Below, piece by piece: positions 1-64,000 of a stretch of DNA of 64,000 bases. The translations under genes were made by a program, and so were the position numbers. The notes under the pieces are model-generated. The model was not told where the DNA came from, made no database searches, and worked only from the letters and a program-made list of their open reading frames with translations. This stretch comes from Lactococcus termiticola (GTDB lineage Bacteria; Bacillota; Bacilli; Lactobacillales; Streptococcaceae): contig NZ_BFFO01000006.1 in the NCBI RefSeq assembly GCF_003116835.1, forward strand, positions 1-64,000. Direction: 5' to 3'. The stretch's first letter is position 1. The number at the start of each line of letters is the position of its first letter.

Positions 1-53
1 GTTTGGTTTCAGGACTTTTAGAAACTTTAGGAAACGGGTATTCCTTATGAACA

Positions 54-85
54 TATAAAAAAATAGGCAACCGAGGTTACCTATT
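54..85 (-). terminator. Rho-independent terminator of the antiporter gene
   Basis: Read on the minus strand, a 10-bp stem (ATAGGTAACC with GGTTGCCTAT, one G-U pair) is followed directly by a run of T. It lies about 43 bases after the antiporter stop codon. The remaining bases 1-53 show no gene. Confidence 0.75.
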
Positions 86-127
86 ATCTTTGAGATTTTA
101 AATCCCACACGATTTGACAAAGAGCCA

Positions 128-1723
128 TTATTCTTCTTCTGAAACTTCAGACGCATCCAATTCATGGAGGGCTGCGTATTCTTGAGGGTGTTTAGACTTG
201 TAGACTTGCATCATGGCGATAGCGATGATGGCAAAGACAAGCGGGCCTCCGACCATGGTCGCAAAGGACACGATTGGAGAAAGACCTGTGCCTTCAACTG
301 ATGAAGGCTGGATCAATGGTTGCAAAACAGTAAAGCCATCGGCAAAGATGAGGACGACTAGGGCAACGACGGTTGCAATCAGAGCCCATGCCTTGTTGTA
401 GATTTCAAATGGCTTCTTGATGTGATGATTAAACTTGAAGCGGGCGAAGGCATAGACGATGAAGAGGTATGGCAAGGTCAAAGCGACGTTGGTCATATTC
501 GTCAAAATCGTGAAGAAGATGGCTGTCGCATGTTGCCCGTCTTGGCCACCGGCCAGGTTAACGACCATGACGATCAAGATGATGATAACAACGATTGCCC
601 ATTGGACCATCATCAGGTTGCGTGGCATGCCTTTTTCATCCAACTTACCAAGTTTACCAGGCCAGAGTTTTTCTGGTGTTCCTGAAACGATTTGTTTTGC
701 AGGAGAGTAAATCAAGGTAAAGAAGGCACCCATAAGTGAAAGGAAGATAGAGAGTCCCATAAAGTGTTGGAAGATGTTACCAATCAAGTGAGCACCACTG
801 TTACTCATACCAAAAGCATGTCCGAGGGATTGTCCAAGGAAGTCCATGATGACATATGAGGCATTACCGAAGTTGTATTGACTTGATTTAACACCTTCCC
901 AGAAGGCCCCACCTGTCTTGTAGTCTAAGAAAAGACCGATCAAGAAAATCATGAGTGAGTAACCGACGGCGATGATAACAGCTGACATCATGACACCCTT
1001 AGGGAAGTTCTTCTTAGGGTTTTCAGTTTCATCAACCAAACCACCAACGGCTTCAACACCACCGTAAGCAAAGACGGCAAAGACTATAAATGCAAAGAAT
1101 CCAATAATAGAGCCGTTGTCAAAGGTTGGGTTTGGAGAGGTCGTCAGGGCATGCAGGTCGATAGGCATTGTTGGATGACCTTGAGCAATCACGACAATGA
1201 CTGCACCAATCAAGAGAAGGGCATTCAATGCAAGCACGGCCACACCACCAATAGAAGTCACCTTCTTGATGGCATTCAGACCAAATGATGAGAAGAAGGT
1301 TACGAGTGAGATGACCAGGACACCCAAGAGTGACATGATCCATGGGGCAATGCTGTTGATGATAGAAGCATCACCGAAGATGGCTGCACCCAGAGGGGCC
1401 AGAATACCAGATGAGATATTAACCATCCATACGACGTATGAGAGGTACCACATCAAAGTACCGATGAAGGCGAAGGTTGGGCCTACGGCCTTTTCCATCC
1501 ATGAGTAGATCCCACCTTTTTCGTCCTTGAAGGCAGAACCAAGTTCTGTCACCATGAAGGCGAAAGGTAGGAAGAAGCCGATACCACCGATGATATACCA
1601 AGGAATGGCACCATAGCCCATCATATAGAAGGCACGCGGGATATTGTTAAACCCGTAGACTGAGGTAAAGATCATGAGGGCCAAGCCCGCAAGACCTAAC
1701 TTACCTTTTGTTTTATCAGACAT
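128..1723 (-). CDS. Glutamate/GABA antiporter-type amino acid permease (APC family)
   Basis: A 531-residue polytopic membrane protein with about 12 hydrophobic segments, from a short cytoplasmic N-terminus (MSDKTKGKLG) to an acidic C-tail. The N-terminal region with FTSVYGFNNIPRAF and the helix containing YGGVEAVGGLVDETENPKK are typical of the glutamate:GABA antiporter branch of the APC superfamily, which exchanges an amino acid for its decarboxylation product. A good ribosome site (AAGGAG) precedes the ATG. No decarboxylase such as gadB is next to it inside the window, so the substrate pair is inferred from family resemblance only. It is monocistronic, with its own terminator. Another APC-type exchanger is the main alternative. 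Confidence 0.8.
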   Translation of the reverse strand: MSDKTKGKLGLAGLALMIFTSVYGFNNIPRAFYMMGYGAIPWYIIGGIGFFLPFAFMVTELGSAFKDEKGGIYSWMEKAVGPTFAFIGTLMWYLSYVVWMVNISSGILAPLGAAIFGDASIINSIAPWIMSLLGVLVISLVTFFSSFGLNAIKKVTSIGGVAVLALNALLLIGAVIVVIAQGHPTMPIDLHALTTSPNPTFDNGSIIGFFAFIVFAVFAYGGVEAVGGLVDETENPKKNFPKGVMMSAVIIAVGYSLMIFLIGLFLDYKTGGAFWEGVKSSQYNFGNASYVIMDFLGQSLGHAFGMSNSGAHLIGNIFQHFMGLSIFLSLMGAFFTLIYSPAKQIVSGTPEKLWPGKLGKLDEKGMPRNLMMVQWAIVVIIILIVMVVNLAGGQDGQHATAIFFTILTNMTNVALTLPYLFIVYAFARFKFNHHIKKPFEIYNKAWALIATVVALVVLIFADGFTVLQPLIQPSSVEGTGLSPIVSFATMVGGPLVFAIIAIAMMQVYKSKHPQEYAALHELDASEVSEEE

Positions 1724-1794
1724 GTTGTCTCCTTTTTGAAATGCTCTCGATTGAGCAGAATTTTATATAATTGCGTGAAAAAACCACACAATAA

Positions 1795-1821
1795 CTAAAC
1801 TAAGTCGTCCAGAGGACGACT
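1795..1821 (-). terminator. Probable terminator after pepT
   Basis: An 8-bp perfect stem AGTCGTCC / GGACGACT with a 3-base loop at 1803-1821 lies downstream of pepT on the minus strand. The following tract is T-rich (TTAGTTTAGTTATT) rather than a clean T run, so efficiency is uncertain. The first 120 bases before the antiporter gene otherwise hold only its leader. Confidence 0.5.
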
Positions 1822-1843
1822 CAGAAAGTTAGCAATAATAATG

Positions 1844-3082
1844 TTATTTTGTGACCTTGTTGTTTAACTTCAAGATCTCAAGCAGTGTATCCACTGCTTT
1901 TTCCATGGCCTGGAGGCTGACAAACTCGTAGCGACCGTGCATGTTTTCCCCACCTGCAAAGAGGTTCGGTGTAGGAATACCCATGAAGCTGATTTTAGAG
2001 CCATCTGTACCACCACGGACTGCTTCAATTTTAGGCGTGATGCCCAGATTCTTCATGGCTTCTTCTGCCAGGTCGATGATGGACATGTCCTTCTTGATGA
2101 TCTCAGCCATGTTGTAGTACTGGTCTTTGATGACAGGTTTTACCCGTTCTTGACCGAGCTCTGCATTCATCTTGTCAGCAATTTCTTGCATCAATGCCTT
2201 ACGCTCAGCGAATTTTTCGCTGTCGTGGTCACGGATGATATAGGCAGATGAGGCAGCTTCAGGCGCCCCTTCCATCTTGAGGAGGTGGAAGAAACCTTCG
2301 CGGCCTTCGGTCTTTTCAGGCCGGTCAAAGTCAGGCAGGGCGTTGTGGAAGTCGATGGCCAGTTGCAAAGCATTGACCATGATATTTTTGGCAGTACCAG
2401 GGTGAACGTTCTTCCCTTGGAATTCAATGGTTGCACCGGCAGCTGAGAAGGTTTCATATTCCAGCTCACCGAGCGGTCCACCATCGACTGTATAGGCAAA
2501 GTCAACGTCGAAGTCTTCGACATCGAACTTGTCAGCACCAATCCCAATTTCTTCGTCAGGACCGAAACCAATACGGATTTCACCGTGTTCAAAGTCAGGA
2601 TTGACATTGAGCAGGTAGTCTGCCATCGTCATGATTTCAGCAAGACCTGATTTGTCATCTGCACCGAGCAAGGTTGTACCGTCAGTGTGGATGAGGGTTT
2701 GGCCATGGTAGTTGTTCAGATTTGGAAATTCTGCTGGGTCAAGCGTAAACTCAGTATCGCCGAGCTTGATGACTGAGCCATCGTAGTTTTCGAAGATCTG
2801 AGGATTCACGCCTTCAGCGTTGAAATCTGCTGTGTCCATGTGGCTGATAAAGCCAATCTTGCGGACATTTTTGTCCGTCGTCGCTGGGATCGTCCCGACC
2901 ACATAGCCGTTGTGTTCAAGATAGTGAACGTCTTGGACACCGATGGCTTTGAGCTCATCTGCCAGCTTGTGGGCAAAGTCGACTTGTGACTGGGTGGTTG
3001 GGGTTGTTGTTGATGTTTCGTCAGATCGGGTGTTGACTTTGACATAGTCAAGAAAGCGGTCTAAGAGTTTGTCATATTTCAT
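1844..3082 (-). CDS. pepT: Peptidase T (tripeptide aminopeptidase)
   Basis: A 412-residue M20-family zinc aminopeptidase that removes N-terminal residues from tripeptides in the cytoplasm. Metal-site motifs are visible: HMDTAD at about residue 81, GADDKSG at about 140, PDEEIG at about 175 with the catalytic and metal-binding acidic pair, and HPGTAKN in the dimerisation lid. The C-terminal RGGTDGS and ENMHG motifs are also present. Length matches the family. The start has a strong AGGAGG site that overlaps the end of the upstream DUF1803 gene, so it is the last gene of a ppaC-DUF1803-pepT operon. Confidence 0.95.
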
Positions 3083-3084
3083 TT

Positions 3085-3849
3085 TTATCCTCCTATAGAT
3101 AAATAATCATGAACGCTTGTTTGTTGTTGGGCCAGTTGAGCCTGGATGAAGGCCTTAGGGTCCGTAAAGGTCTGGACGGGGAGCTCTTCTTCTGCCTGGA
3201 AGCTTTGTTTGAGCATGTAAGACTTTTCGCCTGTCTTCTCAATCATGCCATATTTTTCCAGTGTCCGGACGAAGATATCCGGCCTTGAAACATTGATGGA
3301 CTCCTTCTTTAAGAAACGCAAGAGGAAGGTCGTCATGTACTTCAGGCAGTATTCAGGGTCGACGTCGCCCAGGATTTGGTAGACCTCTTCTTCAAAGGGA
3401 CTGAGGGGGAGCTCCTTTTCTAACTTGTAGAAATAGTTAAAGAGGTTCTCTGTCCCATGGTCAAAGCGACTAATAAAATGGAGCTTGACGCTGTTGGTCT
3501 CATTTGTCAGTGTCTGGTAAATCAGGCTCTGACTGAGTCGCTCGGCAAGCCTGCTCCCCGCCTCAATAAAGATGGGGCCGTCATAGCTCAGCCTGGATGG
3601 GGCAAGGGCTGTCGGCTCCAGCTTGAAGTCGCCATCAGTAAAGATGGGAAAACCCAGCCGATAACGTTTCTCGCTCCGGATGACCAGGCCGGCTGAAATC
3701 AGCTGGTCTAGCTGGCGGTCGAGATTGCGGGTATCTTCAAAAGCCTTGTGTATCTCTCGGAGGGATTTTTCTTCTCTAAGAAATTCAATCAATGCCAGAA
3801 AGAAGGGCGAGCGAGTCAGCTTGTTCCCGCCAAAAATTTGGACGGGCAT
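3085..3849 (-). CDS. DUF1803-family protein
   Basis: A 254-residue soluble protein of unknown function. The N-terminal [23 protein letters not shown] stretch and the winged-helix-like first 70 residues ([18 protein letters not shown]) resemble the streptococcal DUF1803 family, which in those genomes also sits beside ppaC. Its ATG overlaps the ppaC stop codon (TAATG) and there is no good ribosome site, so translation is probably coupled to ppaC. A DNA-binding or adaptor role would be guesswork. Confidence 0.65.
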
Positions 3850-4793
3850 TATTTATTAAATTCGTCTGTCAGCTGTGGTACGACCTGCTTCTTACGAGAC
3901 ACAGCACCTGCCAAGAAGGCATGGTCGTCTTCAAGCTTGAAGTGGAAGGCTGCTTCGACCTTGTCAGCATGTGAGCCGATTTCGACGATTTCTGAATTTG
4001 AATTAACAATATCAGTAATCATGAAGACAAAGTCGTCAAAGTCGCCAGCAGTCATGTAGCTCTTGATGGCGGTCTTGACTTCTGTCAGGCGTTCGAGGAC
4101 TTCATTGATGTCAACAGTGTTGACTTGGGCCACACGGACCTTAGAGCCGTTGAGCTCGAAGGTCTTGGCATCGATGTCAATGAGTTCGTCAGCTGTCTTA
4201 GAGGCAAGGTTGGTACCAGCTTTGAGCATGGCAAGACCGTATTCTTGAAGGTCGACACCAGCGATTTTAGCCAGTTCTTCAGCGACCTTGTGGTCAGTGG
4301 GATGAGTCGTTGGTGACTTCAAGAGGAGGGTGTCTGAAATCAGGCCTGAGAGCAGGAGTCCAGCCACTTCACGAGGGATTTCTACGTCAGCTTCAAGGAA
4401 CTTGCGGTAGACAATCGATGAGGCAGAGCCGACAGGTTCAACCTGCATAAAGAGGGGGCTGGCCGTTTCAAAATTGGCCACACGGTGGTGGTCAACCACG
4501 CCGTAGATATTGAGTTCAGCAATATCTGAAATTGACTGTTGAAATTCATTGTGGTCTGTCAAGATGACCGTGTCCACGCCTTCAGCCTTAGCAGATTCTA
4601 CTACACGAGGAGCTTCAACACCAAAGTAATCCAGGACGAATTGAGTTTCTTCGTTGGGTGTACCGAGGGCAACGACTTCAGTGTTGAGGGCTCCGACCTT
4701 GCGGTGATTGCTCAGGTAAGAAAAACCGTAAGATGAGCCAATCGCGTCAGTATCAGGCTTTTGATGGCCAAAGACAAAAATTTTATCAGACAT
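3849..4793 (-). CDS. ppaC: Manganese-dependent inorganic pyrophosphatase (family II)
   Basis: A 314-residue DHH-superfamily phosphohydrolase that splits pyrophosphate to drive biosynthetic reactions. The metal-binding GHQKPDTDA motif lies at residues 9-17 (His10, Asp14, Asp16), the DHH signature follows in [11 protein letters not shown] near residue 96, and the substrate-binding SRKKQ motif is near the C-terminus. Length is standard. AAGGAGA precedes the ATG. It heads the ppaC-DUF1803-pepT operon. Confidence 0.96.
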
Positions 4794-4826
4794 AGCTGTC
4801 TCCTTTATATTTATTCAATCGTGATT

Positions 4827-4835
4827 ATTATAGCA
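4827..4835 (-). promoter_or_regulatory. Extended -10 promoter of ppaC
   Basis: On the minus strand the sequence TGCTATAAT (extended -10) lies about 35 bases upstream of the ppaC start. No clear -35 is visible. The same TGCTATAAT block recurs before fbp, tatD, spx and fba in this window. Confidence 0.65.
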
Positions 4836-4868
4836 AAATTTGGCTTTTTTTGCACGCTTTCATTAGTT

Positions 4869-4916
4869 GGAGCCTGCTCCTTTTTTGAAAGCCTTAAAAA
4901 AACCGCCTGGGGCGGT
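4869..4916 (-). terminator. Terminator of the small gene at 4952-5137
   Basis: On the minus strand a 6-bp GC stem ACCGCC / GGCGGT (4902-4916) with a 3-base loop is followed by seven T. A second small hairpin (GGAGC / GCTCC, 4869-4880) followed by six T reads on the plus strand; no plus-strand gene precedes it, so its role is unclear. Confidence 0.7.
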
Positions 4917-4951
4917 CGTCATTTTTTGTCTTAAAGCTTCTTCATACAGGC

Positions 4952-5137
4952 CTAACGCCCGCTCTTGCGCTGATTAAATCGATGGCTGGTCCGGCCAAAA
5001 CGGCTGATTCGGCGGTGCTCCTTATGGGCTCCAGGCTCGTCATCGACTGTCTCCCAGCCCTCTGTTCCTTCTGTCATCACATGTTCAGACATGTTTTTTA
5101 CTTCGAGTTCTTCCCAGGTCCATTTTGTTTTTGTCAT
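4952..5137 (-). CDS. Small hypothetical protein, 61 residues
   Basis: Starts at ATG 5137, chosen because AAGGAAAGGAT stands correctly before it; an upstream in-frame ATG has no ribosome site. The product begins MTKTKWTWEELEVKN, has an acidic middle (GTEGWETVDDEPGAH) and a strongly basic tail rich in Arg and His. There is no membrane segment or known motif. It has its own terminator. Function unknown. Confidence 0.6.
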   Translation of the reverse strand: MTKTKWTWEELEVKNMSEHVMTEGTEGWETVDDEPGAHKEHRRISRFGRTSHRFNQRKSGR

Positions 5138-5217
5138 AATCTTTATCCTTTCCTTTTGATTCATTTTTAATCTTTATTTCATTATCTCATGAAAAGTTTA
5201 GAATCAAAAATAAAATA

Positions 5218-6138
5218 CTAGAAGCCCTTGGCCTTCAAGTCAGCGACCAGCTGGACGTAGTATTCCAAGACCTCAAAGTCCTCGTAGTCTTTTTTTGCCT
5301 GGTCAACCATGTCGGCGTGGGAAATGCCACGTCGGCCAATTGGCGTGACCGTGCCCAGATAATTGCCCCAGGGCATGGAATCGAGTGGGACCAGGCCGTC
5401 ATTGTCGCCCGCCAGAGGCTTAATAATCTGATAGCCTAGGCCAAAAATACTGGTAGAAGCCAGAGGGCCAGCCAGCTTTGAGCCCAGGCTTTGATAGTAG
5501 ACGGCCGGATGGTCAAGAACCTCAAGATTAAAGGCGGTGGCCTGCTCGGGCGTCAGGTCCTCTAGGCTGGCAATCAGGTCAATCTTTTGGTCGCCCAGCC
5601 TAGTCAAGAGGCTCTCGTAATGCCGGCTTAATCGCTCCACCAGCTGGCTGGGCGTTTTAGAGAGGATTTCATTGGCCAAGACCGAGCCCCGGTGTGGCGT
5701 ATTTACCGTTGTGAGGCTGGCGACATATTCGGCCAGGCCTAGCTTTGAAATTGCATAACGGCTGTCCAAACCGCCTTTAGAATGGGCGATGATATTGACT
5801 TTATCGGCCCCAGTCAGCTCTAAAATGCTTAAGATACGTGCCTTTAATTGCTCTCCTGCAATCGCTATCGGCACCGTCGAGTCCTGCTTGCCGTGAAAAA
5901 CCTGGGCTCCGTTGCTCCTTAACTCAGCCGGAATTCTTCCCCAATAGTCAAAGAGCTGGGAGTCTCTAAAGAAGATACCGTGGACCAGGACAATCGGATA
6001 GCGGGTGGACGCTATCGCTTGGTCTGCCCGGCCTTGATTGAGCAGGGAGCGTTTCCGCCTTGAGAGGCCCCGCTTCAAAAGCTTGACCAGGCCATAGCTA
6101 GCAAGGCCTGCTAGGATGATTTTTTCTCTTTTTCTCAT
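5218..6138 (-). CDS. Membrane-anchored lipase-like alpha/beta hydrolase
   Basis: A 306-residue protein from ATG 6138, with a short N-terminal hydrophobic segment (IILAGLASYGLVKLL) followed by a basic stretch, so probably anchored with the catalytic domain outside. YPIVLVHGIFF gives the HG oxyanion-hole motif, AHSKGG (G-x-S-x-G variant) the nucleophile elbow, and NDGLVPLDS and GISHADM probably supply Asp and His. This matches triacylglycerol-lipase-like hydrolases; the true substrate is unknown. A TTG at 6162 would add eight residues but falls in the pflA terminator. No strong ribosome site is seen. Confidence 0.75.
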   Translation of the reverse strand: MRKREKIILAGLASYGLVKLLKRGLSRRKRSLLNQGRADQAIASTRYPIVLVHGIFFRDSQLFDYWGRIPAELRSNGAQVFHGKQDSTVPIAIAGEQLKARILSILELTGADKVNIIAHSKGGLDSRYAISKLGLAEYVASLTTVNTPHRGSVLANEILSKTPSQLVERLSRHYESLLTRLGDQKIDLIASLEDLTPEQATAFNLEVLDHPAVYYQSLGSKLAGPLASTSIFGLGYQIIKPLAGDNDGLVPLDSMPWGNYLGTVTPIGRRGISHADMVDQAKKDYEDFEVLEYYVQLVADLKAKGF

Positions 6139-6162
6139 TGATTTTATCTTAACAAAAAGCAA

Positions 6163-6188
6163 GAAAAAAATCCCGTGAAATCGGGATT
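6163..6188 (-). terminator. Terminator immediately after pflA
   Basis: Hairpin AATCCCG / CGGGATT (6169-6188) with a 6-base loop and a following T run on the minus strand starts at the last base of the pflA stop codon region. The lipase gene begins only 25 bases further on, so its expression probably depends on read-through or a weak local promoter. Confidence 0.75.
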
Positions 6189-6979
6189 TATCGAATACGT
6201 TCCAAATAGTCCTGATAAGACTCCGTGTCCATCAGCTCCTTGGCATTGGCCACACGGGCGGATGTCGGTGGCTTTACACCTTCAAGGGGATACTTCCAGC
6301 CCAGCTCACGCCATTTGAACTCTCCCATGGTATGGTAGGGTAAAATCTCAAATTTCAAGACATTTTTCAAGGTCTTAACAAATTTGCCGAGTTCGACCAG
6401 GTCTTCGTCAAAGTCAGACTCGCCTGGCACCAGGACATGGCGGATCCACATGGGATTGCCACGTTCTGAGAGATGTTCTGCAAATTTTAGAATATTGTCC
6501 AGCTTTTGGGCGGTCAGGGCCTTGTGTCGCTCAGGATTGATTTCCTTGATGTCCAGCATAACGAGGTCTGTAACGTCCAGCAGGGCGTCAATCTTCTCGG
6601 TCACTTCAGGGTCGGTCAGATAGGGCTGGCCGGCCGTGTCCAGCGTAGTGTGGATGCCGAGGGATTGGGCATAAGTAAAGAGGGCGGTCACAAAATCAAT
6701 CTGGAGGAGGGCCTCACCACCTGAGACAGTGATACCACCCTTATCGCCCCAGAAGCCTCGGAAGCGCAGGGCTTCTTCCATGACATCTTCTACCGTGCGA
6801 GTCGTTGCCTTATCGGATTTCATGGCCCAGGTGTCGGGATTGTGGCAGTACTTGCAGCGCATCCGGCAACCTTGGACGAAGATGACAAAACGCACACCAG
6901 GGCCGTCGACGGTCCCAAAGCTTTCTGTAGAGTGGATCAGGCCAGTGACCTGTTTGAGTTCATCTATGTTTTTAGTCAT
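6188..6979 (-). CDS. pflA: Pyruvate formate-lyase activating enzyme
   Basis: A 263-residue radical SAM protein that installs the glycyl radical on pyruvate formate-lyase. The cluster motif C-x3-C-x2-C is at residues 38, 42 and 45 (GCRMRCKYCHNPDTW), followed by the SAM-binding TVSGGEALLQ. Length is standard. AGGAGC precedes the ATG. The PFL structural gene is not in the window. Presence of this gene indicates mixed-acid fermentation under anaerobiosis. Confidence 0.96.
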   Translation of the reverse strand: MTKNIDELKQVTGLIHSTESFGTVDGPGVRFVIFVQGCRMRCKYCHNPDTWAMKSDKATTRTVEDVMEEALRFRGFWGDKGGITVSGGEALLQIDFVTALFTYAQSLGIHTTLDTAGQPYLTDPEVTEKIDALLDVTDLVMLDIKEINPERHKALTAQKLDNILKFAEHLSERGNPMWIRHVLVPGESDFDEDLVELGKFVKTLKNVLKFEILPYHTMGEFKWRELGWKYPLEGVKPPTSARVANAKELMDTESYQDYLERIR

Positions 6980-7061
6980 AAGAGCTCCTTTGCTTATCCC
7001 TAATTATAGCGTTTTATTGGCTTTCTATCAAATGAATTCTTGAACGCTTTCATTTCGTTAC

Positions 7062-7177
7062 AGAAAACAGGCTGTTGAGCTATGGCCCGCAAGCGAAGGG
7101 CTAGGCCCTTCCATTGCTAAGTCTGGAGCCCTAAGGTCTCCAGACTTGCCTTTTCATAGCTCAACAGCCTGTTTTCT
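7062..7177 (-). repeat. Junction-fold intergenic element, copy 1
   Basis: A 23-bp perfect closing stem (7062-7084 with 7155-7177; core ACAGGCTGTTGAGC) encloses two hairpins: GTCTGGAG / CTCCAGAC (7121-7145) and GAAGGGC / GCCCTTC (7095-7111). Read on the minus strand the joining sequences are AAAAGGCAA, TTAGCAATG and GCTTGCGGGCC, the same as in the other copies. It lies just downstream of the CBS-domain gene in sense orientation and fills most of the 236-base gap after pflA. Confidence 0.85.
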
Positions 7178-7215
7178 TTCACTTTATTAAAAAGCACAGA
7201 CTATATAAAATTCTT

Positions 7216-8559
7216 TTATTCCTCTTCCTCATCCACCACAAGAGGCTCAAGAAACTCAACCCGGAGCTTCACAACCCGCTTGCCATCCATTTCTAAGCTG
7301 GTCAGGCTGAGGTGGTCGTCGGGATTTTCGACCATGCAGACGATTTGTTCACCCTTTTCAGGGATTTGGCCAGTGACAGCGAGGAAATAGCCGGCGATGG
7401 TGTCGACGTCCTTGCTTTCAAGGTGGGTATCAAACTCGTCGTTGAAGTCGTTCAAGGTCATCTTGCCTTGGACGACATACATGGTGTCGGTCAGCTTGTG
7501 GAATTCTTTTTGCTCAACGTCAGACTCGTCTTCGATTTCGCCGACGATTTCTTCAATCATGTCTTCGAGGGTAACAAGGCCGACCAGACCCCCGTATTCA
7601 TCGAGGAGGACGGCCATCTGGTTGTGGGTCCGGCGGAGCTCGAGAATCAGGTCATCGACGTTGATGGTCTCAGGGACGAAGACTGGCTCCTGGAGCATGT
7701 CACGGATGTCGATGCCGTCAAAGCCATTTTCAAAGCCGTATTTAAGCAGTCTTTTAGTATGGAGAATCCCGATGACATTATCCTTATCACCATCGTAGAC
7801 AGGGACGCGGGAGTAGGCTTCATTGAGGATGGCCTCGATATTTTTTCTTGAGGGCACATTGATGTCAATCATGAAGGCATCTGTCCGAGGAACCATGATT
7901 TCACGGGCCAGAAGCTCGTCAAGCGAGAAAATCCCAGCCAGCATGTTCCGCTCTTCCTCGTCGAGAGCCGTCTCATCTGTACTCACAAGGTATTCCATCT
8001 CGTCTCGGGTCATATTATCGCCATTTTCATCCCACTTGATGGGAATGATTTTTGAAAGGCCGTTAATCGAGATGGTCAAGAGCCAGATAAATGGTCGTAG
8101 GATAATGCCGACCCACTGGAGGGGCTTGACAAGTCTGAGTGCTGCCCGCTCCTTCATAGCCTGTGCCACTCGCTTTGGAAAGAGTTCACCAAAGACAATG
8201 GTAAAGAAGGTCAAAAGCACCAGGATGATGATTTTCCCTGCCGTCTGGGCCAGGGCTGACTGGCCAATCAGAGGCGAGAGCTCAGCCGCCAGGCTATCTG
8301 CTAGGCTGGCACCGGCCACGATGTTCAAGAAGGTAATGCCGACCTGGACCGTAGACAGAAATTGGGTCGGATTGTCAATCACAGCTAGGAGATTGGCATA
8401 GGCCTTGTCTCCCTCGGTCGCCCGTTGCTCAACACGGGAGCGACTCAGGCTGACCAGTGCCATTTCACTGGCTGAAAAGAAGGCATTGAGGGCCGTCAAA
8501 AGGATGAGGACGGCGAGTTGTATCAGTATCGAAAGACTTTCGGGGTCGGGGTGGGACAT
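7216..8559 (-). CDS. CNNM/HlyC-CorC family membrane protein with CBS domains
   Basis: A 447-residue protein with the DUF21 transmembrane domain at the N-terminus (about residues 10-190, with NAFFSASEMALVS), then a CBS pair (about 205-335, with VPRTDAF and DEYGGLVGLVTLEDMIEEIVG), then a CorC_HlyC C-terminal domain to about 435. The family includes magnesium and other divalent-cation efflux proteins and is often labelled hemolysin-like in streptococci. AGGAG precedes the ATG. Likely monocistronic. The transported ion cannot be told from sequence. Confidence 0.9.
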   Translation of the reverse strand: MSHPDPESLSILIQLAVLILLTALNAFFSASEMALVSLSRSRVEQRATEGDKAYANLLAVIDNPTQFLSTVQVGITFLNIVAGASLADSLAAELSPLIGQSALAQTAGKIIILVLLTFFTIVFGELFPKRVAQAMKERAALRLVKPLQWVGIILRPFIWLLTISINGLSKIIPIKWDENGDNMTRDEMEYLVSTDETALDEEERNMLAGIFSLDELLAREIMVPRTDAFMIDINVPSRKNIEAILNEAYSRVPVYDGDKDNVIGILHTKRLLKYGFENGFDGIDIRDMLQEPVFVPETINVDDLILELRRTHNQMAVLLDEYGGLVGLVTLEDMIEEIVGEIEDESDVEQKEFHKLTDTMYVVQGKMTLNDFNDEFDTHLESKDVDTIAGYFLAVTGQIPEKGEQIVCMVENPDDHLSLTSLEMDGKRVVKLRVEFLEPLVVDEEEE

Positions 8560-8619
8560 TGTTTCTCCTAGTTTTTAAGGTGTTTTAATAAATTTATTAC
8601 TTTAATTAAAGCTATTATA

Positions 8620-9741
8620 TCACAGATCAGGCTTAATCTTTAAGCTTTTCTCCCGCTTGAGATTGCGGTAGAGGGCGACGGCAAATTTGACGACCTCTTT
8701 GACCAGCGTATAAACCGGCACAGCGATAATCATGCCAAGGATGCCGTAGAGGCTACCTGAAACCAGCATGAGGACCATGACCGTCACAGGGTGGACCTTG
8801 ACCGCATTACCGACAATCTTCGGATAGATCAGATTACCGTTTAATTGCTCCAGAGCCAGGACATAAATCACAGCAATCAAGGCCAGCCAAGGGTGGATAA
8901 AGACCACGGTCACAAGCATTGGCAGGACACCGATATAAGGCCCAGCATAAGGAATCAGCGTGGTAATGGCTGAGAACAAGGCAAAGATAAAGGCATAAGG
9001 AATTCCTATGATCAGGTAGCCGATAAAAATACAAATGAAAATCAGGCCGGCATCAATCGCCACACCAGAGATATAGCGGGAAATCGTTTCGTTCATATTT
9101 CTCATGAGGCCAAGCAGATGCCACTTGTCCTCTCTGAGGACATTTTCCTTGAGGAAGGGCATGAGCTTGTGGCCGTCTTTGAGCATATAATAAAGGAAAA
9201 TCGGCACCAGAATCAGGACGCTGACGACAGACACCACCACACCCACAATCGAGCCAACTGAGATGGTCAGGCTCTGCAGGATATTTTGCAGGACATCGGT
9301 ATAGGAAATGTTGATGTTGTTGATCAGACTGGTCACGTCGAGCTGTTTGTAGAGGGTCGCAAAACGAGGGTCCTGCGAGAGGGAGAGAATCCACTCTCTG
9401 GCCTCAGGATAGGCCCGGGTCGTCATGTTGATCAGGCCAGTCAGCTGGTTGATCAAGGCAGGCACGACAGCCAGGACAATCAAGACGAGGCCTGCCCCGA
9501 GGAGCAAGAGGATCAAAAGGATGCTCAGGGTCGTCGGCACCTTGAACTTGCGATGCAACCAGGCCACAAGGGGATGGAAGACATAGTAGAGAAAGACTGC
9601 AATGATCAAGGGGATAAAGAGCAGGGCCAGCATGGTCCGAATGGGGTCAAAGACCCAGCCAATTCGGCTCAGCATGAAAATCAAGGCCGCGACGGCCAGG
9701 ATTTCTATGGTCCAAAAAAAGAGTTTTGAGTTTCTAAACAT
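8620..9741 (-). CDS. AI-2E family transporter (PerM/YdiK-like)
   Basis: A 373-residue integral membrane protein with about eight hydrophobic segments and the family signature near the C-terminal half (PYAGPYIGVLPML, then LEQLNGNLIYPKIVGNAVKVHP). The tail is basic (RNLKREKSLKIKPDL). Members of this family have been linked to autoinducer-2 or ion/proton export, but for most the substrate is unknown. AGGAAG precedes the ATG. It is transcribed alone. Confidence 0.88.
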   Translation of the reverse strand: MFRNSKLFFWTIEILAVAALIFMLSRIGWVFDPIRTMLALLFIPLIIAVFLYYVFHPLVAWLHRKFKVPTTLSILLILLLLGAGLVLIVLAVVPALINQLTGLINMTTRAYPEAREWILSLSQDPRFATLYKQLDVTSLINNINISYTDVLQNILQSLTISVGSIVGVVVSVVSVLILVPIFLYYMLKDGHKLMPFLKENVLREDKWHLLGLMRNMNETISRYISGVAIDAGLIFICIFIGYLIIGIPYAFIFALFSAITTLIPYAGPYIGVLPMLVTVVFIHPWLALIAVIYVLALEQLNGNLIYPKIVGNAVKVHPVTVMVLMLVSGSLYGILGMIIAVPVYTLVKEVVKFAVALYRNLKREKSLKIKPDL

Positions 9742-9786
9742 GGCTTCCTATCTAATTGAAAATTTATATAATACTGCTCCATTTGC

Positions 9787-9901
9787 GGAAACCAGGGAAA
9801 GCTACTATGTGGCACGCAAGCAAAGCTTCGCTTTCATTGCTAAATGTCGAGCCTTTCAGTCTCACCATTTGCCTTTTACATAGTAGCTTTCCCTGGTTTC
9901 C
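9787..9901 (-). repeat. Junction-fold intergenic element, copy 2
   Basis: A 24-bp perfect closing stem (9787-9810 with 9878-9901; core CCAGGGAAAGCTAC) quite unlike copies 1 and 3 in sequence. Inside, on the minus strand, are AAAGGCAA, an imperfect hairpin AAATGGTGAG / CTCGACATTT, TTAGCAATG, a hairpin around GCGAAGCTTTGC, then GCTTGCGTGCC. It sits in the 300-base gap between two divergent genes. The rest of the gap holds the GNAT promoter region with TATAAT at 10001-10006. Confidence 0.85.
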
Positions 9902-10041
9902 TCCATTCCACTAAGAATCTATCATTTTGATAGAAGCCTATTTTTGAAGAATAGAGCATGAAAAGCTTATTATTAATATGCGTTTGAGTAATAAATATAT
10001 TATAATAAAAGCAAGACTTATAAGCAAATCAAGGAGGACTT

Positions 10042-10476
10042 ATGCAAATCAAACAGACCCGGGATACCATGAGCGACATTTATTTTGAGGCTCTAAAAAT
10101 CCGCAATGAAGTCTTTGTCAAAGAGCAGGGCGTGCCCTACCGGCTGGAGGTTGAAAACCCAGCCGACGAGGCCCAGAGCGTGCATTTTATCGGCTGTGTG
10201 GATGGCCATGCCATCGCCACCGTGCGACTTTTGAAGCAAGCAGACGGCTCTGCCGTCATCCAACGAATGGCTGTCCTCAAGGCTTATCGGAGCCAGCATT
10301 ATGGCAGTGAGATTTTGCAGGCCCTGATTGATTTTGCTAAACAAGAAAATATTAGCCCGCTCGTCCTCCACGCCCAGCTAACGGCCAAGCCTTTTTATGA
10401 TGGCTTTGGCTTTGAGGCTGAGGGAGAGGTCTTTGAGGAGGCGGGGATTATGCATGTGACGATGGTTAAAAAATAG
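10042..10476 (+). CDS. GNAT family N-acetyltransferase (ElaA-like)
   Basis: A 144-residue acetyltransferase. The pattern IRNEVFVKEQGVP near residue 25 and IQRMAVLKAYRSQHYGSEIL around residues 75-95 (acetyl-CoA pyrophosphate loop, Q/R-x-x-G-x-G/A variant) are typical of the ElaA/YjcF-type GNAT proteins; HAQLTAKPFYDGFGF matches the usual C-terminal motif. Substrate unknown. AAGGAGG precedes the ATG. It is one of the few plus-strand genes and has its own terminator. Confidence 0.88.
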   Translation: MQIKQTRDTMSDIYFEALKIRNEVFVKEQGVPYRLEVENPADEAQSVHFIGCVDGHAIATVRLLKQADGSAVIQRMAVLKAYRSQHYGSEILQALIDFAKQENISPLVLHAQLTAKPFYDGFGFEAEGEVFEEAGIMHVTMVKK

Positions 10477-10506
10477 GCCTTTCTAATAGAGAGAAGCCTA
10501 TTTTTC
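10471..10506 (+). terminator. Terminator of the GNAT gene
   Basis: AAATAGGC plus TTTCT pairs with AGAGA plus GCCTATTT across a short loop, followed by T5. The stem begins inside the stop codon. Confidence 0.8.
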
Positions 10507-10522
10507 TGTTTTCTTGCTAGTT

Positions 10523-10564
10523 AAAAAGAAGGGCTGCTACTGCATTTTGCAGACAGTTAGCGGC
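10523..10564 (-). terminator. Probable terminator of msrA
   Basis: Nested hairpin: GCTGCTA (10533-10539) pairs with TAGCGGC (10558-10564) around an inner CTGCA / TGCAG stem. On the minus strand it is followed by CTTCTTTTT. Confidence 0.55.
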
Positions 10565-10598
10565 TTTTGGGGAGATGAGAATAACTATCCCCGGACAT

Positions 10599-11144
10599 TT
10601 ATTTCCCAAACAAGCCAAAAAACTTACTCTTCACTTTACGGCCCGCAATAATCCGGTCCCGGGTCTTATGCATGAGATGATAGCGTTCTGGATTTCGCTT
10701 GTACCAGTCCTGGTGGTAGTCTTCGGCTGGCCAAAAAGTTGATGCCGGCTCGATTGCCACGACAATCGGCTTGTTGTAGATGCCTGAGGCTTCAACTGCT
10801 GCCTTGCTGGCCTCGGCCAGCTTTTTTTGTTCCTCAGACTCGACAAAAATCACAGGCCGATAGTTGTCCCCCCGGTCAAGAAATTGCCCATCAGCATCGG
10901 TCGGGTCGACCTGACTCCAGTAAATATCGAGCAGCTCCTGATAACTGAGTTTTTCATTGTCAAAGAGAATCTCAACGACTTCGACGTGGCCGGTATAGTG
11001 GCCAATAACCTGGTCATACGTGGGATTGTCGACATGTCCCCCTGAGAAGCCCGATAATACTGAGATGACGCCGGGCTTCTGGTCAAAGGGCTCGACCATA
11101 CACCAAAAGCAGCCGCCGCCGAAGATTGCACGTTCTATTGCCAT
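10599..11144 (-). CDS. msrA: Peptide-methionine (S)-S-oxide reductase A
   Basis: Start set at ATG 11144 because AGGAGGTG lies at the right distance; an upstream GTG in frame is part of that ribosome site. The 181-residue product repairs S-methionine sulfoxide. The catalytic GGCFWC motif is at residues 8-13, and SGFSGG and the YHQDWY (substrate pocket) motif are present. The C-terminal tail [12 protein letters not shown] is basic and lacks resolving cysteines, so recycling is probably by thioredoxin through another route. No MsrB domain is fused. Confidence 0.93.
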
Positions 11145-11196
11145 AATAAACACCTCCTAAATATCTTGCCTCCATTATAACAGCAAATGTGATAAG

Positions 11197-11472
11197 ATGA
11201 TAACAATGAAAACTGAAATCTTGAACGACATCTATAACCTGGTACTGAGCCGGCATATCCGGGACTTTGAACGGGGGCTTTTACTGGCAGCCAAGGCAGA
11301 TATCGAGGCCGGCCAGCCGCTTGGAAAGGCCCTCTCTAAGCTCGAAGCCGACCTCCGCCCCCTCGCCCTCAGGCGAAATCTGACCCCGATGGTCAACGAC
11401 TTTTATAAGAAAATCACGAGTCAGTCCGGCCTTTTTGGGCGGGGTGCTGGGGCTGTTACGCCTAAGTGGTAG
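11197..11472 (+). CDS. Small helical protein, possible bacteriocin-immunity type
   Basis: A 91-residue (or 88 from the second ATG at 11206) basic helical protein. The pattern of a helical bundle with ALSKLEADLRPL and a C-terminal MVNDFYKKITSQSG loosely recalls the EntA-type immunity family, which has similar length and a conserved C-terminal helix-turn. No bacteriocin precursor is seen nearby and no clear ribosome site precedes either ATG. The immunity label is therefore only a suggestion; it could be an orphan immunity gene or something unrelated. Confidence 0.5.
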   Translation: MITMKTEILNDIYNLVLSRHIRDFERGLLLAAKADIEAGQPLGKALSKLEADLRPLALRRNLTPMVNDFYKKITSQSGLFGRGAGAVTPKW

Positions 11473-11480
11473 TAAAGAAA

Positions 11481-11510
11481 AACGCCAGGTCCTAAAGACT
11501 GGCTTTTTTT
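11481..11510. terminator. Bidirectional terminator between 11472 gene and ksgA
   Basis: Stem GCCAG(G)TC / GACTGGC (11484-11503) with T7 on the plus strand and GTTTTTCTTT on the minus strand. It serves two convergent genes and overlaps the ksgA stop codon. Confidence 0.8.
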
Positions 11511-12393
11511 AATCTTTCATCGGCAACAGAGCAATCGAGAGCTTGGCAAAATCTTCCAAATCAAAGCTCTCAGCCCGGGCAGTTGGCGAGATGCCAGCCC
11601 TGTCCAGCAAGCCCAGGATTTCTTCCTTGCGGTCCTTGCCAAAGGCTGACTGGAGGTTATTGAGCAGGGTCTTCCGGCGATGAACAAAGCTGAGCTTCAT
11701 CAAGCGGAAGTACCAGTCTTCATCAGGGACATCGACGGCAGGCTGGTCAAGCCGGGTCATCTTAAGGATGGCCGAGTCGACGTTAGGAGCCGGCACAAAG
11801 ACAGTCCTTGGGACATTGAAGGCTACTTCTGCCTTGAGGTAGTATTGGACGGCGATTGAGAGGGAGCCGTAGGCCTTGGTATTCGGCTTTGCTGCAATTC
11901 GGTCAGCGACCTCTTTTTGCATCATGACCACAAAGCTAGCAAAGGGAATCTTGCTTTCAATCAGGGCCATCAGGATTGGGGTCGTGATGTAGTAAGGCAG
12001 GTTGGCCACGACCTTGATAGGCAGGTCAGGATTCTTAAATTTTGCGATTTCAGCCTTGAGGTCGACCTTCAAGATATCGGCATTAACAAGTTGGAAATTA
12101 TCATAATCAGCCAGGGTTTCTTCTAAAATCGGAATCAGGGTCTTATCGATTTCAAAGGCCATGACCTCAGCTGATTCTTCAAGCAGATACTGGGTCAGCG
12201 AGCCAATCCCTGGGCCAATCTCGATGACATTGACTTCCTTTGAGAGCTCTGCTGCCTCCGTGATTTTACTGAGAATATTGCCATCGGTCAGAAAGTTCTG
12301 TCCGAATTTTTTCTTAAAATTAAAATCATGCCGTCGTAGAATATCCTGGGTCCGGATGATATTGGCAATGCGTTTGATATCTGTTTCAGTCAT
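11509..12393 (-). CDS. ksgA: 16S rRNA dimethyladenosine transferase
   Basis: A 294-residue SAM-dependent methylase that dimethylates two adjacent adenines near the 3' end of 16S rRNA. Motifs: [10 protein letters not shown] at about 28-37, [11 protein letters not shown] (SAM motif I) near 58, and [10 protein letters not shown] (catalytic NLPY) near 130. In many relatives it follows rnmV, but here tatD-rnmV is 19 kb away. No ribosome site precedes the ATG; see the promoter entry. Confidence 0.96.
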
Positions 12394-12399
12394 GAGCTT

Positions 12400-12428
12400 A
12401 TTATAACGTAAAAAGAAGGAAACGACAA
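12400..12428 (-). promoter_or_regulatory. ksgA promoter, start codon 6 nt after the -10
   Basis: On the minus strand TTGTCG (12423-12428), a 17-base spacer and TATAAT (12400-12405) lie upstream of ksgA with only six bases between the -10 and the ATG. Transcription would begin at or next to the start codon, implying a leaderless mRNA. Confidence 0.65.
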
Positions 12429-12489
12429 TTTTCCATCATTTTACTGATGAGCTTGTTAGGAAGTGATATCATCCCCTTCTATCAAATAA

Positions 12490-12526
12490 AGAAAAAGCTC
12501 CCCGCCTAAATCCGGCTGAAAAGCTC
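12490..12526 (-). terminator. Possible G-U-rich terminator after the 12506 aldolase gene
   Basis: On the minus strand AGCTTTTC can pair with GGGGAGCT (several G-U) around an inner GCC / GGC, followed by TTTTTCTTT. It overlaps the end of the gene. Confidence 0.45.
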
Positions 12527-13378
12527 AATTCTTTCTTTAACCTTGTCTTCGACCGCCTGATAGCCCGCCGACAGGAAATGCCGCCCCTCGTAGTACTTCT
12601 TGTTGAGGTAGTCTTCCTTATGGCTTTCAAATTCATGGACATAATCAATCATGGCAGTACTAAAGGCCAGGTGGCATTCGGTGTTGACGTTGACCTTGCT
12701 GATGCCTTGCTTAATGGCCTGCTTAATCTGGTCGTCTGGAATGCCGGAGGCCCCGTGGAGAACGAGGGGAAGGTCTCCCAGGCCCTGCTTCAGAATCTTG
12801 AGTTGATCAAAATCAAGCCCTGGCCAGTCCTCTGGATAACGGCCGTGAATATTGCCAATGCCAACCGCCAAGTAATCCGGCCCAAGGTCTGCCATGGCTT
12901 TGGCATCGGCTAAAGAGGCAATCTCTCCCTTTCCATAAATATTATCCTCAGAGCCTCCAATCGAGCCGACCTCGCACTCTATCAAAACGTCATGGGCCTG
13001 GGCCAACTCAATCAGCTCGGCCGACAATCTAAGATTTTCCGCCATCGGCAGATGGGATCCGTCAAACATGACCGAGTCATAGCCGACGGCAATGGCCTGC
13101 CTGACAGTCTCTGCATCGCCGTGGTCGAGATGGAGGGCGACAGGAACGCTTATCTCAAGAGCTTCCAGAAGATGGTCATAGAGGCTTTTGACCAGCCCCA
13201 AGCCACCCATGTAGGCGACTGGCGGGACAGAGGTCTGAAGGATGACCGGCTGACCAGTTGCTTCTCCCGCCCTTAGAATCGCCTGCATCCACTCCAGATT
13301 GATGCTATTAAAGGCTCCTATGGCATAGCCAGCCCGCTCGGCCTTTTGGATTTCATGTTTAATAGGATGCATCGGCAC
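12506..13378 (-). CDS. iolJ: Class II aldolase, probable IolJ (DKGP aldolase)
   Basis: A 290-residue zinc-dependent class II aldolase. Zinc and active-site motifs are visible: LHLDHGD near residue 82, IECEVGSIGG near 133, GNIHGRYPE near 175 and LHGASGIPD near 210. It is clearly paralogous to the glycolytic fba at 51736-52632, including NLEW-QAILRA near the N-terminus. Its place at the end of an inositol gene cluster, which otherwise lacks an aldolase, suggests it cleaves 2-deoxy-5-keto-gluconate 6-phosphate to DHAP and malonate semialdehyde. A second fructose- or tagatose-bisphosphate aldolase is the alternative. It follows fbp by 3 bases, so they are co-transcribed. Confidence 0.7.
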   Translation of the reverse strand: MPMHPIKHEIQKAERAGYAIGAFNSINLEWMQAILRAGEATGQPVILQTSVPPVAYMGGLGLVKSLYDHLLEALEISVPVALHLDHGDAETVRQAIAVGYDSVMFDGSHLPMAENLRLSAELIELAQAHDVLIECEVGSIGGSEDNIYGKGEIASLADAKAMADLGPDYLAVGIGNIHGRYPEDWPGLDFDQLKILKQGLGDLPLVLHGASGIPDDQIKQAIKQGISKVNVNTECHLAFSTAMIDYVHEFESHKEDYLNKKYYEGRHFLSAGYQAVEDKVKERIELFSRI

Positions 13379-13381
13379 CTC

Positions 13382-15310
13382 CTAATATTTCTCATAATTT
13401 GCATATAGATACTCCAGGTCTTTGATTTCTTCAAGCAGTTGCTGGCCGATGGTCGTGTCTTTGACCCGCTGACGTCGGTCGACCTTATCGACCAGGCGTT
13501 TGACGGTAATCATGCCTAAGGTCTGGTCCAGCTCGCCTTCTGGCTTATTGTGGACGGCCAGCTGAAGGCCCCAGCTGTTGCAAAGGAGGGTATAACCAGC
13601 CCGGCCAGTGACTGCCTGATAAGGCTTTGAGAAACCACCGTCAATGACAATCATCTTGCCTTCTGCCTTAATCGGATTTTCGCCGTCTTTTTCATGGACG
13701 GGCGTGTGGCCGTTGATCAGATGGCCTTTTTCAGGGTCCAGGCCAAAGTCAGCCAGGATTTTCTCAATGATTTTCCGATTTTCCCTCAGCTGATAATAAG
13801 GATTTTTCTTTTCATGATGTGTCGCCTTGTCTTCAATATAATAACGCTCAAAGGTCGTCATGGCCTCCTTGCCAAAAAGCGAGGAGCTCTCGCCCGTCCA
13901 GAGATACCACATGAGGTCGGTCGCCAAATCATCCGTCGTCTCAGGATACTGCATGCTCAGGCGGACCTGGCCGTCAAAGAAGTCCAGCAGGGACTTGCCA
14001 GCATAGGACTTGCCTTCCAGCTCAAAGGCCTTGTAGCTACCGTCTTCTTCCAGGGGCAGACAGCCGTGAATCAGGAGGTTGCCGTTGTATTTCAGGTACA
14101 TGCCCCCTTTTTCCAGGAGAAAATCAACATGCTTTCTCAGCTTGACCGAAGCCAGGAAATTTTCCATGAGCAGGTCAAGTAGGCTTTCTTCCTCAGCTGT
14201 CAGGCGATTGGGACGATTCCAATCGATGGTCGGGGCCTGAAAATCATGGAGGGGATAGTCCCTGCCGTTAAGCTCGACCAGCCCTTTTTCAATGTCGATA
14301 AAATAGAGCAAATCACGGCCGGCCATCTTAAAATCAGGCCGTCTGTGAATCAGCTGACTTTCAAGCTTGAACTGAAGCATCGCCGTCGCCTGCTGGAGGC
14401 GGTTCAATAAACTCTTCTCCTGGCCACTCATTGCCGTGTCCTTGGGCAATCTTGGGGCAAATTTCTCAGCGTCCCGGTAATAGCGGGAAGAATAGTCCAT
14501 CAGTGGCCTCAAATTCACGCCATAGCTGTTTTCCAGGACCTCCAGATTGCCATAGCGGGCAGAAATCCGGATGACATTGACCATGGCCAACTTTGAGCCC
14601 GCCATAATCGCCATCCAGGCAATATCGTGATTGCCCCATTGAATATCCACCGAAGGAAAGGCGATGAGCTCGTCGATAATCTTGTCCGGATAAGGCCCCC
14701 GGTCATAGATGTCGCCCACGATATGGAGCTGGTCAATCGAGAGCCTACGGATACTGTCGGACAAGGCAATCAACAAGGGCTTGAGCTGGTCGAGCTCCTG
14801 GAGCTTATTGACAATGGCCTGAAAATAGTCATGCCGGTCTCCGGTCGACTCCAGCTCGGTCAGTAGCTCCTCCAGGATATAGGAAAACTGCTCTGGCAGG
14901 GCCTTTCTCAACTTGGAACGGCTGTATTTTTCGCCGGCCATATAGGTCGCCCGCAAAAGATGCTGGAGCATCTGCCGGCCCCAGTCTTCAAAGGCTTCAG
15001 CCGAGAGCTCTGCCTCCTGCGAGCTTAGTGTCTCCTCAGGATAGGAAATCATGGCAGAAATCTGCTCGACCTCCCAAAAACTGAGGCTGGGAAAGCGTTC
15101 TCTGAGCTTCTCCTTGATACCACCCGAGGCCCGTCGCAAGACCGAATCAAAGCCCCTATATTCGCCGTGAACATCGCTCATGAAGTGCTCTGTCGCCTTG
15201 GGCAATTCACAAATGGCACTGAGGTTGATGATTTCTGTCAGGACCTTTTCCCTGCTGGGATAGGCTTCTTTGAGGAGACGATAGTATTTTTCTTGGTTTT
15301 TTGATGGCAT
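13382..15310 (-). CDS. fbp: Fructose-1,6-bisphosphatase class III
   Basis: Start set at ATG 15310 (642 residues) because a -10 box lies at 15374-15379, so the in-frame ATG at 15376 would be untranscribed; AGGGA also precedes 15310. This is the large Firmicutes-type enzyme with a metallophosphatase core: SDVHGEY near residue 45, GDIYDRGPYPD near 195, GNHDIAW near 225 and INGHTPVHE with IDGGFSK near 550. It converts fructose 1,6-bisphosphate to fructose 6-phosphate for gluconeogenesis. It lies between iolG and the iolJ-like gene, which fits growth on inositol producing only triose phosphate and acetyl-CoA. Confidence 0.93.
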   Translation of the reverse strand: MPSKNQEKYYRLLKEAYPSREKVLTEIINLSAICELPKATEHFMSDVHGEYRGFDSVLRRASGGIKEKLRERFPSLSFWEVEQISAMISYPEETLSSQEAELSAEAFEDWGRQMLQHLLRATYMAGEKYSRSKLRKALPEQFSYILEELLTELESTGDRHDYFQAIVNKLQELDQLKPLLIALSDSIRRLSIDQLHIVGDIYDRGPYPDKIIDELIAFPSVDIQWGNHDIAWMAIMAGSKLAMVNVIRISARYGNLEVLENSYGVNLRPLMDYSSRYYRDAEKFAPRLPKDTAMSGQEKSLLNRLQQATAMLQFKLESQLIHRRPDFKMAGRDLLYFIDIEKGLVELNGRDYPLHDFQAPTIDWNRPNRLTAEEESLLDLLMENFLASVKLRKHVDFLLEKGGMYLKYNGNLLIHGCLPLEEDGSYKAFELEGKSYAGKSLLDFFDGQVRLSMQYPETTDDLATDLMWYLWTGESSSLFGKEAMTTFERYYIEDKATHHEKKNPYYQLRENRKIIEKILADFGLDPEKGHLINGHTPVHEKDGENPIKAEGKMIVIDGGFSKPYQAVTGRAGYTLLCNSWGLQLAVHNKPEGELDQTLGMITVKRLVDKVDRRQRVKDTTIGQQLLEEIKDLEYLYANYEKY

Positions 15311-15373
15311 GCTAGTCCCTGATTTCTTTTGTATTGAGCCAGTTTTTATAGTGATTGCTGGCCTAGACACCGC

Positions 15374-15402
15374 CATTATAGCACATCCTTTAATCGCTTA
15401 CA
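15374..15402 (-). promoter_or_regulatory. fbp promoter with overlapping cre site
   Basis: Minus strand: extended -10 TGCTATAAT with its TATAAT at 15374-15379, and at 15389-15402 TGTAAGCGATTAAA, which matches 13 of 14 positions of the Gram-positive CcpA consensus TGTAANCGNTNACA. The cre covers the -35 region, a position normally repressive. It gives fbp its own glucose-repressed promoter inside the inositol cluster. Confidence 0.7.
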
Positions 15403-15420
15403 TTATCATTGCTTGAAAAA

Positions 15421-16443
15421 TTAAAGACTGACAATTTCATCTTTTTCGGCTGAAATTTTTGCGACTTCAGCGATTTTCAGGCTTTCTAGGCCGTCTTCCA
15501 GATTAGCTCCAATCTCTGAAGGACTTCCGACCTTGACCGCCTCTGCAAAGGCCTTAAGCTCTGCTACAAAGGCCTGGCTAAAACGCTCTGGAAAGCTCTG
15601 CATGTAAGGCTTGACGATGCCCTTTTGCGTAAAAAGGGTGCTATAGTGGGGATTAGCCTCCTGACCAATCCGAATCCAGCCCTTACTGCCCATAATTTCA
15701 AATTCGACATGGTTGCCGTGGCTGGCAGAACGACCGGCGACAATCGTTGCCATCATCCCCCGCTCAAACTCCAGATTGGCTACACCGATATCGACCTCGC
15801 CAATCGCTTCTAACTTGGGCTCTGCGATTGAGTTCGTCACAGCCCAGACCTTCTTGGGGTTTTGGCCGGTAAACCAGCGGACCAGGTCAATGTCATGAAT
15901 GGCCATGTCCAAAAAGACGCCACCAGAGTCATTGTCGCTAGCAAATTTCACAAAGCTCTCCATGCCTGAAATCGGGTCAATCCCGTAGGCCCGCAAATAG
16001 AGAATCTCGCCCAGCTCGCCCGCATCCAGCATGCGTTTAGCCTCCTGATAAGAAGGGTCAAAACGTCGCATGAAACCCAGCTGGAAAATCTGATTCGGAT
16101 GGTCTTTGACGGCATGGACCATCTCCTCGACCGCATCCATATTGATGCCAAGCGGTTTTTCACAAAAGACGTGGAGACCAGCATTTAAGGCATAGGTTGT
16201 CATCTCAGGATGAAAAGCTGTCGGCGAAGTAATCACGATGGCATCTAGTGGCTCTTCATCAATCATCTTCTTCCAGTCCTTGTAGGGCTTGATTCCAAAA
16301 TGCTCCTTGGCATAATCAAGCTGGGCGTCATCGAGGGCAAAACTGGCCAGTAGTTCGACCTCTTCTTTGAGTTCAGAAAGGTGCTGGGTGTGAACCATAC
16401 CGAGACGCCCCAGACCGATGCTTGCAATCTTAATTTTTGTCAT
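15421..16443 (-). CDS. iolG: Inositol 2-dehydrogenase-like oxidoreductase (second IolG)
   Basis: A 340-residue Gfo/Idh/MocA-family NAD(P)-dependent dehydrogenase. The nucleotide-binding GLGRLGMVHTQHL is at residues 11-23 and the catalytic EKPLG motif is near residue 95, with DMAIHDIDLVRWF (His-Asp pair) near 180. It starts 12 bases after the upstream paralog. Two such enzymes in one inositol operon commonly split work between myo- and scyllo- or D-chiro-inositol; which is which cannot be read here. Confidence 0.85.
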   Translation of the reverse strand: MTKIKIASIGLGRLGMVHTQHLSELKEEVELLASFALDDAQLDYAKEHFGIKPYKDWKKMIDEEPLDAIVITSPTAFHPEMTTYALNAGLHVFCEKPLGINMDAVEEMVHAVKDHPNQIFQLGFMRRFDPSYQEAKRMLDAGELGEILYLRAYGIDPISGMESFVKFASDNDSGGVFLDMAIHDIDLVRWFTGQNPKKVWAVTNSIAEPKLEAIGEVDIGVANLEFERGMMATIVAGRSASHGNHVEFEIMGSKGWIRIGQEANPHYSTLFTQKGIVKPYMQSFPERFSQAFVAELKAFAEAVKVGSPSEIGANLEDGLESLKIAEVAKISAEKDEIVSL

Positions 16444-16455
16444 TTTTTTACCCCA

Positions 16456-17448
16456 TTAGATTTTTTCAATGGCAATCGTTTGGCCTGTCACTAGAGCTTC
16501 TTTGGCCGACTTGGCAATCTTGACGGCCATGATGCCGTCCTCAAAGCTACAGGCGATTGGAGCATTGTTCTTAATGCTGTCAGCAAAGAACTTGAGCTCT
16601 GTGTCATAGCTCTTAAGATAACGTTCTAAGAAGAAAAGCTGTGGCTTGCCAGATTGGATATGGTCAGAGCCTGAGAAGATTGTGTTGTGGTCTGTGTGGT
16701 TGCTGTTGGCTAGCATCCCCTTGCTCCCAAAGGCTTCCAGGCGTTGGTCATAGCCATAGACCGCCTGTCGGCTATTGTCAACGACGGCCATGGCCCCATT
16801 TTCAAAGGTCAGTGTCGTGATGGCCGTATCAATGTCGTCATATTGAGTGATTGCTGGGTCAATCAGGGCTCCCCCCTTGGCTGAGACCGTCTTGACCTCG
16901 CCAAACATGTAGCGGGCCATGTCAAAGTCATGAATGGCCATATCCATGAAGAGACCACCGGAGCCCTTGACATAGTCAAGCGGGGGCATGCCAGGGTCAC
17001 GAGAGGTGATTTTCAGGATCTGAGGTTCGCCAATTTCAGCAATCCGCGCTTTGATATTGAGAAAGTCGTCATCAAAGCGACGGTTAAAGCCCAGCTGGAA
17101 CTTGACACCGGCCTCTTTGACAGCTTCGTAAGCTTCCATGATTTCATCGAGTTCAGAGCCGACCGGCTTTTCACAGAAAATGTGCTTGCCAGCCTTGGCC
17201 GCTGCGATGATTTGTGAGGGGTGGAATTTCGTCGGCGTACCGATGAGAACGGCTTCGACTGCTGGATTGGCCAGGACCTCATCATAGTCTTTAACAAAAG
17301 GGATAGCTGGATAGTCCTCCTTAAAGTCAGGGTCTTCAATGATGTCACAGACCATGACCACTTCAAAGTCAGGATTGATGGCCAGATTCTTCATGTGGAC
17401 CTTGCCAATTCGGCCGTAACTGATGATTGCGATTTTGATTTTTGTCAT
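16456..17448 (-). CDS. iolG: Inositol 2-dehydrogenase (first IolG)
   Basis: Start at ATG 17448, which has CAGGAGAATAAA in front and aligns with its paralog; an open extension to 17694 runs into iolD and is discarded. The 330-residue Gfo/Idh/MocA protein begins MTKIKIAIISYGRIGKVHMKNL and has EKPVG near 95 and DMAIHDFDMARYMFG near 170. It oxidises myo-inositol to 2-keto-myo-inositol, the first step of the pathway. The 146 bases between it and iolD hold no gene. Confidence 0.9.
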   Translation of the reverse strand: MTKIKIAIISYGRIGKVHMKNLAINPDFEVVMVCDIIEDPDFKEDYPAIPFVKDYDEVLANPAVEAVLIGTPTKFHPSQIIAAAKAGKHIFCEKPVGSELDEIMEAYEAVKEAGVKFQLGFNRRFDDDFLNIKARIAEIGEPQILKITSRDPGMPPLDYVKGSGGLFMDMAIHDFDMARYMFGEVKTVSAKGGALIDPAITQYDDIDTAITTLTFENGAMAVVDNSRQAVYGYDQRLEAFGSKGMLANSNHTDHNTIFSGSDHIQSGKPQLFFLERYLKSYDTELKFFADSIKNNAPIACSFEDGIMAVKIAKSAKEALVTGQTIAIEKI

Positions 17449-17594
17449 TTTATTCTCCTGTTCATTTTTTGATAACTGGCCTTGCGTTCTAAAAATCTGA
17501 CTAAAGCATGCTGTGGCCTTCTTCATGGCTCCGACACTAGGCTGATATAACTGCTGGCAGGGTCTCAAAACTGCGCCATTACAAACTTGTTCGA

Positions 17595-19514
17595 TTAGTA
17601 GTTCTGCCGGGCAGACTTCCGTTCTTCTAGCTTCTGGTCTGACATCTTCTGAACGGCTGGAAGGCTGGAGACTTCTGAGATGCCGACATTCCACCAGGAA
17701 CCGACAGCGTCGCCTGACATGGTCTTTGGCAGGACCTTGATGTCAAAGAGGGTCGACTTGTCTTGACCTTTGGCATCTTCTACTGCTTCACGGAGTTCTT
17801 CAAGACTGTGGATATGGTAGGTCTTCAGGCCATAGCCTTCGGCCACCTTGGCATAGTCAATGTTCATGATTTTGCCCTGATGGTCGAGCCACTCCGTCCC
17901 ATTTGAGGCCTCGCCATGCTCCATCTGTAGGTTATTGATACAGCCATAACCGGCATTGTCAAAGAGGAGGACGTTGGTCTTCTTGCTGTATTGGAGGGCG
18001 GTCACGATTTCTGTGTGAAGCATGAGGAAGGAGCCGTCGCCTACAAAGGCATAGACCTCCCGGTCAGGCTCAGCCAGCTTGGCCCCAAAGGCCCCTGCAA
18101 TCTCGTAGCCCATCGTAGAGTAGCCATATTCCAGATGATTAGAATTCAGCGATTTACTCTTCCAGAGTCGCTGAAACTCGCCTGGCAGAGAGCCTGCTGA
18201 GGTCACGATGACCGCATCGTCATCCAAGGCTTCGTTCAAAGCCAGAAAGACCTCAGTCTGCGTCAGATGCGTCCTCAGCGTCTTGCTGTAGTCGTCCAGA
18301 TGCTCACTTGTAAAATGCCCGGCGATTTCAGGCTCAAAGTCCTGGCCCGTATAATGAATCCCGGCCAGCCGTTCACGCTCAAGCTCCCATTCCTGCTTCC
18401 ATTCCTGGAGAATGCCTCCCCAGCTTGACCGATAGCCTGTGAGGCGTTCTGACAGGGCTGTGACAGCCTCTTTAGCATCTGCGACAATCGAATGGCCGGC
18501 AAATTTATAGGTCTGGACCCGGCTGACATTGATATTGATAAATTGGGTATGCTCAAAGTCAAAGAGACTTTTTGAGGCCGTGACAAAGTCGTTGTAACGG
18601 GTCCCGATGCCAATGATAAGGTCAGCATTCATCACAGCCTGATTAGCTGACGAGGTCCCAAGGACGCCGACACCCCCCATATTATATTTTTCATCCGACA
18701 AAAGCGTCGACTGGCCGGCATGGGTCATGACCAGTGGGACATCAAACTGCTCAGCAAAGGCCTTGATGGCCTCGCCAGCCTCAGAATACTTGGCCCCACC
18801 ACCGACGATGACGGCCGACTTCTTAGCAGACTTAATCAGCTCTACAGCAACATCCAGCTCACGCCCTGTCGCAGGTCGTCGGTCCAGATAATGGACCTTC
18901 TTCTCAAAGAAGTCGACCGGATAGTCATAGGCCATCCCCTCGACATCCTGAGGCAGGCAGATCGTGACCGGCCCTGCATTTTCCCAAGAGGTCAAAGCTT
19001 CAAAGGCCTTGATCATAGCAGACATCAGCTGTTCTGGCCGTTCAATCCGGTCCCAGTAGCGAGACAAGGGCTTGAAGGCATCATTCGTCGAAATGGCTGT
19101 CGACAGGGGATTTTCGACCTGCTGTAAGACTGGGTCAGGCTGTCTGGTCGCCCAGGTATCTGCCGGCAAAAGCAGGACCGGAATATTATTGGCATAGGCA
19201 GTCGCTGCTGCCGTCAGCATATTGGCAGAGCCAGGCCCTGAGCTTGCTGACACGGCAAAAATCTTACGGCGTTTTTTTTGCTTGGCATAGGCAATGGCGG
19301 CGAGGGCCATCCCCTGCTCGTTTTTCCCTGCATAGGTCGTCAAGTGGCCGGGGTCTTCTTCTAAGGCCTCGCCAAGACCTAGCACAATCCCGTGGCCAAA
19401 GATATGGAAGATGCCCTCTACAAAGGCTTCTTCTTTGCCATCAAAGGCAATGTACTGCTGGTTCAAAAACTTGATGAGGGCCTGGGCGGTTGTCAATCGA
19501 ATGGTTTTCGGCAT
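17595..19514 (-). CDS. iolD: 3D-(3,5/4)-trihydroxycyclohexane-1,2-dione hydrolase
   Basis: A 639-residue thiamine-diphosphate enzyme that opens the inositol ring to 5-deoxy-glucuronate. The N-terminal ThDP domain has FGHGIVLGLGEAL and KNEQGMALAA with the essential Glu; the C-terminal domain has the GDGSF...DNAGYG cofactor motif near residues 490-520. AAAGGAGG precedes the ATG. It follows the IIB-like gene by one base. Confidence 0.94.
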   Translation of the reverse strand: MPKTIRLTTAQALIKFLNQQYIAFDGKEEAFVEGIFHIFGHGIVLGLGEALEEDPGHLTTYAGKNEQGMALAAIAYAKQKKRRKIFAVSASSGPGSANMLTAAATAYANNIPVLLLPADTWATRQPDPVLQQVENPLSTAISTNDAFKPLSRYWDRIERPEQLMSAMIKAFEALTSWENAGPVTICLPQDVEGMAYDYPVDFFEKKVHYLDRRPATGRELDVAVELIKSAKKSAVIVGGGAKYSEAGEAIKAFAEQFDVPLVMTHAGQSTLLSDEKYNMGGVGVLGTSSANQAVMNADLIIGIGTRYNDFVTASKSLFDFEHTQFININVSRVQTYKFAGHSIVADAKEAVTALSERLTGYRSSWGGILQEWKQEWELERERLAGIHYTGQDFEPEIAGHFTSEHLDDYSKTLRTHLTQTEVFLALNEALDDDAVIVTSAGSLPGEFQRLWKSKSLNSNHLEYGYSTMGYEIAGAFGAKLAEPDREVYAFVGDGSFLMLHTEIVTALQYSKKTNVLLFDNAGYGCINNLQMEHGEASNGTEWLDHQGKIMNIDYAKVAEGYGLKTYHIHSLEELREAVEDAKGQDKSTLFDIKVLPKTMSGDAVGSWWNVGISEVSSLPAVQKMSDQKLEERKSARQNY

Positions 19515-19515
19515 T

Positions 19516-19827
19516 TTAAGCCTCCTTTATTTGCCTTAAAATATGTGGAATATTCATAAAGTGAAAGTCGTCGTCAGAGATGACCAGATTTTTCAGGCCA
19601 GAAGCTGGTCCAGCCATGAGCTCCTCCATCTCTGCCTGATGGCGACTGACCTGTGGCGTGATCAGCAAGAGGTCATAGGCCTTCTTGCTCAGCTTTTCCT
19701 TGATGTGACCAAAAGAAACATAGTCAATATCGAGGGCTAGATCTTCTTCGTGGATGCTCTCTGCCAGCTTAAATAAAAGATTACTGGCTGAAATCCCCCG
19801 TTCTGAGATAATCAGTACTGTTTTCAT
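19516..19827 (-). CDS. PTS EIIB-like protein lacking the phosphocysteine
   Basis: A 103-residue protein with the fold pattern of lactose/cellobiose-type PTS IIB: a first strand VLII, then SERGISASNLL where active IIB proteins have C-x-x-G-M-S-T-S, then YDLLLITPQVSRHQAEMEEL matching the LLGPQV region. The phosphorylated Cys is Ser here, and there is no Cys elsewhere in the protein. No IIA or IIC gene is nearby. It lies between the symporter and iolD with normal ribosome sites, so it is part of the operon. A sensory or structural role is possible but unproven. Confidence 0.7.
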   Translation of the reverse strand: MKTVLIISERGISASNLLFKLAESIHEEDLALDIDYVSFGHIKEKLSKKAYDLLLITPQVSRHQAEMEELMAGPASGLKNLVISDDDFHFMNIPHILRQIKEA

Positions 19828-19839
19828 AAGGCTTCCTTT

Positions 19840-21447
19840 CTACATGTTTCCAATGCCAAGTGGTGAGAAGAAGGCATAAATGGCAAGCACGACTAGGATA
19901 GAAATAATCCCGACCGTCTTGGCATGTCGCCAGGGGGTCATATCCACCTTGGTATTGTAGGTCTCCAGATGAAAGTCTGCCTGGGGACGGAATTTTGGAA
20001 TCAACCACATGATCACTGCCTCAAGGACAAAGAGGATGCCCAGTGTGTACAAGAAGTTAAATTCTGGGAAGGCAAAGAGGGCGATGACATAGAGCACGAT
20101 GTGGACCGGGATAATGACCTTGGCTGAGAAGGCGGTCGCCTTTTTAGACCAGAAGGCAAAGAGGATGATGACCAACAATGGTACATTGTAGAGGCCATTA
20201 AACTGCTGGATGAATTGATAGAGGCCTGCCGGTGCATAGGTGATAAATGGCGCAATGGCGATACAGATCAGACCGACCACGATGGTCGCAAGCTTCCCGT
20301 TTCTGGCCACCTGCTCGTCCGTCGCTTTTTTATTAATCATGCCCTTGTAAAAGTCAAGCGAGAAGAGGGTGACGAGTGAGTTCAGAGCACCTGAGAAGCT
20401 GGAGAGGACAGAGCCCAGAATGACCGCCCCGTAGATACCTGTCAGGACCTGTGGCATGACCTGAATCAAGAGGGCCGGATAAGAATTGTCTGGATGGGCC
20501 AGAAATTGGTCGCCGAAGATATTTCTGGCAATGACACCTGGAAAGACTAGGAACAAGGCACCGAAAATCTTGTAGCCACCGAGAATCATCGTCCCCTTTT
20601 GGGCAGCTTCGAGATTCTTGGCTGCAAAGGCCTTTTGGACAATCATCTGGTTGGTACACCAGAAGTAAAGGTTGTTGACCAGCATCCCGGTAAAGAGGGC
20701 CGGCCAAGGGACAAACTTAGAATCAATTGGCCCTAGTGAATTGAGAAGGCCAGAGACAGGCGAGTGATAGACCACCTGCTCGACACCCCCGATAAAGTTG
20801 CCATGGCCCAGATAGACCAAGCCAAGGATAGGGACCAGAAGGCCACCAACCAGGAAACCAATAGAATAAATGGTATCAGACTGGGCGGTCAAGGCCAGGC
20901 CGCCCATCAGCAGGTATAGGATGGCTACGAGACCCACGATGATACAAATGGCGACGACAGCGACCAGCTGGCTGGTGTGCAGAATCTTATCAACATGGAA
21001 GATTTCATTGAAGACCAGGGCGCCTGAATAAAGGAGGACCGGCAAGAATAAAGCGATATAGGTGATGATAAAGAGGGCCGACATGATGCGTTTGATGGTC
21101 GTATCATAGCGAATTTCGAGGAAGTCAGGCACCGTATCAATCCCATACTTAAAGTATTTCGGGATAAAAATCAGACCTAAGGCCACGATGGCAATGGTCG
21201 CTGTGACCTCCCAGGCCATGACCTGCATGCCAGCCTGATAGGACTGGCCGTTTTCCCCGACCATCTGGTCGGTTGAGAGATTGGTCAGGATGATGGCCCC
21301 AGCCACATTGACAGCGCCGAGGGAGCGGCCACCCATGAAGTAGCCTTCAGCGGTCTGGATATTGACCCGTTTTGACTTGCGGTAGGCATAAATCCAGATG
21401 CCCCCTACGATGACGAAAAAGCTGATGATGGTCCATAAATTATTCAT
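19840..21447 (-). CDS. Sodium/solute symporter, probable inositol transporter
   Basis: A 535-residue sodium:solute symporter (SSF) protein with about 13-14 hydrophobic segments. NLSTDQMVGENGQSYQAGM near residue 55 and the TGIYGAVILGSVLSSFSGALNSLVTLFSLDFYKG stretch (Na+ site region; cited here only as a landmark around residue 345) are typical of the SGLT/SMIT branch. Its position directly before iolD and iolG makes inositol import the obvious role. It starts a second transcription block with a cre site upstream. Confidence 0.85.
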   Translation of the reverse strand: MNNLWTIISFFVIVGGIWIYAYRKSKRVNIQTAEGYFMGGRSLGAVNVAGAIILTNLSTDQMVGENGQSYQAGMQVMAWEVTATIAIVALGLIFIPKYFKYGIDTVPDFLEIRYDTTIKRIMSALFIITYIALFLPVLLYSGALVFNEIFHVDKILHTSQLVAVVAICIIVGLVAILYLLMGGLALTAQSDTIYSIGFLVGGLLVPILGLVYLGHGNFIGGVEQVVYHSPVSGLLNSLGPIDSKFVPWPALFTGMLVNNLYFWCTNQMIVQKAFAAKNLEAAQKGTMILGGYKIFGALFLVFPGVIARNIFGDQFLAHPDNSYPALLIQVMPQVLTGIYGAVILGSVLSSFSGALNSLVTLFSLDFYKGMINKKATDEQVARNGKLATIVVGLICIAIAPFITYAPAGLYQFIQQFNGLYNVPLLVIILFAFWSKKATAFSAKVIIPVHIVLYVIALFAFPEFNFLYTLGILFVLEAVIMWLIPKFRPQADFHLETYNTKVDMTPWRHAKTVGIISILVVLAIYAFFSPLGIGNM

Positions 21448-21467
21448 TCAGCACCCTCCTTAATAGT

Positions 21468-21481
21468 GGTAAGCGATTACA
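21468..21481 (-). promoter_or_regulatory. cre (CcpA) site before the symporter gene
   Basis: GGTAAGCGATTACA matches 13 of 14 positions of TGTAANCGNTNACA and is nearly palindromic. It lies 21 bases before the symporter ATG, downstream of where a promoter would be, so a roadblock or repression role is likely. Farther upstream an inverted repeat CTAGCATTT (21527-21535) / AAATGCTAG (21580-21588) flanks a 44-base spacer; its function is unknown. Confidence 0.7.
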
Positions 21482-21601
21482 TTTCTTTTGAAATTTTTTA
21501 GGCGGTTTGATTGACCTGATGCTACTCTAGCATTTCCAAAAGTGTAGACATCTCCTCTTCTAGGCGGAATTTTTTAGCTAAATGCTAGAAGTGGAGTGAA
21601 A

Positions 21602-21780
21602 GAAATTCTGCTAAAACGCTGTGAAATAAGGCAACTGGCGAGACCTTAGGCTCGACAGTTAGCAATGAAAGCGAAGCTTTGCTTGCCCCATGCGACTTGC
21701 TGCTTTAGCAGCTTAGCGAGCATGGAGAACCTAGTGGCAGAGCCAAGGAGATGGCATCACAGTGCTTTTTGCAGAATTTC
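21602..21780 (+). repeat. Junction-fold intergenic element, copy 3 (long subtype)
   Basis: Arms GAAATTCTGC...GCTGTGA and TCACAGTGC...CAGAATTTC close a fold with hairpin AACTGGCGAG / CTCGACAGTT, TTAGCAATG, and the GCGAAGCTTTGC hairpin. Between GCTTGC and GGCA it carries an extra module of about 65 bases: a CCATGC / GCATGG hairpin and the block CTAGTGGCAGAGCCA. It fills half of the 391-base gap between iolE and the symporter gene. Confidence 0.85.
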
Positions 21781-21838
21781 TGGAAGGCAACGAGCTTTGT
21801 CTACAGCCCAAGGAATACTAGAAAGCACTCCTTTCTCC

Positions 21839-22717
21839 TTAAAGCCCCGTCACTGCCTTGATATAGACCCTGGCCTTCTTGGCATAGATAAAGGGATTGG
21901 CCTTGGCCGGGTCTTGTTCTGCTTCAACCATCATCCAGCCAGCATATCCTGAGCTTCTGATGGCCTCCCAGATAGGCTTGAAATCAATCATCCCGTCGCC
22001 GGGCACTGTAAATACTCCCTCTTTTACACCGGTCAAGAAGGACTTGTGCTGGGCCCGGACATCCTCCATCCGCTCTTGACGGATGTCTTTTAAGTGGATG
22101 TGTTTGATCCGGTCAGCATACTTATTAAAGATATAGAGCGGATCTTCGCCTGAGAAGACCAGATGGCCGCTATCAAAGAGGAGGCTGACCTTGGCCGGGT
22201 CTGTATTTTCCATCAAGCGCTCAATCTCTTCTGTCGTCTGGACCCCCGTCCCCATATGATGATGGTAGACGATGGCCATGTCCTTTTCCTGGGCCAGCTC
22301 GCCGAGTTCTTCGAGCCCTCTGGTCAACTGCTCCCATTCTGCCTCAGTAAAGATCGGCTTTTCATCATAGATGCTCCGCTCCTGGCCCTGGATAGAGTGG
22401 GTCTGTTCGGAAACCACGATGACCTTTGAGCCCATGGCATGTAGGAAATCACGATGGCGGATAAAATCTCGTTTGGTCGCTTCAAAGTCTGCAATCACAA
22501 AGGCTGAAAACCAGGCTGAGGCAATCGACAGGCCCCGAGGCTCCAGATAGCTCTTGAGCTCTGCAGGCTCTTTGGGATACTTATTGCCGATTTCCGTCCC
22601 TGTAAATCCGGCCAGTGCCATCTCACTGATGGCCTGTTGGAAAGTGTTTTCTGACCCCAGCTCTGGCAGGTCGTCATTGGTCCAGCCAATCGGGCAAATT
22701 CCTAACTTGATGCTCAT
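21839..22717 (-). CDS. iolE: Inosose dehydratase
   Basis: A 292-residue xylose-isomerase-like TIM-barrel protein that dehydrates 2-keto-myo-inositol. Typical features are LGICPIGWTNDDLPELG at the N-terminus, the metal-binding region YHHHMGTGV near residue 150, LLFDSGHLVFSGEDP near 185 and VPGDGMIDF near 240. AGGAGG precedes the ATG. It is the last gene of the iolA-iolB-iolC-iolE block. Confidence 0.93.
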   Translation of the reverse strand: MSIKLGICPIGWTNDDLPELGSENTFQQAISEMALAGFTGTEIGNKYPKEPAELKSYLEPRGLSIASAWFSAFVIADFEATKRDFIRHRDFLHAMGSKVIVVSEQTHSIQGQERSIYDEKPIFTEAEWEQLTRGLEELGELAQEKDMAIVYHHHMGTGVQTTEEIERLMENTDPAKVSLLFDSGHLVFSGEDPLYIFNKYADRIKHIHLKDIRQERMEDVRAQHKSFLTGVKEGVFTVPGDGMIDFKPIWEAIRSSGYAGWMMVEAEQDPAKANPFIYAKKARVYIKAVTGL

Positions 22718-22730
22718 AAAATCCTCCTAT

Positions 22731-23693
22731 TTATTTATCCTGCTCTGCAATCAGAGCTTTAATTTTTTCAATCGTTGGCATGGCTTCAGATGATGAATGA
22801 CTGCTCACGACAATCGCAGCTGACGCCGCCCCGTACTTGAGTGCGGTCCCAATACTTTCGCCATTGACCAGGGCCGTGATAAAGGCCGCCGCATAAGAAT
22901 CGCCTGCCCCAAAGGTCTTGAGAACCTTGGCCTTGTAGGCCTTGCCTCGTGTGACCTTGCCATTCTTTTCATAGGCATAAGAGCCTTCCACACCATGCTT
23001 GATGACAATGAGTTCGGCCTGGTGCTTAAATAAGGCCTTCACGCTTGCTTCATTATCGCCTCCCAAATGGTTTTCTAAGACATCAAACTCATCTCGGGTC
23101 CCGATAATGATATCCGACTGCTGGGCCACGAGCTGGTAATAAATCGCCGTTTCTTCTGCTGACTTCCAGGTATATTCCCGGTAGTCCAGCTCAAAGATGA
23201 TTTTAAGGCCATTTTTTCTAGCCAAGAGCAGGCTCTTTAGAATCGCCTCCCGAGAAGGACTCTGAGCCAGGCCCGTCCCAGAAATCAGGAGATAGTCAGC
23301 CTGCTTCAGATAGTCCTCTGAGACCTCGCTTGGATAAAGGTAGAGGTCAGCCACCTCATCCCGATACATAAGAATCGAGCATTCTTGCGGGCTCTTGATT
23401 TCTGTAAAGGCAAGGCCTGTCTTGTGGCCTTCAGTGTCGGTCACAAGGCCCTGCGTATCCACGCCCGCCCCTTCAAGATAGGACTGGATAAAACGACCGT
23501 GCTGGTCATCAGCGAGCTTGCCAATAAAACCTGTTTTCAAGCCCATCTTAGAGGCTCCGATAGCGATATTGGCCGGCGAGCCACCGACATACTTGCTAAA
23601 GGTCTTGGTCTCCTCCATCGGGCGGTTATATTCAACTGCATTCAGGTCAATCGCAGCTCGTCCTATGGCAATAAAGTGAAATTGCTTAGCCAT
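22731..23693 (-). CDS. iolC: 5-dehydro-2-deoxygluconokinase
   Basis: A 320-residue PfkB-family sugar kinase that phosphorylates 2-deoxy-5-keto-gluconate. The N-terminal IGRAAIDLNAVE and VGGSPANIAIG motifs and the C-terminal TFGAGDSYAAAFI (anion hole with catalytic Asp) are clear. Start set at the second of two adjacent ATGs (23693) for better spacing from AAGGAG; it overlaps the iolB stop by eight bases, so the two are translationally coupled. Confidence 0.93.
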   Translation of the reverse strand: MAKQFHFIAIGRAAIDLNAVEYNRPMEETKTFSKYVGGSPANIAIGASKMGLKTGFIGKLADDQHGRFIQSYLEGAGVDTQGLVTDTEGHKTGLAFTEIKSPQECSILMYRDEVADLYLYPSEVSEDYLKQADYLLISGTGLAQSPSREAILKSLLLARKNGLKIIFELDYREYTWKSAEETAIYYQLVAQQSDIIIGTRDEFDVLENHLGGDNEASVKALFKHQAELIVIKHGVEGSYAYEKNGKVTRGKAYKAKVLKTFGAGDSYAAAFITALVNGESIGTALKYGAASAAIVVSSHSSSEAMPTIEKIKALIAEQDK

Positions 23694-24525
23694 CATTCTC
23701 CTTTCGATTGCGTTCAATAATCCATTCATGTTCTTTGGCATTATGGAATTTCCATTTTTTCATTGGGCCAGCCATGATATTGAGATAATAACTCTCATAA
23801 CCGTCCGGCACAGAGACGGGATGATAGCCAATCGGCACCAGCACCATCTCTTCATTTTGGACGGTCATGGTCTCATCGATTAGGCCGTCATCCGTATAGA
23901 CCCGCTGAAAGACAAAACCTCCATCCCCCTTCATCTCGTGATAATAGGCTTCTTCAAGCAGGGTCTCCTCAGGATAATTATTCTGGTCATGCTTATGGGG
24001 CGGGTAGCTCGACCAGTTGGCAGAGGGCGTGTAGACCTCAACCACCAGCAATTTATCTGAAATCGGACTCTCATCGTCTAAGATATTATGGACCGTCCTC
24101 AGATTGTTAAAGGCTCCTCTGTGCTCAATCGAGTTCTGAGCTCCAGAAATCAGCTGGCTTTTCCGCTCCTTATCCTTAGACGGAGCCATACAGATGATGA
24201 TTTTCCCTGCCTTTTTCGCCTCAATACTGATTTGCTTACCCGCAGGAATATAAACCGCATCCGTCGGAATCTTGTCAAAGACAGACTCACGAGTCCCGAC
24301 TTTATCAAAAGTCTGCTCGCCGTCTGAAATCTTGTATTGACCTGCCAGAGCCACCAAACAGGCCTCATAGCCGTCAAGTTGTCTGGCAAATCGTCCGCCC
24401 GCCTTCATTTCAAAGACCTGGGCTTCAATCCAATCAAAGGCTGAATTTTCCTTGCTGATATGATGAAGGAGCTTGACCTTGTCATCAGTTTCAAAGCCAA
24501 TGACTGTGCGTTTCAAAACAACCAT
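23686..24525 (-). CDS. iolB: 5-deoxy-glucuronate isomerase
   Basis: A 279-residue cupin-type isomerase converting 5-deoxy-glucuronate to 2-deoxy-5-keto-gluconate. The double-cupin pattern shows in GGRFARQLDGYEACLVAL near residue 45 and the metal-binding SSYPPHKHDQ...ETLLEEAYYHE near 175-195. AAAGGAGGAGT precedes the ATG. It sits between iolA and iolC. Confidence 0.92.
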   Translation of the reverse strand: MVVLKRTVIGFETDDKVKLLHHISKENSAFDWIEAQVFEMKAGGRFARQLDGYEACLVALAGQYKISDGEQTFDKVGTRESVFDKIPTDAVYIPAGKQISIEAKKAGKIIICMAPSKDKERKSQLISGAQNSIEHRGAFNNLRTVHNILDDESPISDKLLVVEVYTPSANWSSYPPHKHDQNNYPEETLLEEAYYHEMKGDGGFVFQRVYTDDGLIDETMTVQNEEMVLVPIGYHPVSVPDGYESYYLNIMAGPMKKWKFHNAKEHEWIIERNRKENDG

Positions 24526-24537
24526 GACTCCTCCTTT

Positions 24538-25989
24538 TTAGATGTCTTCCTTAGGATAGCGTGCTGTCACGACCTTACGATGGGTATAAAACTCGATGCT
24601 ATCCTTGCCATTACAGTGCAGGTCGCCATAGAAGCTGTCCTTCCAGCCTGAAAAGGCAAAGAAGGCGACAGGTGCAGGCACGCCGAGATTCACGCCCAGC
24701 ATACCGGCATCGATATTTTCACGGAAATAACGGATACTGCTGGCATTATTAGTAAAGAGGCAGGCCCCGTTGGCCAGCGTATGCGAGTTAGCCAGCTCGA
24801 CCCCTTCTTGGAGGTTCTTGATTTTGACAACAGAGAGAATAGGGGCAAAGATTTCGTCGGTCCAGAGGCTCATCTCAGGCGTCACATTTTCAAAGATGGT
24901 CGGAGCCACAAAGTAGCCCTTGTCAAACTTCTTCTCACGGCCGTCCAGCCGCAAAGTCGCCCCTTCCTTGATGCCTTTTTCAATATAGGCCAGTGTCCGC
25001 TCCTGATTTTCCTTGCGAATCACTGGGCCAAGGAAGACATCTTTTTCAAGGCCGTTACCAATTTTGATGGCTTTGGTCGCCTTGACCAGGGCCTCCATAA
25101 AGTCATCATAGATGGCAGCTTCGATCGCCAGCACAGCACAGGCCATGCAACGTTCGCCGGCTGAACCAAAGGCGGCAGAAATCACGTTTTTGACGGTCAC
25201 GTCGATATTGGCGTCTTTGAGAACAATCGTGTGGTTTTTAGCCCCAGTCAAAGCCTGGACCCGCTTAAGATTTGCTGTCCCTGTCTTGTAGACATATTCA
25301 CCGACCCCTTTTGAGCCTACAAAAGAGATGGCCTTGACGGCTGGATTTTCAAGGAGGCCGTTGACCACATCCTTAGCCCCGTTGACAATATTGAAGACCC
25401 CATCAGGCAGGCCAGCTTCAGCCAGCAATTCCGCTAAGCGGCTGGCAAGCATCGGTGTCTTTTCAGAAGGCTTGAGGACAAAGCTATTGCCACAGACAAT
25501 CGCCATCGGAAACATCCAGCAAGGCACCATCATGGGGAAATTAAAGGGAGCAATCCCGCCGACCACGCCGACCGGATATTTATAGTTGGTCACTTCGACG
25601 TCCGTCCCGACCGCAGAGAGGCTGTCGCCCATCATCATACTGGGAGCACTCGCTGCAAATTCAACGTTTTCAAGGCCACGCCCGACTTCGCCCAGTGCTT
25701 CGCCGATGGACTTGCCGTTTTCTTTGGTGATGATTTGGGCAAGTTCCATCTTATGCTCAAGAATCAGCTCATGAAACTTAAACATGATTCTGGCCCGCTT
25801 GATGACATCGACCCTACTCCAAGTCTTAAAGGCTTCTTCAGCCTTGGCAACAGCCTCGTCCAATTCTTCTCTGGTCGATATCGGGACTTCAGCTAGGACT
25901 TCTTCGGTCGCCGGATTATAGACAGCTTCAAATTCGTCCGTCTTGCTGTCCAGCCAGCTTCCAGCAACAAAGTTCTTTAATTTGCTCAT
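24538..25989 (-). CDS. iolA: Malonate-semialdehyde / methylmalonate-semialdehyde dehydrogenase
   Basis: A 483-residue CoA-acylating aldehyde dehydrogenase. Motifs: [16 protein letters not shown] near residue 85, [14 protein letters not shown] near 145, [11 protein letters not shown] near 222 and the catalytic Cys in GSAGERCMA near residue 280. It turns malonate semialdehyde into acetyl-CoA and CO2, the last pathway step. TAGGAGG precedes the ATG. It is first in the operon, under a strong promoter and next to its regulator. Confidence 0.94.
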
Positions 25990-26019
25990 ATTTTCCTCCT
26001 ATTTTCTAAATACAAGGTC

Positions 26020-26048
26020 ATTATAAACCCATCTTTCCAGTTTGTCAA
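26020..26048 (-). promoter_or_regulatory. Consensus sigma-70 promoter of the iolABCE block
   Basis: Minus strand: TTGACA (26043-26048), a 17-base spacer and TATAAT (26020-26025), a perfect consensus match, about 30 bases before the iolA ATG. Such strength implies tight repression. Confidence 0.9.
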
Positions 26049-26051
26049 GAT

Positions 26052-26080
26052 TTTTTGATTAGTTTTTGAGTGTTTTTTGA
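26052..26080 (-). promoter_or_regulatory. Three phased TCAAAAA repeats, probable IolR operator
   Basis: On the minus strand TCAAAAA occurs at 26052-26058, 26063-26069 and 26074-26080, spaced exactly 11 bases apart and ending just upstream of the iolA -35. The copy nearest the promoter (TAATCAAAAAA) fits the 11-mer WRAYCAADARD known for Bacillus subtilis IolR. One helical turn spacing fits a multimer bound on one DNA face. Confidence 0.65.
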
Positions 26081-26176
26081 GCAACTTTATATTATATTTT
26101 ATTTGAAATCACTGTAATTTGTGCAAAAAATTATTTTTTTAGGTATAATAGAATCAGAAAAAATGAGGTACAACTA

Positions 26177-26932
26177 ATGAAAGCGAAACGTATCGAGGAA
26201 ATCGAACGCTTTATTCTAGAACAAGGAAGCGTTTCTTATAAGGAACTCGAAGAAAAATTTCAGGTTTCTATGAACACGCTCAGGCGTGACATCAATGAGC
26301 TCACACTTTCGGGCAAGATTGAAAAGGTCTATGGGGGCGTGAAAAGCCTGCACAATGCCCTCTTAGACTATACGTTCAGGAACCGCATCCAGGCTGACGC
26401 CAAGGCTCAAATCGGCAGACTCGCAGCAAGCCTGATCCAGGAGGATGACATTATCTTCATCGACTCAGGGACGACGACCAGCCAGATGCTCCCCTATATT
26501 GACAAGACCATCAACTGCACGATCTTGACCAATAATCTTGATGTGGTTGACTTTTTTACCCAGCTTCCAAATTTTCGTCTCATCCTGATTGGGGCCATCT
26601 ACAAGCACAGCACCCGCTCTTTTGTCGAGCTCTCACCCAGCCAGGACCTGACCAATATCAATATCAACAAGGCCTTCATGGCCGCCACCGGTGTCAGCCT
26701 TGAAAACGGCCTGAGCAATTCTGACTCCCTCGAGCAACGCATCAAGCAAAACATCTGCCAGAAGAGCCACGAAATCTATCTTTTGGCCGACCACTCCAAA
26801 TTTGACCACACCACACTAATGACCTATGCAGAACTGGACGAAATCCAGGCCATCATCACAGACCAACAGCCTCCTCAGGCCTACCAAGACTTCTTTGATG
26901 AGCACGGGATTGGGGTGTTGACGGCAAAATAA
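26177..26932 (+). CDS. iolR: DeoR-family transcriptional regulator, probable IolR
   Basis: A 251-residue repressor: N-terminal HTH (YKELEEKFQVSMNTLRRDINEL, about residues 20-41) with the DeoR GKIEKVYGGVKS segment, then the sugar-phosphate sensor domain with FIDSGTTTSQML near residue 95 and LLADHSKFDHTT near 210. Divergent from iolA across 187 bases. By family knowledge DKGP would be the inducer. Its own -10 TATAAT is at 26144-26149 and GAGGT precedes the ATG. Confidence 0.88.
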   Translation: MKAKRIEEIERFILEQGSVSYKELEEKFQVSMNTLRRDINELTLSGKIEKVYGGVKSLHNALLDYTFRNRIQADAKAQIGRLAASLIQEDDIIFIDSGTTTSQMLPYIDKTINCTILTNNLDVVDFFTQLPNFRLILIGAIYKHSTRSFVELSPSQDLTNININKAFMAATGVSLENGLSNSDSLEQRIKQNICQKSHEIYLLADHSKFDHTTLMTYAELDEIQAIITDQQPPQAYQDFFDEHGIGVLTAK

Positions 26933-26959
26933 AAAGAGCCTGCCCAGGCTCTTTTTTTC
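26931..26959. terminator. Bidirectional terminator between iolR and the SPFH gene
   Basis: AAAAAGAGCCTG / CAGGCTCTTTTTTT with a 2-base loop, flanked by A and T runs on both sides, between two convergent genes. Confidence 0.9.
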
Positions 26960-26965
26960 ACTTTC

Positions 26966-27856
26966 TTATTTTCCCGCCTTAATCGCCGCCAAAATCTGCG
27001 TCCGGAGATCATCCGACCCTTCTGCCCCGCCAGGCAGGAAGATGGTAGAATTACCACCTACTGCAAACTGGTTGAGCGTGTCCAGGTATTGGTTGGTCAG
27101 AAGAATCGACATGATTTGCTCTTCAGTGAGCGAGACACCGGTGTTCTTCATCTCGATGATTTGCTGGGCCAGGCCGTCTACGATGGCCTTCCGTTGCTCG
27201 GCAATCCCGACCCCACGCAGGCGGTCTTTTTCAGCTTCGGCTTCAGCGGCGGTCACGACTTGGATTTTGTTGGCATTGGCCAGCATCTGGGCCGCATCCT
27301 GCTTCCGTTGGGCCGCATTGATGTCATTCATCGACTGCTTGACTTCAGCATCCGGCTCGACCTTGGTAATCAGGGTTTTGACGATGATATAGCCATAGGT
27401 CGACATCTCCTCAGCGACCGTCTTTTGGACTTCCAGGGCAATTTCATCTTTTTTCTCAAAGAGCTCATCGAGCGTCAACTTAGGCACTGAAGAACGCAAG
27501 GCATCTTCAATATAGGCCTTGATTTGCTCGCCAGGATTGCTTAGCTTGTAGTAGGCATCCTTGATGTTGTTTTCGTTGACCCGGTATTGCGAAGCGATGT
27601 TCATGGTCACAAAGACATTGTCGCTGGTCTTGGTCTCGACCAGCATCTCATTTTGCAGGAGTCTCAGCTGGATGCGGGCAGCAATCCGATCAATTCCCCA
27701 AGGAAACTTAAGATGGAAGCCAGCACTCGCCGTCGATTGATACTTGCCGAGTCGCTCAATGATGACCACAGTTTGCTGTTTGACTGTAAAAAACAGCGTG
27801 CTCAGGCTGGTCAAGATGACCAACAAGATGATGAACAAAATAATAAGAATGATCAT
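26966..27856 (-). CDS. SPFH/Band 7 (stomatin-like) membrane protein
   Basis: Start at ATG 27856, preceded by AAAGGAGA; an upstream open stretch has no ribosome site. The 296-residue protein has one N-terminal membrane helix (MIILIILFIILLVILTSL) and an SPFH domain with QTVVIIERLGKYQ and RLQLRLLQNEMLVETKT, followed by a long coiled coil rich in Ala, Gln and Glu (about 175-230). Family members form membrane microdomain scaffolds. It is transcribed alone in this window. Confidence 0.9.
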   Translation of the reverse strand: MIILIILFIILLVILTSLSTLFFTVKQQTVVIIERLGKYQSTASAGFHLKFPWGIDRIAARIQLRLLQNEMLVETKTSDNVFVTMNIASQYRVNENNIKDAYYKLSNPGEQIKAYIEDALRSSVPKLTLDELFEKKDEIALEVQKTVAEEMSTYGYIIVKTLITKVEPDAEVKQSMNDINAAQRKQDAAQMLANANKIQVVTAAEAEAEKDRLRGVGIAEQRKAIVDGLAQQIIEMKNTGVSLTEEQIMSILLTNQYLDTLNQFAVGGNSTIFLPGGAEGSDDLRTQILAAIKAGK

Positions 27857-27993
27857 ATATTCTCCTTTTTTCTTGCCACTTTTGGACAAGTCTGCTTAAT
27901 TTTATTATATCATCTTTTGAAAGCACTCTTCCATTTTTGGAAGAAAAAAAGGCTTTTTAGAAGCCCTAAATATAAAAAGCTTTCTTTCGCTCC

Positions 27994-28113
27994 GGAATTT
28001 CTGGTAAATCACTGTGAGGCCGCAAGCAGACAGCTTCGCTATCTCATTGCTAAATGGCGAGCCCTTGCGGTCTCGCCATTTGCCTTATGTCACAGTGATT
28101 TACCAGAAATTCC
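27994..28113 (-). repeat. Junction-fold intergenic element, copy 4
   Basis: A 24-bp perfect closing stem (27994-28017 with 28090-28113; core TTTCTGGTAAATCACTG). On the minus strand it encloses ATAAGGCAA, hairpin AAATGGCGAG / CTCGCCATTT, TTAGCAATG, hairpin GATAGCGAAGCTGTC and GCTTGCGGCC. It lies in the 304-base gap downstream of the DUF3013 gene in sense orientation; the rest of the gap shows nothing else. Confidence 0.88.
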
Positions 28114-28160
28114 TCCGCTAGAGTCTGTGATTTTTATGGTTCAAATTAACTCTTATACCA

Positions 28161-28823
28161 TTAAAATCCCTTCGGAATATAATAATGAAACATCTTCCCA
28201 GCATACTGCAAGAAGGGAGGACGGATATAACCGATTTCCTCGACGGTTGCACGCAATTCTTCGATGTTGTAGCTCGACACCCGGATGAAATTGTCACACT
28301 CAGAAACAGTTGTGAGCTCAGAGGCGTCCCGGATGTACTCAAAGTCGCCTTCCAAAGTCAAGGGCTTCATCAAAATCTTATCGTCCGCTTCTTGCAAAAA
28401 ATACTGAGGGAAAATCTGAGAAACCTCAAAGATCAGCTCTGTATCAATCGCCCGGGGAAACTCGCTAAAGACCAGGGCTTCTTCCTGGTCATTCAGATAA
28501 GAATAGCCAAAGGACTGTCCAGAGATATTCAGGCGGATAAAGCGGTATTGCTCGGCTCCAGGCTTGCCTTCCAGCTGAAAATCAGGATTTTCCTGAAACA
28601 TGTCCAAAGCCTTCGACATCTCAAAATAATAATCGGTCGCATCCTTCGGCGACTTCTTTTGATAGAGCTCAGCAAAATAGGCGTTCAACACGCTGGCTGG
28701 CGGTGTGGCAAGGAGTCGCTTGTCAGCCTCGTCATCCAGCTGGGCCAGGCGGTTCTCCAAAAAGACCTTGTCCTGGGCCATAAAGCCCCCATATTTCATT
28801 GCTAAATCCAACCAATTTGCCAT
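28161..28823 (-). CDS. DUF3013-family protein
   Basis: A 220-residue soluble acidic protein from ATG 28823 (a GTG four codons upstream is possible). It resembles the streptococcal DUF3013 family, whose genes lie in the miaA-rnz neighbourhood. It contains AVFSEFPRAIDTELIFEVSQIFPQYFL-type sequence (partial) and a C-terminal RPPFLQYAGKMFHYYIP. Function unknown. It nearly abuts miaA, so it is probably co-transcribed. Confidence 0.75.
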   Translation of the reverse strand: MANWLDLAMKYGGFMAQDKVFLENRLAQLDDEADKRLLATPPASVLNAYFAELYQKKSPKDATDYYFEMSKALDMFQENPDFQLEGKPGAEQYRFIRLNISGQSFGYSYLNDQEEALVFSEFPRAIDTELIFEVSQIFPQYFLQEADDKILMKPLTLEGDFEYIRDASELTTVSECDNFIRVSSYNIEELRATVEEIGYIRPPFLQYAGKMFHYYIPKGF

Positions 28824-28827
28824 TATC

Positions 28828-29718
28828 TTACTCACTCTCTAAAAAATTTTTTACTGCCGGCATCAGATTTTGAGCCGGATAGGCCCTATCAAACACGTCA
28901 TAAAAATCTACCTGCATCCGGTTCTTAAACCAGGTCAGCTGACGTTTAGCATAACGCCTCGAATTTCGCTTGACCAGCTCAACGGCCTCATCCAGACTGA
29001 TTTCTCCCCGAAAATAAGGGAAGAACTCCTTGTAGCCGATGCCCTTGGATGCCTGGGCTTCCGGAGCCTTTTGATAAAGTCCCTCTGCCTCGGCCAGCAG
29101 GCCGGCCGTCATCATCAGCTCGACCCGCTGATTGATCCGATCGTAGAGCAGTTCCCGGTCGGCCGTCAGGCCTAGTAGCTTAAAGTCATAGGCTGAGCCC
29201 TGATTTTCAAGCTGACTTCCAAATTTGGAAATTTCCAATGCCCGGATGGCCCGCCTCCGGCTAAACTCGGCCAGCTCGATGCCTGCTGATTCAAGCCGGA
29301 CCTGTAAGTCCTCGTCAAGCAAGGCCTCCAGCTCCTGCCTCAGGGCCATCATGTCGTCATGGCCTGATTGGCCACCCAGATGATAGCCTTCAATCAGGGC
29401 CTGGAGATAGAGACCCGTCCCTCCCACGATAATCGGGACTTTACCTCGTGAGAGAATATCAGCAATCAGCAGATTGGCCTCTGTCACAAAGTCATGGGCT
29501 GAAAAATTCTCGTCCAGATTTCTCACATCAATCAAGTGATGGACCGCCATCGCCCGTTCTTCAGGCGTCGCCTTGGCGGTCCCAATATCTAGGCCCCGGT
29601 AGACCTGCTGGGAGTCGCCCGAGATAATCTCGCCATCAAAGGCCTGGGCAAGCTGAATCCCCAGGGCAGTCTTGCCGACCGCCGTCGGCCCCAAGACCAC
29701 TAATACTTGATTCCTCAT
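28828..29718 (-). CDS. miaA: tRNA dimethylallyltransferase
   Basis: Start at ATG 29718 with AAAGGAAA before it; 296 residues. It adds a dimethylallyl group to A37 of tRNAs reading UNN codons. The P-loop GPTAVGKTALG is near residue 7, followed by GDSQQVYRGLDIGTAK near 35 and GGTGLYLQALIEGY near 95, and the C-terminal RRYAKRQLTWFKNR. All are family signatures. Confidence 0.96.
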   Translation of the reverse strand: MRNQVLVVLGPTAVGKTALGIQLAQAFDGEIISGDSQQVYRGLDIGTAKATPEERAMAVHHLIDVRNLDENFSAHDFVTEANLLIADILSRGKVPIIVGGTGLYLQALIEGYHLGGQSGHDDMMALRQELEALLDEDLQVRLESAGIELAEFSRRRAIRALEISKFGSQLENQGSAYDFKLLGLTADRELLYDRINQRVELMMTAGLLAEAEGLYQKAPEAQASKGIGYKEFFPYFRGEISLDEAVELVKRNSRRYAKRQLTWFKNRMQVDFYDVFDRAYPAQNLMPAVKNFLESE

Positions 29719-29785
29719 GACATTTCCTTTTTTTCCCATAAATAGTTTATAATAAAATTATAACACAACTTAAGGGAGGAAAGAG

Positions 29786-29956
29786 ATGAGCAAATCATTT
29801 ATTGGCGGTTTTGTCGCAGGTGGCCTCGCGGTCATCATAGTAATCGCAACCGCCGGCGGACTCTACAAGGCGAAGGTCATCGACCCGGTCGAAGAAAAAT
29901 GGAACTTTATCGAAGAAAACCGCAAGAAGGCTAAACGCAAGCGGATTGCACATTAA
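29786..29956 (+). CDS. DUF3042-family small membrane protein
   Basis: A 56-residue protein with AGGGAGGAAAG before its ATG: MSKSFIGGFVAGGLAV, one membrane helix to about residue 25, then KVIDPVEEKWNFIEENRKK and a basic end RKRIAH. The helix plus the IDPVEEK...IEENRKKA pattern is typical of the Lactobacillales DUF3042 family, often next to miaA. Function unknown. Divergent from miaA and with its own terminator. Confidence 0.85.
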   Translation: MSKSFIGGFVAGGLAVIIVIATAGGLYKAKVIDPVEEKWNFIEENRKKAKRKRIAH

Positions 29957-29981
29957 AAGGCTTATCACAAAGCCTTTTTTT
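29955..29981. terminator. Terminator of the DUF3042 gene, shared with 29980 gene
   Basis: AAGGCTT / AAGCCTT with a 6-base loop followed by T7 on the plus strand; on the minus strand it is followed by TTTT only, and it overlaps the stop of the convergent oxidoreductase gene. Confidence 0.85.
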
Positions 29982-30921
29982 AATTTCTAAAATCGAGAAT
30001 CATTTTTCCTTTTTCATCACTCGCCAGTGCCTGCTTGATGTCAGTAAAAGGAAGGACGCGCACATCCTGGTTAATGACAAGCTCCCCCTTTTGGACTAAG
30101 CCAATGATGTCAGCCATCTTCTCCTGAAAAGCTTCGGGGCTATGCTTTGCCAACCAATAACGGAGGTGAAAGAGGCCCTGCTTAATAGGTAATTCCGAAA
30201 TCTCCGCCCAGTCGACCTGCTCGCCAGAGAGAAGGCCAAGGGCCTGGAAATGCCCGCCGGACTTGACCTGCTTAGCTAGACTCGTGCCGACCTCACCGCC
30301 CACACAGTCGACGACTGCATCAAACTGAAGGCCTTTGGCATCCGTCAGAACAGCCTTGGCCCCGAGCTCGTAGAGCTCCTTATCATGCGACGAATTACGG
30401 ACGATGGCATAGTAGTCAAAGCCCATCGTCTTCGCCAGCTGGGCAAAGCACTTGCCGATCGCTGAGGCTCCTGCCGTCACGGCCAGCTTCTTTCCCGGCT
30501 GAAGCTGAAAGACTTCATTGACCAAAAGATAGGCTGTCAGGGGATTAATGTAGAGCTGGCTGGCGGAGAGGTCATCCAGCTCGTCAGGAATCATCACCGC
30601 ATAGTCTGCCTCGCAGACGACCTCCTCCTGCCAGGTCCCTTCGCCCTCCAAAGGGAGGACACGCTTGCCCAGGAGATCGCTCGAGAGGCCTGGACCGACT
30701 TCTAGCACCAGGCCGACACCCTCGTAGCCTGCGATGGCTGGAAGTGGCGTCCGGTGGCGGTAGGCTCCTGTGACGGGGATGAGGTCTGAAGGGTTGACTG
30801 GGGCGAGGAGCATTTGGACCCGGAGCTGTGCATATTTCAGGGGGCTCCGTTCTCTTGCCCTGATTTCTAGGACCTCCCTTGGCTCTCCAAAACTCTCGTA
30901 GCCGATACTTTTATAGGTCAT
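29980..30921 (-). CDS. MDR-family NAD(P)H oxidoreductase (quinone/enoyl reductase-like)
   Basis: A 313-residue zinc-free medium-chain dehydrogenase. The N-terminal LLAPVNPSDLIPVTGAY and GYEGVGLVLEVGPG, and the Rossmann VTAGASAIGKCFAQLAKTMG near residue 150, fit the quinone oxidoreductase / mitochondrial trans-2-enoyl-CoA reductase branch. Substrate unknown. Its ATG overlaps the rnmV end by 11 bases, so it is the last gene of a tatD-rnmV-oxidoreductase operon. Confidence 0.85.
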   Translation of the reverse strand: MTYKSIGYESFGEPREVLEIRARERSPLKYAQLRVQMLLAPVNPSDLIPVTGAYRHRTPLPAIAGYEGVGLVLEVGPGLSSDLLGKRVLPLEGEGTWQEEVVCEADYAVMIPDELDDLSASQLYINPLTAYLLVNEVFQLQPGKKLAVTAGASAIGKCFAQLAKTMGFDYYAIVRNSSHDKELYELGAKAVLTDAKGLQFDAVVDCVGGEVGTSLAKQVKSGGHFQALGLLSGEQVDWAEISELPIKQGLFHLRYWLAKHSPEAFQEKMADIIGLVQKGELVINQDVRVLPFTDIKQALASDEKGKMILDFRN

Positions 30922-31471
30922 TGCGATAACCTCTCATAAGCTCCTCAACCCGCTCCAGAGCAATTCCAAACATATTCAACCGCTTCAAAAGTTGCTTGCC
31001 GTTGGCATAGCCGATTCTCAGCTCATGGCAGAGATACTCTCGTCGTTGCCGACTGTCAGAAGCCATGACCAGGCCAAAGCTTATCAAATCCGTCTGGCTC
31101 AGGCCTTCTGCATGATGACCGGAGGTATTGACTGCCTCAAAAGCCCGCTCCAGGGCCTCAAAGTCAGCATGCTCAACACCGAGCGAACCCTGCTTTTTAG
31201 GCCGACCTTCATCTCGCTGGATAAAGGCGTGCTGGGCATCAGGGACCGCAGACATGATGATTTTACGGATTCGTTCACCCTGAAAATCCGGGTCAGTAAA
31301 GACAATCAGCCCTCGACTTGCCTGCAAGCGTTTGAGGCGTTCAAGGTCTTGCTCATCAATCGAGCTCCCACCCGTTTCATAGGTCATACAATCGTAAAAA
31401 CGCTTGAGATTTGCCGTGTCATCACGCCCTTCAACGACGATGACCTGGTCAATTTTTTTCTTGTCCGCCAT
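30911..31471 (-). CDS. rnmV: Ribonuclease M5
   Basis: A 186-residue TOPRIM nuclease that makes the final cuts in 5S rRNA maturation. The N-terminal VVEGRDDTANLKRF supplies the catalytic Glu and FTDPDFQGERIRKII the DxD-type acidic motif. GGAGG inside the end of tatD precedes its ATG with a 3-base intergenic gap. Confidence 0.95.
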   Translation of the reverse strand: MADKKKIDQVIVVEGRDDTANLKRFYDCMTYETGGSSIDEQDLERLKRLQASRGLIVFTDPDFQGERIRKIIMSAVPDAQHAFIQRDEGRPKKQGSLGVEHADFEALERAFEAVNTSGHHAEGLSQTDLISFGLVMASDSRQRREYLCHELRIGYANGKQLLKRLNMFGIALERVEELMRGYRNDL

Positions 31472-31474
31472 CGG

Positions 31475-32248
31475 TCAGTCCTCCAGACCAAAGATTTTCA
31501 GGCTGTTTTGATAGGTCGCCTCAGCCACTTCTTCGACTGAAATCCCTCTGATTTCCGCTAGCTTTTGGACGACATAGTGCGTATAGCCTGGCGTGTTTTC
31601 CTTGCCTCGAAAAGGCACAGGCGTCAGATAAGGAGCATCGGTCTCGACCAAAATCCTGTCCAGTGGCAATCGGCCTGCAGCCTCCTGGATATCCGTTGCC
31701 TTCTTAAAAGAGACCACACCAGAAAAACTAATCATCATCCCCAGCTCTGCAAAGGCCTCGGCATCATCGTAGCTCCCTGAAAAAGAGTGCATGATGGCAC
31801 CAGCCGGGCCAACCCCTTCTGACTTGATGATGTCGTAGGTATCTGCCAATGCATCCCGAGTGTGGACCTGGAAAGGGACACCAGCTTCTTTAGAGAGCTG
31901 AATCTGCCGGCGGAAGACCTCTTCCTGACGATCCTTTGACTCGACCATCCAATGATAATCCAGACCAATCTCGCCAAGGGCAATGACCTTGGTCTGTTTC
32001 AGTTTCTCCTTCAGATAGCTTTCTGCCTTATCATCAAATTGCCCCGCATCATCAGGATGCCAGCCAATCGTCGCATAAACTTCTGGAAATTTGTGAGCCA
32101 GCTCAATGGCTTTATCATTCAGCTCAAAATTACTGCCGACAACGTTCATTTTGACGACGGAGAGTTCAGCAGCTTTTTGGATTTCTTCTGCTTCGCGGTG
32201 GAGGAAGGGTTTATCGTTGAGGTGGGTGTGTGAGTCGAAAATTTTCAT
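31475..32248 (-). CDS. TatD family metal-dependent deoxyribonuclease
   Basis: Start at ATG 32248, because the family begins MKIFDSHTHL and the longer frame crosses the promoter. The 257-residue TIM-barrel hydrolase shows DSHTHL (metal site), ALGEIGLDYHW near residue 90, VHTRDA near 125, HSFSGS near 150 and ETDAPYLTP near 200. No ribosome site is present; the mRNA is probably leaderless. First gene of the operon with rnmV. Confidence 0.92.
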   Translation of the reverse strand: MKIFDSHTHLNDKPFLHREAEEIQKAAELSVVKMNVVGSNFELNDKAIELAHKFPEVYATIGWHPDDAGQFDDKAESYLKEKLKQTKVIALGEIGLDYHWMVESKDRQEEVFRRQIQLSKEAGVPFQVHTRDALADTYDIIKSEGVGPAGAIMHSFSGSYDDAEAFAELGMMISFSGVVSFKKATDIQEAAGRLPLDRILVETDAPYLTPVPFRGKENTPGYTHYVVQKLAEIRGISVEEVAEATYQNSLKIFGLED

Positions 32249-32255
32249 ATTCCAT

Positions 32256-32264
32256 ATTATAGCA
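32256..32264 (-). promoter_or_regulatory. tatD extended -10, 7 nt before the ATG
   Basis: Minus strand TGCTATAAT with TATAAT at 32256-32261 and seven bases to the start codon. Transcription would start at about the ATG. Confidence 0.65.
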
Positions 32265-32576
32265 TTTTTCGTATTTTTCTCCACGGCACTTTGGCCTTTG
32301 GGGCTTATTGGTAAAGAAGGGGAAGAACTTGACCTCCTCAAAGAATAAATATAGCATATGACTAAAGATTGGGTTAATGGATGCCGTTACAGAACCTTTA
32401 TGCAGTGTAAAAAGCAGCCCTCCCTGCCAAAACATTTGATATCATGTCACTAAAGACCCACTGAACACTGCGATAGTCAGCTCCCTCAGTGGCTTTTCTT
32501 ATGTCAAATTCAGCAAGGGACTTTATCTCCAGCTTCTAGCCGTAAAAAAGAAAAAAGCCCTCAGGCCTGTTCTCGC
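32265..32576. other. Intergenic region without a recognised gene
   Basis: About 310 bases between the tatD promoter and the 32577 gene. It holds one hairpin, CCACTGA (32458-32464) / TCAGTGG (32486-32492), followed by CTTTTCTT on the plus strand, and a short imperfect GC hairpin with T run at 32550-32575 that may end the minus-strand gene. No convincing reading frame or ribosome site is seen. Confidence 0.5.
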
Positions 32577-33107
32577 TTAAAGCTCATAATGCTGTTGCTT
32601 CAACATCGAAGGATAAATATTCTTCGCCTTGTTCAGCTCTTCCTTCTTCTTTTCGATGTCTTCAGTAATCTCAACAGAAAAATTTTCCATCAGTGTCCGG
32701 GCATCCTTGAAGATATAACCGCCGTTTTTCAGGTCCTGCTCATCATCAAAGACACTCAGATGATAAGAAAGGCTCTTGAAAAATTCTGTCATGTAGTAGG
32801 CAGGGATGTAGAGATTATACATCGACGTATAGTTCTTCAAGAAGTTATAGTCATAGAAGGGAATCTTGACGTCGCTCGTCGGATTGATGAATTCCTTGTC
32901 GGCATCGGTAATCGGTCGGTTCAAGACCTCAATCATCTTCTGATTCAAGATATTACGGACCTCAATCTCACGCAGGAGCTTCTCGATGGTCAACCGCTTT
33001 TTATAGCGGTTTTCGTCGTATTTCTTGTAAATCCAAATGCCGGCAACCAAGGCCCAGGCACCGATGATCATTCCAAAAAGGACGGCTAACATAATTTCTG
33101 CATTCAT
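32577..33107 (-). CDS. Hypothetical membrane-anchored protein, 176 residues
   Basis: One N-terminal membrane helix (about residues 5-27, MLAVLFGMIIGAWALVAGIWIY split over two halves), then a charged cytoplasmic domain predicted mostly helical: a basic start (KKYDENRYKKRLTIEKLL), a Tyr/Phe-rich middle (residues 85-120), and a C-terminal coiled-coil-like stretch EDIEKKKEELNKAK. I do not recognise the family. TATAAT lies seven bases before the ATG. It is divergent from clpP. Confidence 0.7.
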   Translation of the reverse strand: MNAEIMLAVLFGMIIGAWALVAGIWIYKKYDENRYKKRLTIEKLLREIEVRNILNQKMIEVLNRPITDADKEFINPTSDVKIPFYDYNFLKNYTSMYNLYIPAYYMTEFFKSLSYHLSVFDDEQDLKNGGYIFKDARTLMENFSVEITEDIEKKKEELNKAKNIYPSMLKQQHYEL

Positions 33108-33172
33108 GTCCCTAATTATAACACGCTATCCCGCATTTTCAAAGGCATTTTAGGAAATTGAAAATCTTTTTG

Positions 33173-33202
33173 TTTGACCTTTTTTGACCTTTTGATTATA
33201 AT
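33173..33202 (+). promoter_or_regulatory. clpP promoter with overlapping CtsR operator
   Basis: TTTGACC-TTT-TTTGACC (33173-33189) is the exact complement of the CtsR heptad repeat GGTCAAA-N3-GGTCAAA. The -35 TTGACC (33174-33179), a 17-base spacer and TATAAT (33197-33202) make the promoter, so CtsR binding would cover the -35. This is standard heat-shock control of clpP in low-G+C Gram-positives. AAGGAG precedes the gene. Confidence 0.92.
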
Positions 33203-33239
33203 GAATTTATAAATTGTTAATGAAAATAAGGAGATTCTT

Positions 33240-33842
33240 ATGGGATACTTAATACCTACTGTCATCGAACAATCAAGCCGGGGCGAGCGCGCTTATGACA
33301 TCTACTCACGGCTCTTGAAGGACCGCATCATCATGCTCCAGGGCGAAGTCAACGACGGGATGGCCAATGCCATCATCGCCCAGCTCCTCTTCCTCGATGC
33401 CCAAGACAACAGCAAAGACATCTACCTCTATGTCAACACACCCGGTGGCTCAGTCTCTGCCGGCCTTGCCATTGTCGACACCATGAACTTCATCAAGTCT
33501 GATGTCCAGACCATCGTCATGGGGATGGCTGCTTCTATGGGGACCATCATCGCCTCAAGCGGTGCCAAGGGCAAACGCTTCATGTTGCCAAATGCTGAAT
33601 ACCTCATTCACCAGCCCATGGGAGGTGTCCGCCCAGGTGCCCAACAGACTGAAATCGCCATCGTTGCTGAAAGCATCCTGAAGACTCGTAACCGCCTCGA
33701 AAAAATCCTCTCAGATAACTCAGGCCAATCCATCGAAAAAATCCACGCCGACGCAGAACGCGACTACTGGATGGACGCCAAGGAAACACTGGAATATGGC
33801 TTTATTGATGAGATTATGGAGAATAATGCATTGAAGGACTAG
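33240..33842 (+). CDS. clpP: ATP-dependent Clp protease proteolytic subunit
   Basis: A 200-residue serine protease subunit that forms the ClpP tetradecamer and degrades unfolded or tagged proteins with ClpX, ClpC or ClpE. Catalytic residues are visible: Ser99 in MGMAASMG, His124 in [10 protein letters not shown], and Asp175 in AERDYW. The N-terminal [22 protein letters not shown] is nearly invariant in the family. CtsR-controlled. Confidence 0.97.
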
Positions 33843-33894
33843 GGCTTTGCGGAGTTCTTTATATAACTCACTAGACTAAAACTAGGCAGGAGTG

Positions 33895-33967
33895 TAGTGA
33901 AGGCAATTCTGAAAAGCACTGTGAAATATTCAAAAGGCGAGCCCGCAAGGGCTCGCCTTTTAACAAT
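33895..33967 (+). repeat. Junction-fold element, copy 5 (left half only)
   Basis: AATTCTGAAAAGCACTGTGA matches the left arm of copies 3, 8 and 9, followed by hairpin AAAAGGCGAGCCC / GGGCTCGCCTTTT and TAACAAT; the second hairpin and right arm are absent. The surviving hairpin, with its flanking A and T runs, can act as the clpP terminator. The rest of the 267-base gap before spx holds only the spx promoter and leader. Confidence 0.75.
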
Positions 33968-34029
33968 ATCTTAAAAGATAAGTTTTATGAAAAAAGTTAG
34001 AAAAAGGTCTTTTTTTGCCACCTCCTTTG

Positions 34030-34082
34030 TGCTATAATATAATAATCCTATGCCCACAAAGCTGGTCTGGCCCAGCTCTGGC
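34030..34082 (+). promoter_or_regulatory. spx extended -10 and leader hairpin
   Basis: TGCTATAAT (TATAAT at 34033-34038) opens a leader of about 65 bases that contains AGCTGG / CCCAGCT (34060-34077). The hairpin lies well before the ribosome site AAGGAGAG and its role is unknown. Confidence 0.5.
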
Positions 34083-34109
34083 TACATTAAATTTTAATAA
34101 GGAGAGTGT

Positions 34110-34508
34110 ATGCTTACTATCTATACCGCCCCATCTTGCACCAGTTGCAAGAAGGCGAAAAGTTGGTTGTCACAACATCATATCAACTTTAACGAACGCA
34201 ATATCATCGCTAATCCACTCTCAGTAGATGAAGTCACTAAAATTTTAGAAAAATGTGACGACGGTGTTGAAGGCTTGGTATCAAGCCGCAATCGCTTCGT
34301 AAAGACCCTGGGCGTTGACTTTGAAGACCTTTCAATGACAACCGCCATCAAGATTATTTCTGAAAACCCCCAAATTCTTCGCCGGCCGATCATCATGGAT
34401 GACAAACGCCTCCATGTCGGCTACAACGAAGAAGAAATCCGCACCTTCTTGCCTCGCACAGTCCGGATGCTGGAAAATGGCGGACAACGTCTGCGTTCAG
34501 CCATTTAA
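34110..34508 (+). CDS. spx: Spx-family transcriptional regulator
   Basis: A 132-residue ArsC-fold protein that binds the alpha subunit of RNA polymerase and redirects it under disulfide stress. The redox CTSC switch is at residues 10-13 and the RRPIIMD motif near residue 92. The C-terminal end LENGGQRLRSAI is as expected. AAGGAGAG precedes the ATG. Being next to clpP may be meaningful, as ClpXP degrades Spx in relatives. Confidence 0.94.
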   Translation: MLTIYTAPSCTSCKKAKSWLSQHHINFNERNIIANPLSVDEVTKILEKCDDGVEGLVSSRNRFVKTLGVDFEDLSMTTAIKIISENPQILRRPIIMDDKRLHVGYNEEEIRTFLPRTVRMLENGGQRLRSAI

Positions 34509-34524
34509 TCTTTTGGAATTATTG

Positions 34525-34542
34525 GAGCCTTGGCTCTTTTTT
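34525..34542 (+). terminator. First spx terminator
   Basis: GAGCC / GGCTC with a 2-base loop and T6, 17 bases after the spx stop. Confidence 0.75.
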
Positions 34543-34549
34543 CTTTATC

Positions 34550-34584
34550 AAAAAACTCTGCCGAAAGATTTGGCAGAGTTTTTT
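34550..34584. terminator. Bidirectional terminator between spx and gnd
   Basis: AAAAAACTCTGCC / GGCAGAGTTTTTT with a 9-base loop, symmetrical A and T runs, between convergent genes. Confidence 0.9.
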
Positions 34585-34620
34585 ATCAGATTTTATATTC
34601 AGGGTTTGAAGTCAACTGAA

Positions 34621-36039
34621 TCAGTCTTCAGTATACCAATCATAGTGGAATACACCCTCTTTATCCTTACGTTCATAGGTATGAGCACCGAAGTAATCAC
34701 GTTGCGCTTGAATCAAGTTGGCAGGCAATTCAGCTGAGCGGTAGCTATCATAGTAGCTGATGGCTGATGTGAATGTTGGCACTGGGATACCTGCTTGTAC
34801 AGCGAGGCTTACAACGTCACGTACTGCTTCTTGGTAACGTTTTGTGATGTCGATGAAGTAGTCATCGAGCAAGAGGTTTTCAAGTGCTGCGTTCTTGTTG
34901 AAAGCATCAGTGATATTTTGCAAGAATTCTGCACGGATGATACATCCAGCACGCCAGATTTGCGCGATGGTTGCATATGGCAAGTCCCAGTCGAAGTCTT
35001 CTGAGGCTTTACGCAGTTGTGCAAATCCTTGTGCATATGACATGATTTTTGAGAAGTACAAAGCTTGACGGATTTTTTCGATCACTTCTTTCTTGTCGCC
35101 ATCAAATTTCACTTCTGGTCCTGAAAGGATTGCGCTTGCTTTGACACGTTCATCTTTGTAAGTTGAGATGAAACGTGCAAATACTGATTCTGTAATCAAT
35201 GGCAATGGGACACCAAGGTCAAGGGCTGATTGTGAAGTCCATTTACCGGTTCCCTTATTTCCAGCCTTATCAAGGATTTTATCAACGATGAATCCTTCAC
35301 CTTCATCGTCTTGACGTTTCAAGACTTCTTTGGTGATTTCGATAAGGTAGCTGTCGAGTTCGCCTTCGTTCCATTCTTCAAAGATGGCTTGGATTTCAGC
35401 ATTATCAAGGCCAATGACACGTTTCAAGAGGTCGTATGACTCAGCGATCAATTGCATGTCACCGTATTCGATGCCGTTGTGGACCATCTTAACATAGTGT
35501 CCAGCACCATTAGGGCCCATATAAGCCACACATGGCTTACCATCTTGAGGGGCTTTACCTGAGATTTGCTCAAAGATAGGGGCAATGAGGTCATAAGCTT
35601 CTTTTTGTCCACCAGGCATGATAGATGGTCCGAGGAGGGCGCCTTTTTCACCACCAGAAACACCTGTACCAATAAAGTTGATGCCTGAATCTGCAAGTTC
35701 TGCATTACGACGCATTGTGTCTGGGAAATGAGTATTTCCGCCATCAATCAAGATATCGCCCTTGTCAAGGTGTGGCAAGAGAGATTTGATTGTTGCATCG
35801 GTTGCAGGACCTGCTTGGACCATGAGCATGATACGGCGTGGTTTTTCGATGGCATTGACAAATTCTTCAACGGTTTTTGTCAAGACCAAATTTTTGTCTG
35901 GGTGTTCAGCGATGACTTCTTCTGCTTTCGCCGTCGTCCGGTTAAAGATAGCGACCGTGTAGCCACGGCTTTCAACGTTGAGGGCAAGGTTCTTACCCAT
36001 CACGGCCATGCCGACGACACCAAAGTTTGCTTGTGACAT
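34621..36039 (-). CDS. gnd: 6-phosphogluconate dehydrogenase (decarboxylating)
   Basis: A 472-residue oxidative pentose-phosphate enzyme giving ribulose 5-phosphate, CO2 and NADPH. The N-terminal [19 protein letters not shown] binds [25 protein letters not shown]-type sequence (partial) and [17 protein letters not shown] carry the catalytic Lys and Glu. Length is standard. Codon choice is more A+T-rich than the neighbours, as also in fba, which fits high expression. -10 TATAAT at 36074-36079; TAGGAGA before the ATG. Confidence 0.97.
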
Positions 36040-36195
36040 ATGAATCTCCTATTCATTTTTCGAGTATAGTTACATTATAACTTTTTTTAATTGAAAAATC
36101 CTTGTTTAAGTATATTTTTTTATTGACGCTATATGATGGATGAAAAAAAGTTACAAGAAAGAATTAATATTATTAATATAAAGTGGATCGAGTGA

Positions 36196-36300
36196 AATGG
36201 AGGAAAATCGGGAAAACACTGTGAAAAGGGCGACTAGCGAGACTTTCGGACTCGCTCTTTAGAACGATGTAGCGAAGAAAACTTCGTTTTCCTTATCTGT
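36196..36300 (+). repeat. Degenerate junction-fold element, copy 6
   Basis: The left part GGAGGAAAATCGGGAAAACACTG resembles the left arm of other copies, and AGCGAG / CTCGCT and GCGAAGAAAACTTCG hairpins follow with TTTAGAACGATG where others have TTTAGCAATG. No matching right arm is seen. It occupies the 356-base gap between gnd and the YtxH gene; the rest holds the gnd leader and a terminator. Confidence 0.5.
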
Positions 36301-36365
36301 AGCTTCTCTTGGAGCCCTCTGGCCACTCGAACTTCCGCAAGGCAAGGGCCAGTCCTCCTAAACAG

Positions 36366-36389
36366 AAAAAAAGCAGACATCATGTCCGC
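36366..36389 (-). terminator. Terminator of the DUF948-YtxH operon
   Basis: Minus strand GCGGACA / TGTCTGC with a 3-base loop followed by T7, seven bases after the stop codon. Confidence 0.85.
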
Positions 36390-36395
36390 CCCTTC

Positions 36396-36995
36396 TTATT
36401 CCGTCAATTCTTTCGCCTTTTCAGCAATCTCATCGGCACGTCTTTGCAGATCGCTCAGGCCCTTGCTTTCGCTGGCTGGGCTAACTTCTGATGCGATTTC
36501 TTCCACCTTTTCAGTTGCGGCATCTTTGACTTCTTCAGCCTTTTCTGTCACTGCTTCTTGGGCTTCTACAACAGAATCTGAAATTGAACTTTCATCTTCA
36601 TCAAAGAGCTCTTCAGTCGAATCTTTTGCTGTGTTAAATTTGTCAGAAATTGAATCTTTTGTCTTATTAACAAAGTCCATCACAGACTCTTTTGACAGCT
36701 CACCACTATCAATTTTAGCCTTGATGTCGTCCTTTTTAGCGACCAGATAGTCTTTGGCACGCTCAGCTGAGATGTCCCCGTTGTCAAATTTTTCCTTGAT
36801 GTCGCTGAACTTTTCATCATAGAAGGCCTTGGCTGAGTCGGTCACGTTTGAGACCGTACCTTTAGGGTCTGCCTTAAAGTCGTCAAAGGCCTTGCCTGCG
36901 TCTTCACGGAGCTCAGAGCCTTTTTTAGGGGCCAGGAACAATGCTGCTGCAGCACCAATCAGTGCACCTACTAAAAATCCAGATTTTTTAGCCAT
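36396..36995 (-). CDS. YtxH domain-containing protein
   Basis: A 199-residue protein with an N-terminal hydrophobic glycine/alanine segment (GFLVGALIGAAAALFLAPKKGSELRED, the YtxH signature; landmark only) and a long acidic, lysine-rich helical remainder rich in Ala, Glu and Ser. Family members are general-stress membrane proteins of unclear mechanism. AGAGGTAG precedes the ATG. One base separates it from the DUF948 gene; the two families commonly occur as a pair. Confidence 0.85.
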   Translation of the reverse strand: MAKKSGFLVGALIGAAAALFLAPKKGSELREDAGKAFDDFKADPKGTVSNVTDSAKAFYDEKFSDIKEKFDNGDISAERAKDYLVAKKDDIKAKIDSGELSKESVMDFVNKTKDSISDKFNTAKDSTEELFDEDESSISDSVVEAQEAVTEKAEEVKDAATEKVEEIASEVSPASESKGLSDLQRRADEIAEKAKELTE

Positions 36996-36996
36996 A

Positions 36997-37407
36997 TTAT
37001 ACTACCTCTTTTTCTACTTTTTCTTTTTTTGTAAAGAATTTCTTTGCCTGCTTTGCAGCAACTACAGCTGCTGTAGACCGGGCATTTCTACGGCCAGACC
37101 GGCTGAAGCGACCGACCAGGTTACGGGTCGATGCGTTGACCGCAGAGACAGACTCTGACAGGTCAGCAACCGCCGTAAAGAGCGGATCAATCGTAGCCAC
37201 CTTACCGTTAACATCGTCAAGCAGTGTATTAGCCTTGCCCATCAGGCTGTCGGCCTGGTGCATGAGGACATCCACGTCACTCGAGACTAGCTTGATACTG
37301 CGATTGACCTCAGTCATAGTCTTTGAAACCTTGACCAGGACAACAATAATAAAGATTACCAGCAGGGCAAAGGCCACTGCAATAATCATCAAAGCTATAT
37401 TTCCCAC
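36997..37407 (-). CDS. DUF948-family membrane protein
   Basis: A 136-residue protein starting with GTG (37407), chosen because AAGGAGG stands directly before it. One N-terminal membrane helix (about residues 4-26), then a methyl-accepting-like amphipathic helical stretch (VLMHQADSLMGKANTLLDDVNGKV in part) and a basic tail ending in KKFFTKKEKVEKEVV. First gene of the two-gene operon with YtxH. Function unknown. Confidence 0.85.
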   Translation of the reverse strand: MGNIALMIIAVAFALLVIFIIVVLVKVSKTMTEVNRSIKLVSSDVDVLMHQADSLMGKANTLLDDVNGKVATIDPLFTAVADLSESVSAVNASTRNLVGRFSRSGRRNARSTAAVVAAKQAKKFFTKKEKVEKEVV

Positions 37408-37524
37408 TTTACCTCCTTTTGAGCTTAAGCTTTAAGCCCTTTCATATGATAATTCCATTATATCAAATCAAGCTTGGATTAGGAAATAATTACTAAATTT
37501 TAATCTTAGCGAACCGAGTCTTGC

Positions 37525-37545
37525 AAAAAAGCCTGCAAACAGGCT
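37525..37545 (-). terminator. Terminator of the CorA gene
   Basis: Minus strand AGCCTG / CAGGCT with a 4-base loop and T6, just after the stop codon. Confidence 0.85.
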
Positions 37546-37549
37546 CCGC

Positions 37550-38473
37550 TCACATCATGTCCCGCTTATGCAGAAGGACACTAACCCATCCACAAATCAG
37601 GATAATCCCGACCAGAATCAGCCACCACATATTCCCCCATTCCTGCTTGGGCAAAGGGACATTCATCCCGTAAAAACCTACGATGATGGCAGGAATCCCG
37701 AGGACAAAGGTCGCTGAAGTCATAATTTTCATGACGATGTTCAAGTTATTAGAAACAATATTTGAGAATAAATCTCTTAGATTTTCCATCAATTTAAGCT
37801 GAATTCGGGTCTCGGCGTGAGACTGGTCAGCCGCAATCTGAATATCGAAAATCCGCTCTGCAAAGCCGTCCTGGCTATGTGTCCTGAGATATTCCGCATA
37901 GCGGGTCAGGACGCTGAGGTTATTGCTCACCGCATCTTCAAAGTAAATCAGGCTGGCCTGCATGGCAATCATATCCAATAGCTGGTCATTTTTCGTCGAC
38001 TTCATGATAGACTTTTCGATTTTTTGCCGGCGTTGACGAAATTCAGCCAGATGCTTTTCATAACGGGCTTCAATGTCAAAAAGGAGGTGATAGGTCATCT
38101 GATGGGCGAACCGCTCCCGCTCAAAGCTGACATCTTTGAGGCCAGGCAGTTCAAAGTCAGCATTCAAGGCAAAGATCACTACACCCGAGCTGGTGTTGAC
38201 AATCGAGCAGGGATAGGTCTTGATTTCGCCTGTATCACTCATCATCGGATACTGCATGAGGAGGAGCTGGTTGCCCTTGTCGTCGCCTTCTATCCGGGCC
38301 TTTTCATAATTGTCCAAAATCCCGCTGAGATAGTCAAAAGGAAAGCCAAAACGCTCGGTCAGCCGGCCGATTTCTTCCTTGCTCGGCTGGAGCAGGTAGA
38401 GAAAGTCGCCGTCTGTCCCGATATTATTACGTTCCAGCCGTCTGTCTGAATTGAGACGATAGTTATAAATCAT
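37550..38473 (-). CDS. CorA-family divalent cation transporter
   Basis: A 307-residue protein: large cytoplasmic N-terminal domain with the long helices (about 120-240), then two C-terminal membrane helices flanking the selectivity motif YGMN (about residue 269). The loop is followed by VPLPKQEWGN and the second helix, and the tail is basic (LLHKRDMM). Magnesium or another divalent cation is the expected substrate. GGGAGAAA precedes the ATG. Confidence 0.93.
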   Translation of the reverse strand: MIYNYRLNSDRRLERNNIGTDGDFLYLLQPSKEEIGRLTERFGFPFDYLSGILDNYEKARIEGDDKGNQLLLMQYPMMSDTGEIKTYPCSIVNTSSGVVIFALNADFELPGLKDVSFERERFAHQMTYHLLFDIEARYEKHLAEFRQRRQKIEKSIMKSTKNDQLLDMIAMQASLIYFEDAVSNNLSVLTRYAEYLRTHSQDGFAERIFDIQIAADQSHAETRIQLKLMENLRDLFSNIVSNNLNIVMKIMTSATFVLGIPAIIVGFYGMNVPLPKQEWGNMWWLILVGIILICGWVSVLLHKRDMM

Positions 38474-38484
38474 GTCATTTCTCC

Positions 38485-39186
38485 CTATTTATAGTTGAAA
38501 AATCTCAGGCTGACTCCGTCAAAAATCCTGGGAAAAAGGCCACGGAGCTTGACGAGCAGAGCCAGTTGCCAGGGCAGATTGAGCTCTGCCTTTTGCCTGC
38601 CCAACTGTTTATAAATTTTTACTGCAATCTCATCTGCCGTCAAGACATAAGAGCCGACCCGCTCAAGATAGGCGGGGTTATCCGCATGAAACTTGGTCCT
38701 GACCGGGCCTGTATTGACCGTCGTGATGATTAAGTCCGGACGCTCCATCCGGAGGGCATCTGAAAAGGCAATCAGGGCTGCCTTAGAAGCTGAATAAGCC
38801 GTTGACTTAGCCGTCGGTAGCTTGCCAGCGATAGAGGCAATATTGACAATCTGAATCCGGGGCCGGCTCTCCTTAATATGGCGGATGGCCAGGAGGCTAT
38901 TGACCTCAAACATGGCCTCAATATCGTCCATGGTCAGCTCTTCAAAGGCCTCAAAGACGGCTGTTCCGGCATTATTGACCAGGATGTCGACTTCTGGCAG
39001 TGGACTCACGCCCTCTTGATAAAAGCAGGCATTGGGAAGACCGCCGTAAAGCTGCTCTAATTTTTGAAGATCCCGGGAAAGTAGATGGAGTCGGACGTCT
39101 TTATCCTCGGCCAGGAGCTTGACCAGGGCCTGGGCAATATCGCCCGTCGCCCCTGTGATGAGGATGTCCTTAAAGTTTTTCTTCAT
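38485..39186 (-). CDS. Short-chain dehydrogenase/reductase
   Basis: A 233-residue SDR starting at ATG 39186, with GAAGGA before it and a 17-base overlap with rnz. Cofactor motif [11 protein letters not shown] near residue 13, NNAGTAVFE near 80, catalytic Ser in NIASIAG and Tyr-x3-Lys in AYSASKAAL near 145. Substrate unknown. The rnz-SDR pairing matches streptococcal gene order. Confidence 0.9.
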
Positions 39187-40093
39187 AGAAATCCTTCGCC
39201 ACATGGCTATTTTCGTGGACAGCCTGAGCTTCAGTTAAGAGTTGTTTAACCGCCTTACCGACATAGCGGGGGCTGATGTGGGTCAGGATGAGTCTGTTTG
39301 CCCCTGCTTCCTTGGCAACCTCAGCCGCCTGCTTGGTCGTCGAGTGGCCGTGTTTCTTGGCAATCTTAGGCTCTGAGGCCTCATAGGTCGCCTCATGGAC
39401 CAGGAGGTCGGCACCCACAGCCAGACGGACCGCCGCCTCGGTCTTTCTGGTATCGCCGAGGATGGTCACGACCTTACCCTTCTTATCTGGACCAATATAG
39501 TCCTCCGGCCGGTAAATCTTGCCGTCCAGCTCTACCGTCTCGCCCCGTTTAATCTGTCCAAAAAGCGGGCCAAAGGGCAGGCCATCGGCCTGCAATCGCT
39601 CGCTGTCCAGCTCGCCAGCCCTATCCTTTTCCATGACCCGGTAGCCCAGGCAAAAGATGGTATGGTCGAGTGGCTCAGCATAGACTGTAAAGCTCTCGTC
39701 TTCAAAGACAATACCCGCGGTCTGATCCAGCTCATGAAAATCAATCCGGTAGCCAAGCTTACTGCCTGAGATTTTCAGACTGGTCATCACAAAGTTTTTA
39801 ATCCCTTGCGGGCCATAAATTTCAAGGTCGGTCTGCTCGTCAGAAGACTGGAAGCTCCGGCTTGAAAGAAAGCCAGGCAGGCCAAAGATATGGTCGCCGT
39901 GAAGGTGGCTGATAAAGATTTTTGTGATTTTTCTGGGCTTAATTGTCGTCTCCAGAATCTGATGCTGGGTCGCCTCTCCGCAGTCAAAAAGCCAGATTTC
40001 GCCACGTTCATCTAAGAGTTTTAAGGCAATGGCCTGGGTCTTTCTGCTGTGCGACGGCTGGCCTGCTCCTGTGCCTAGAAATTGGATGTCCAT
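39170..40093 (-). CDS. rnz: Ribonuclease Z
   Basis: Start at ATG 40093 (307 residues), with AAGGAGCTC before it; a longer frame to 40234 has no ribosome site and is dismissed. It trims the 3' ends of tRNA precursors lacking an encoded CCA. Metallo-beta-lactamase motifs: [13 protein letters not shown] near residue 63, LGDTRKT near 210 and [17 protein letters not shown] near 247. It is just downstream of a tRNA gene that lacks an encoded CCA. Confidence 0.95.
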
Positions 40094-40197
40094 TTGAGCT
40101 CCTTTTTCTCCTGTTTTTGATAAAAAAATTGCAGGCTTGACTGCAATTTTGGGGATTCGTTGACTTTGGAAATGCAGTGGCGGAAATGTAGGATAGC

Positions 40198-40322
40198 CAT
40201 TTTGCACGTAAGTGAGAAATTGAACTGCGTTCAATTTCTTTTATTCAGTAACCATTTTGTGAGCAAGGCTGGGCTTTAACTGGCTTTGGCCAGTTAAAGC
40301 CCTAGACTTGCTACACAAAATG
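40198..40322 (-). repeat. Divergent junction-fold element next to tRNA-Arg
   Basis: CATTTTG (40198-40204) and CAAAATG (40316-40322) could close a fold enclosing hairpin AGAAATTGAAC / GTTCAATTTCT (40215-40239) and a long hairpin CATTTTGTGAGCAAG / CTTGCTACACAAAATG with inner GGCTTTAACTGGC / GCCAGTTAAAGCC. The architecture matches the other copies but the sequence does not. The right arm overlaps the last two bases of the tRNA gene, so it probably also serves as its 3' processing or termination signal. Confidence 0.5.
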
Positions 40323-40392
40323 CGTCCGGAGGGAATCGAACCCCCATCGCCAGAACCGGAATCTGGCGTGATATCCATTACACTACGGACGC
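40321..40392 (-). tRNA. tRNA-Arg (anticodon CCG)
   Basis: Minus strand cloverleaf: acceptor GCGTCCG / CGGACGC, anticodon stem CCAGA / TCTGG with loop TTCCGGT (anticodon CCG, reading CGG), T arm GGGGG-TTCGATT-CCCTC, discriminator A at 40321. No CCA is encoded. It has a good promoter. Confidence 0.95.
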
Positions 40393-40404
40393 GTCAACTC
40401 TTTT

Positions 40405-40433
40405 ATTATACGGAAAAGCTTGGCTTTTTTCAA
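40405..40433 (-). promoter_or_regulatory. tRNA-Arg promoter
   Basis: Minus strand TTGAAA (40428-40433), a 17-base spacer and TATAAT (40405-40410), 12 bases before the mature tRNA 5' end. Confidence 0.85.
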
Positions 40434-40471
40434 GTCTCAGGCGACCTTGATATTGACTTGTCATTTTTAGA

Positions 40472-40495
40472 GAAAAAAAGCCCTTATTAGGTCTT
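40472..40495 (-). terminator. Probable terminator of the 59-residue gene
   Basis: Minus strand AAGACC / GGGCTT (one mismatch) with a 6-base loop and T7, directly after the stop codon. Confidence 0.65.
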
Positions 40496-40496
40496 C

Positions 40497-40676
40497 TTAT
40501 TTAGGTTGATTCATCCGATTAAAGCGGTCAACCCGGTAGGCAAAGACCACCCGCCGGCCCAAAAGATAGGCAAAGAAGGCGGTTGGCAACCAAAAATCAT
40601 GAGAGGCTGCCCAGTAAAGCAGGGCGGCATAGATGATCACACCGATCATAAAAAAGTAGAACTGCTGTCTTATCAT
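40497..40676 (-). CDS. Small membrane protein, 59 residues
   Basis: An open frame MIRQQFYFFMIGVIIYA... with one or two hydrophobic stretches (residues 6-25 and 28-42) and a basic end (RRVVFAYRVDRFNRMNQPK). Length and the RQQF start recall the streptococcal DUF3272 family, which also sits near this gene neighbourhood, but I am not sure. TATAAT (40684-40689, with TG one base upstream) ends seven bases before the ATG and there is no ribosome site, so the mRNA would be leaderless. It has its own terminator. Confidence 0.65.
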   Translation of the reverse strand: MIRQQFYFFMIGVIIYAALLYWAASHDFWLPTAFFAYLLGRRVVFAYRVDRFNRMNQPK

Positions 40677-40762
40677 AAGCTATATTATAACAGATTCTGA
40701 CCATTTTTCCTAAATAAGGCTTGCTAGTCATTTTATAAATTTTCTGCTAAAATAAGAAGGCA

Positions 40763-41212
40763 ATGAATACGATTAAAAAATTTATGGCTTCGGAAGCCTT
40801 TAAGTACCTGGTTTTCGGTGTTTTAACCACACTTGTTTATTATATCTTTTTGAATATTGTCATGTTTGCGACCTCGGGGTCTTCCTACTCTGCCCCCCTG
40901 GCAGAGGCTGTCGGTCAGATTGTCAGCATTATCTTTGCCTTTTGGACCAATAAGAAATGGGTCTTTGAACATGAAAGTGACCATGTTTTCCTAGACTTTC
41001 TCAATTTTTCAGCAGGACGTATCGCCTTCATGGTCCTCGCCGTCATCCTAAAATGGTGGTTCGGCACCGTCCATCCTGAAATCCTGACCGGCCTCATTCA
41101 TCAAAACTTCAAGCTGACGATGAACATCTTCTCACTATTTTTGCAGGTCCTCAACATCCTGCTCAACTACTTCTATTCTAAATTTCTCGTCTTCAGAAAA
41201 AAATCAGCCTAA
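40763..41212 (+). CDS. GtrA-family membrane protein
   Basis: A 149-residue protein with four hydrophobic segments. The GtrA signature is visible: FKYLVFGVLTTLVYYIFLN near the N-terminus, then VSIIFAFWTNKKWVFEHES. Family members help move lipid-linked sugars or take part in cell-surface polysaccharide synthesis. AAGAAGG precedes the ATG. No glycosyltransferase is adjacent, so the pathway is open. Confidence 0.9.
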   Translation: MNTIKKFMASEAFKYLVFGVLTTLVYYIFLNIVMFATSGSSYSAPLAEAVGQIVSIIFAFWTNKKWVFEHESDHVFLDFLNFSAGRIAFMVLAVILKWWFGTVHPEILTGLIHQNFKLTMNIFSLFLQVLNILLNYFYSKFLVFRKKSA

Positions 41213-41225
41213 ACGACTGATTTTT
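41200..41225 (+). terminator. Terminator of the GtrA gene
   Basis: AAAATCAG / CTGATTTTT with the stop codon in the loop. The remaining 128 bases to the YihY gene hold only a long-spaced inverted repeat GAAACTAG / CTAGTTTC. Confidence 0.75.
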
Positions 41226-41353
41226 CTATTCTCACAAAATGGTGATAGCCTCGAATTCATAAAGGAAACTAGTCTCGCCTTACTCCCAGTCTTTGAGCTC
41301 AATATCCTAGTTTCTATAATTCTCTCCATGTTACGCTAAAGCCCCTAATCAGC

Positions 41354-42274
41354 CTAATCTGTCTGATTTTTTTCTTTATTACGAATGACCTTGATAAACT
41401 CGATAACCTCGCCCCGCCTGGTCTCAATATTCTTTGCCTTGATCTGCAAATAAACGGCATTAAGAATGGCCCCTAAAATCAGGACACGGGCAATGAAGAT
41501 GAACCAAATCATGAGTGTGAAAACGACCAGAGAGCCAGCCACCTTGAAGTCCCGCACTTCATTGAGGGCCCTGGTCGCGTAAAGGGCGATGATATTGGTC
41601 AAGAAGACCAGGACAAAGGTCGTGAAAATCGTCCCTGGCATAATGTAGCGTATTTTGTGAATTCGGACATTGGGCAAGAGGAAGTAAAGCAAGGCCAGCG
41701 ACAGAAAAGTCGCGAGCCCCACAGCCGGCAGGGTCATATTGTGCAACGTATAATAAAGCTGGTCATTAAAGGGAAAGCGACTGTGCAACTCGGCCAGGAT
41801 CTGCTGGCCAAAGGTCGACAGCAGGACGGCGATGTAGAGGAAAATCAAGATCCCAAAGCCTGAGACAATTCCAATGACCCGACTGACGATAAAGTCCCGG
41901 TGGTCTAGCACGCCATAAGCCTTGTTCATGGCCATCTGAAGGCTGGCAAGGGCCCTGGAAAAGGTCCAGAGGCCGACGATGATAGAGACCCAGAGCAGGC
42001 TGGTATTGGGATTGGACAAGAGGCTCCGGCCCGGCCCTGAGATGGCCTCATAGATCTGATGGGGCATGCTCTCACTCAGGGCCTGGAGAATCTGATCCAC
42101 ATTCAGATGAAAAAAGGGGAGGGCATTTCCGACAATCAGCAAAAAGGGAAAAAGCGATAGCATCAGGTAATAGGCTACCGCAATCGACGAGAGGCTCATC
42201 TCTGAGCTCTTAAAAAACGAGAGAAACTGATTGAAGACTTCAACGATGAAAGCCTTGCTAAATTTTTCTTTCAT
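41354..42274 (-). CDS. YihY/virulence factor BrkB family membrane protein
   Basis: Start at ATG 42274 with AGGAAA before it (306 residues); an in-frame ATG at 42313 lacks a ribosome site. Six hydrophobic segments. SSIAVAYYLMLSLFPFLLIVGNALPFF-type sequence near residue 30 and the ALASLQMAMNKAYGV and NIIALYAT segments are typical of the family once misnamed ribonuclease BN. Map upstream and this gene downstream is the usual streptococcal order. Function unknown. Confidence 0.9.
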   Translation of the reverse strand: MKEKFSKAFIVEVFNQFLSFFKSSEMSLSSIAVAYYLMLSLFPFLLIVGNALPFFHLNVDQILQALSESMPHQIYEAISGPGRSLLSNPNTSLLWVSIIVGLWTFSRALASLQMAMNKAYGVLDHRDFIVSRVIGIVSGFGILIFLYIAVLLSTFGQQILAELHSRFPFNDQLYYTLHNMTLPAVGLATFLSLALLYFLLPNVRIHKIRYIMPGTIFTTFVLVFLTNIIALYATRALNEVRDFKVAGSLVVFTLMIWFIFIARVLILGAILNAVYLQIKAKNIETRRGEVIEFIKVIRNKEKNQTD

Positions 42275-42332
42275 GTTTTTCCTGCTCTTTTTCTCTGAAC
42301 TGGACGCTTTCATCTAAAAGATTTGGAAAATC

Positions 42333-43187
42333 TTAGTAGGTCCCTTCTTCTCCTTGAGAAGTCAGGATGACCGGACCGTCTTTAGTCACGACAAACTGGT
42401 GCTCATACTGGCAAGAAAGACTACCGTCAAGCGTCACATAGCCCCGTTCTCCGTCGTGGTCAATCTCCCAATCGCCAGTGTTGATCATCGGCTCGATGGT
42501 CAAGACCATGCCTTCACGTAGGCGAAGGCCCTTTCCTGGCGTGCCATAGTGGGGTACCATTGGGTCTTCATGCATGGTTGGACCAACGCCGTGGCCGACC
42601 AGGTCACGGACCACGCCGTAACCCTTGCCCTCAGCGTATTCTTGGATGGCGTGACCAATGTCGCCAATCCGGTTGCCAACCTTGGCAGCGGCAATCCCAC
42701 GGTAGAGGGCTTCTTTAGTGACATCCATCAGATTTCTGACTTCTTCAGAAACCTCACCAACAGCGAAGGCCCAACAAGAATCTGCCACTCCACCACGGAA
42801 ATTTTCCTGATAGTAAACCATGCTTTCAGCATCGTCAAAATTCAGTTTTGAAACATCGCAGAAGTCGTCTTCGACAAGACCCAAGACCATGTCAACCTTG
42901 ATCAAATCGCCTTCTTTGAGTTTGATATGGCGAGGAAAGGCATGGGCCACTTCATCATTCAAGCAACAGCAGGTCGCATAAGGAAAGGGATTATAGTTGC
43001 CTTCGTCGACCCCGATTTGCAGGGGGAGGACATTCTTTTCCTTGCAGACCCGGCGGACATATTCTTCGATTTCAAACATGTCGATGCCTGGCTTGATGAG
43101 CTCACGCAGGCCAATATGGATGTCGGCCAGGATCTTGCTTGACTTGGCCATTTGTTCGATTTCACGTTCAGATTTTAGTGTAATCAC
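42333..43187 (-). CDS. map: Methionine aminopeptidase, type I
   Basis: Start set at GTG 43187 (284 residues), which gives the conserved VITLKSEREIEQM beginning and a GAGAAAG ribosome site; the longer ATG at 43229 has none. It removes N-terminal Met from new proteins. Metal ligands are in VDMVLGLVEDDFCDVS (Asp pair), GHGVGPTMHEDP (His), IEPMI (Glu) and YEHQFVV (Glu). The lid insert between residues 110 and 140 is typical of streptococcal enzymes. Confidence 0.94.
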   Translation of the reverse strand: MITLKSEREIEQMAKSSKILADIHIGLRELIKPGIDMFEIEEYVRRVCKEKNVLPLQIGVDEGNYNPFPYATCCCLNDEVAHAFPRHIKLKEGDLIKVDMVLGLVEDDFCDVSKLNFDDAESMVYYQENFRGGVADSCWAFAVGEVSEEVRNLMDVTKEALYRGIAAAKVGNRIGDIGHAIQEYAEGKGYGVVRDLVGHGVGPTMHEDPMVPHYGTPGKGLRLREGMVLTIEPMINTGDWEIDHDGERGYVTLDGSLSCQYEHQFVVTKDGPVILTSQGEEGTY

Positions 43188-43350
43188 TGCTTTCTCTTTT
43201 CTAATAACTTTATGCTTCCATTTTATCATAAATTGAGCCGTTTATATAAAATCCTCAGATAAATCAGAAGCTCCGGAGCCTTTAGGATGTGATTTCTGCC
43301 AGATTTTTGATATAATTTTATTAAAGAAATTTAAGAAAAGGTGATCAAAA

Positions 43351-43794
43351 ATGGCATTAGCAAAAATCGTCTACGCAAGTATGACTGGAAATACGCAAGA
43401 AATCGCTGAAATCGTAGCTGATAAGCTGGAGGACCTAGGCCTTGACGTCGACCTCGACGAATGCACAACGGTCGATGCCGAAGACTTTGTCGACGCTGAC
43501 CTCTGCATCGTGGCCACTTATACCTATGGCGACGGCGAGCTGCCTGATGAAATTGTCGACTTTTATGAGGACTTGGCCGACGTTGACCTGGCTGGCAAGA
43601 CCTTTGGCGTCTGTGGCTCAGGCGATACTTTTTATGATGACTTCTGCGTCTGCATCGACATGTTTGAAGAGCAGTTTGCAGTAGCTGGAGCGGAAAAAGG
43701 AGCTGACTGTGTCCGTGTTGACCTCAACGCTGAAGAGGAAGACATCGTTAATCTTGAAGCCTTTGCATCAGCCTTGGCTGAAAAAGTCCAATAA
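43351..43794 (+). CDS. Flavodoxin
   Basis: A 147-residue acidic FMN protein for low-potential electron transfer. The phosphate-binding SMTGNTQEIAEIVADKL is at residues 10-26, and FMN-binding TYTYGDGELPDE and GSGDTFYDDFC follow. A single-gene unit with an AAGGTG ribosome site. The partner enzyme is not evident; PFL activation by the pflA product is one candidate use. Confidence 0.93.
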   Translation: MALAKIVYASMTGNTQEIAEIVADKLEDLGLDVDLDECTTVDAEDFVDADLCIVATYTYGDGELPDEIVDFYEDLADVDLAGKTFGVCGSGDTFYDDFCVCIDMFEEQFAVAGAEKGADCVRVDLNAEEEDIVNLEAFASALAEKVQ

Positions 43795-43818
43795 AAAACG
43801 CCGGATTCTGGCGTTTTT
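43794..43818. terminator. Bidirectional terminator between flavodoxin and TrmH genes
   Basis: AAAAACGCC / GGCGTTTTT with a 7-base loop, symmetrical, between convergent genes. Confidence 0.9.
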
Positions 43819-43819
43819 C

Positions 43820-44554
43820 TTATAGGCTAAACATCAGAATGCCTGCGGCGACTGCCACATTGAGCGACTCTGCATGACCTGGCATCTCGATGTGGACTAG
43901 CTGGTCAGCGACCTCGATGGCCGCCTCTGAGACACCGGCTCCTTCATTGCCCATAATCAGGGCAAAGTTGTCGGCCTGGACCTCTCGATGGCTGATGGAG
44001 TCCTTTGACAAGGTCGTTGTCAAGATAGTCAGGTCTTTGAGCAGTGGCAGGGCCTCATCCAGGCTCAAGCCATCTATGACCGGAAGGTGGAACTGACTCC
44101 CCTGCATGGAGCGGACAACCTTGGGACTGTAGATATCCGCCGTCCCTTTGAGGCAGAGAACGGCTGAAAAGCCAGCCGCATCGGCAGTCCGGATCATGGT
44201 GCCAACATTGCCAGGGTCTTGGACATTTTCCAGAAGGAGGACCTTTTGTGCCCTAGGAAAGCTAATCTGAGGCTGCTTGACAACTGCAACAAGGCCTTGT
44301 GGCGTTTCTGCATCTGAGAGGCTGGCGAGGACTTCATTTGAGACGATGAGGTATTCGCTCAGGCCTGCTGGTAACTGGTCAATCTTCTCTTCTGAGACAA
44401 AGAGCTCTTCGAGCTCGGCCGACCAGCCGATGGCTTCCTGCAAGAGGTGGAAGCCCTCAATAAGATAGCTCCCTGCCTGCTTTCTCCCCTTTTTGGTCAG
44501 GAGTTTTCTGGCTGACTTAATTTTTACATTATCTTTAGAACGTATGACTTCCAT
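43820..44554 (-). CDS. TrmH/SpoU-family RNA 2'-O-methyltransferase
   Basis: A 244-residue SPOUT methylase from ATG 44554. The N-terminal substrate-binding part (KIKSARKLLTKKGRKQAGSYLIEG) precedes the trefoil-knot domain with LLENVQDPGNVGTMIRTADAAG near residue 108, LIMGNEGAGVS near 195 and IEMPGHAESLNVAVAAGI near 222. rRNA is the probable target. Divergent from acyP, as in streptococci. Confidence 0.9.
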   Translation of the reverse strand: MEVIRSKDNVKIKSARKLLTKKGRKQAGSYLIEGFHLLQEAIGWSAELEELFVSEEKIDQLPAGLSEYLIVSNEVLASLSDAETPQGLVAVVKQPQISFPRAQKVLLLENVQDPGNVGTMIRTADAAGFSAVLCLKGTADIYSPKVVRSMQGSQFHLPVIDGLSLDEALPLLKDLTILTTTLSKDSISHREVQADNFALIMGNEGAGVSEAAIEVADQLVHIEMPGHAESLNVAVAAGILMFSL

Positions 44555-44610
44555 GCTCAACCTAAACTTTCAAGAATTTGTTATCATTATACCATATTGA
44601 GGAGGTGACC

Positions 44611-44883
44611 ATGCAAAAACTCAAAATCATCGTATCTGGCCGGGTCCAGGGCGTTGGCTTCCGATTTGGCTGTATCCAGCTGGCCCAACAATACGGCATC
44701 TATGGCCGGGTCTGGAATAATCCCGACGGGACTGTTGGCATCCTCGCCCAGGCTGAAGATGCAGTAGCTCTGCAGAGCTTTGTCACTGCGGTCAGAAAGG
44801 GCCCTACGCCTTTTGCTAAGGTAACTTATTTGGAGGCTATTGCTGATAATTCTGAGCTGTTTTCAGATTTTAAGATTGTGTGA
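44611..44883 (+). CDS. acyP: Acylphosphatase
   Basis: A 90-residue enzyme from ATG 44611, chosen because GAGGAGGTGACC stands directly before it. The signature GRVQGVGFRFG is at residues 11-21 (catalytic Arg) and GRVWNNPDGTVGILAQ at about 34-49 (catalytic Asn). It hydrolyses acyl phosphates. Confidence 0.93.
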   Translation: MQKLKIIVSGRVQGVGFRFGCIQLAQQYGIYGRVWNNPDGTVGILAQAEDAVALQSFVTAVRKGPTPFAKVTYLEAIADNSELFSDFKIV

Positions 44884-44960
44884 GAGCTTGGAGTTTTCAA
44901 GCTTTTTCTTATATTAAATAGTCAACAGGCGAATAAAAATGAGGCAAGGGTGTAGTGGAA

Positions 44961-45074
44961 GAAATTCTGAAAAACACTGTGAACAAGGGAAAATGGCGAG
45001 ACCGAGAGGGCTCGACATTTAGCAATGAAAGCGAAGCTTTGCTTGCGTGCCACACAGTGATTTTTCAGAATTTC
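44961..45074 (+). repeat. Junction-fold intergenic element, copy 7
   Basis: Arms GAAATTCTGAAAAACACTGTG (44961-44981) and its complement (45053-45074, one extra base) enclose AAGGGA, hairpin AAATGGCGAG / CTCGACATTT, TTAGCAATG, hairpin AAAGCGAAGCTTT and GCTTGCGTGCCA. Downstream of acyP in sense orientation; with the lysozyme-gene terminator it fills the 291-base gap. Confidence 0.9.
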
Positions 45075-45150
45075 TGGAACGAAACGGACTTTATCTATAG
45101 GACACCATCTCTTCCAAAACGACCGCAATAACAGCATTCTGCGAGAACAG

Positions 45151-45176
45151 AAAAAGTGTCCAACGGACACTTTTTT
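45151..45176 (-). terminator. Terminator of the lysozyme-like gene
   Basis: Minus strand AAGTGTCC / GGACACTT with a 3-base loop followed by T5; it overlaps the stop codon. Confidence 0.88.
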
Positions 45177-45774
45177 ACCAATTAAACAACCTCAACAAGG
45201 CCATATGATACTTCACTTCTTGGGCATAAAACATATTCCCACCATTAGTATAAAGCTTACCACCGTTATTCAACAGCGAATAAAGCGTCAAATGATAGTA
45301 GGTCTGGCCGGTCTTATTGCCAAGACTCGGTGCGACCACATCACGAGAGTAGGCTTTGGCCAGGTCCAGACTATTTGTCCCGCCCTGCTTGGCGACATAG
45401 TCAACATAGTTTTTACCATAATTATAAGCCTGGACACCTGCCCAGGGGTCGACCTTCTTCGATGCCGCATAGTTCAGGACCTTGGTCAGATTGGCAATCC
45501 CTTGGTCGATGCTTTCAGACTGGGTCACAATTTCTCCGGTCTTACCATTAATTGATTCGCTGGACTGCATGACGTCAGTGTCCCGCCCCTTGGTCTCGGT
45601 ATAGATGATGGCCAGAGCCAGATTGGTCTCATTGGATAGGCCTTGTGCTGCAAGACTCTTTGAAACCGCCTGCTCATAACGCATGACGTGCTTAACATTT
45701 TGACGGGTCCTATAGACCCAAAAAGCTGCAGCCAATACAATCACTAAGGCTACAAATGATCCGATTTTTTTCAT
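45175..45774 (-). CDS. Secreted or membrane-anchored lysozyme-like protein
   Basis: A 199-residue protein with an N-terminal signal or anchor helix (VALVIVLAAAFWVY, residues 8-21). The domain has LAIIYTETKGRDTDVMQSSES near residue 55 (Glu as candidate catalytic acid) and ASKKVDPWAGVQAYNYGKNYVDYV near 115, typical of the Lysozyme_like family found next to glyA in streptococci. Peptidoglycan cleavage is the expected role. Confidence 0.88.
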   Translation of the reverse strand: MKKIGSFVALVIVLAAAFWVYRTRQNVKHVMRYEQAVSKSLAAQGLSNETNLALAIIYTETKGRDTDVMQSSESINGKTGEIVTQSESIDQGIANLTKVLNYAASKKVDPWAGVQAYNYGKNYVDYVAKQGGTNSLDLAKAYSRDVVAPSLGNKTGQTYYHLTLYSLLNNGGKLYTNGGNMFYAQEVKYHMALLRLFNW

Positions 45775-45871
45775 ATCACTTTCCTATTCTTTGCGGTCAA
45801 GTCTTACTATCACTGTTCAAATTTTTATTTTTTGACTCGCTTTTTTGAAATCATCGTTTATTCAGTTGTGG

Positions 45872-47137
45872 TTAATCTTTGGGATAAAGTGGGAAGGCAG
45901 CCGTGAGCTCTAGCACTTCTTTGCGGACCTCTTCTTGGACCTCTTCAAAGCTCCGGCCCTTCAGGGCACGGATGATCAAGCTGGCAATCCGTCTGGCCTC
46001 GGTCTCCTTCATTCCCCGGCTGGTAATGGCAGCACAGCCAATCCGGATGCCTGAGGTAATAAAAGGTGAAAGTGGCTCAAAAGGCACCGAGTTCTTGTTC
46101 AGCGTAATATGGACTTCATCAAGCAGGTTTTGAGCCTCCTTGCCTGTCATCCCAATCCCGGTGACATCGACCAGGAAGAGGTGGTTGTCGGTCCCTTCAG
46201 AGATGAGCTTGAAGCCTTCTTCAACGCCAAAGATAGCGGCCATGGCCTTGGTATTGTCAATGACCTGCTGCTGGTAGGCCTTAAATGAAGGGTCGAGAGC
46301 CTCCTTGAGGGCCACGGCCTTAGCGGCAATGACGTGCTCGAGTGGCCCGCCTTGTGAGCCAGGGAAGATGGCTGAGTCAATCTTCTTGGCCAAAGCCTCG
46401 TCATTGGTCATAATCATGCCACCCCGAGGACCACGAAGGGTCTTATGGGTCGTCGTTGTCGTAATATCAGCATAAGGGATGGGACTAGGATGGAGGCCAA
46501 CCGCAACAAGGCCAGCAATATGGGCCATGTCGACCATCAGCTTGGCCCCAACCTTGTCAGCAATCTCACGGAAGCGCGCAAAATCAATGGTCCGGGCATA
46601 AGCTGAAGCACCAGCAATAATCAGGGCCGGCTTGACCTCCCGGGCCTTGACCATGATGGCATCATAGTCGAGTTGCTCGCTGACGGGGTTGACACCATAG
46701 CTGACAAAATTATAGGTCTGGCCTGAAAAGTTGACCGGCGAGCCATGGGTCAAATGACCGCCGTCGGCCAAATTCATACCAAGGACCGTATCGCCTGGCT
46801 TAATCAGGGCCATGTAGGCCGCCGCATTGGCCTGAGAGCCTGAGTGGGGCTGGACGTTGACGTATTTGACGTCAAAGAGCTTCTTAGCCCGCTCAATGGC
46901 AAGATTTTCAACGACATCGACAACATCCGTCCCGCCATAATAGCGTTTGCCGGGATAGCCTTCTGCGTACTTGTTGGTCAAGACGGAGCCTTGGGCCGCC
47001 ATGACAGCCTTGGAGACAATATTTTCAGAAGCAATCAACTCGATGTTTTGCTCCTGACGGCGTTCTTCAGCTGCGATCGCCTCCCAGACTTCTGGGTCAA
47101 AAGCCTTGTAATCCGGATATTGTTCGTCAAAAATCAT
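45872..47137 (-). CDS. glyA: Serine hydroxymethyltransferase
   Basis: A 421-residue PLP enzyme interconverting serine and glycine with tetrahydrofolate. [12 protein letters not shown] near residue 33, [14 protein letters not shown] near 95, the PLP lysine in [14 protein letters not shown] near 228, and [11 protein letters not shown] near 355. GAGGGA precedes the ATG. Followed by the lysozyme-like gene in the streptococcal order. Confidence 0.97.
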
Positions 47138-47227
47138 GGCAATCCCTCTTTTCCTTATATTAATTCTATTCTACCACAAAATCCTTAGGCCGGCCTTGCA
47201 TTTACCCAATTTTTATTGCTTTTATGC

Positions 47228-47233
47228 TATGAT
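47228..47233 (+). promoter_or_regulatory. -10 box of the biotin ligase gene, 8 nt before the ATG
   Basis: TGCTATGAT (extended -10 with TATGAT at 47228-47233) ends eight bases before the ATG and there is no ribosome site, again suggesting a leaderless transcript. Confidence 0.55.
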
Positions 47234-47241
47234 ATTTTCAT

Positions 47242-47988
47242 ATGAAAAAGTTAGATAAAACTGGCATTTTGGCTGGGAATCCCTGGCTCTCTGATGTGAA
47301 AATCAAGGCCAGTTCCAGCTCGACCCAGCAGGATGCCAAGGCTGACGGACAAGACCGTTGCCTCTATCTCGCAGAGCAACAGACCGCGACCTATGGACGT
47401 TTTGGCCGGGAATTTTTTTCGGCGGATGAGGGCGGTATCTATATGAGCCTGCTCCTCCAGGTCAACCCGAGTGAAAGCATGCCGCAATATACGGTCCTGG
47501 CCGGAGCGGCCGTCGTTTCCGCCATCAAAAAGCTGACGGATAAGCCCGTCCAAATCAAGTGGGTCAACGACATCTATCTGGAGGGCAAGAAGATTTGTGG
47601 CATCCTCGCCGAGGCCCATCAGAAGGCTGATGGCAGGCTTGAAATCATCATTGGGATCGGCCTAAATTTTGCAATCAGAGAATTTCCAGAGCCCCTCAAA
47701 GACAAGGCCGGAAGCCTCTTTAACAGTCCAGACGAGGCTAATATCGACCGCAACCAGCTCATCTCAGAAATCTGGCAGGCCTTTGACAGACTTAAAAATG
47801 CAGACTATCTAAGCATCTACACGGAGCATTCGCTCGTCCTTGGCAGGCAGGTGACTTTCAGCCAGCAGGGCAGGGATTATGAGGGCATCGCCCGTGACCT
47901 GACCGCTAACGCTGGCCTTATCGTTGAGCTGGCGGGCGGGCAGGAGATGGTCTTGTCTTCTGGGGAAGTCTCTCTGAAGAGCTGGTAA
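47242..47988 (+). CDS. birA: Biotin-[acetyl-CoA carboxylase] ligase without HTH domain
   Basis: A 248-residue protein that attaches biotin to the carboxyl carrier protein. The biotin-binding GRFGREFFS replaces the usual GRGRxGR, and KWVNDIYLEGKKICGILAE (catalytic Lys and adenylate site) is near residue 110. The C-terminal SH3-like domain follows from about 195. The N-terminal repressor HTH of bifunctional BirA is absent, so this is the group I enzyme type. Confidence 0.88.
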   Translation: MKKLDKTGILAGNPWLSDVKIKASSSSTQQDAKADGQDRCLYLAEQQTATYGRFGREFFSADEGGIYMSLLLQVNPSESMPQYTVLAGAAVVSAIKKLTDKPVQIKWVNDIYLEGKKICGILAEAHQKADGRLEIIIGIGLNFAIREFPEPLKDKAGSLFNSPDEANIDRNQLISEIWQAFDRLKNADYLSIYTEHSLVLGRQVTFSQQGRDYEGIARDLTANAGLIVELAGGQEMVLSSGEVSLKSW

Positions 47989-48026
47989 GAGGACTTTCCT
48001 TCTCTAAAAAGCAGGCCAGAGTGGAA

Positions 48027-48209
48027 GAAATTCTGAAAATTACTGTGAAATATGGTAAAAGGTGAGCCCTAACGGGTTCACCTTTTAGTAATGAGACAGC
48101 GAAGCTGGCTGCTTGCCCCATGCTCGCTAAGTCACTTTAGCGACTTAGCGAGTATGGAGGGCCTAGTGGCGGAGCCACGAAGATGGCCCATAGTTATTTT
48201 CAGAATTTC
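48027..48209 (+). repeat. Junction-fold intergenic element, copy 8 (long subtype)
   Basis: Arms GAAATTCTGAAAATTACTGTG (48027-48047) and CATAGTTATTTTCAGAATTTC enclose hairpin AAAAGGTGAGCCC / GGGTTCACCTTTT, TTAGTAATG, hairpin GACAGCGAAGCTGGC, and the extra module seen in copy 3: CCATGCTCGCTAAG / CTTAGCGAGTATGG and CTAGTGGCGGAGCCAC. Downstream of the biotin ligase gene in sense orientation. Confidence 0.88.
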
Positions 48210-48247
48210 TGGAAGGAAAGTCACCTTGTCACAGGCTTTCCCTCATC

Positions 48248-48679
48248 TCAAAAATCCGACCAATCCTCATCCTTCTCAACCGGCTGGGCTTCCTTAATCT
48301 TCTGGCCTGGCTTGGTTGGATGATTTTCCCAGCCTGCATCCCAGCTGTCGGCCTTCCGACGGGCTTTTTCTTCGTATCTAGCCTGTCTGCGAGCCATTCG
48401 CTCAGCATGGCGTTTTTCATAAACGCCTGAATGCTGCTCCCAGTCCTGTTTTTGGGAACTTGCCTGGCCAGCTTCATCATCACTGGCATCTGGGATAATC
48501 CAGCTAGCGACGATATAGACGATGACACCTGCAAAAAAGCTACTGAAGGTTAAGATGACATAAAGGATTCTCAGGAAGGTAATGACATCCCGGCTCAGGC
48601 CAAAGTACTCCCCAACTCCCGCAATGGTCCCTCGGATGAGACGGTTCTCCTTTGATTTTCTGAGTTCACGTGATTGCAT
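48248..48679 (-). CDS. PspC-domain membrane protein (LiaY-like)
   Basis: A 143-residue protein: PspC domain at residues 8-65 (RLIRGTIAGVGEYFGLSRDVITFLRILYV region) with a membrane helix about 35-62, then a charged, Arg/Glu-rich tail. PspC proteins respond to envelope stress. It follows the 48694 gene by 14 bases, so they form one operon. This LiaX-then-PspC order resembles the enterococcal liaXYZ operon, but no third gene is seen. Confidence 0.85.
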   Translation of the reverse strand: MQSRELRKSKENRLIRGTIAGVGEYFGLSRDVITFLRILYVILTFSSFFAGVIVYIVASWIIPDASDDEAGQASSQKQDWEQHSGVYEKRHAERMARRQARYEEKARRKADSWDAGWENHPTKPGQKIKEAQPVEKDEDWSDF

Positions 48680-48693
48680 TTTCTTCCTTCTTT

Positions 48694-49815
48694 CTAGGCT
48701 TCTTCTTCCTTGGACTCATTGTCCTTGAGCCATATTGTGCCTGACTTTGTTTCAATTTCAAAGGTCAGGCTTTGTTCACTATTTCGTACGAGGGCAGCCC
48801 CGTTACGGCCAGCCTCAAAGGGGCTGTCGAGCTTGAGCCTTGTCTTATAGCCACCAAAGATGGTCTTGACATGGCCGACCAGGCCCAAATCCTCAGGTAC
48901 TGAGAGCTTGATGTCGCCATTGACAGATTTGACATTCAGCTCCCGAGGGCTATTGCTATCTTGTGTAAGGAGAATATCTCCATTCACCAAGCTGATGTCG
49001 CCCCGGCCAAAGGCTGAGGTCACTCGGATGTCACCATTGACCAGGCTGAGCTTGAGCTCATCTGCTCGGCCATCCTCAATGCGGATATCGCCATTCTTAT
49101 TGCTGACAAAGAGCTCTGAGGTCTGAGTTTCCTTGAGTTCAATCTGGCCATTGACAATGCTCAGGCTAAGCTTCTCAGCCTCGGTCTTGCTGAAGCTACT
49201 ATCGCCATGGGTCAGCTTGACCGCAATGTCTTTGTAGGTCTTCTCTGGCAGGTAGAGGGCCACGTCAGCTGAGATACGGCCAGGAGCCTCTGTCGTGATT
49301 TCGAGAACCTCATCAATCACTTCTAGCTTGCTCTTTTCGGCCAGATAGCTATCTACGTCGCCGTTTTCTACGGCCCCGTAGACTTTATAGTCTACTTTAA
49401 CATGGGCATTGTCGCCAGGCTGGACGCTGAGTTTGCCCGCCGTCAGTGCAATATTTACTGCATCGAAGTCGCCTTCAATGTCTTTTTCGATGGTTTTACT
49501 GATCGACTTGACCTTGGGAAAACCATTGGCAAAATCAATGTTTTCATCGACTGCCTTTGAAATCCCCTTAAACAAGTCTTTTGCCCCATCCGCAATCTGG
49601 CTGATGACACTCTTAAAGGCATCAGGGAAGTCGATATCGTGGTTGGTATAGCCTTCCTTGTCCTGATAGCTAAAGGATTCTTTCTTATCTCTCTGATTTT
49701 CCTTGCTTTCGCTCGCCTTCTCTTCTTTCTGAGACTCAAGGAGCTCAAGGGCCTCATCTTCAGAGATGATGCCCCGTCTCATCAGGTCCATGATCCGGTC
49801 TTTCTTATTTGCCAT
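48694..49815 (-). CDS. DUF4097-family protein, LiaX/YvlB-like
   Basis: A 373-residue protein. The N-terminal RIMDLMRRGIISEDEALELLES is the short helical module found in YvlB/LiaX proteins; a charged linker runs to about residue 60. From about 100 the chain is a repetitive beta-solenoid-like DUF4097 region with recurring motifs (SIVNGQI, SNKNGDIRI, SLVNGDI, KSVNGDI) spaced roughly 18-22 residues. No signal peptide is visible. In enterococci LiaX senses antimicrobial peptides; transfer of that role here is inference from the pairing with PspC. AGGAGGAAAA precedes the ATG. Confidence 0.8.
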   Translation of the reverse strand: MANKKDRIMDLMRRGIISEDEALELLESQKEEKASESKENQRDKKESFSYQDKEGYTNHDIDFPDAFKSVISQIADGAKDLFKGISKAVDENIDFANGFPKVKSISKTIEKDIEGDFDAVNIALTAGKLSVQPGDNAHVKVDYKVYGAVENGDVDSYLAEKSKLEVIDEVLEITTEAPGRISADVALYLPEKTYKDIAVKLTHGDSSFSKTEAEKLSLSIVNGQIELKETQTSELFVSNKNGDIRIEDGRADELKLSLVNGDIRVTSAFGRGDISLVNGDILLTQDSNSPRELNVKSVNGDIKLSVPEDLGLVGHVKTIFGGYKTRLKLDSPFEAGRNGAALVRNSEQSLTFEIETKSGTIWLKDNESKEEEA

Positions 49816-49893
49816 TTTATTTTCCTCCTGTTATGAAAAACAAATTTACTGAGAGGTCTTATCCTCATAAAGCTATTATCCCATGACGGGGGC

Positions 49894-49920
49894 AAAAAAA
49901 AATCAGCCTATGGGCTGATT
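49894..49920 (-). terminator. Terminator of the peptidoglycan hydrolase gene
   Basis: Minus strand AATCAGCC / GGCTGATT with a 4-base loop followed by T8. Confidence 0.88.
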
Positions 49921-49923
49921 TTT

Positions 49924-51585
49924 TTATTTTGGCTGGATGTAGGTTGCAAGACTTGCCTGAGAGGCAGGAATCACACGATAATCCACGACGTTCAAGCCCT
50001 TGACATTCATTTCTGAAACCAGGTATGAACCGTCGGCGTAGACCTTTTCGACAAAGGCCACGTGGCCGTAAACTGCGACTGCACCAGCAACTCCAGGTGG
50101 GAAGCTTACAGCATAGCCCACTTGAGGCGTATGGGTTGTATAGTAACCCTGAGCTACTGCAGAAGCACCCCAGTCGCCACCATTGCCCATGTATTGTCCG
50201 ATTTTACCACCGAGCTGGAGGATACGGTTGTAGACATATATGGTACAGTTACCCCAGGCATAACTACTGGAGCCTGGACGGTCTACACCATCCCAGACGG
50301 GGAATTTACTGTCGTTGGCTCCAAGCATAAGAGGGCTTGTCGGAGCCTGTGTATCTTTGACCAAACTTGAAAGATTGCTGACATTATCATATTTGGTCAA
50401 GTCATATTCATTGATGACTGCAATCAATTTGGCCTTATAGCTAGGGTCGGTCGCAAAGACACCTTGAAGAGCGTCCAGAGCTTCTTCTACTGACTTAGAA
50501 CGTGACTTCCAGGCACCTGCATAGAGGTACTTGTTGTAGTCTGTCCCGTTGAGAATCAATTTCACATAATCAACCAGAGACTGGTCGTATGAGCCATAGG
50601 CACGATAGGCACCAGAACCGATGGTAATTGACTTGCCATCATAGCTCCCACGGATATTGAAGAGGTCATGACCTTTCAGGGCTACCTCGCTGGTTCCGTG
50701 TCCAGACTCAAGAATCGCCTGGGCCAGGATGATAGAAGCATAGAGGTTGTTCTGGCTGGCTAATTGTGCCACCCGGGCTCCCAGGCTCTTGATGAAGGCA
50801 TCGACCGTCGTGTTGTTGACGCTGGTCACTGGAGGGACGACGATGGCGATCTTATTGTAGAGACGGAGGCCTTTGATGCTAGTAATTTTAGAGCTATTAC
50901 TATAATCAGGGTAGGCAGGCGTCACGTAGATAGGTGGGAAATTTTCAGCTGGCCGATAGTTTACGTCTGGAGCCACTACTGCTGGGGATGACGGATGAGC
51001 CGGTTGAGCTGGTTTTGAAGGCTCTACTGGCTTTGCAGGTTGAGAAGGCTTCGTCGGTTGACTAGGCTTAGAAGGCTGGGTCGGTTTGGAAGGCTTCGAA
51101 GGTTTAGAGGGTTTGGAAGGCTTCGTTGGCTTTGTCGGTTGAGTCGGTTTGCTTGGCTCTGTAGGCTTACTTGGTTCAGTTGGCTTGCTCGGCTCTGTAG
51201 GCTTCGTCGGTTGACTAGGATCCGTAGGCTTTGTGGGCTCTGTGGGTTGACTAGGATTTGACGGATTGGTAGGCTTACTCGGCTCTGAAGGGCTTGTAGG
51301 CTCTGTGGGCTTCGTCGGCTCTGACGGCGTGCTTGGCAACGATGGCTTTGACGGCTGTGTTGGTTGAGTCGGTTCTGCAACCTTTGTCGGCTGAGTCGGA
51401 TCTGACGGTGATGAGGGGCTATTTATCTGGTCTGCACCTGATAAATTGGCATCAGCTGTATGAACTTCGTCAGCTAATGCATGTCCAGCTGTACCAAAAG
51501 AGGCCGCAGAGAGGACTAGAGCACCTGTCAACATCACTTTCTTTTTATTTGATTTCTTAATATGTCTTGAACTTCTTTTTTTCAT
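49924..51585 (-). CDS. Secreted peptidoglycan hydrolase: Pro-rich linker, glucosaminidase and CHAP domains
   Basis: A 553-residue exported protein. A signal peptide with a basic start covers residues 1-39 (cut near HALADE). Residues about 55-203 are a low-complexity P-x-x repeat of Pro with Thr, Ser, Lys and Glu that likely spans the wall. A glucosaminidase domain follows (about 255-400; SIILAQAILESGHGTSE with candidate catalytic Glu, HDLFNIRGSYDGKS). The CHAP amidase/endopeptidase domain is C-terminal (about 425-553; Cys in YAWGNCTIYV, His in GHVAFVE). No LPXTG or repeats at the C-terminus. It probably acts in daughter-cell separation. Confidence 0.9.
   Translation of the reverse strand: MKKRSSRHIKKSNKKKVMLTGALVLSAASFGTAGHALADEVHTADANLSGADQINSPSSPSDPTQPTKVAEPTQPTQPSKPSLPSTPSEPTKPTEPTSPSEPSKPTNPSNPSQPTEPTKPTDPSQPTKPTEPSKPTEPSKPTEPSKPTQPTKPTKPSKPSKPSKPSKPTQPSKPSQPTKPSQPAKPVEPSKPAQPAHPSSPAVVAPDVNYRPAENFPPIYVTPAYPDYSNSSKITSIKGLRLYNKIAIVVPPVTSVNNTTVDAFIKSLGARVAQLASQNNLYASIILAQAILESGHGTSEVALKGHDLFNIRGSYDGKSITIGSGAYRAYGSYDQSLVDYVKLILNGTDYNKYLYAGAWKSRSKSVEEALDALQGVFATDPSYKAKLIAVINEYDLTKYDNVSNLSSLVKDTQAPTSPLMLGANDSKFPVWDGVDRPGSSSYAWGNCTIYVYNRILQLGGKIGQYMGNGGDWGASAVAQGYYTTHTPQVGYAVSFPPGVAGAVAVYGHVAFVEKVYADGSYLVSEMNVKGLNVVDYRVIPASQASLATYIQPK
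50977..51423 (-). repeat. Degenerate in-frame Pro-rich coding repeat
   Basis: About 450 bases encode tandem three-residue units of the form P-(S/T)-(K/E/Q), grouped as EPSKPT and QPTKPT hexapeptides. The DNA repeats at 9 and 18 bases (GGCTCTGTAGGCTT-type units on the plus strand), which makes length change by slippage likely. Confidence 0.85.
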
Positions 51586-51696
51586 AGATCATTCTTTCCT
51601 TCACTTAAGATCCTTATTTGGATATAAGACCACATCTTGCATTTTAACAAAAATGGGGAAGCGATGCAAGCTAAATCATCTTGAAAAAAGGAGCAT

Positions 51697-51721
51697 CAAA
51701 AAAAGCCCTTAGAAAAGGACT
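51697..51721 (-). terminator. Terminator of fba
   Basis: Minus strand AGTCCTT / AAGGGCT (one G-U) with a 4-base loop and T7. Confidence 0.85.
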
Positions 51722-51735
51722 TTTCAAAGCAAGAC

Positions 51736-52632
51736 TTAGGCCTTGTTAGCTGAACCGAAAACGTCGATACGTTCTTCAACTGATTCAGTGATGGCTGCGA
51801 AACCAGGAGCCAAGAATTTACGTGGGTCGAAGAGTTTCTTCTTCATGTATTCAGCTTCGTTAGCGTCAAATTCGTTGACGAATTTACGAGTTGCTGCTGC
51901 GAATGCAAGTTGGCATTCAGTGTTAACATTAACTTTAGCAACACCGTTCTTGATTGCTTCGCGGATTTGGTCATCAGGAATACCTGAACCACCGTGGAGA
52001 ACGATTGGCACTTTACGGCCAACTTGTTCAACCAAAGCGTTGTTCAATTTTTCAAGGTGATCGATGTGGAGACCTTTCCAGTTTTCTGGGTAAGGACCGT
52101 GGATGTTACCGATACCAGCTGCCAAGAAGTCAACGCCAAGTTTAGCCATTGCTACAGCGTCGTCGATAGGAGCAAGTTCGCCTTCACCGATGATACCGTC
52201 TTCTTCACCACCGATAGAACCAACTTCACATTCTACAGAGATGCCTTTAGCGTGAGCCAAAGCGATGATTTCTTCAGCTTGCTTCAAGTTTTCTTCGATT
52301 GGCAGGTGTGAGCCGTCGAACATTACTGAAGTGTAGCCAATTTCGATACATTCTTTAGCATCGTCAAAGTGACCGTGGTCAAGGTGGATTGCAACTGGTA
52401 CAGTGATACCCATTGATTCAACAAGTGTTTCAATGAGGACTTTACACATCTTGTAGCCACCCATGTATTTAGCAGCACCCATAGAAGTTTGGATCAAGAC
52501 TGGAGTCTTTTTAGCTTCTGCGGCACGCAAGATAGCTTGAGTCCACTCAAGGTTGTTGGTGTTGAAACCACCGATAGCATAGCCGTTATCGCGGGCTGCT
52601 TGTACGAATTTTTCTGCTGAAACGATTCCCAT
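51736..52632 (-). CDS. fba: Fructose-bisphosphate aldolase, class II
   Basis: A 298-residue zinc enzyme of glycolysis. IHLDHGH near residue 83, VECEVGSIGGEED near 135, GNIHGPYPE near 178, LHGGSGIPD near 212 and VNVNTECQLA near 233 form the active site. Codon choice is biased and A+T-richer than the surroundings, as expected for a very abundant protein. CGGAGGAA precedes the ATG. The paralog at 12506 sits in the inositol cluster. Confidence 0.96.
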   Translation of the reverse strand: MGIVSAEKFVQAARDNGYAIGGFNTNNLEWTQAILRAAEAKKTPVLIQTSMGAAKYMGGYKMCKVLIETLVESMGITVPVAIHLDHGHFDDAKECIEIGYTSVMFDGSHLPIEENLKQAEEIIALAHAKGISVECEVGSIGGEEDGIIGEGELAPIDDAVAMAKLGVDFLAAGIGNIHGPYPENWKGLHIDHLEKLNNALVEQVGRKVPIVLHGGSGIPDDQIREAIKNGVAKVNVNTECQLAFAAATRKFVNEFDANEAEYMKKKLFDPRKFLAPGFAAITESVEERIDVFGSANKA

Positions 52633-52684
52633 TTCAAATTCCTCCGAATGATTTGTGGCATTTCTGCCTTATTTTTACTTTTAT

Positions 52685-52693
52685 ATTATAGCA
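52685..52693 (-). promoter_or_regulatory. Extended -10 promoter of fba
   Basis: Minus strand TGCTATAAT with TATAAT at 52685-52690, about 50 bases before the ATG. No good -35. Confidence 0.7.
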
Positions 52694-52743
52694 TTTTGTG
52701 AAATCTTTTGCTAGTTAGAGTTAACTTTATCTCAGTTTGGTTT

Positions 52744-53244
52744 GGGAATGTTTCTAATAATGGGTGCTCGGGGAGCTAGCTTCGACTATTTCTAAGCCTT
52801 GCTTAGCCAACAACCTCACATCTTCGATATGAGATCAGGCTGTCCCGGAAGTCTAAGTGCTAAAGCACTAAGACCCTCGGGCAGTCTCGCTGAAGCGAGC
52901 CGTCATGCCACAAAGAAATAGTACTTGCGGATCTCCCCTGTGCGGAAGACTAAGTAGCAAAGCTACTTGTCTTCCCATTATTAGAAAATCCCCTGGAATT
53001 GGCCTTCGGCCGTTTGGCTTCGCCAAACCCGCAAAGCGGTCCGCCTACGGCGGGAGCGGAGCTCTAATCCAAGGGGATTTTCTAGTAGTGGGATTATGAG
53101 AAAGCTTTGCTTTCCCATAATCCGCGGAGCGGAAATCCGCAAGTAGCGTTGCTTTGCCATGCGACGGCTCCCGTAGGGAGACTAAGCAGAGCTTAGCAAC
53201 ACTCGAAGCTAGTTCCGCGAGCACCCACTACTAGAAACATCCCC
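52744..53244. repeat. Large nested palindrome with about ten hairpins
   Basis: Outer arms of 42 bases (52744-52785 with 53203-53244) pair at 37 positions. Inside are hairpins such as CTAAGC / GCTTAG, AAGTGC / GCACTT, CTCGCT / AGCGAG, AAGTAGC / GCTACTT, GGCC-TTC-GGCC, TTTGGC / GCCAAA, CCGCC / GGCGG and CTAAGC / GCTTAG again. A second long stem (52974-52993 with 53073-53092) pairs at all 20 positions counting two G-U. Each half also has its own perfect 14-bp inverted repeat: TTTCTAATAATGGG at 52751 and 52974, and TTTCTAGTAGTGGG at 53079 and 53224. It fills the 650-base gap between fba and mnmG; no convincing protein frame is present. Confidence 0.85.
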
Positions 53245-53282
53245 ACTCCCGAAGGGAAAGGACGGCTGGCAAGCCAAAAATC

Positions 53283-55148
53283 CTATTTTTGAAGATACAC
53301 CATTAAAATCGATATGTCCGCTGGATTCACACCAGAAATCCGACTGGCTTGTCCAAGCGTTTCTGGGTTAATCTTCTTGAATTTTTGTCTTGCTTCTGTC
53401 GCGATGCTATCAATCGCATCCCAATCGATATTCTTAGGAATCCGTTTTTCTTCTAGGCGGTGCATTTTTTCAACTTGTTCGAGGGCTTTTTTGATATAGC
53501 CTTCATAAATTGTTTCCGTCTCAATCAGCTCAATGACTGTTCTATCCAGCGCTTCTTCTGGTGCTCCGACAAAGTCAAGGACATCTTTATAAGTTACTTC
53601 TGGACGTTTCAAGAAATCCGCTCCTGAAACTGCGTCTTTAATTGGTCCAAATCCCATTTTACCGAGTTTTTCTTGTGTTTCTGGGAAGGGTTTGAGTTTT
53701 TCTTTGTTCAAACGTGCCATTTCTTTATCAAAACTGGCTTTTTTCGCTTCAAAGGCTGTCCAACGTTCTTCATCAACCAAGCCAACTTCGTGACCAATTG
53801 CTGTCAAACGCATATCCGCATTATCATGACGGAGAATCAAACGGTATTCTGCACGACTTGTCAAAAGGCGATAAGGTTCCAAAGTCCCTTTCGTTACCAA
53901 ATCATCAATCATCACACCGATATAAGCATCTGAGCGTTTCAAGATGAGTTCTGGCTTCCCTTGAACCTTGAGGCTGGCATTAATCCCTGCGACCAAACCT
54001 TGCCCTGCTGCTTCTTCATAACCTGATGTACCGTTGGTTTGACCTGCTGTGAAGAGTCCAGAAATTTTCTTTGTTTCCAATGTCGGCCGGAGCTGATGGG
54101 GCATGACCATGTCGTATTCGATGGCATAGCCAGGTCGCATCATCTCTGCATTTTCCAAACCTGGAATCGAGCGAAGGAGGTCAAATTGAACGTCTTCTGG
54201 CAGGCTAGTTGAAAGACCTTGGACGTAGACCTCATCAGTATTTCGCCCTTCAGGCTCTAAGAAGAGCTGGTGGCGGGGCTTGTCAGCAAAACGGACAACC
54301 TTGTCTTCAATAGAAGGACAGTAACGAGGGCCGACACCTTTAACAATCCCTGAAAACATCGGAGCCCGGTGCAGGTTCTTATTGATGATGTCATGGCTGG
54401 TCGTGCTGGTATAGGTCAGCCAGCAGGGCACCTGGTCTTTGAGGTAGTCTTCATCCTTGCTCAAGAAGCTAAAATGATTTGGAGCCTCGTCGCCCGGCTG
54501 GATTTCAGTTGCTTCATAGTTAATCGAAGAACCCAAAATCCGAGGCGGTGTCCCCGTCTTAAAACGGCCAATCTCAAAGCCGAGATTTCGCAGATTATCA
54601 GCTAGGCCGACAGAGGCCAGCGAATTATTTGGCCCTGAGGAATACTTGAGCTCGCCGATGATAATCTCGCCACGCAGGGCTGTCCCGGTCGTGATGACCA
54701 CGGCCTTGGCCCCGTATTCTGTCCCGGTCGCTGTGCGAACGCCGACGACCCGGTCATCCTCGACCAAGAGCTCTTCGACCATGCCCTGGCGGAGGGTCAG
54801 ATTTTCCTGGCTTTCTACGGTCTCCTTCATGGTCTTGGCGTAAAGCTCCTTGTCTGCCTGGGCACGCAGGGCACGGACAGCAGGGCCCTTTCCGGTATTG
54901 AGCATCTTCATCTGGATGTAGGTCTTGTCGATATTACGGCCCATCTCGCCACCCAGGGCGTCAATTTCACGGACGACAATCCCCTTGGCAGAGCCCCCGA
55001 TAGAAGGGTTACAAGGCATAAAGGCCAACATATCCAGATTGATGGTAATCAAAAGCGTGCTGGTCCCCATACGGGCTGAGGCCAGGGCCGCCTCGACACC
55101 AGCATGTCCTGCCCCGACGATAATGACATCATAATTTTCTTGTTTCAT
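53283..55148 (-). CDS. mnmG: tRNA uridine 5-carboxymethylaminomethyl modification enzyme MnmG
   Basis: A 621-residue FAD protein that with MnmE modifies U34 of tRNAs. The FAD-binding [17 protein letters not shown] is at residues 12-28, followed by [10 protein letters not shown] near 47, GTPPRI near 200 and [19 protein letters not shown] near 375. The helical C-terminal domain ends ISRVSG-like ([19 protein letters not shown]). GGAGC lies before the ATG. The C-terminal half of the gene is clearly poorer in G+C than the N-terminal half, see findings. mnmE is not in view. Confidence 0.96.
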
Positions 55149-55275
55149 TTTTAGTGCTCCAAAAGAAAAATCAAGACAGCGAAAATAAGTGCAAGCCGCA
55201 CCTATCTTCTCGAGCCTTGACCTTCGAGTTTTTATTTATCTACATTTTAGCTTTTTTTTTAGGATTTGACAAGTC

Positions 55276-56595
55276 CTATCGGTCGTCCTCTGGCTGAGGA
55301 TAATCCAGTGTCAGATGGGGCTGTGACTTCAGGCTCAGATGGATGTTATAATGCCAATGTCGCTTGGTCCAATAAATCGCACATAAGGCCACAATGATCG
55401 AGGCAATCGAGCCGATCCCGATGGCCCAACGGGGACCATTGACACCCCAAGAACCCGCAATCCAACCGACTAAAATCGAACCAAAAGGGGTCACACCCTG
55501 AAAGACCAGCATGTAGAGGCTCATCACCCGCCCCCGCATGGCAGGCGTCACGCCAAGCTGGACGGTCGCATTGGCTGAAGTAATCAGGGTCAAGACGCAA
55601 AAGCCGACCGCAATCCCTGCAATGGCAAAGCTATAAAAGTTCGGCATCATGGCATAAATCCCACTCGTGACCCCAAAAGCCAGGGCAGAACCGACGACCA
55701 GGCGGGTCCTCGGCCGTTGACGGCGGGAGGCCATGAGTGAGCCCGCCACAGCACCGACGGCAAAGAAGGTACCGAGCAGGCCATATTGTGAGGGCTCTGG
55801 GATATTGAAGACGTGAATCGCCATCTGGGCCTGAGTCAGCTGGTTGTTTAGGCCCAGCATGCTGACGACAGAGACCACGCCCATGATAATGAGAATATCT
55901 GGACGATTTCGCACATAGCGGAGGCCTTCCTTGATTTGCCCCTTCTTCTTCTGGGCTGACGGCAACTCATAGAGCTCATTTTTCCGCATCAAAAGGAGGG
56001 AGCCTGCTGTCGCCGCAAATGAGATGGCATTGATGATAAAAGCCCAGCCAGGCCCAGACCAGGCAATCAGGAAGCCACCTACTGCAGGCCCAATCAGACG
56101 GGCCGAATTAAAGGAAGTCGAGTTCAGCCCGACCGCATTGGTCAAGTCCTTCTTTTCGACCATCTCGCCGACAAAAGTCTGGCGGACCGGATTGTCCAGA
56201 GCCTGCACCAGACCCATGAGGAGGGCAAAGGCAAAGACCCAGTATATCGTAACCTGATGGTTCAGAGTCAAGAGCCCCAATCCCAAGGCCAGCAAGCCCA
56301 TCATTGTCTGCGTGAAAAGCATGAGATGGCGGCGGTTCAGACGGTCCGCCAACAGGCCGGTAAAGGGTGACAAAAACAAGAAGGGCAGGAACTGCAAAGC
56401 CGTCACAATCCCACCATAAAGGCCGGATAGACCTGGATTTCCCTTGGTCAAGATATACATGACCAGCCAGTCCTGACCAATCCGCTGGACCCAGGTCCCG
56501 ATATTGGAAAGCAGGGCACCGCTAAACCAGAGCCGATAATTATAGTAGCTCAGCGAGCTGAAGGTCGTATTTTTTCTTTTCTTTTTTTCTGACAT
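55276..56595 (-). CDS. MFS transporter (EntS-like, MFS_3 type)
   Basis: A 439-residue protein with 12 predicted membrane helices. FSSLSYYNYRLWFSGALLSNIGTWVQRIGQDW at the start (landmark), GLLADRLNRRHLM (motif A between helices 2 and 3) near residue 80, and ALDNPVRQTFVGEMVEKKDLTNAVGLNS near 140 match the enterobactin-exporter-like branch. Substrate unknown. It lies upstream of mnmG on the same strand with a 127-base gap, probably its own unit. Confidence 0.85.
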   Translation of the reverse strand: MSEKKKRKNTTFSSLSYYNYRLWFSGALLSNIGTWVQRIGQDWLVMYILTKGNPGLSGLYGGIVTALQFLPFLFLSPFTGLLADRLNRRHLMLFTQTMMGLLALGLGLLTLNHQVTIYWVFAFALLMGLVQALDNPVRQTFVGEMVEKKDLTNAVGLNSTSFNSARLIGPAVGGFLIAWSGPGWAFIINAISFAATAGSLLLMRKNELYELPSAQKKKGQIKEGLRYVRNRPDILIIMGVVSVVSMLGLNNQLTQAQMAIHVFNIPEPSQYGLLGTFFAVGAVAGSLMASRRQRPRTRLVVGSALAFGVTSGIYAMMPNFYSFAIAGIAVGFCVLTLITSANATVQLGVTPAMRGRVMSLYMLVFQGVTPFGSILVGWIAGSWGVNGPRWAIGIGSIASIIVALCAIYWTKRHWHYNIHLSLKSQPHLTLDYPQPEDDR

Positions 56596-56731
56596 TTTCT
56601 TTTCTATTTTTTGTATTTATAAACTACTAATGATAGTTTACGCTTTTTTATTCGATTTGTAAATAGAGAAGTGAGCTGAGCACAACGGAAAAGTATAAAT
56701 TGCTAGGAGTGGAGATGGCTCCCACCAAAAG

Positions 56732-56752
56732 AAAAAGACCTTCTCCAGGTCT
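56732..56752 (-). terminator. Terminator of the DUF1033 gene
   Basis: Minus strand AGACCT / AGGTCT with a 5-base loop and T5, starting inside the stop codon. Confidence 0.8.
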
Positions 56753-57152
56753 ATAATTTCTCATCCAAACTATCCTTAGTCTCCCGAGCCTTCAAGGCAT
56801 TTGGACAGACCTTTATCTGAGGGTCTGCCGAGTGCTTCTCATAGGCCCAGCGTTTCTTTTCTTCTGGCAAGAGGTGCCAGTCCTCCAAGAGGGCAATACT
56901 GTGATAGCGCTGCTGGTAGCCGGCACATTCCTCGCACCAAATCTCGTCCTCAACATCCCAAAAAGCTGAGAGCAGGTCGTCCTTGCTCTTAAATTCTGTG
57001 AAGGATTCGGCAAATTTATACCATTGATTCCGGTAATATTTGAGGGCCGTATAAAAATTTTCAAATTCTTTGGTGCTGACGATGTCTTTTTTCCAATCGT
57101 CAAAGAACCACCAGGGCTCGTCCACACCGTACATTTCGACTACGCGATACAT
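56751..57152 (-). CDS. DUF1033-family protein
   Basis: A 133-residue acidic, Trp-rich soluble protein: YRVVEMYGVDEPWWFFDDWKKDI at the start, then EDEIWCEECAGYQQRYHSIALLEDW with a C-x-x-C pair near residue 75. Matches the DUF1033 family of streptococci and relatives. Function unknown. Transcribed alone. Confidence 0.85.
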   Translation of the reverse strand: MYRVVEMYGVDEPWWFFDDWKKDIVSTKEFENFYTALKYYRNQWYKFAESFTEFKSKDDLLSAFWDVEDEIWCEECAGYQQRYHSIALLEDWHLLPEEKKRWAYEKHSADPQIKVCPNALKARETKDSLDEKL

Positions 57153-57227
57153 TTTTCTACTCGTTTACTTTCATTTTACTGATTATTTTATTTTAGCCTA
57201 ATTACTCAGAAATAGAAAGTTTTTTGC

Positions 57228-57623
57228 TTATGAATTTTTCTCGTCAACCTTGAGCAGACAATATTCCATGACTTCCTGAAGGCGGTCAGCCTCCATCGTC
57301 AGGTGCAAGAAGCCAATGACCGCCTCAAAACCGGTGGAAATCCGGTAGGTAATCACATCTGTATTCTTGGCTGAGGTCTTGGAGTGGGCATTACGCCCCC
57401 GCTTAAAGATGTCCTGCTCTACTTCGGTCAAAAAGTTGTCGGCTTCCATCTCTGAAATCAGGGAGGCCTGGGCCTTGGCAGAGACGTATCGGACAGCGTT
57501 TTTCTGCAGGTCATTAGGCCGAGTCAGGCCTTTTTCAAGAAGATGGTCCCGGACAGCGACCTCGTAGACCGCATCGCCAATATAGGCCAGTGCTATGCCA
57601 TTTAAGAGTTCCGGCCTATTCAT
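57228..57623 (-). CDS. mrnC: Mini-ribonuclease III
   Basis: A 131-residue RNase III catalytic domain without a dsRNA-binding domain; it matures 23S r[24 protein letters not shown] near residue 10 carries the metal-binding Asp, and [15 protein letters not shown] near 73 is characteristic. It overlaps cysS by eight bases and is translationally coupled. Confidence 0.94.
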
Positions 57624-58968
57624 GATGCCACCTCACGCCCTCAGGCCGGTCTTCTAGGATAATGCCCCGGGCCTTGAGTTCATCTCTGATTTCATCTGCA
57701 CGGGCAAAATCCCGGTCTTTTCTAGCTTGTTGTCTGGCTTCAATCAGGGACTCGATTTCTTCATCGAGACTGCCTGCTTCCTGCTCATGACTAAGACCTA
57801 GGATTTCAAGGACTTCATCGAAGAAGGCCTTGGCATCGGCTCCACCATTGCCTTTGTTGACCCAGCTGATAAAGTCATAGAAAACGGTCATGGCGTTTGC
57901 GATATTAAAGTCCTCGTCCATGGCCTGCTTAAAGCCCGTCACAAAGGCCTCTAGGCCTTCTGAAGAGGCTGTTAGGTCAAGGTTCCGGTAGGCATTGTCA
58001 ATTTTAGAAAGATTATTTTCTGCCCTAGACAGAGCCTCGTCATTAAAGTCAATTGGCCGTCTGTAGTGACTTGTCGCCAGGAAAAGTCGGAGGACACGGG
58101 GATTGAGGCCGGCTTCCAGCATCTCATGGACGGTCTTAAAATTACCCAGCGACTTGGACATCTTTTCACCGTCGACATTGACAAAGCCGTTATGCATCCA
58201 GTAGTTGACAAATTTCACGCCGTTGTGAGCTTCAGACTGGGCGATTTCATTGGTATGGTGGGGGAACTCCAGGTCTTGACCCCCACCGTGAATGTCAAGC
58301 GTCTCGCCAAGTAGGCTGTTGCTCATCACAGAGCACTCGATATGCCAGCCAGGACGTCCTGCCCCCCAAGGGCTGTCGTACTTGTCTTCTTCCCGGTCGG
58401 CTGCGACTGATTTCCAGAGGGCAAAGTCAGCCGGGCTCTCCTTCTTCATTGCTTCTTCATCCAGACGACCTGAGGCCCCGTCAAGCAACTCGTCCAGCTT
58501 CTTGCCGGCAAGCCTCGCATAGTCTTCTGACCTGCTGACCCGGAAGTAGACGTCGCCGTCAGCCTCATAGGCAAAGCCTTTTTCAATCAAATCAGCAATA
58601 AAGCGGATGATATCGTCGATAAAGGCCGTCGCCCGCGGATTTTCGTCGGCAGGCTTCACGCCCAGAGCCTTCGTGTCCTTATAAAAGGCCGCAATATACT
58701 TGTCAGAAAGGGCTCCAGCAGAGATACCTTCAGCCTTGGAAGCCTTGATAATTTTGTCGTCGACATCGGTAAAATTGGAGACAAAGTGGACAGCGTAGCC
58801 AGCATACTCCAGATATTTGCGAATCACGTCAAAAGCGACCACGCTCCGGGCATTGCCGATGTGGATATAATTGTAGACCGTCGGCCCGCAGACATACATG
58901 CGGACCTTCTTTGCTTCAATTGTCTGGAAGTCTTCGAGTTTTCTTGTTAAAGTGTTGTATATTTTCAT
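57616..58968 (-). CDS. cysS: Cysteinyl-tRNA synthetase
   Basis: A 450-residue class I synthetase from ATG 58968 (a GTG three codons upstream is possible). [15 protein letters not shown] near residue 27 contains the zinc Cys and HIGH-type motif, [12 protein letters not shown] near 205 the other zinc ligands, and [11 protein letters not shown] near 267 the KMSKS loop. It lies in a cysE-TMEM175-cysS-mrnC unit, so cysteine supply and use are linked. Confidence 0.96.
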
Positions 58969-58973
58969 AAGTC

Positions 58974-59573
58974 TCACATTTCTTCATCAAACACAACAGA
59001 GCCAATCAGGGCACGGAGTGGCAGGTAGAGCAGGACATAACCCGACCAATTCCCCAAAAAGATGGTCACGACCACCGCTAGGACTGTCATAAGAATATAA
59101 TCCCAAGAAAGCCCAGAGCCCGCCTTCTTGACCTCTAGGCCATTGAAGGCCATGATTCTCGCCCTCAAGGCCCTTGAATAGCGGGTCGTAAGGACAATAT
59201 AGGCAATGTAAATAATAGTAAATAAGGTCGGATGGACATTATTATTTGCCTGGGTCATAAAAGGAAATAAGGCAATCAGCATCAGGAAAATCGCATAGGC
59301 AAAGACCTGCCAGCCACTGATTTTCTCGATTTTCTTAAAAAAATTCACAAATCTAAAATAAAAACCGACAATGACCAGAAAGCTGACAAAGAAGATGACC
59401 AGTGAATTTAATGTTTCAGAAAACTCATAATGGCCAGTGCTCAAGAGCTTTGGCAGGGGGATTTCCAGGACCATCAGCGTGGCAATGATACTCATCACAG
59501 CATCTGAAAAGCTCCTGAGAACCCCAATCATATGGCTGTCATAGACAGCGACCTTTGTATTTAATTTCTTCAT
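58974..59573 (-). CDS. TMEM175-like (DUF1211) membrane protein
   Basis: A 199-residue protein with about six hydrophobic segments. LRSFSDAVMSIIATLMVLEIPLP near residue 19 is the signature RxxxFSD helix of the TMEM175 family, bacterial members of which are potassium channels. Its stop lies six bases before cysS and its start overlaps the cysE end, so it is embedded in the cysteine operon. Why a channel gene sits there is unclear. Confidence 0.85.
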   Translation of the reverse strand: MKKLNTKVAVYDSHMIGVLRSFSDAVMSIIATLMVLEIPLPKLLSTGHYEFSETLNSLVIFFVSFLVIVGFYFRFVNFFKKIEKISGWQVFAYAIFLMLIALFPFMTQANNNVHPTLFTIIYIAYIVLTTRYSRALRARIMAFNGLEVKKAGSGLSWDYILMTVLAVVVTIFLGNWSGYVLLYLPLRALIGSVVFDEEM

Positions 59574-60172
59574 TTGGAATGGCTGGAGTGGTAACTCGCC
59601 TCTCTTCGTTCTTCTAAGTTTAAGATGGTCTGCTCGTCTTTTTGCCCGTGCACCCGGACGACCTTAGCCGGAACGCCGACAACTGTCACGTCTTCAGGGA
59701 CATCAGCGACGACAACCGCTCCGGCACCGACCTTGCTGTTGGCACCGATTTCTATTGGCCCAAGCAACTGGGCATGGGCTGAAATCAGGGCTCCTCTGTG
59801 AACCTGAGGATGGCGTTTGCCTTTGTCTTTACCCGTCCCGCCCAGGGTCACGCCGTGGTAGAGCTTGACATCTGTTTCAACCAGGGCCGTCTCACCGATG
59901 ACCAGGCCTGAGCCATGGTCGATAAAGACGCCATTGGCAATCTTGGCTCCAGGATGAATTTCTATTTGGGTCCAAAACCGCCAAAACTGGGAGTGCATCC
60001 GGGCCAGAAGCTTAAAGCCGTGATTCCAGAGCCAATGGCTGAGCTTGTGAGCTGCCAGGGCCTTGACACCCGGATAGGTCAAGACTACCTCAAAGGCCGT
60101 CCTTGCGGCAGGGTCATTCTCCTGGGTCACCCGGATGGCCTCCCGCCAAAAGCCCTTCTTTTTTTCCTTCAT
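59570..60172 (-). CDS. cysE: Serine O-acetyltransferase
   Basis: A 200-residue left-handed beta-helix acetyltransferase, first step of cysteine synthesis. HQLSHWLW-type N-terminus (AAHKLSHWLWNHG near 35), then IHPGAKIANGVFIDHGSGLVIGE near 72 with catalytic Asp and His, GVTLGGTGKDKGKRHP near 108 and GAGAVVVADVPEDVTVVGVPAKVV (hexapeptide repeats). The short C-terminus lacks the usual feedback tail ending in Ile, though such tails vary. Confidence 0.94.
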   Translation of the reverse strand: MKEKKKGFWREAIRVTQENDPAARTAFEVVLTYPGVKALAAHKLSHWLWNHGFKLLARMHSQFWRFWTQIEIHPGAKIANGVFIDHGSGLVIGETALVETDVKLYHGVTLGGTGKDKGKRHPQVHRGALISAHAQLLGPIEIGANSKVGAGAVVVADVPEDVTVVGVPAKVVRVHGQKDEQTILNLEERREASYHSSHSK

Positions 60173-60259
60173 TCTTCTACCGTTCCTAAAATTACTTCTT
60201 CAATTATAGCAGAAATAGGGGCCGTCTGCCATCCTCCTTGTTTCAAGCTTATCAAGGAT

Positions 60260-60850
60260 TTAGCCCTCGCCAAAGATAAAGGCATAGGTCAGGCCCAGGA
60301 TTTCGTGGCCATAATAGCCCGTCCAGAGCAGGGGATTCTTGGTCTGGCTGACGACAGCCTCGCCTTCTAGCTTATCCAGGCCCTGTTTTTTGGCCAAATA
60401 AAGGGAGCGGTAGAGATGAAAATCATTGGTCACAAGGACGGTCTTGCCCTTTAGATAGGGCTTTGAAAACTTGAGATTTTCACTGGTGTCGCTGGCCTTA
60501 TCCTCCTCGATGATTTGAGAAGCTGGAATCCCTTTGGCCTTGAGGTACTTGGCCATGGCGGAAGCCTCTGTGACGGGTTCGTCAAAGCCTTTTCCCCCTG
60601 AGACGATGACCCGACTGCCTGGGCGGGCCTTGGCGAGTTTGACTGCCGCATCCAGCCTGGCCTTGGTCGCCGCTGCAGGATAGCTATCTGCTAAATTATT
60701 GCCCTCAATTTTAGAGCCTAAGACCAGGATACTGCCATAGTCTGAACTAGACTTACTGTGGGTCTTTGAGGAGATGAGGAGGAGGCAGATGCCAGACCAG
60801 ATGATGAGTGCCCCCAGAAGAAGCATCAGTGTTATTTTTATTTTTTTCAT
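60260..60850 (-). CDS. YdcF-family (DUF218) protein
   Basis: A 196-residue protein with one N-terminal anchor helix (ITLMLLLGALIIWSGICLLLI, split landmark) and an extracellular DUF218 domain: SILVLGSKI near residue 40, RVIVSGGKG near 80, EEDKASDTSENL near 117 and VLVTNDFHLYRSLYLAKKQGL near 135. The family is linked to envelope biogenesis; substrate unknown. Confidence 0.88.
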   Translation of the reverse strand: MKKIKITLMLLLGALIIWSGICLLLISSKTHSKSSSDYGSILVLGSKIEGNNLADSYPAAATKARLDAAVKLAKARPGSRVIVSGGKGFDEPVTEASAMAKYLKAKGIPASQIIEEDKASDTSENLKFSKPYLKGKTVLVTNDFHLYRSLYLAKKQGLDKLEGEAVVSQTKNPLLWTGYYGHEILGLTYAFIFGEG

Positions 60851-60864
60851 GCTGTCCTCATAAT

Positions 60865-60888
60865 AAAAAAGTCCGTCAATGACCGACT
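60865..60888 (-). terminator. Terminator of the SseB-like gene
   Basis: Minus strand AGTCGGTC / GACGGACT (one mismatch) with a 3-base loop and T6. Confidence 0.8.
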
Positions 60889-60916
60889 TTGTTTAAGTGC
60901 CATATATTGAGACTTC

Positions 60917-61705
60917 TCAATCGTAGTCAGGCTTTGTCAACATATTGAAAGGAATGATGGTTTTCTTATACTCTGAGATCTCGACGTCCAAAGGGTTTAT
61001 CGTTACGCCTGAAGCATCATCCAAAATATGCTTGGCATCTGCTGGATGTTCAATCTCTGAGAGCTTCATCAGGACAACATCCCCCTTATCCTTCGTAAAG
61101 GGAAGACCGAAGAACTCTGAGCGGTACCATATTTGAAGGCTGTCCAGATTATCAAAGACCGGAGCATATTTCTTGTTGTCACCTGCAGTCATCAAAGGAA
61201 AGCTCCGAAGGATCTCGCCCTCGTCATTTTTTCCTGTGAAGGCTGGGACAAAGAAATATTGATCGAGTTTTGCCGCCTGCTGATTTTCTTCGCTTGAAAA
61301 AGTATTCATCATCTCTGTATATTCGCGAATAAAATCCATCAGGGCAAGCTTATCAAAGAAGGCATGGTCACTGTCAACCTTGTGTGCTTCAAGGTCAACG
61401 TTGATACCCAGCGTATCAATTTCTGAATCAGCAATGGAATCTAAAAGAGAAATAACAGAAGTCTCTACCCATTTGACTTCCTCATTATTCACGTGTTCCT
61501 TAAATTTTTCAAAATCTTCTTCATTGGTAAAGATGGGAAGAATATTTTTTTCGTTAATATGAAGATAAAAGGGCTCAGAAGGGGCAATAAAAGCATAACT
61601 TTGGAGGGCATAGGTCATGCCAATATTGAGAAGAAAGTCTCCTGGATATTGAAGGCTTGCCTTAATTCTATTGTGTAGTTCTGGATTGATGTTAAATGCT
61701 TTCAT
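60917..61705 (-). CDS. SseB-family protein
   Basis: A 262-residue acidic soluble protein from ATG 61705 (AAAGGA ribosome site; the ATG at 61738 has none). The middle part FVPAFTGKNDEGEILRSFPLMTAGDNKKYAPVFDN (landmark near 165-195) and LPIFTNEEDFEKFKEHV resemble SseB-type domains common in Firmicutes proteins of unknown function. The name comes from a Salmonella protein and says nothing about secretion here. Single-gene unit. Confidence 0.7.
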   Translation of the reverse strand: MKAFNINPELHNRIKASLQYPGDFLLNIGMTYALQSYAFIAPSEPFYLHINEKNILPIFTNEEDFEKFKEHVNNEEVKWVETSVISLLDSIADSEIDTLGINVDLEAHKVDSDHAFFDKLALMDFIREYTEMMNTFSSEENQQAAKLDQYFFVPAFTGKNDEGEILRSFPLMTAGDNKKYAPVFDNLDSLQIWYRSEFFGLPFTKDKGDVVLMKLSEIEHPADAKHILDDASGVTINPLDVEISEYKKTIIPFNMLTKPDYD

Positions 61706-61760
61706 TTGTGTCCTTTCAACGACTGGTCTATGATTCATTATACAACTTTATAAATAAAAG

Positions 61761-61780
61761 AAAAAGGCTTATGCCCTTTT
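61761..61780 (-). terminator. Terminator of the DUF1831 gene
   Basis: Minus strand AAAAGGGC / GCCTTTTT with a 4-base loop and a bulge, followed by CTTTTATTT. Confidence 0.65.
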
Positions 61781-61797
61781 CTTCAAGGACATCGCCT

Positions 61798-62142
61798 CTA
61801 AGATTCAAGCTTCTCAAAAACCTCCCGAGCCACAAAAGCGTCCATCTGATAATAAAACTTCTCTTGGATGACTTGGCTGGCGTTTTTGAAGATGTTGACA
61901 TTGCGAAGGCCTGATTTATCGGTCACAGAGAGCTTGAAGCCGGTCAAGTCCTTATTCACAATAATCTTCAAGAGAAAGCCTTCGCCTGAGTTGGGCACTT
62001 CTTCTAGGAGGCGGGAAAATTCAAAATTGCCGACCTTGTTTTCAAAGAAGGTGGTGTCTTTCAGCGTGTATTTTTTTACATTTTTAGAAAGACGATAGCT
62101 GTAGTTGCAGTCGTCAAGATGTTTTTCAGTCAAAAATGCCAT
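61798..62142 (-). CDS. DUF1831-family protein
   Basis: A 114-residue soluble protein matching DUF1831, a family that in Lactobacillales is almost always next to a cysteine desulfurase: LSKNVKKYTLKDTTFFENKVGNFE and a C-terminal FVAREVFEKLES. It follows the desulfurase by nine bases with GGAGC before its ATG. A role in sulfur transfer is inferred from the neighbour. Confidence 0.85.
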   Translation of the reverse strand: MAFLTEKHLDDCNYSYRLSKNVKKYTLKDTTFFENKVGNFEFSRLLEEVPNSGEGFLLKIIVNKDLTGFKLSVTDKSGLRNVNIFKNASQVIQEKFYYQMDAFVAREVFEKLES

Positions 62143-62151
62143 GATTGCTCC

Positions 62152-63270
62152 TTATTGGATGATTTTTTTGAGAACGGATAGAAATTGATCAATGTCTTCA
62201 AACGAATTAAGCTCTGAGAAAGAAACCCGGATATTTTCCTTGAGCCTAGGGTCTGCCTTTCCGTAGACGGCTTCAAGGACGTGAGAAGGCTCAACGGTCC
62301 CTGCCGTGCAGGCAGATCCTGTCGAGATGGCAATGCCCTCCATGTCGAGCCTGGTCAAGAGCAGGTCATGATTTTGGCCAGACAGGCCGATGTTAATGAC
62401 GTAGGGCAGGCTTTCACCAAAGCGATTGAGGTAGTAATCCAGACCCTCTAGGCCATCCAGCAAATGCTGTTTTAGGCTAGCGACCTGGGCATACTTCTCG
62501 TCAAGGCTCGCCTGGGCAATTTCTAAGGCTCGGGCCATACCGACCAAGGAATGCAGGTTTTCTGTCCCCGCCCGGCGTTTTTCCTCCTGCTCACCACCGT
62601 GAATCAGCGGGTCAAAGCGGAGGCCAGCCTTATGATAGAGAAAACCGACCCCCTTTGGCCCATGAAACTTGTGGGCTGAGGCCGACAGAAAGTCAGCCTT
62701 GATGTCAGCCGGATGCACCAGAATCTTGCCCATAACCTGGACCGCATCGACGTGGAAGGCCGCCTGATGGTCTGCCAAGATATCCCCGACTTCTGCAACC
62801 GGCATGAGCTGGCCGGTCTCATTATTGGCCCACATCATCGAAAGGAGAATGCTATCTGGCCGGAGGACCTGCTCAAAGAGCTCAGCTGTATAGCTCCCGT
62901 CAGGATTAGGTTGAACATAGCTCACCTCAAAGCCAAGACGTTCTTCCAGATAGGCCATGGCCTTGAGGACTGACGGATGCTCAATCGCCGTCGTGATCAG
63001 GTGCTTGCCCTTTTCTTGATTGGCCAGGGCATAGGCAATGATGGCGGTATTATTGCTCTCAGAGCCACCTGATGTAAAGGTAATTTCATTTTGCTTGGCA
63101 TCTAAAAGAAGAGCGATACTTTCTCGCACGCTCCTTAAAACCTTTGCTGCCTCACGGCCGAGACCGTGGATACTTGAGGGATTGCCATAAGTGCTCAAGA
63201 GCGTATCTGTCACGCTTTGTGCAACTTCAGGCAGGACAGCTGTTGTGGCTGCATTATCGAGATAAATCAT
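62152..63270 (-). CDS. Cysteine desulfurase (IscS/NifS-like)
   Basis: A 372-residue PLP enzyme that takes sulfur from cysteine for thio-tRNA or cofactor synthesis. IYLDNAATT at the start, TSGGSESNNTAII near 65, the PLP lysine in SASAHKFHGPKGVGF near 200, and the catalytic Cys in STGSACTAGT near 322. Its ATG overlaps the prs stop (TAATG). The DUF1831 gene follows. Confidence 0.94.
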   Translation of the reverse strand: MIYLDNAATTAVLPEVAQSVTDTLLSTYGNPSSIHGLGREAAKVLRSVRESIALLLDAKQNEITFTSGGSESNNTAIIAYALANQEKGKHLITTAIEHPSVLKAMAYLEERLGFEVSYVQPNPDGSYTAELFEQVLRPDSILLSMMWANNETGQLMPVAEVGDILADHQAAFHVDAVQVMGKILVHPADIKADFLSASAHKFHGPKGVGFLYHKAGLRFDPLIHGGEQEEKRRAGTENLHSLVGMARALEIAQASLDEKYAQVASLKQHLLDGLEGLDYYLNRFGESLPYVINIGLSGQNHDLLLTRLDMEGIAISTGSACTAGTVEPSHVLEAVYGKADPRLKENIRVSFSELNSFEDIDQFLSVLKKIIQ

Positions 63271-64000
63271 TAGTTTTGGTTCTTTTCGTAGGCAAAGAGT
63301 GGAGATACCGGACGGCCTTCGTGGATGCGTTCGATGGCTGAGCCAAGGTGTTCTGCGGCTGAGAGGTATTTCACACGCTGAGGTTTAGGGTTGTCGTTTT
63401 TGACAGAGTCAGTCACGAGTATTTCCTGGATGGATGAGGCGTCAAGAAGCGCTGCGGCTGTCTCTGAGAAGAGGCCGTGGCTGGCTACAGCAAAGATTTC
63501 CTTGGCTCCTGCATCTTTAGCGACGGCAGCAGCATTGGTAAAAGTTCTTGCTGTGTTCAAGATGTCATCGATCAGGATGACCTTCTTATCCTTGACATTC
63601 CCGATGATATAGCCATTTTCCCGCTTCTGGTCATCGTCTTCATAGTCGACAATGGCAATCGGGCTTTCCAGGTATTCGGCAAGCGAGCGGGCCCGCTTGA
63701 TGCCTGAGTTTTTAGGGGCAACGACAACAACGTCATCGCCCTCAAGGCCCATCTCATGATAATATTCAGCAAAGAGAGGGACGGTAAAGAGGTTGTCGAC
63801 CGGAATGTCGAAGAAGCCTTGGACCTGGACAGCGTGGAGGTCCAGGGTCAAAACCCGGTCAAGGCCTGCTGCCACGAGATTGTCAGCAACAACCTTGGCC
63901 GTGATGGGCTGGCGGCTAGCTGCCGTCCGGTCCTGGCGGGCATAACCAAAGTAAGGGATGACCGCAGAGACCGAGCGAACAGAGGCCCGCTTGCAGGCAT
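63270..64000 (-). CDS. prs: Ribose-phosphate pyrophosphokinase (5' end beyond the window)
   Basis: The frame is open to the window edge, so about the first quarter of the gene is missing. Visible: [11 protein letters not shown] and [15 protein letters not shown] (ATP and PRPP site), [30 protein letters not shown] (PRPP loop with the acidic pair) and ATHGLFS-like [11 protein letters not shown]. It makes PRPP for nucleotide, His and Trp synthesis. It uses TDS/IDD-type motifs of the class I enzyme, and the KREN linker is typical of Gram-positive paralogs. Confidence 0.93.

Follow-up and report, generated by a model that had tools for sequence, protein, structure and literature searches.

Several kinds of bacterial sequence combine repetition or large size with extensive base pairing. 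The RNAs GOLLD, ROOL and OLE are large and ornate, hundreds of bases long with many hairpins, and double compensatory changes are usually read as proof of a functional RNA; where selection acts on an RNA structure, G-U is much better tolerated than A-C. At the level of DNA, ERIC and NEMIS share the traits of MITEs, being short, non-coding, bounded by terminal inverted repeats, multicopy and mostly intergenic. The BOX elements of Streptococcus pneumoniae and S. suis are composite modular interspersed repeats (PMC3049150), and REP sequences are reported to be 20-40 bp long (PMC3733652). The window, a stretch of 64,000 nucleotides of Lactococcus termiticola DNA, holds between fba and mnmG a nested palindrome of about 500 nucleotides, which the original prediction took to be either a very large structured RNA or a DNA-level hairpin element.

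Architecture of the element

The features of the locus are listed below; the limits of the element core rest on the sequence, a repeat finder and 10 further full copies in the genome.

51736-52632, minus strand: fba, class II fructose-bisphosphate aldolase (PF01116, NF005590)
52743-53245: element core, made up of unit A (minus), hairpin-chain spacer and unit B (plus)
52751-52987, minus strand: unit A (AATAAT type), with P1 TTTCTAATAATGGG/CCCATTATTAGAAA, P2 side hairpin and P3-P6 long arm
52807-52884: optional module M, two hairpins and a stem (from alignment A1, with L023 by eye)
52988-53078: central spacer, arms AATCCCC/GGGGATT around five hairpins with 3-nt loops
53001-53011, 53012-53028, 53029-53039, 53041-53053 and 53054-53064: spacer hairpins
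53079-53237, plus strand: unit B (AGTAGT type), a three-way-junction hairpin without interruption
53246-53276: right outer end hairpins, CCC GAA GGG at 53248-53256 and GGCT/AGCC at 53264-53275
53283-55148, minus strand: mnmG (TIGR00136)

The element lies ~110 bp before the fba start codon and ~40 bp past the mnmG stop codon; the closest named MnmG proteins found, those of Lactococcus garvieae and L. petauri, are 86% identical. The outer arms of 42 bases pair at exactly the 37 positions predicted (52744-52785 with 53203-53244), and the five misfits read on the plus strand as three A-C, one G-G and one G-T. According to the repeat finder the arms run on, to 52743-52806 and 53182-53245, and over that length they are 84% complementary. 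The inner stem is likewise present, with arms at 52973-53000 and 53066-53093 that are 86% complementary, as is the perfect 14-bp inverted repeat described for each half: TTTCTAATAATGGG on the left (52751-52764 and 52974-52987) and TTTCTAGTAGTGGG on the right (53079-53092 and 53224-53237). When both strands were folded, as had been suggested, the palindrome proved far more stable than its shuffles on either one, with z of -17.0 for plus-strand RNA, -21.3 for minus-strand RNA and -16.8 for DNA; in each of these three series 0 of 100 shuffles were as stable. The element contains a single open reading frame of at least 60 aa, which encodes 64 aa.

The building block of the structure is a unit of ~160 nt, a Y-shaped hairpin in which a closing stem of 14 bp carries a side hairpin and a long arm. 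Alignment of 30 units (A1; 29 from the L. termiticola genome, G000, and one from G013) shows a single fold with closing stem P1 (TTTCTARTARTGGG), side hairpin P2 and an arm carrying P3, P4-P5 and P6, stems that are set apart by mismatches and internal loops. In the window copy two such units face each other across a row of five small hairpins, and an additional module of 78 nt interrupts the left one; the two units are matched by our covariance model R1 at L001:1552-1788 (minus, E 4.2e-32) and L001:1880-2038 (plus). Each full copy in the genome joins one AATAAT-type to one AGTAGT-type unit (11/11), and in 10 of the 11 the P1 arms of each unit share the same core; the exception is c08, in whose G-type unit an AGTAGT arm faces an AGTAAT arm. 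The suggestion that the inner part is an inverted copy is borne out: the halves are homologous units in inverse orientation, with 69-78% identity within a full copy. Units of the same type at different loci average 87-88% identity and are thus closer to each other than the pair within a copy, which implies that the conserved fold is that of each half. As judged from these sequences, the large outer palindrome arises mostly as a side effect of the head-to-head placement of two homologous units.

Four recombinant single units (L017, L018, L020 and L025) mix stems of both types and keep 50 to 53 of 53 pairs Watson-Crick. A single-base bulge in the outer 3' arm is present in all 30 units of A1; in 17 other units it fits better in six and worse in ten, with one tie, and it is therefore not universal.

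The 78-nt module M occupies one fixed position in six units of the L. termiticola genome (five in A1, and L023 by eye). A similar sequence of 77 nt is found as a stand-alone repeat in G005, G016, G008 and G012, while G007 contains part of it, and since it repeats independently in other genomes the window element is composite. For 13 units from outside G000, pairing between the two flanks of a unit is stronger than pairing between swapped flanks (-17.5 versus -10.6). For 13 copies of M the corresponding means are -7.4 kcal/mol with their own and -8.4 kcal/mol with swapped flanks, and the notion that M always lands in hairpin loops was dropped as a rule; L040, L045, L035 and L059 are single cases that look like M within a hairpin loop. 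Two observations concern this module elsewhere. At L045:1498-1574 (G012) the 77-nt module lies in frame and free of stops inside an Rlm-type rRNA methyltransferase gene, whose 427 codons are open across the module and whose family match falls below the NCBIfam cut-off; this arrangement is reminiscent of the Rickettsia palindromic elements. On C1 of G005 (for example L032, L042 and L049) the module lies within a larger multi-hairpin repeat, which gave 129 candidates at first look, 11 of them scored.

Copies, insertion sites and relatives

The proposal that other copies should be sought proved fruitful, and the related copies found in the genome support the DNA-level alternative of the original prediction; diverged units occur in relatives. 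The palindrome matches its own genome (1.73 Mb, 22 contigs) at 68 places by blastn, which with an end-pattern search make up 20 loci and two fragments (C1:222678 and C3:208118); five weak extra matches to the P1-end pattern, with 2-3 mismatches, lie elsewhere and stand outside this count. The head-to-head pair is the commoner form in this genome, with 11 full pairs against 8 single units, and the remaining locus is a rearranged pair (C4:232-540); single units are also present in other genomes. The 10 other full copies are scattered over unrelated loci, with 73-92% identity to the window copy over the stretch matched by blastn.

A full copy runs from an end hairpin through a CCC-TTC-GGG hairpin, a unit, the spacer chain and a second, inverted unit to mirror-image ends. 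The end hairpin has the form arm, TGC, arm, and its two arms vary together between copies. Intact copies carry end hairpins on both sides; by eye, those of the left side are missing from the window copy. The outer-end pattern has 7 matches in the genome, all at known copies. The spacer hairpin chain is inverted in c09 and c10, and c06 and c08 have other variants of it (by eye). Other repeats were also seen near the copies: a short inverted repeat containing ATCGTGTGGGACATTTCCCACACGAT occurs in the flank of L002, where it lies beside GGCTCTTTGTCAAAT, and in L030:1-230, and we take it to resemble an ISL3-type MITE; another imperfect palindromic repeat, of the AAGCTTTTGAGACAGCAATGCG ... GCATTGAGGCCCAAAAGCTT type, is found in or beside copies at the flank of L006 and at L023, L030 and L141.

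The covariance model R1 has 159 positions and was built from 25 units (those of alignment A2), with the five M-bearing units left out. Run against 245 sampled genomes of the bacterial family, it detects units in 9, which belong to 2 of 10 genera: L. termiticola itself, seven others of its genus (G005, G007, G008, G013, G014, G016 and G017) and, from another genus, G027, which has at least 10 matches. The best 12 candidates per genome were scored in this search, and copy numbers from it are lower bounds. Across 295 genomes of the order, with the best 10 candidates of each, R1 matched only the L. termiticola genome (1/295); the other positive genomes are presumably not among these 295. Units outside this genome have a mean pairwise identity of 57% (17 units). 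In G016 two units stand head to head across a hairpin spacer, and their P1 stems differ between the units and match within each. A perfect inverted repeat of >20 bp surrounds a further unit, L205 in G027, which precedes a gene identified by eye as coding for a der-like GTPase. Distant blastn searches of phage and plasmid collections gave no match to the element, and two unit patterns had 0 matches in viral contigs.

The gap between atpG and atpD holds a unit in G013, one of the 18 genomes of the genus, and none was seen in the 17 others, L. termiticola included, on visual inspection of the 260 nt that precede the atpD match. One copy, c08, sits between narG and narH, the narG piece being a fragment below the full-length cut-off. 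Two sites are occupied in more than one species. The first, in G005 and G016, precedes a gene resembling that of mannosylglycerate hydrolase; the second precedes a ccrZ-like gene and is filled in G014 and G017, while G002 has a decayed copy there. Neither gene match reaches its NCBIfam cut-off, and for G005, G014 and G002 the gene was assigned by eye. These shared sites fit old insertions that were inherited and then decayed. Visual inspection of the sequence on either side of the full copies revealed no recognisable target-site duplication. As to the site of the window copy, fba was not found near mnmG in the 17 loci checked among 80 loci of relatives, and three of the 17 end within 266 nt past mnmG. 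These three are L061, L062 and L063 (L. garvieae, L. petauri and L. ileimucosae), whose contigs end 85-266 nt past the gene; in L062 the sequence past mnmG resembles an rRNA operon leader (by eye), a likely cause of the contig break.

A search of the L. termiticola genome for a transposase with matching ends, covering Y1_Tnp, RVT_1 and IS110 Transposase_20, found none: there are 0 matches to the Y1-type transposase (PF01797), 0 to the reverse transcriptase (PF00078), and IS110 Transposase_20 is absent. Within the genus, Y1_Tnp occurs in 2 of 18 genomes, in one case interrupted by stops and in the other partial, and IS110 in 7 of 18, including 3 of the 8 that bear units; co-occurrence of either enzyme as mobiliser does not fit the distribution of units and both candidates were rejected.

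We consider it probable that the window palindrome belongs to a lactococcal family of interspersed repeats, mobile DNA that is non-coding and non-autonomous and behaves like a MITE or BOX element. Copies might instead be cis-acting elements that the host keeps at the ends of genes, as bidirectional terminators, stabilisers of mRNA 3' ends or attenuators. The position of the window copy between mnmG and fba would suit this role, as would the sites common to G005 and G016 and to G014 and G017, and a terminator whose T-run points towards the element adjoins the outer end at 9 of the 20 loci. This is a raw count: seven (c04, c09, c10, c11, h17, h18 and h23) were found by a script that counted terminators up to 21 nt from the element edge as we set it, and c03 and c05 by reading the sequence. 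The units themselves, however, end without a T-run of their own, and some of them sit between genes of an operon or directly ahead of a ribosome-binding site, places in which strong termination would be harmful. The sites identified differ, moreover, between G013 (atpG-atpD), the two shared sites and the sites of G000, and the copy in G002 is decaying. We regard a role of this kind as unlikely.

Covariation of the unit fold

The pairing of the unit is maintained by extensive covariation. Among the 25 units, 28 of 53 pairs show changes at both positions, and this rises to 43 of 53 in 33 units from nine genomes (alignment A4 takes in 27 of 33 sources, at E up to 1e-12). In these 33 units 93.8% of 1726 cells are paired, versus 70.8% when shuffled and at most 42.9% with the partners slid; the alignment was fitted to the model and so leans towards the fold, and its related units are not independent. 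The mispairs are distributed evenly between the two types. The 30 units of A1 have 1715 Watson-Crick, 15 G-T and 19 A-C among 1770 cells, and 17 units from outside G000 have 772 Watson-Crick, 34 G-T and 35 A-C, a count that drew on 32 of 54 R1 matches and excluded opposite-strand and short matches as well as the weaker or broken L023, L030, L141, L203, L218 and L220. By comparison, tRNAs in the same loci, only four in number, have 8 G-T and 0 A-C. The missing asymmetry between G-T and A-C implies that the fold matters, or is maintained, as DNA. The preference of G-U pairs for particular strands, on which the original prediction commented, holds for the window copy and fails as a general rule: the equivalent of the window plus strand folds better in 8 of 11 full copies and the other strand in 3 of 11, and across units G-T is about as frequent as A-C.

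These data bear directly on the proposal of a large structured non-coding RNA, like GOLLD or ROOL or of a new class, encoded at many loci. Its folding energy is extreme and its covariation strong, some copies lie in gaps of probable transcription units (narG-narH and atpG-atpD), and the same strand folds better in most full copies. The window copy, however, is one of the three in which the other strand does so; the inverted arrangement of the pair gives each strand one unit per sense; and G-T is no commoner than A-C. The comparison with GOLLD, ROOL and other large RNA models in Rfam, called for in the original prediction, returned no match to the element at the gathering score, and with E up to 1 gave only one, of 17 bits (E 0.24, against a gathering score of 40), which is not credible. 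The large-RNA reading is not supported by these results, and we judge it improbable.

Homogenisation of arms and inversion of spacers are among the described products of polymerase template switching (PMC8794818; PMC8604942), and in L025 and the minus unit of L005 one arm has been replaced by the reverse complement of the other. That the palindrome was built in place by this process, without transposition, is very improbable: its matched arms, inverted spacers and reverse-complement replacements are typical products of it (PMC8794818; PMC8604942), yet 10 other full copies share its sequence at unrelated loci (73-92%) and none of the 17 other genomes of the genus has the atpG-atpD unit. Conservation is 0.73 at unpaired and 0.675 at paired positions (permutation p 0.066); given this value, and the ability of template switching to match arms without selection, a function of the fold is plausible, not proven.

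For the mobile repeat that we favour, the preferred mechanism is movement by way of folded DNA and an enzyme supplied in trans. Single-stranded or supercoiled DNA would extrude the unit as a hairpin, and the enzyme would recognise the folded unit in copying the element to a new site. Within the hairpin, polymerase template switching could keep the arms matched, flip the spacer and swap segments of arms, and insertions may often be kept just past terminators and in operon gaps, where they would do little harm. More tentatively, Lactococcus may have an undescribed recombination system that recognises hairpins, takes the folded unit as its substrate and moves Y-shaped DNA hairpins, singly or in pairs, often to the ends of terminators, with the covariation recording selection on single-stranded DNA structure and not on RNA; we see this as a possibility with the balance against it. 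If an enzyme does recognise the folded unit, a food-related genus would have a mobility system of a new kind, based on hairpins. The 43 of 53 covarying pairs without wobble asymmetry also make the repeat a clean test case for DNA-level structure or upkeep by template switching, and RNA-discovery pipelines could mistake such a repeat for a large RNA.

Comparison with known systems

The element resembles GOLLD, ROOL and OLE in extending over hundreds of bases with many hairpins, and differs from them in having no credible counterpart in Rfam and a pattern of variation of the DNA type, not the RNA type. It is set apart from retroelements of the group II intron type by a host genome in which no reverse transcriptase match was found. 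Inverted pairs of hairpin units between genes recall the BIMEs formed by REP sequences and associated with RAYT transposases (Y1/HUH); the units are, however, four to eight times longer than REPs, and a Y1-type enzyme had no match in G000.

The element also resembles MITEs (PMC10969869): it is short, non-coding, multicopy and mostly intergenic, with terminal inverted repeats in the 14-bp perfect unit ends of the window copy and in the outer arms, and it lacks a transposase gene while occurring in many copies (20 loci and two fragments, longest reading frame 64 aa). It departs from MITEs in that the whole unit, and not just its ends, is a conserved covarying fold; inspection by eye found no target duplication, and a search of three enzyme families found no cognate IS.

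With BOX elements it shares a composite, modular and non-coding make-up, the same bacterial family, a frequent position at gene ends and the want of a proven transposase, and the insertion of repeats into one another is a further point of likeness (PMC10969869). Its layout sets it apart, with a three-way-junction unit in head-to-head pairs in place of boxA-boxBn-boxC, a comparison with boxA, boxB and boxC made by description; R1 units occur in the 2 of 10 genera (9/245 genomes) given above. Our literature search, covering open-licence PMC papers, found no description of this repeat family. Taken together, the element is best filed as a real and unusual structure among the small interspersed palindromic repeats, belonging to a family that, as far as found, had not previously been described.
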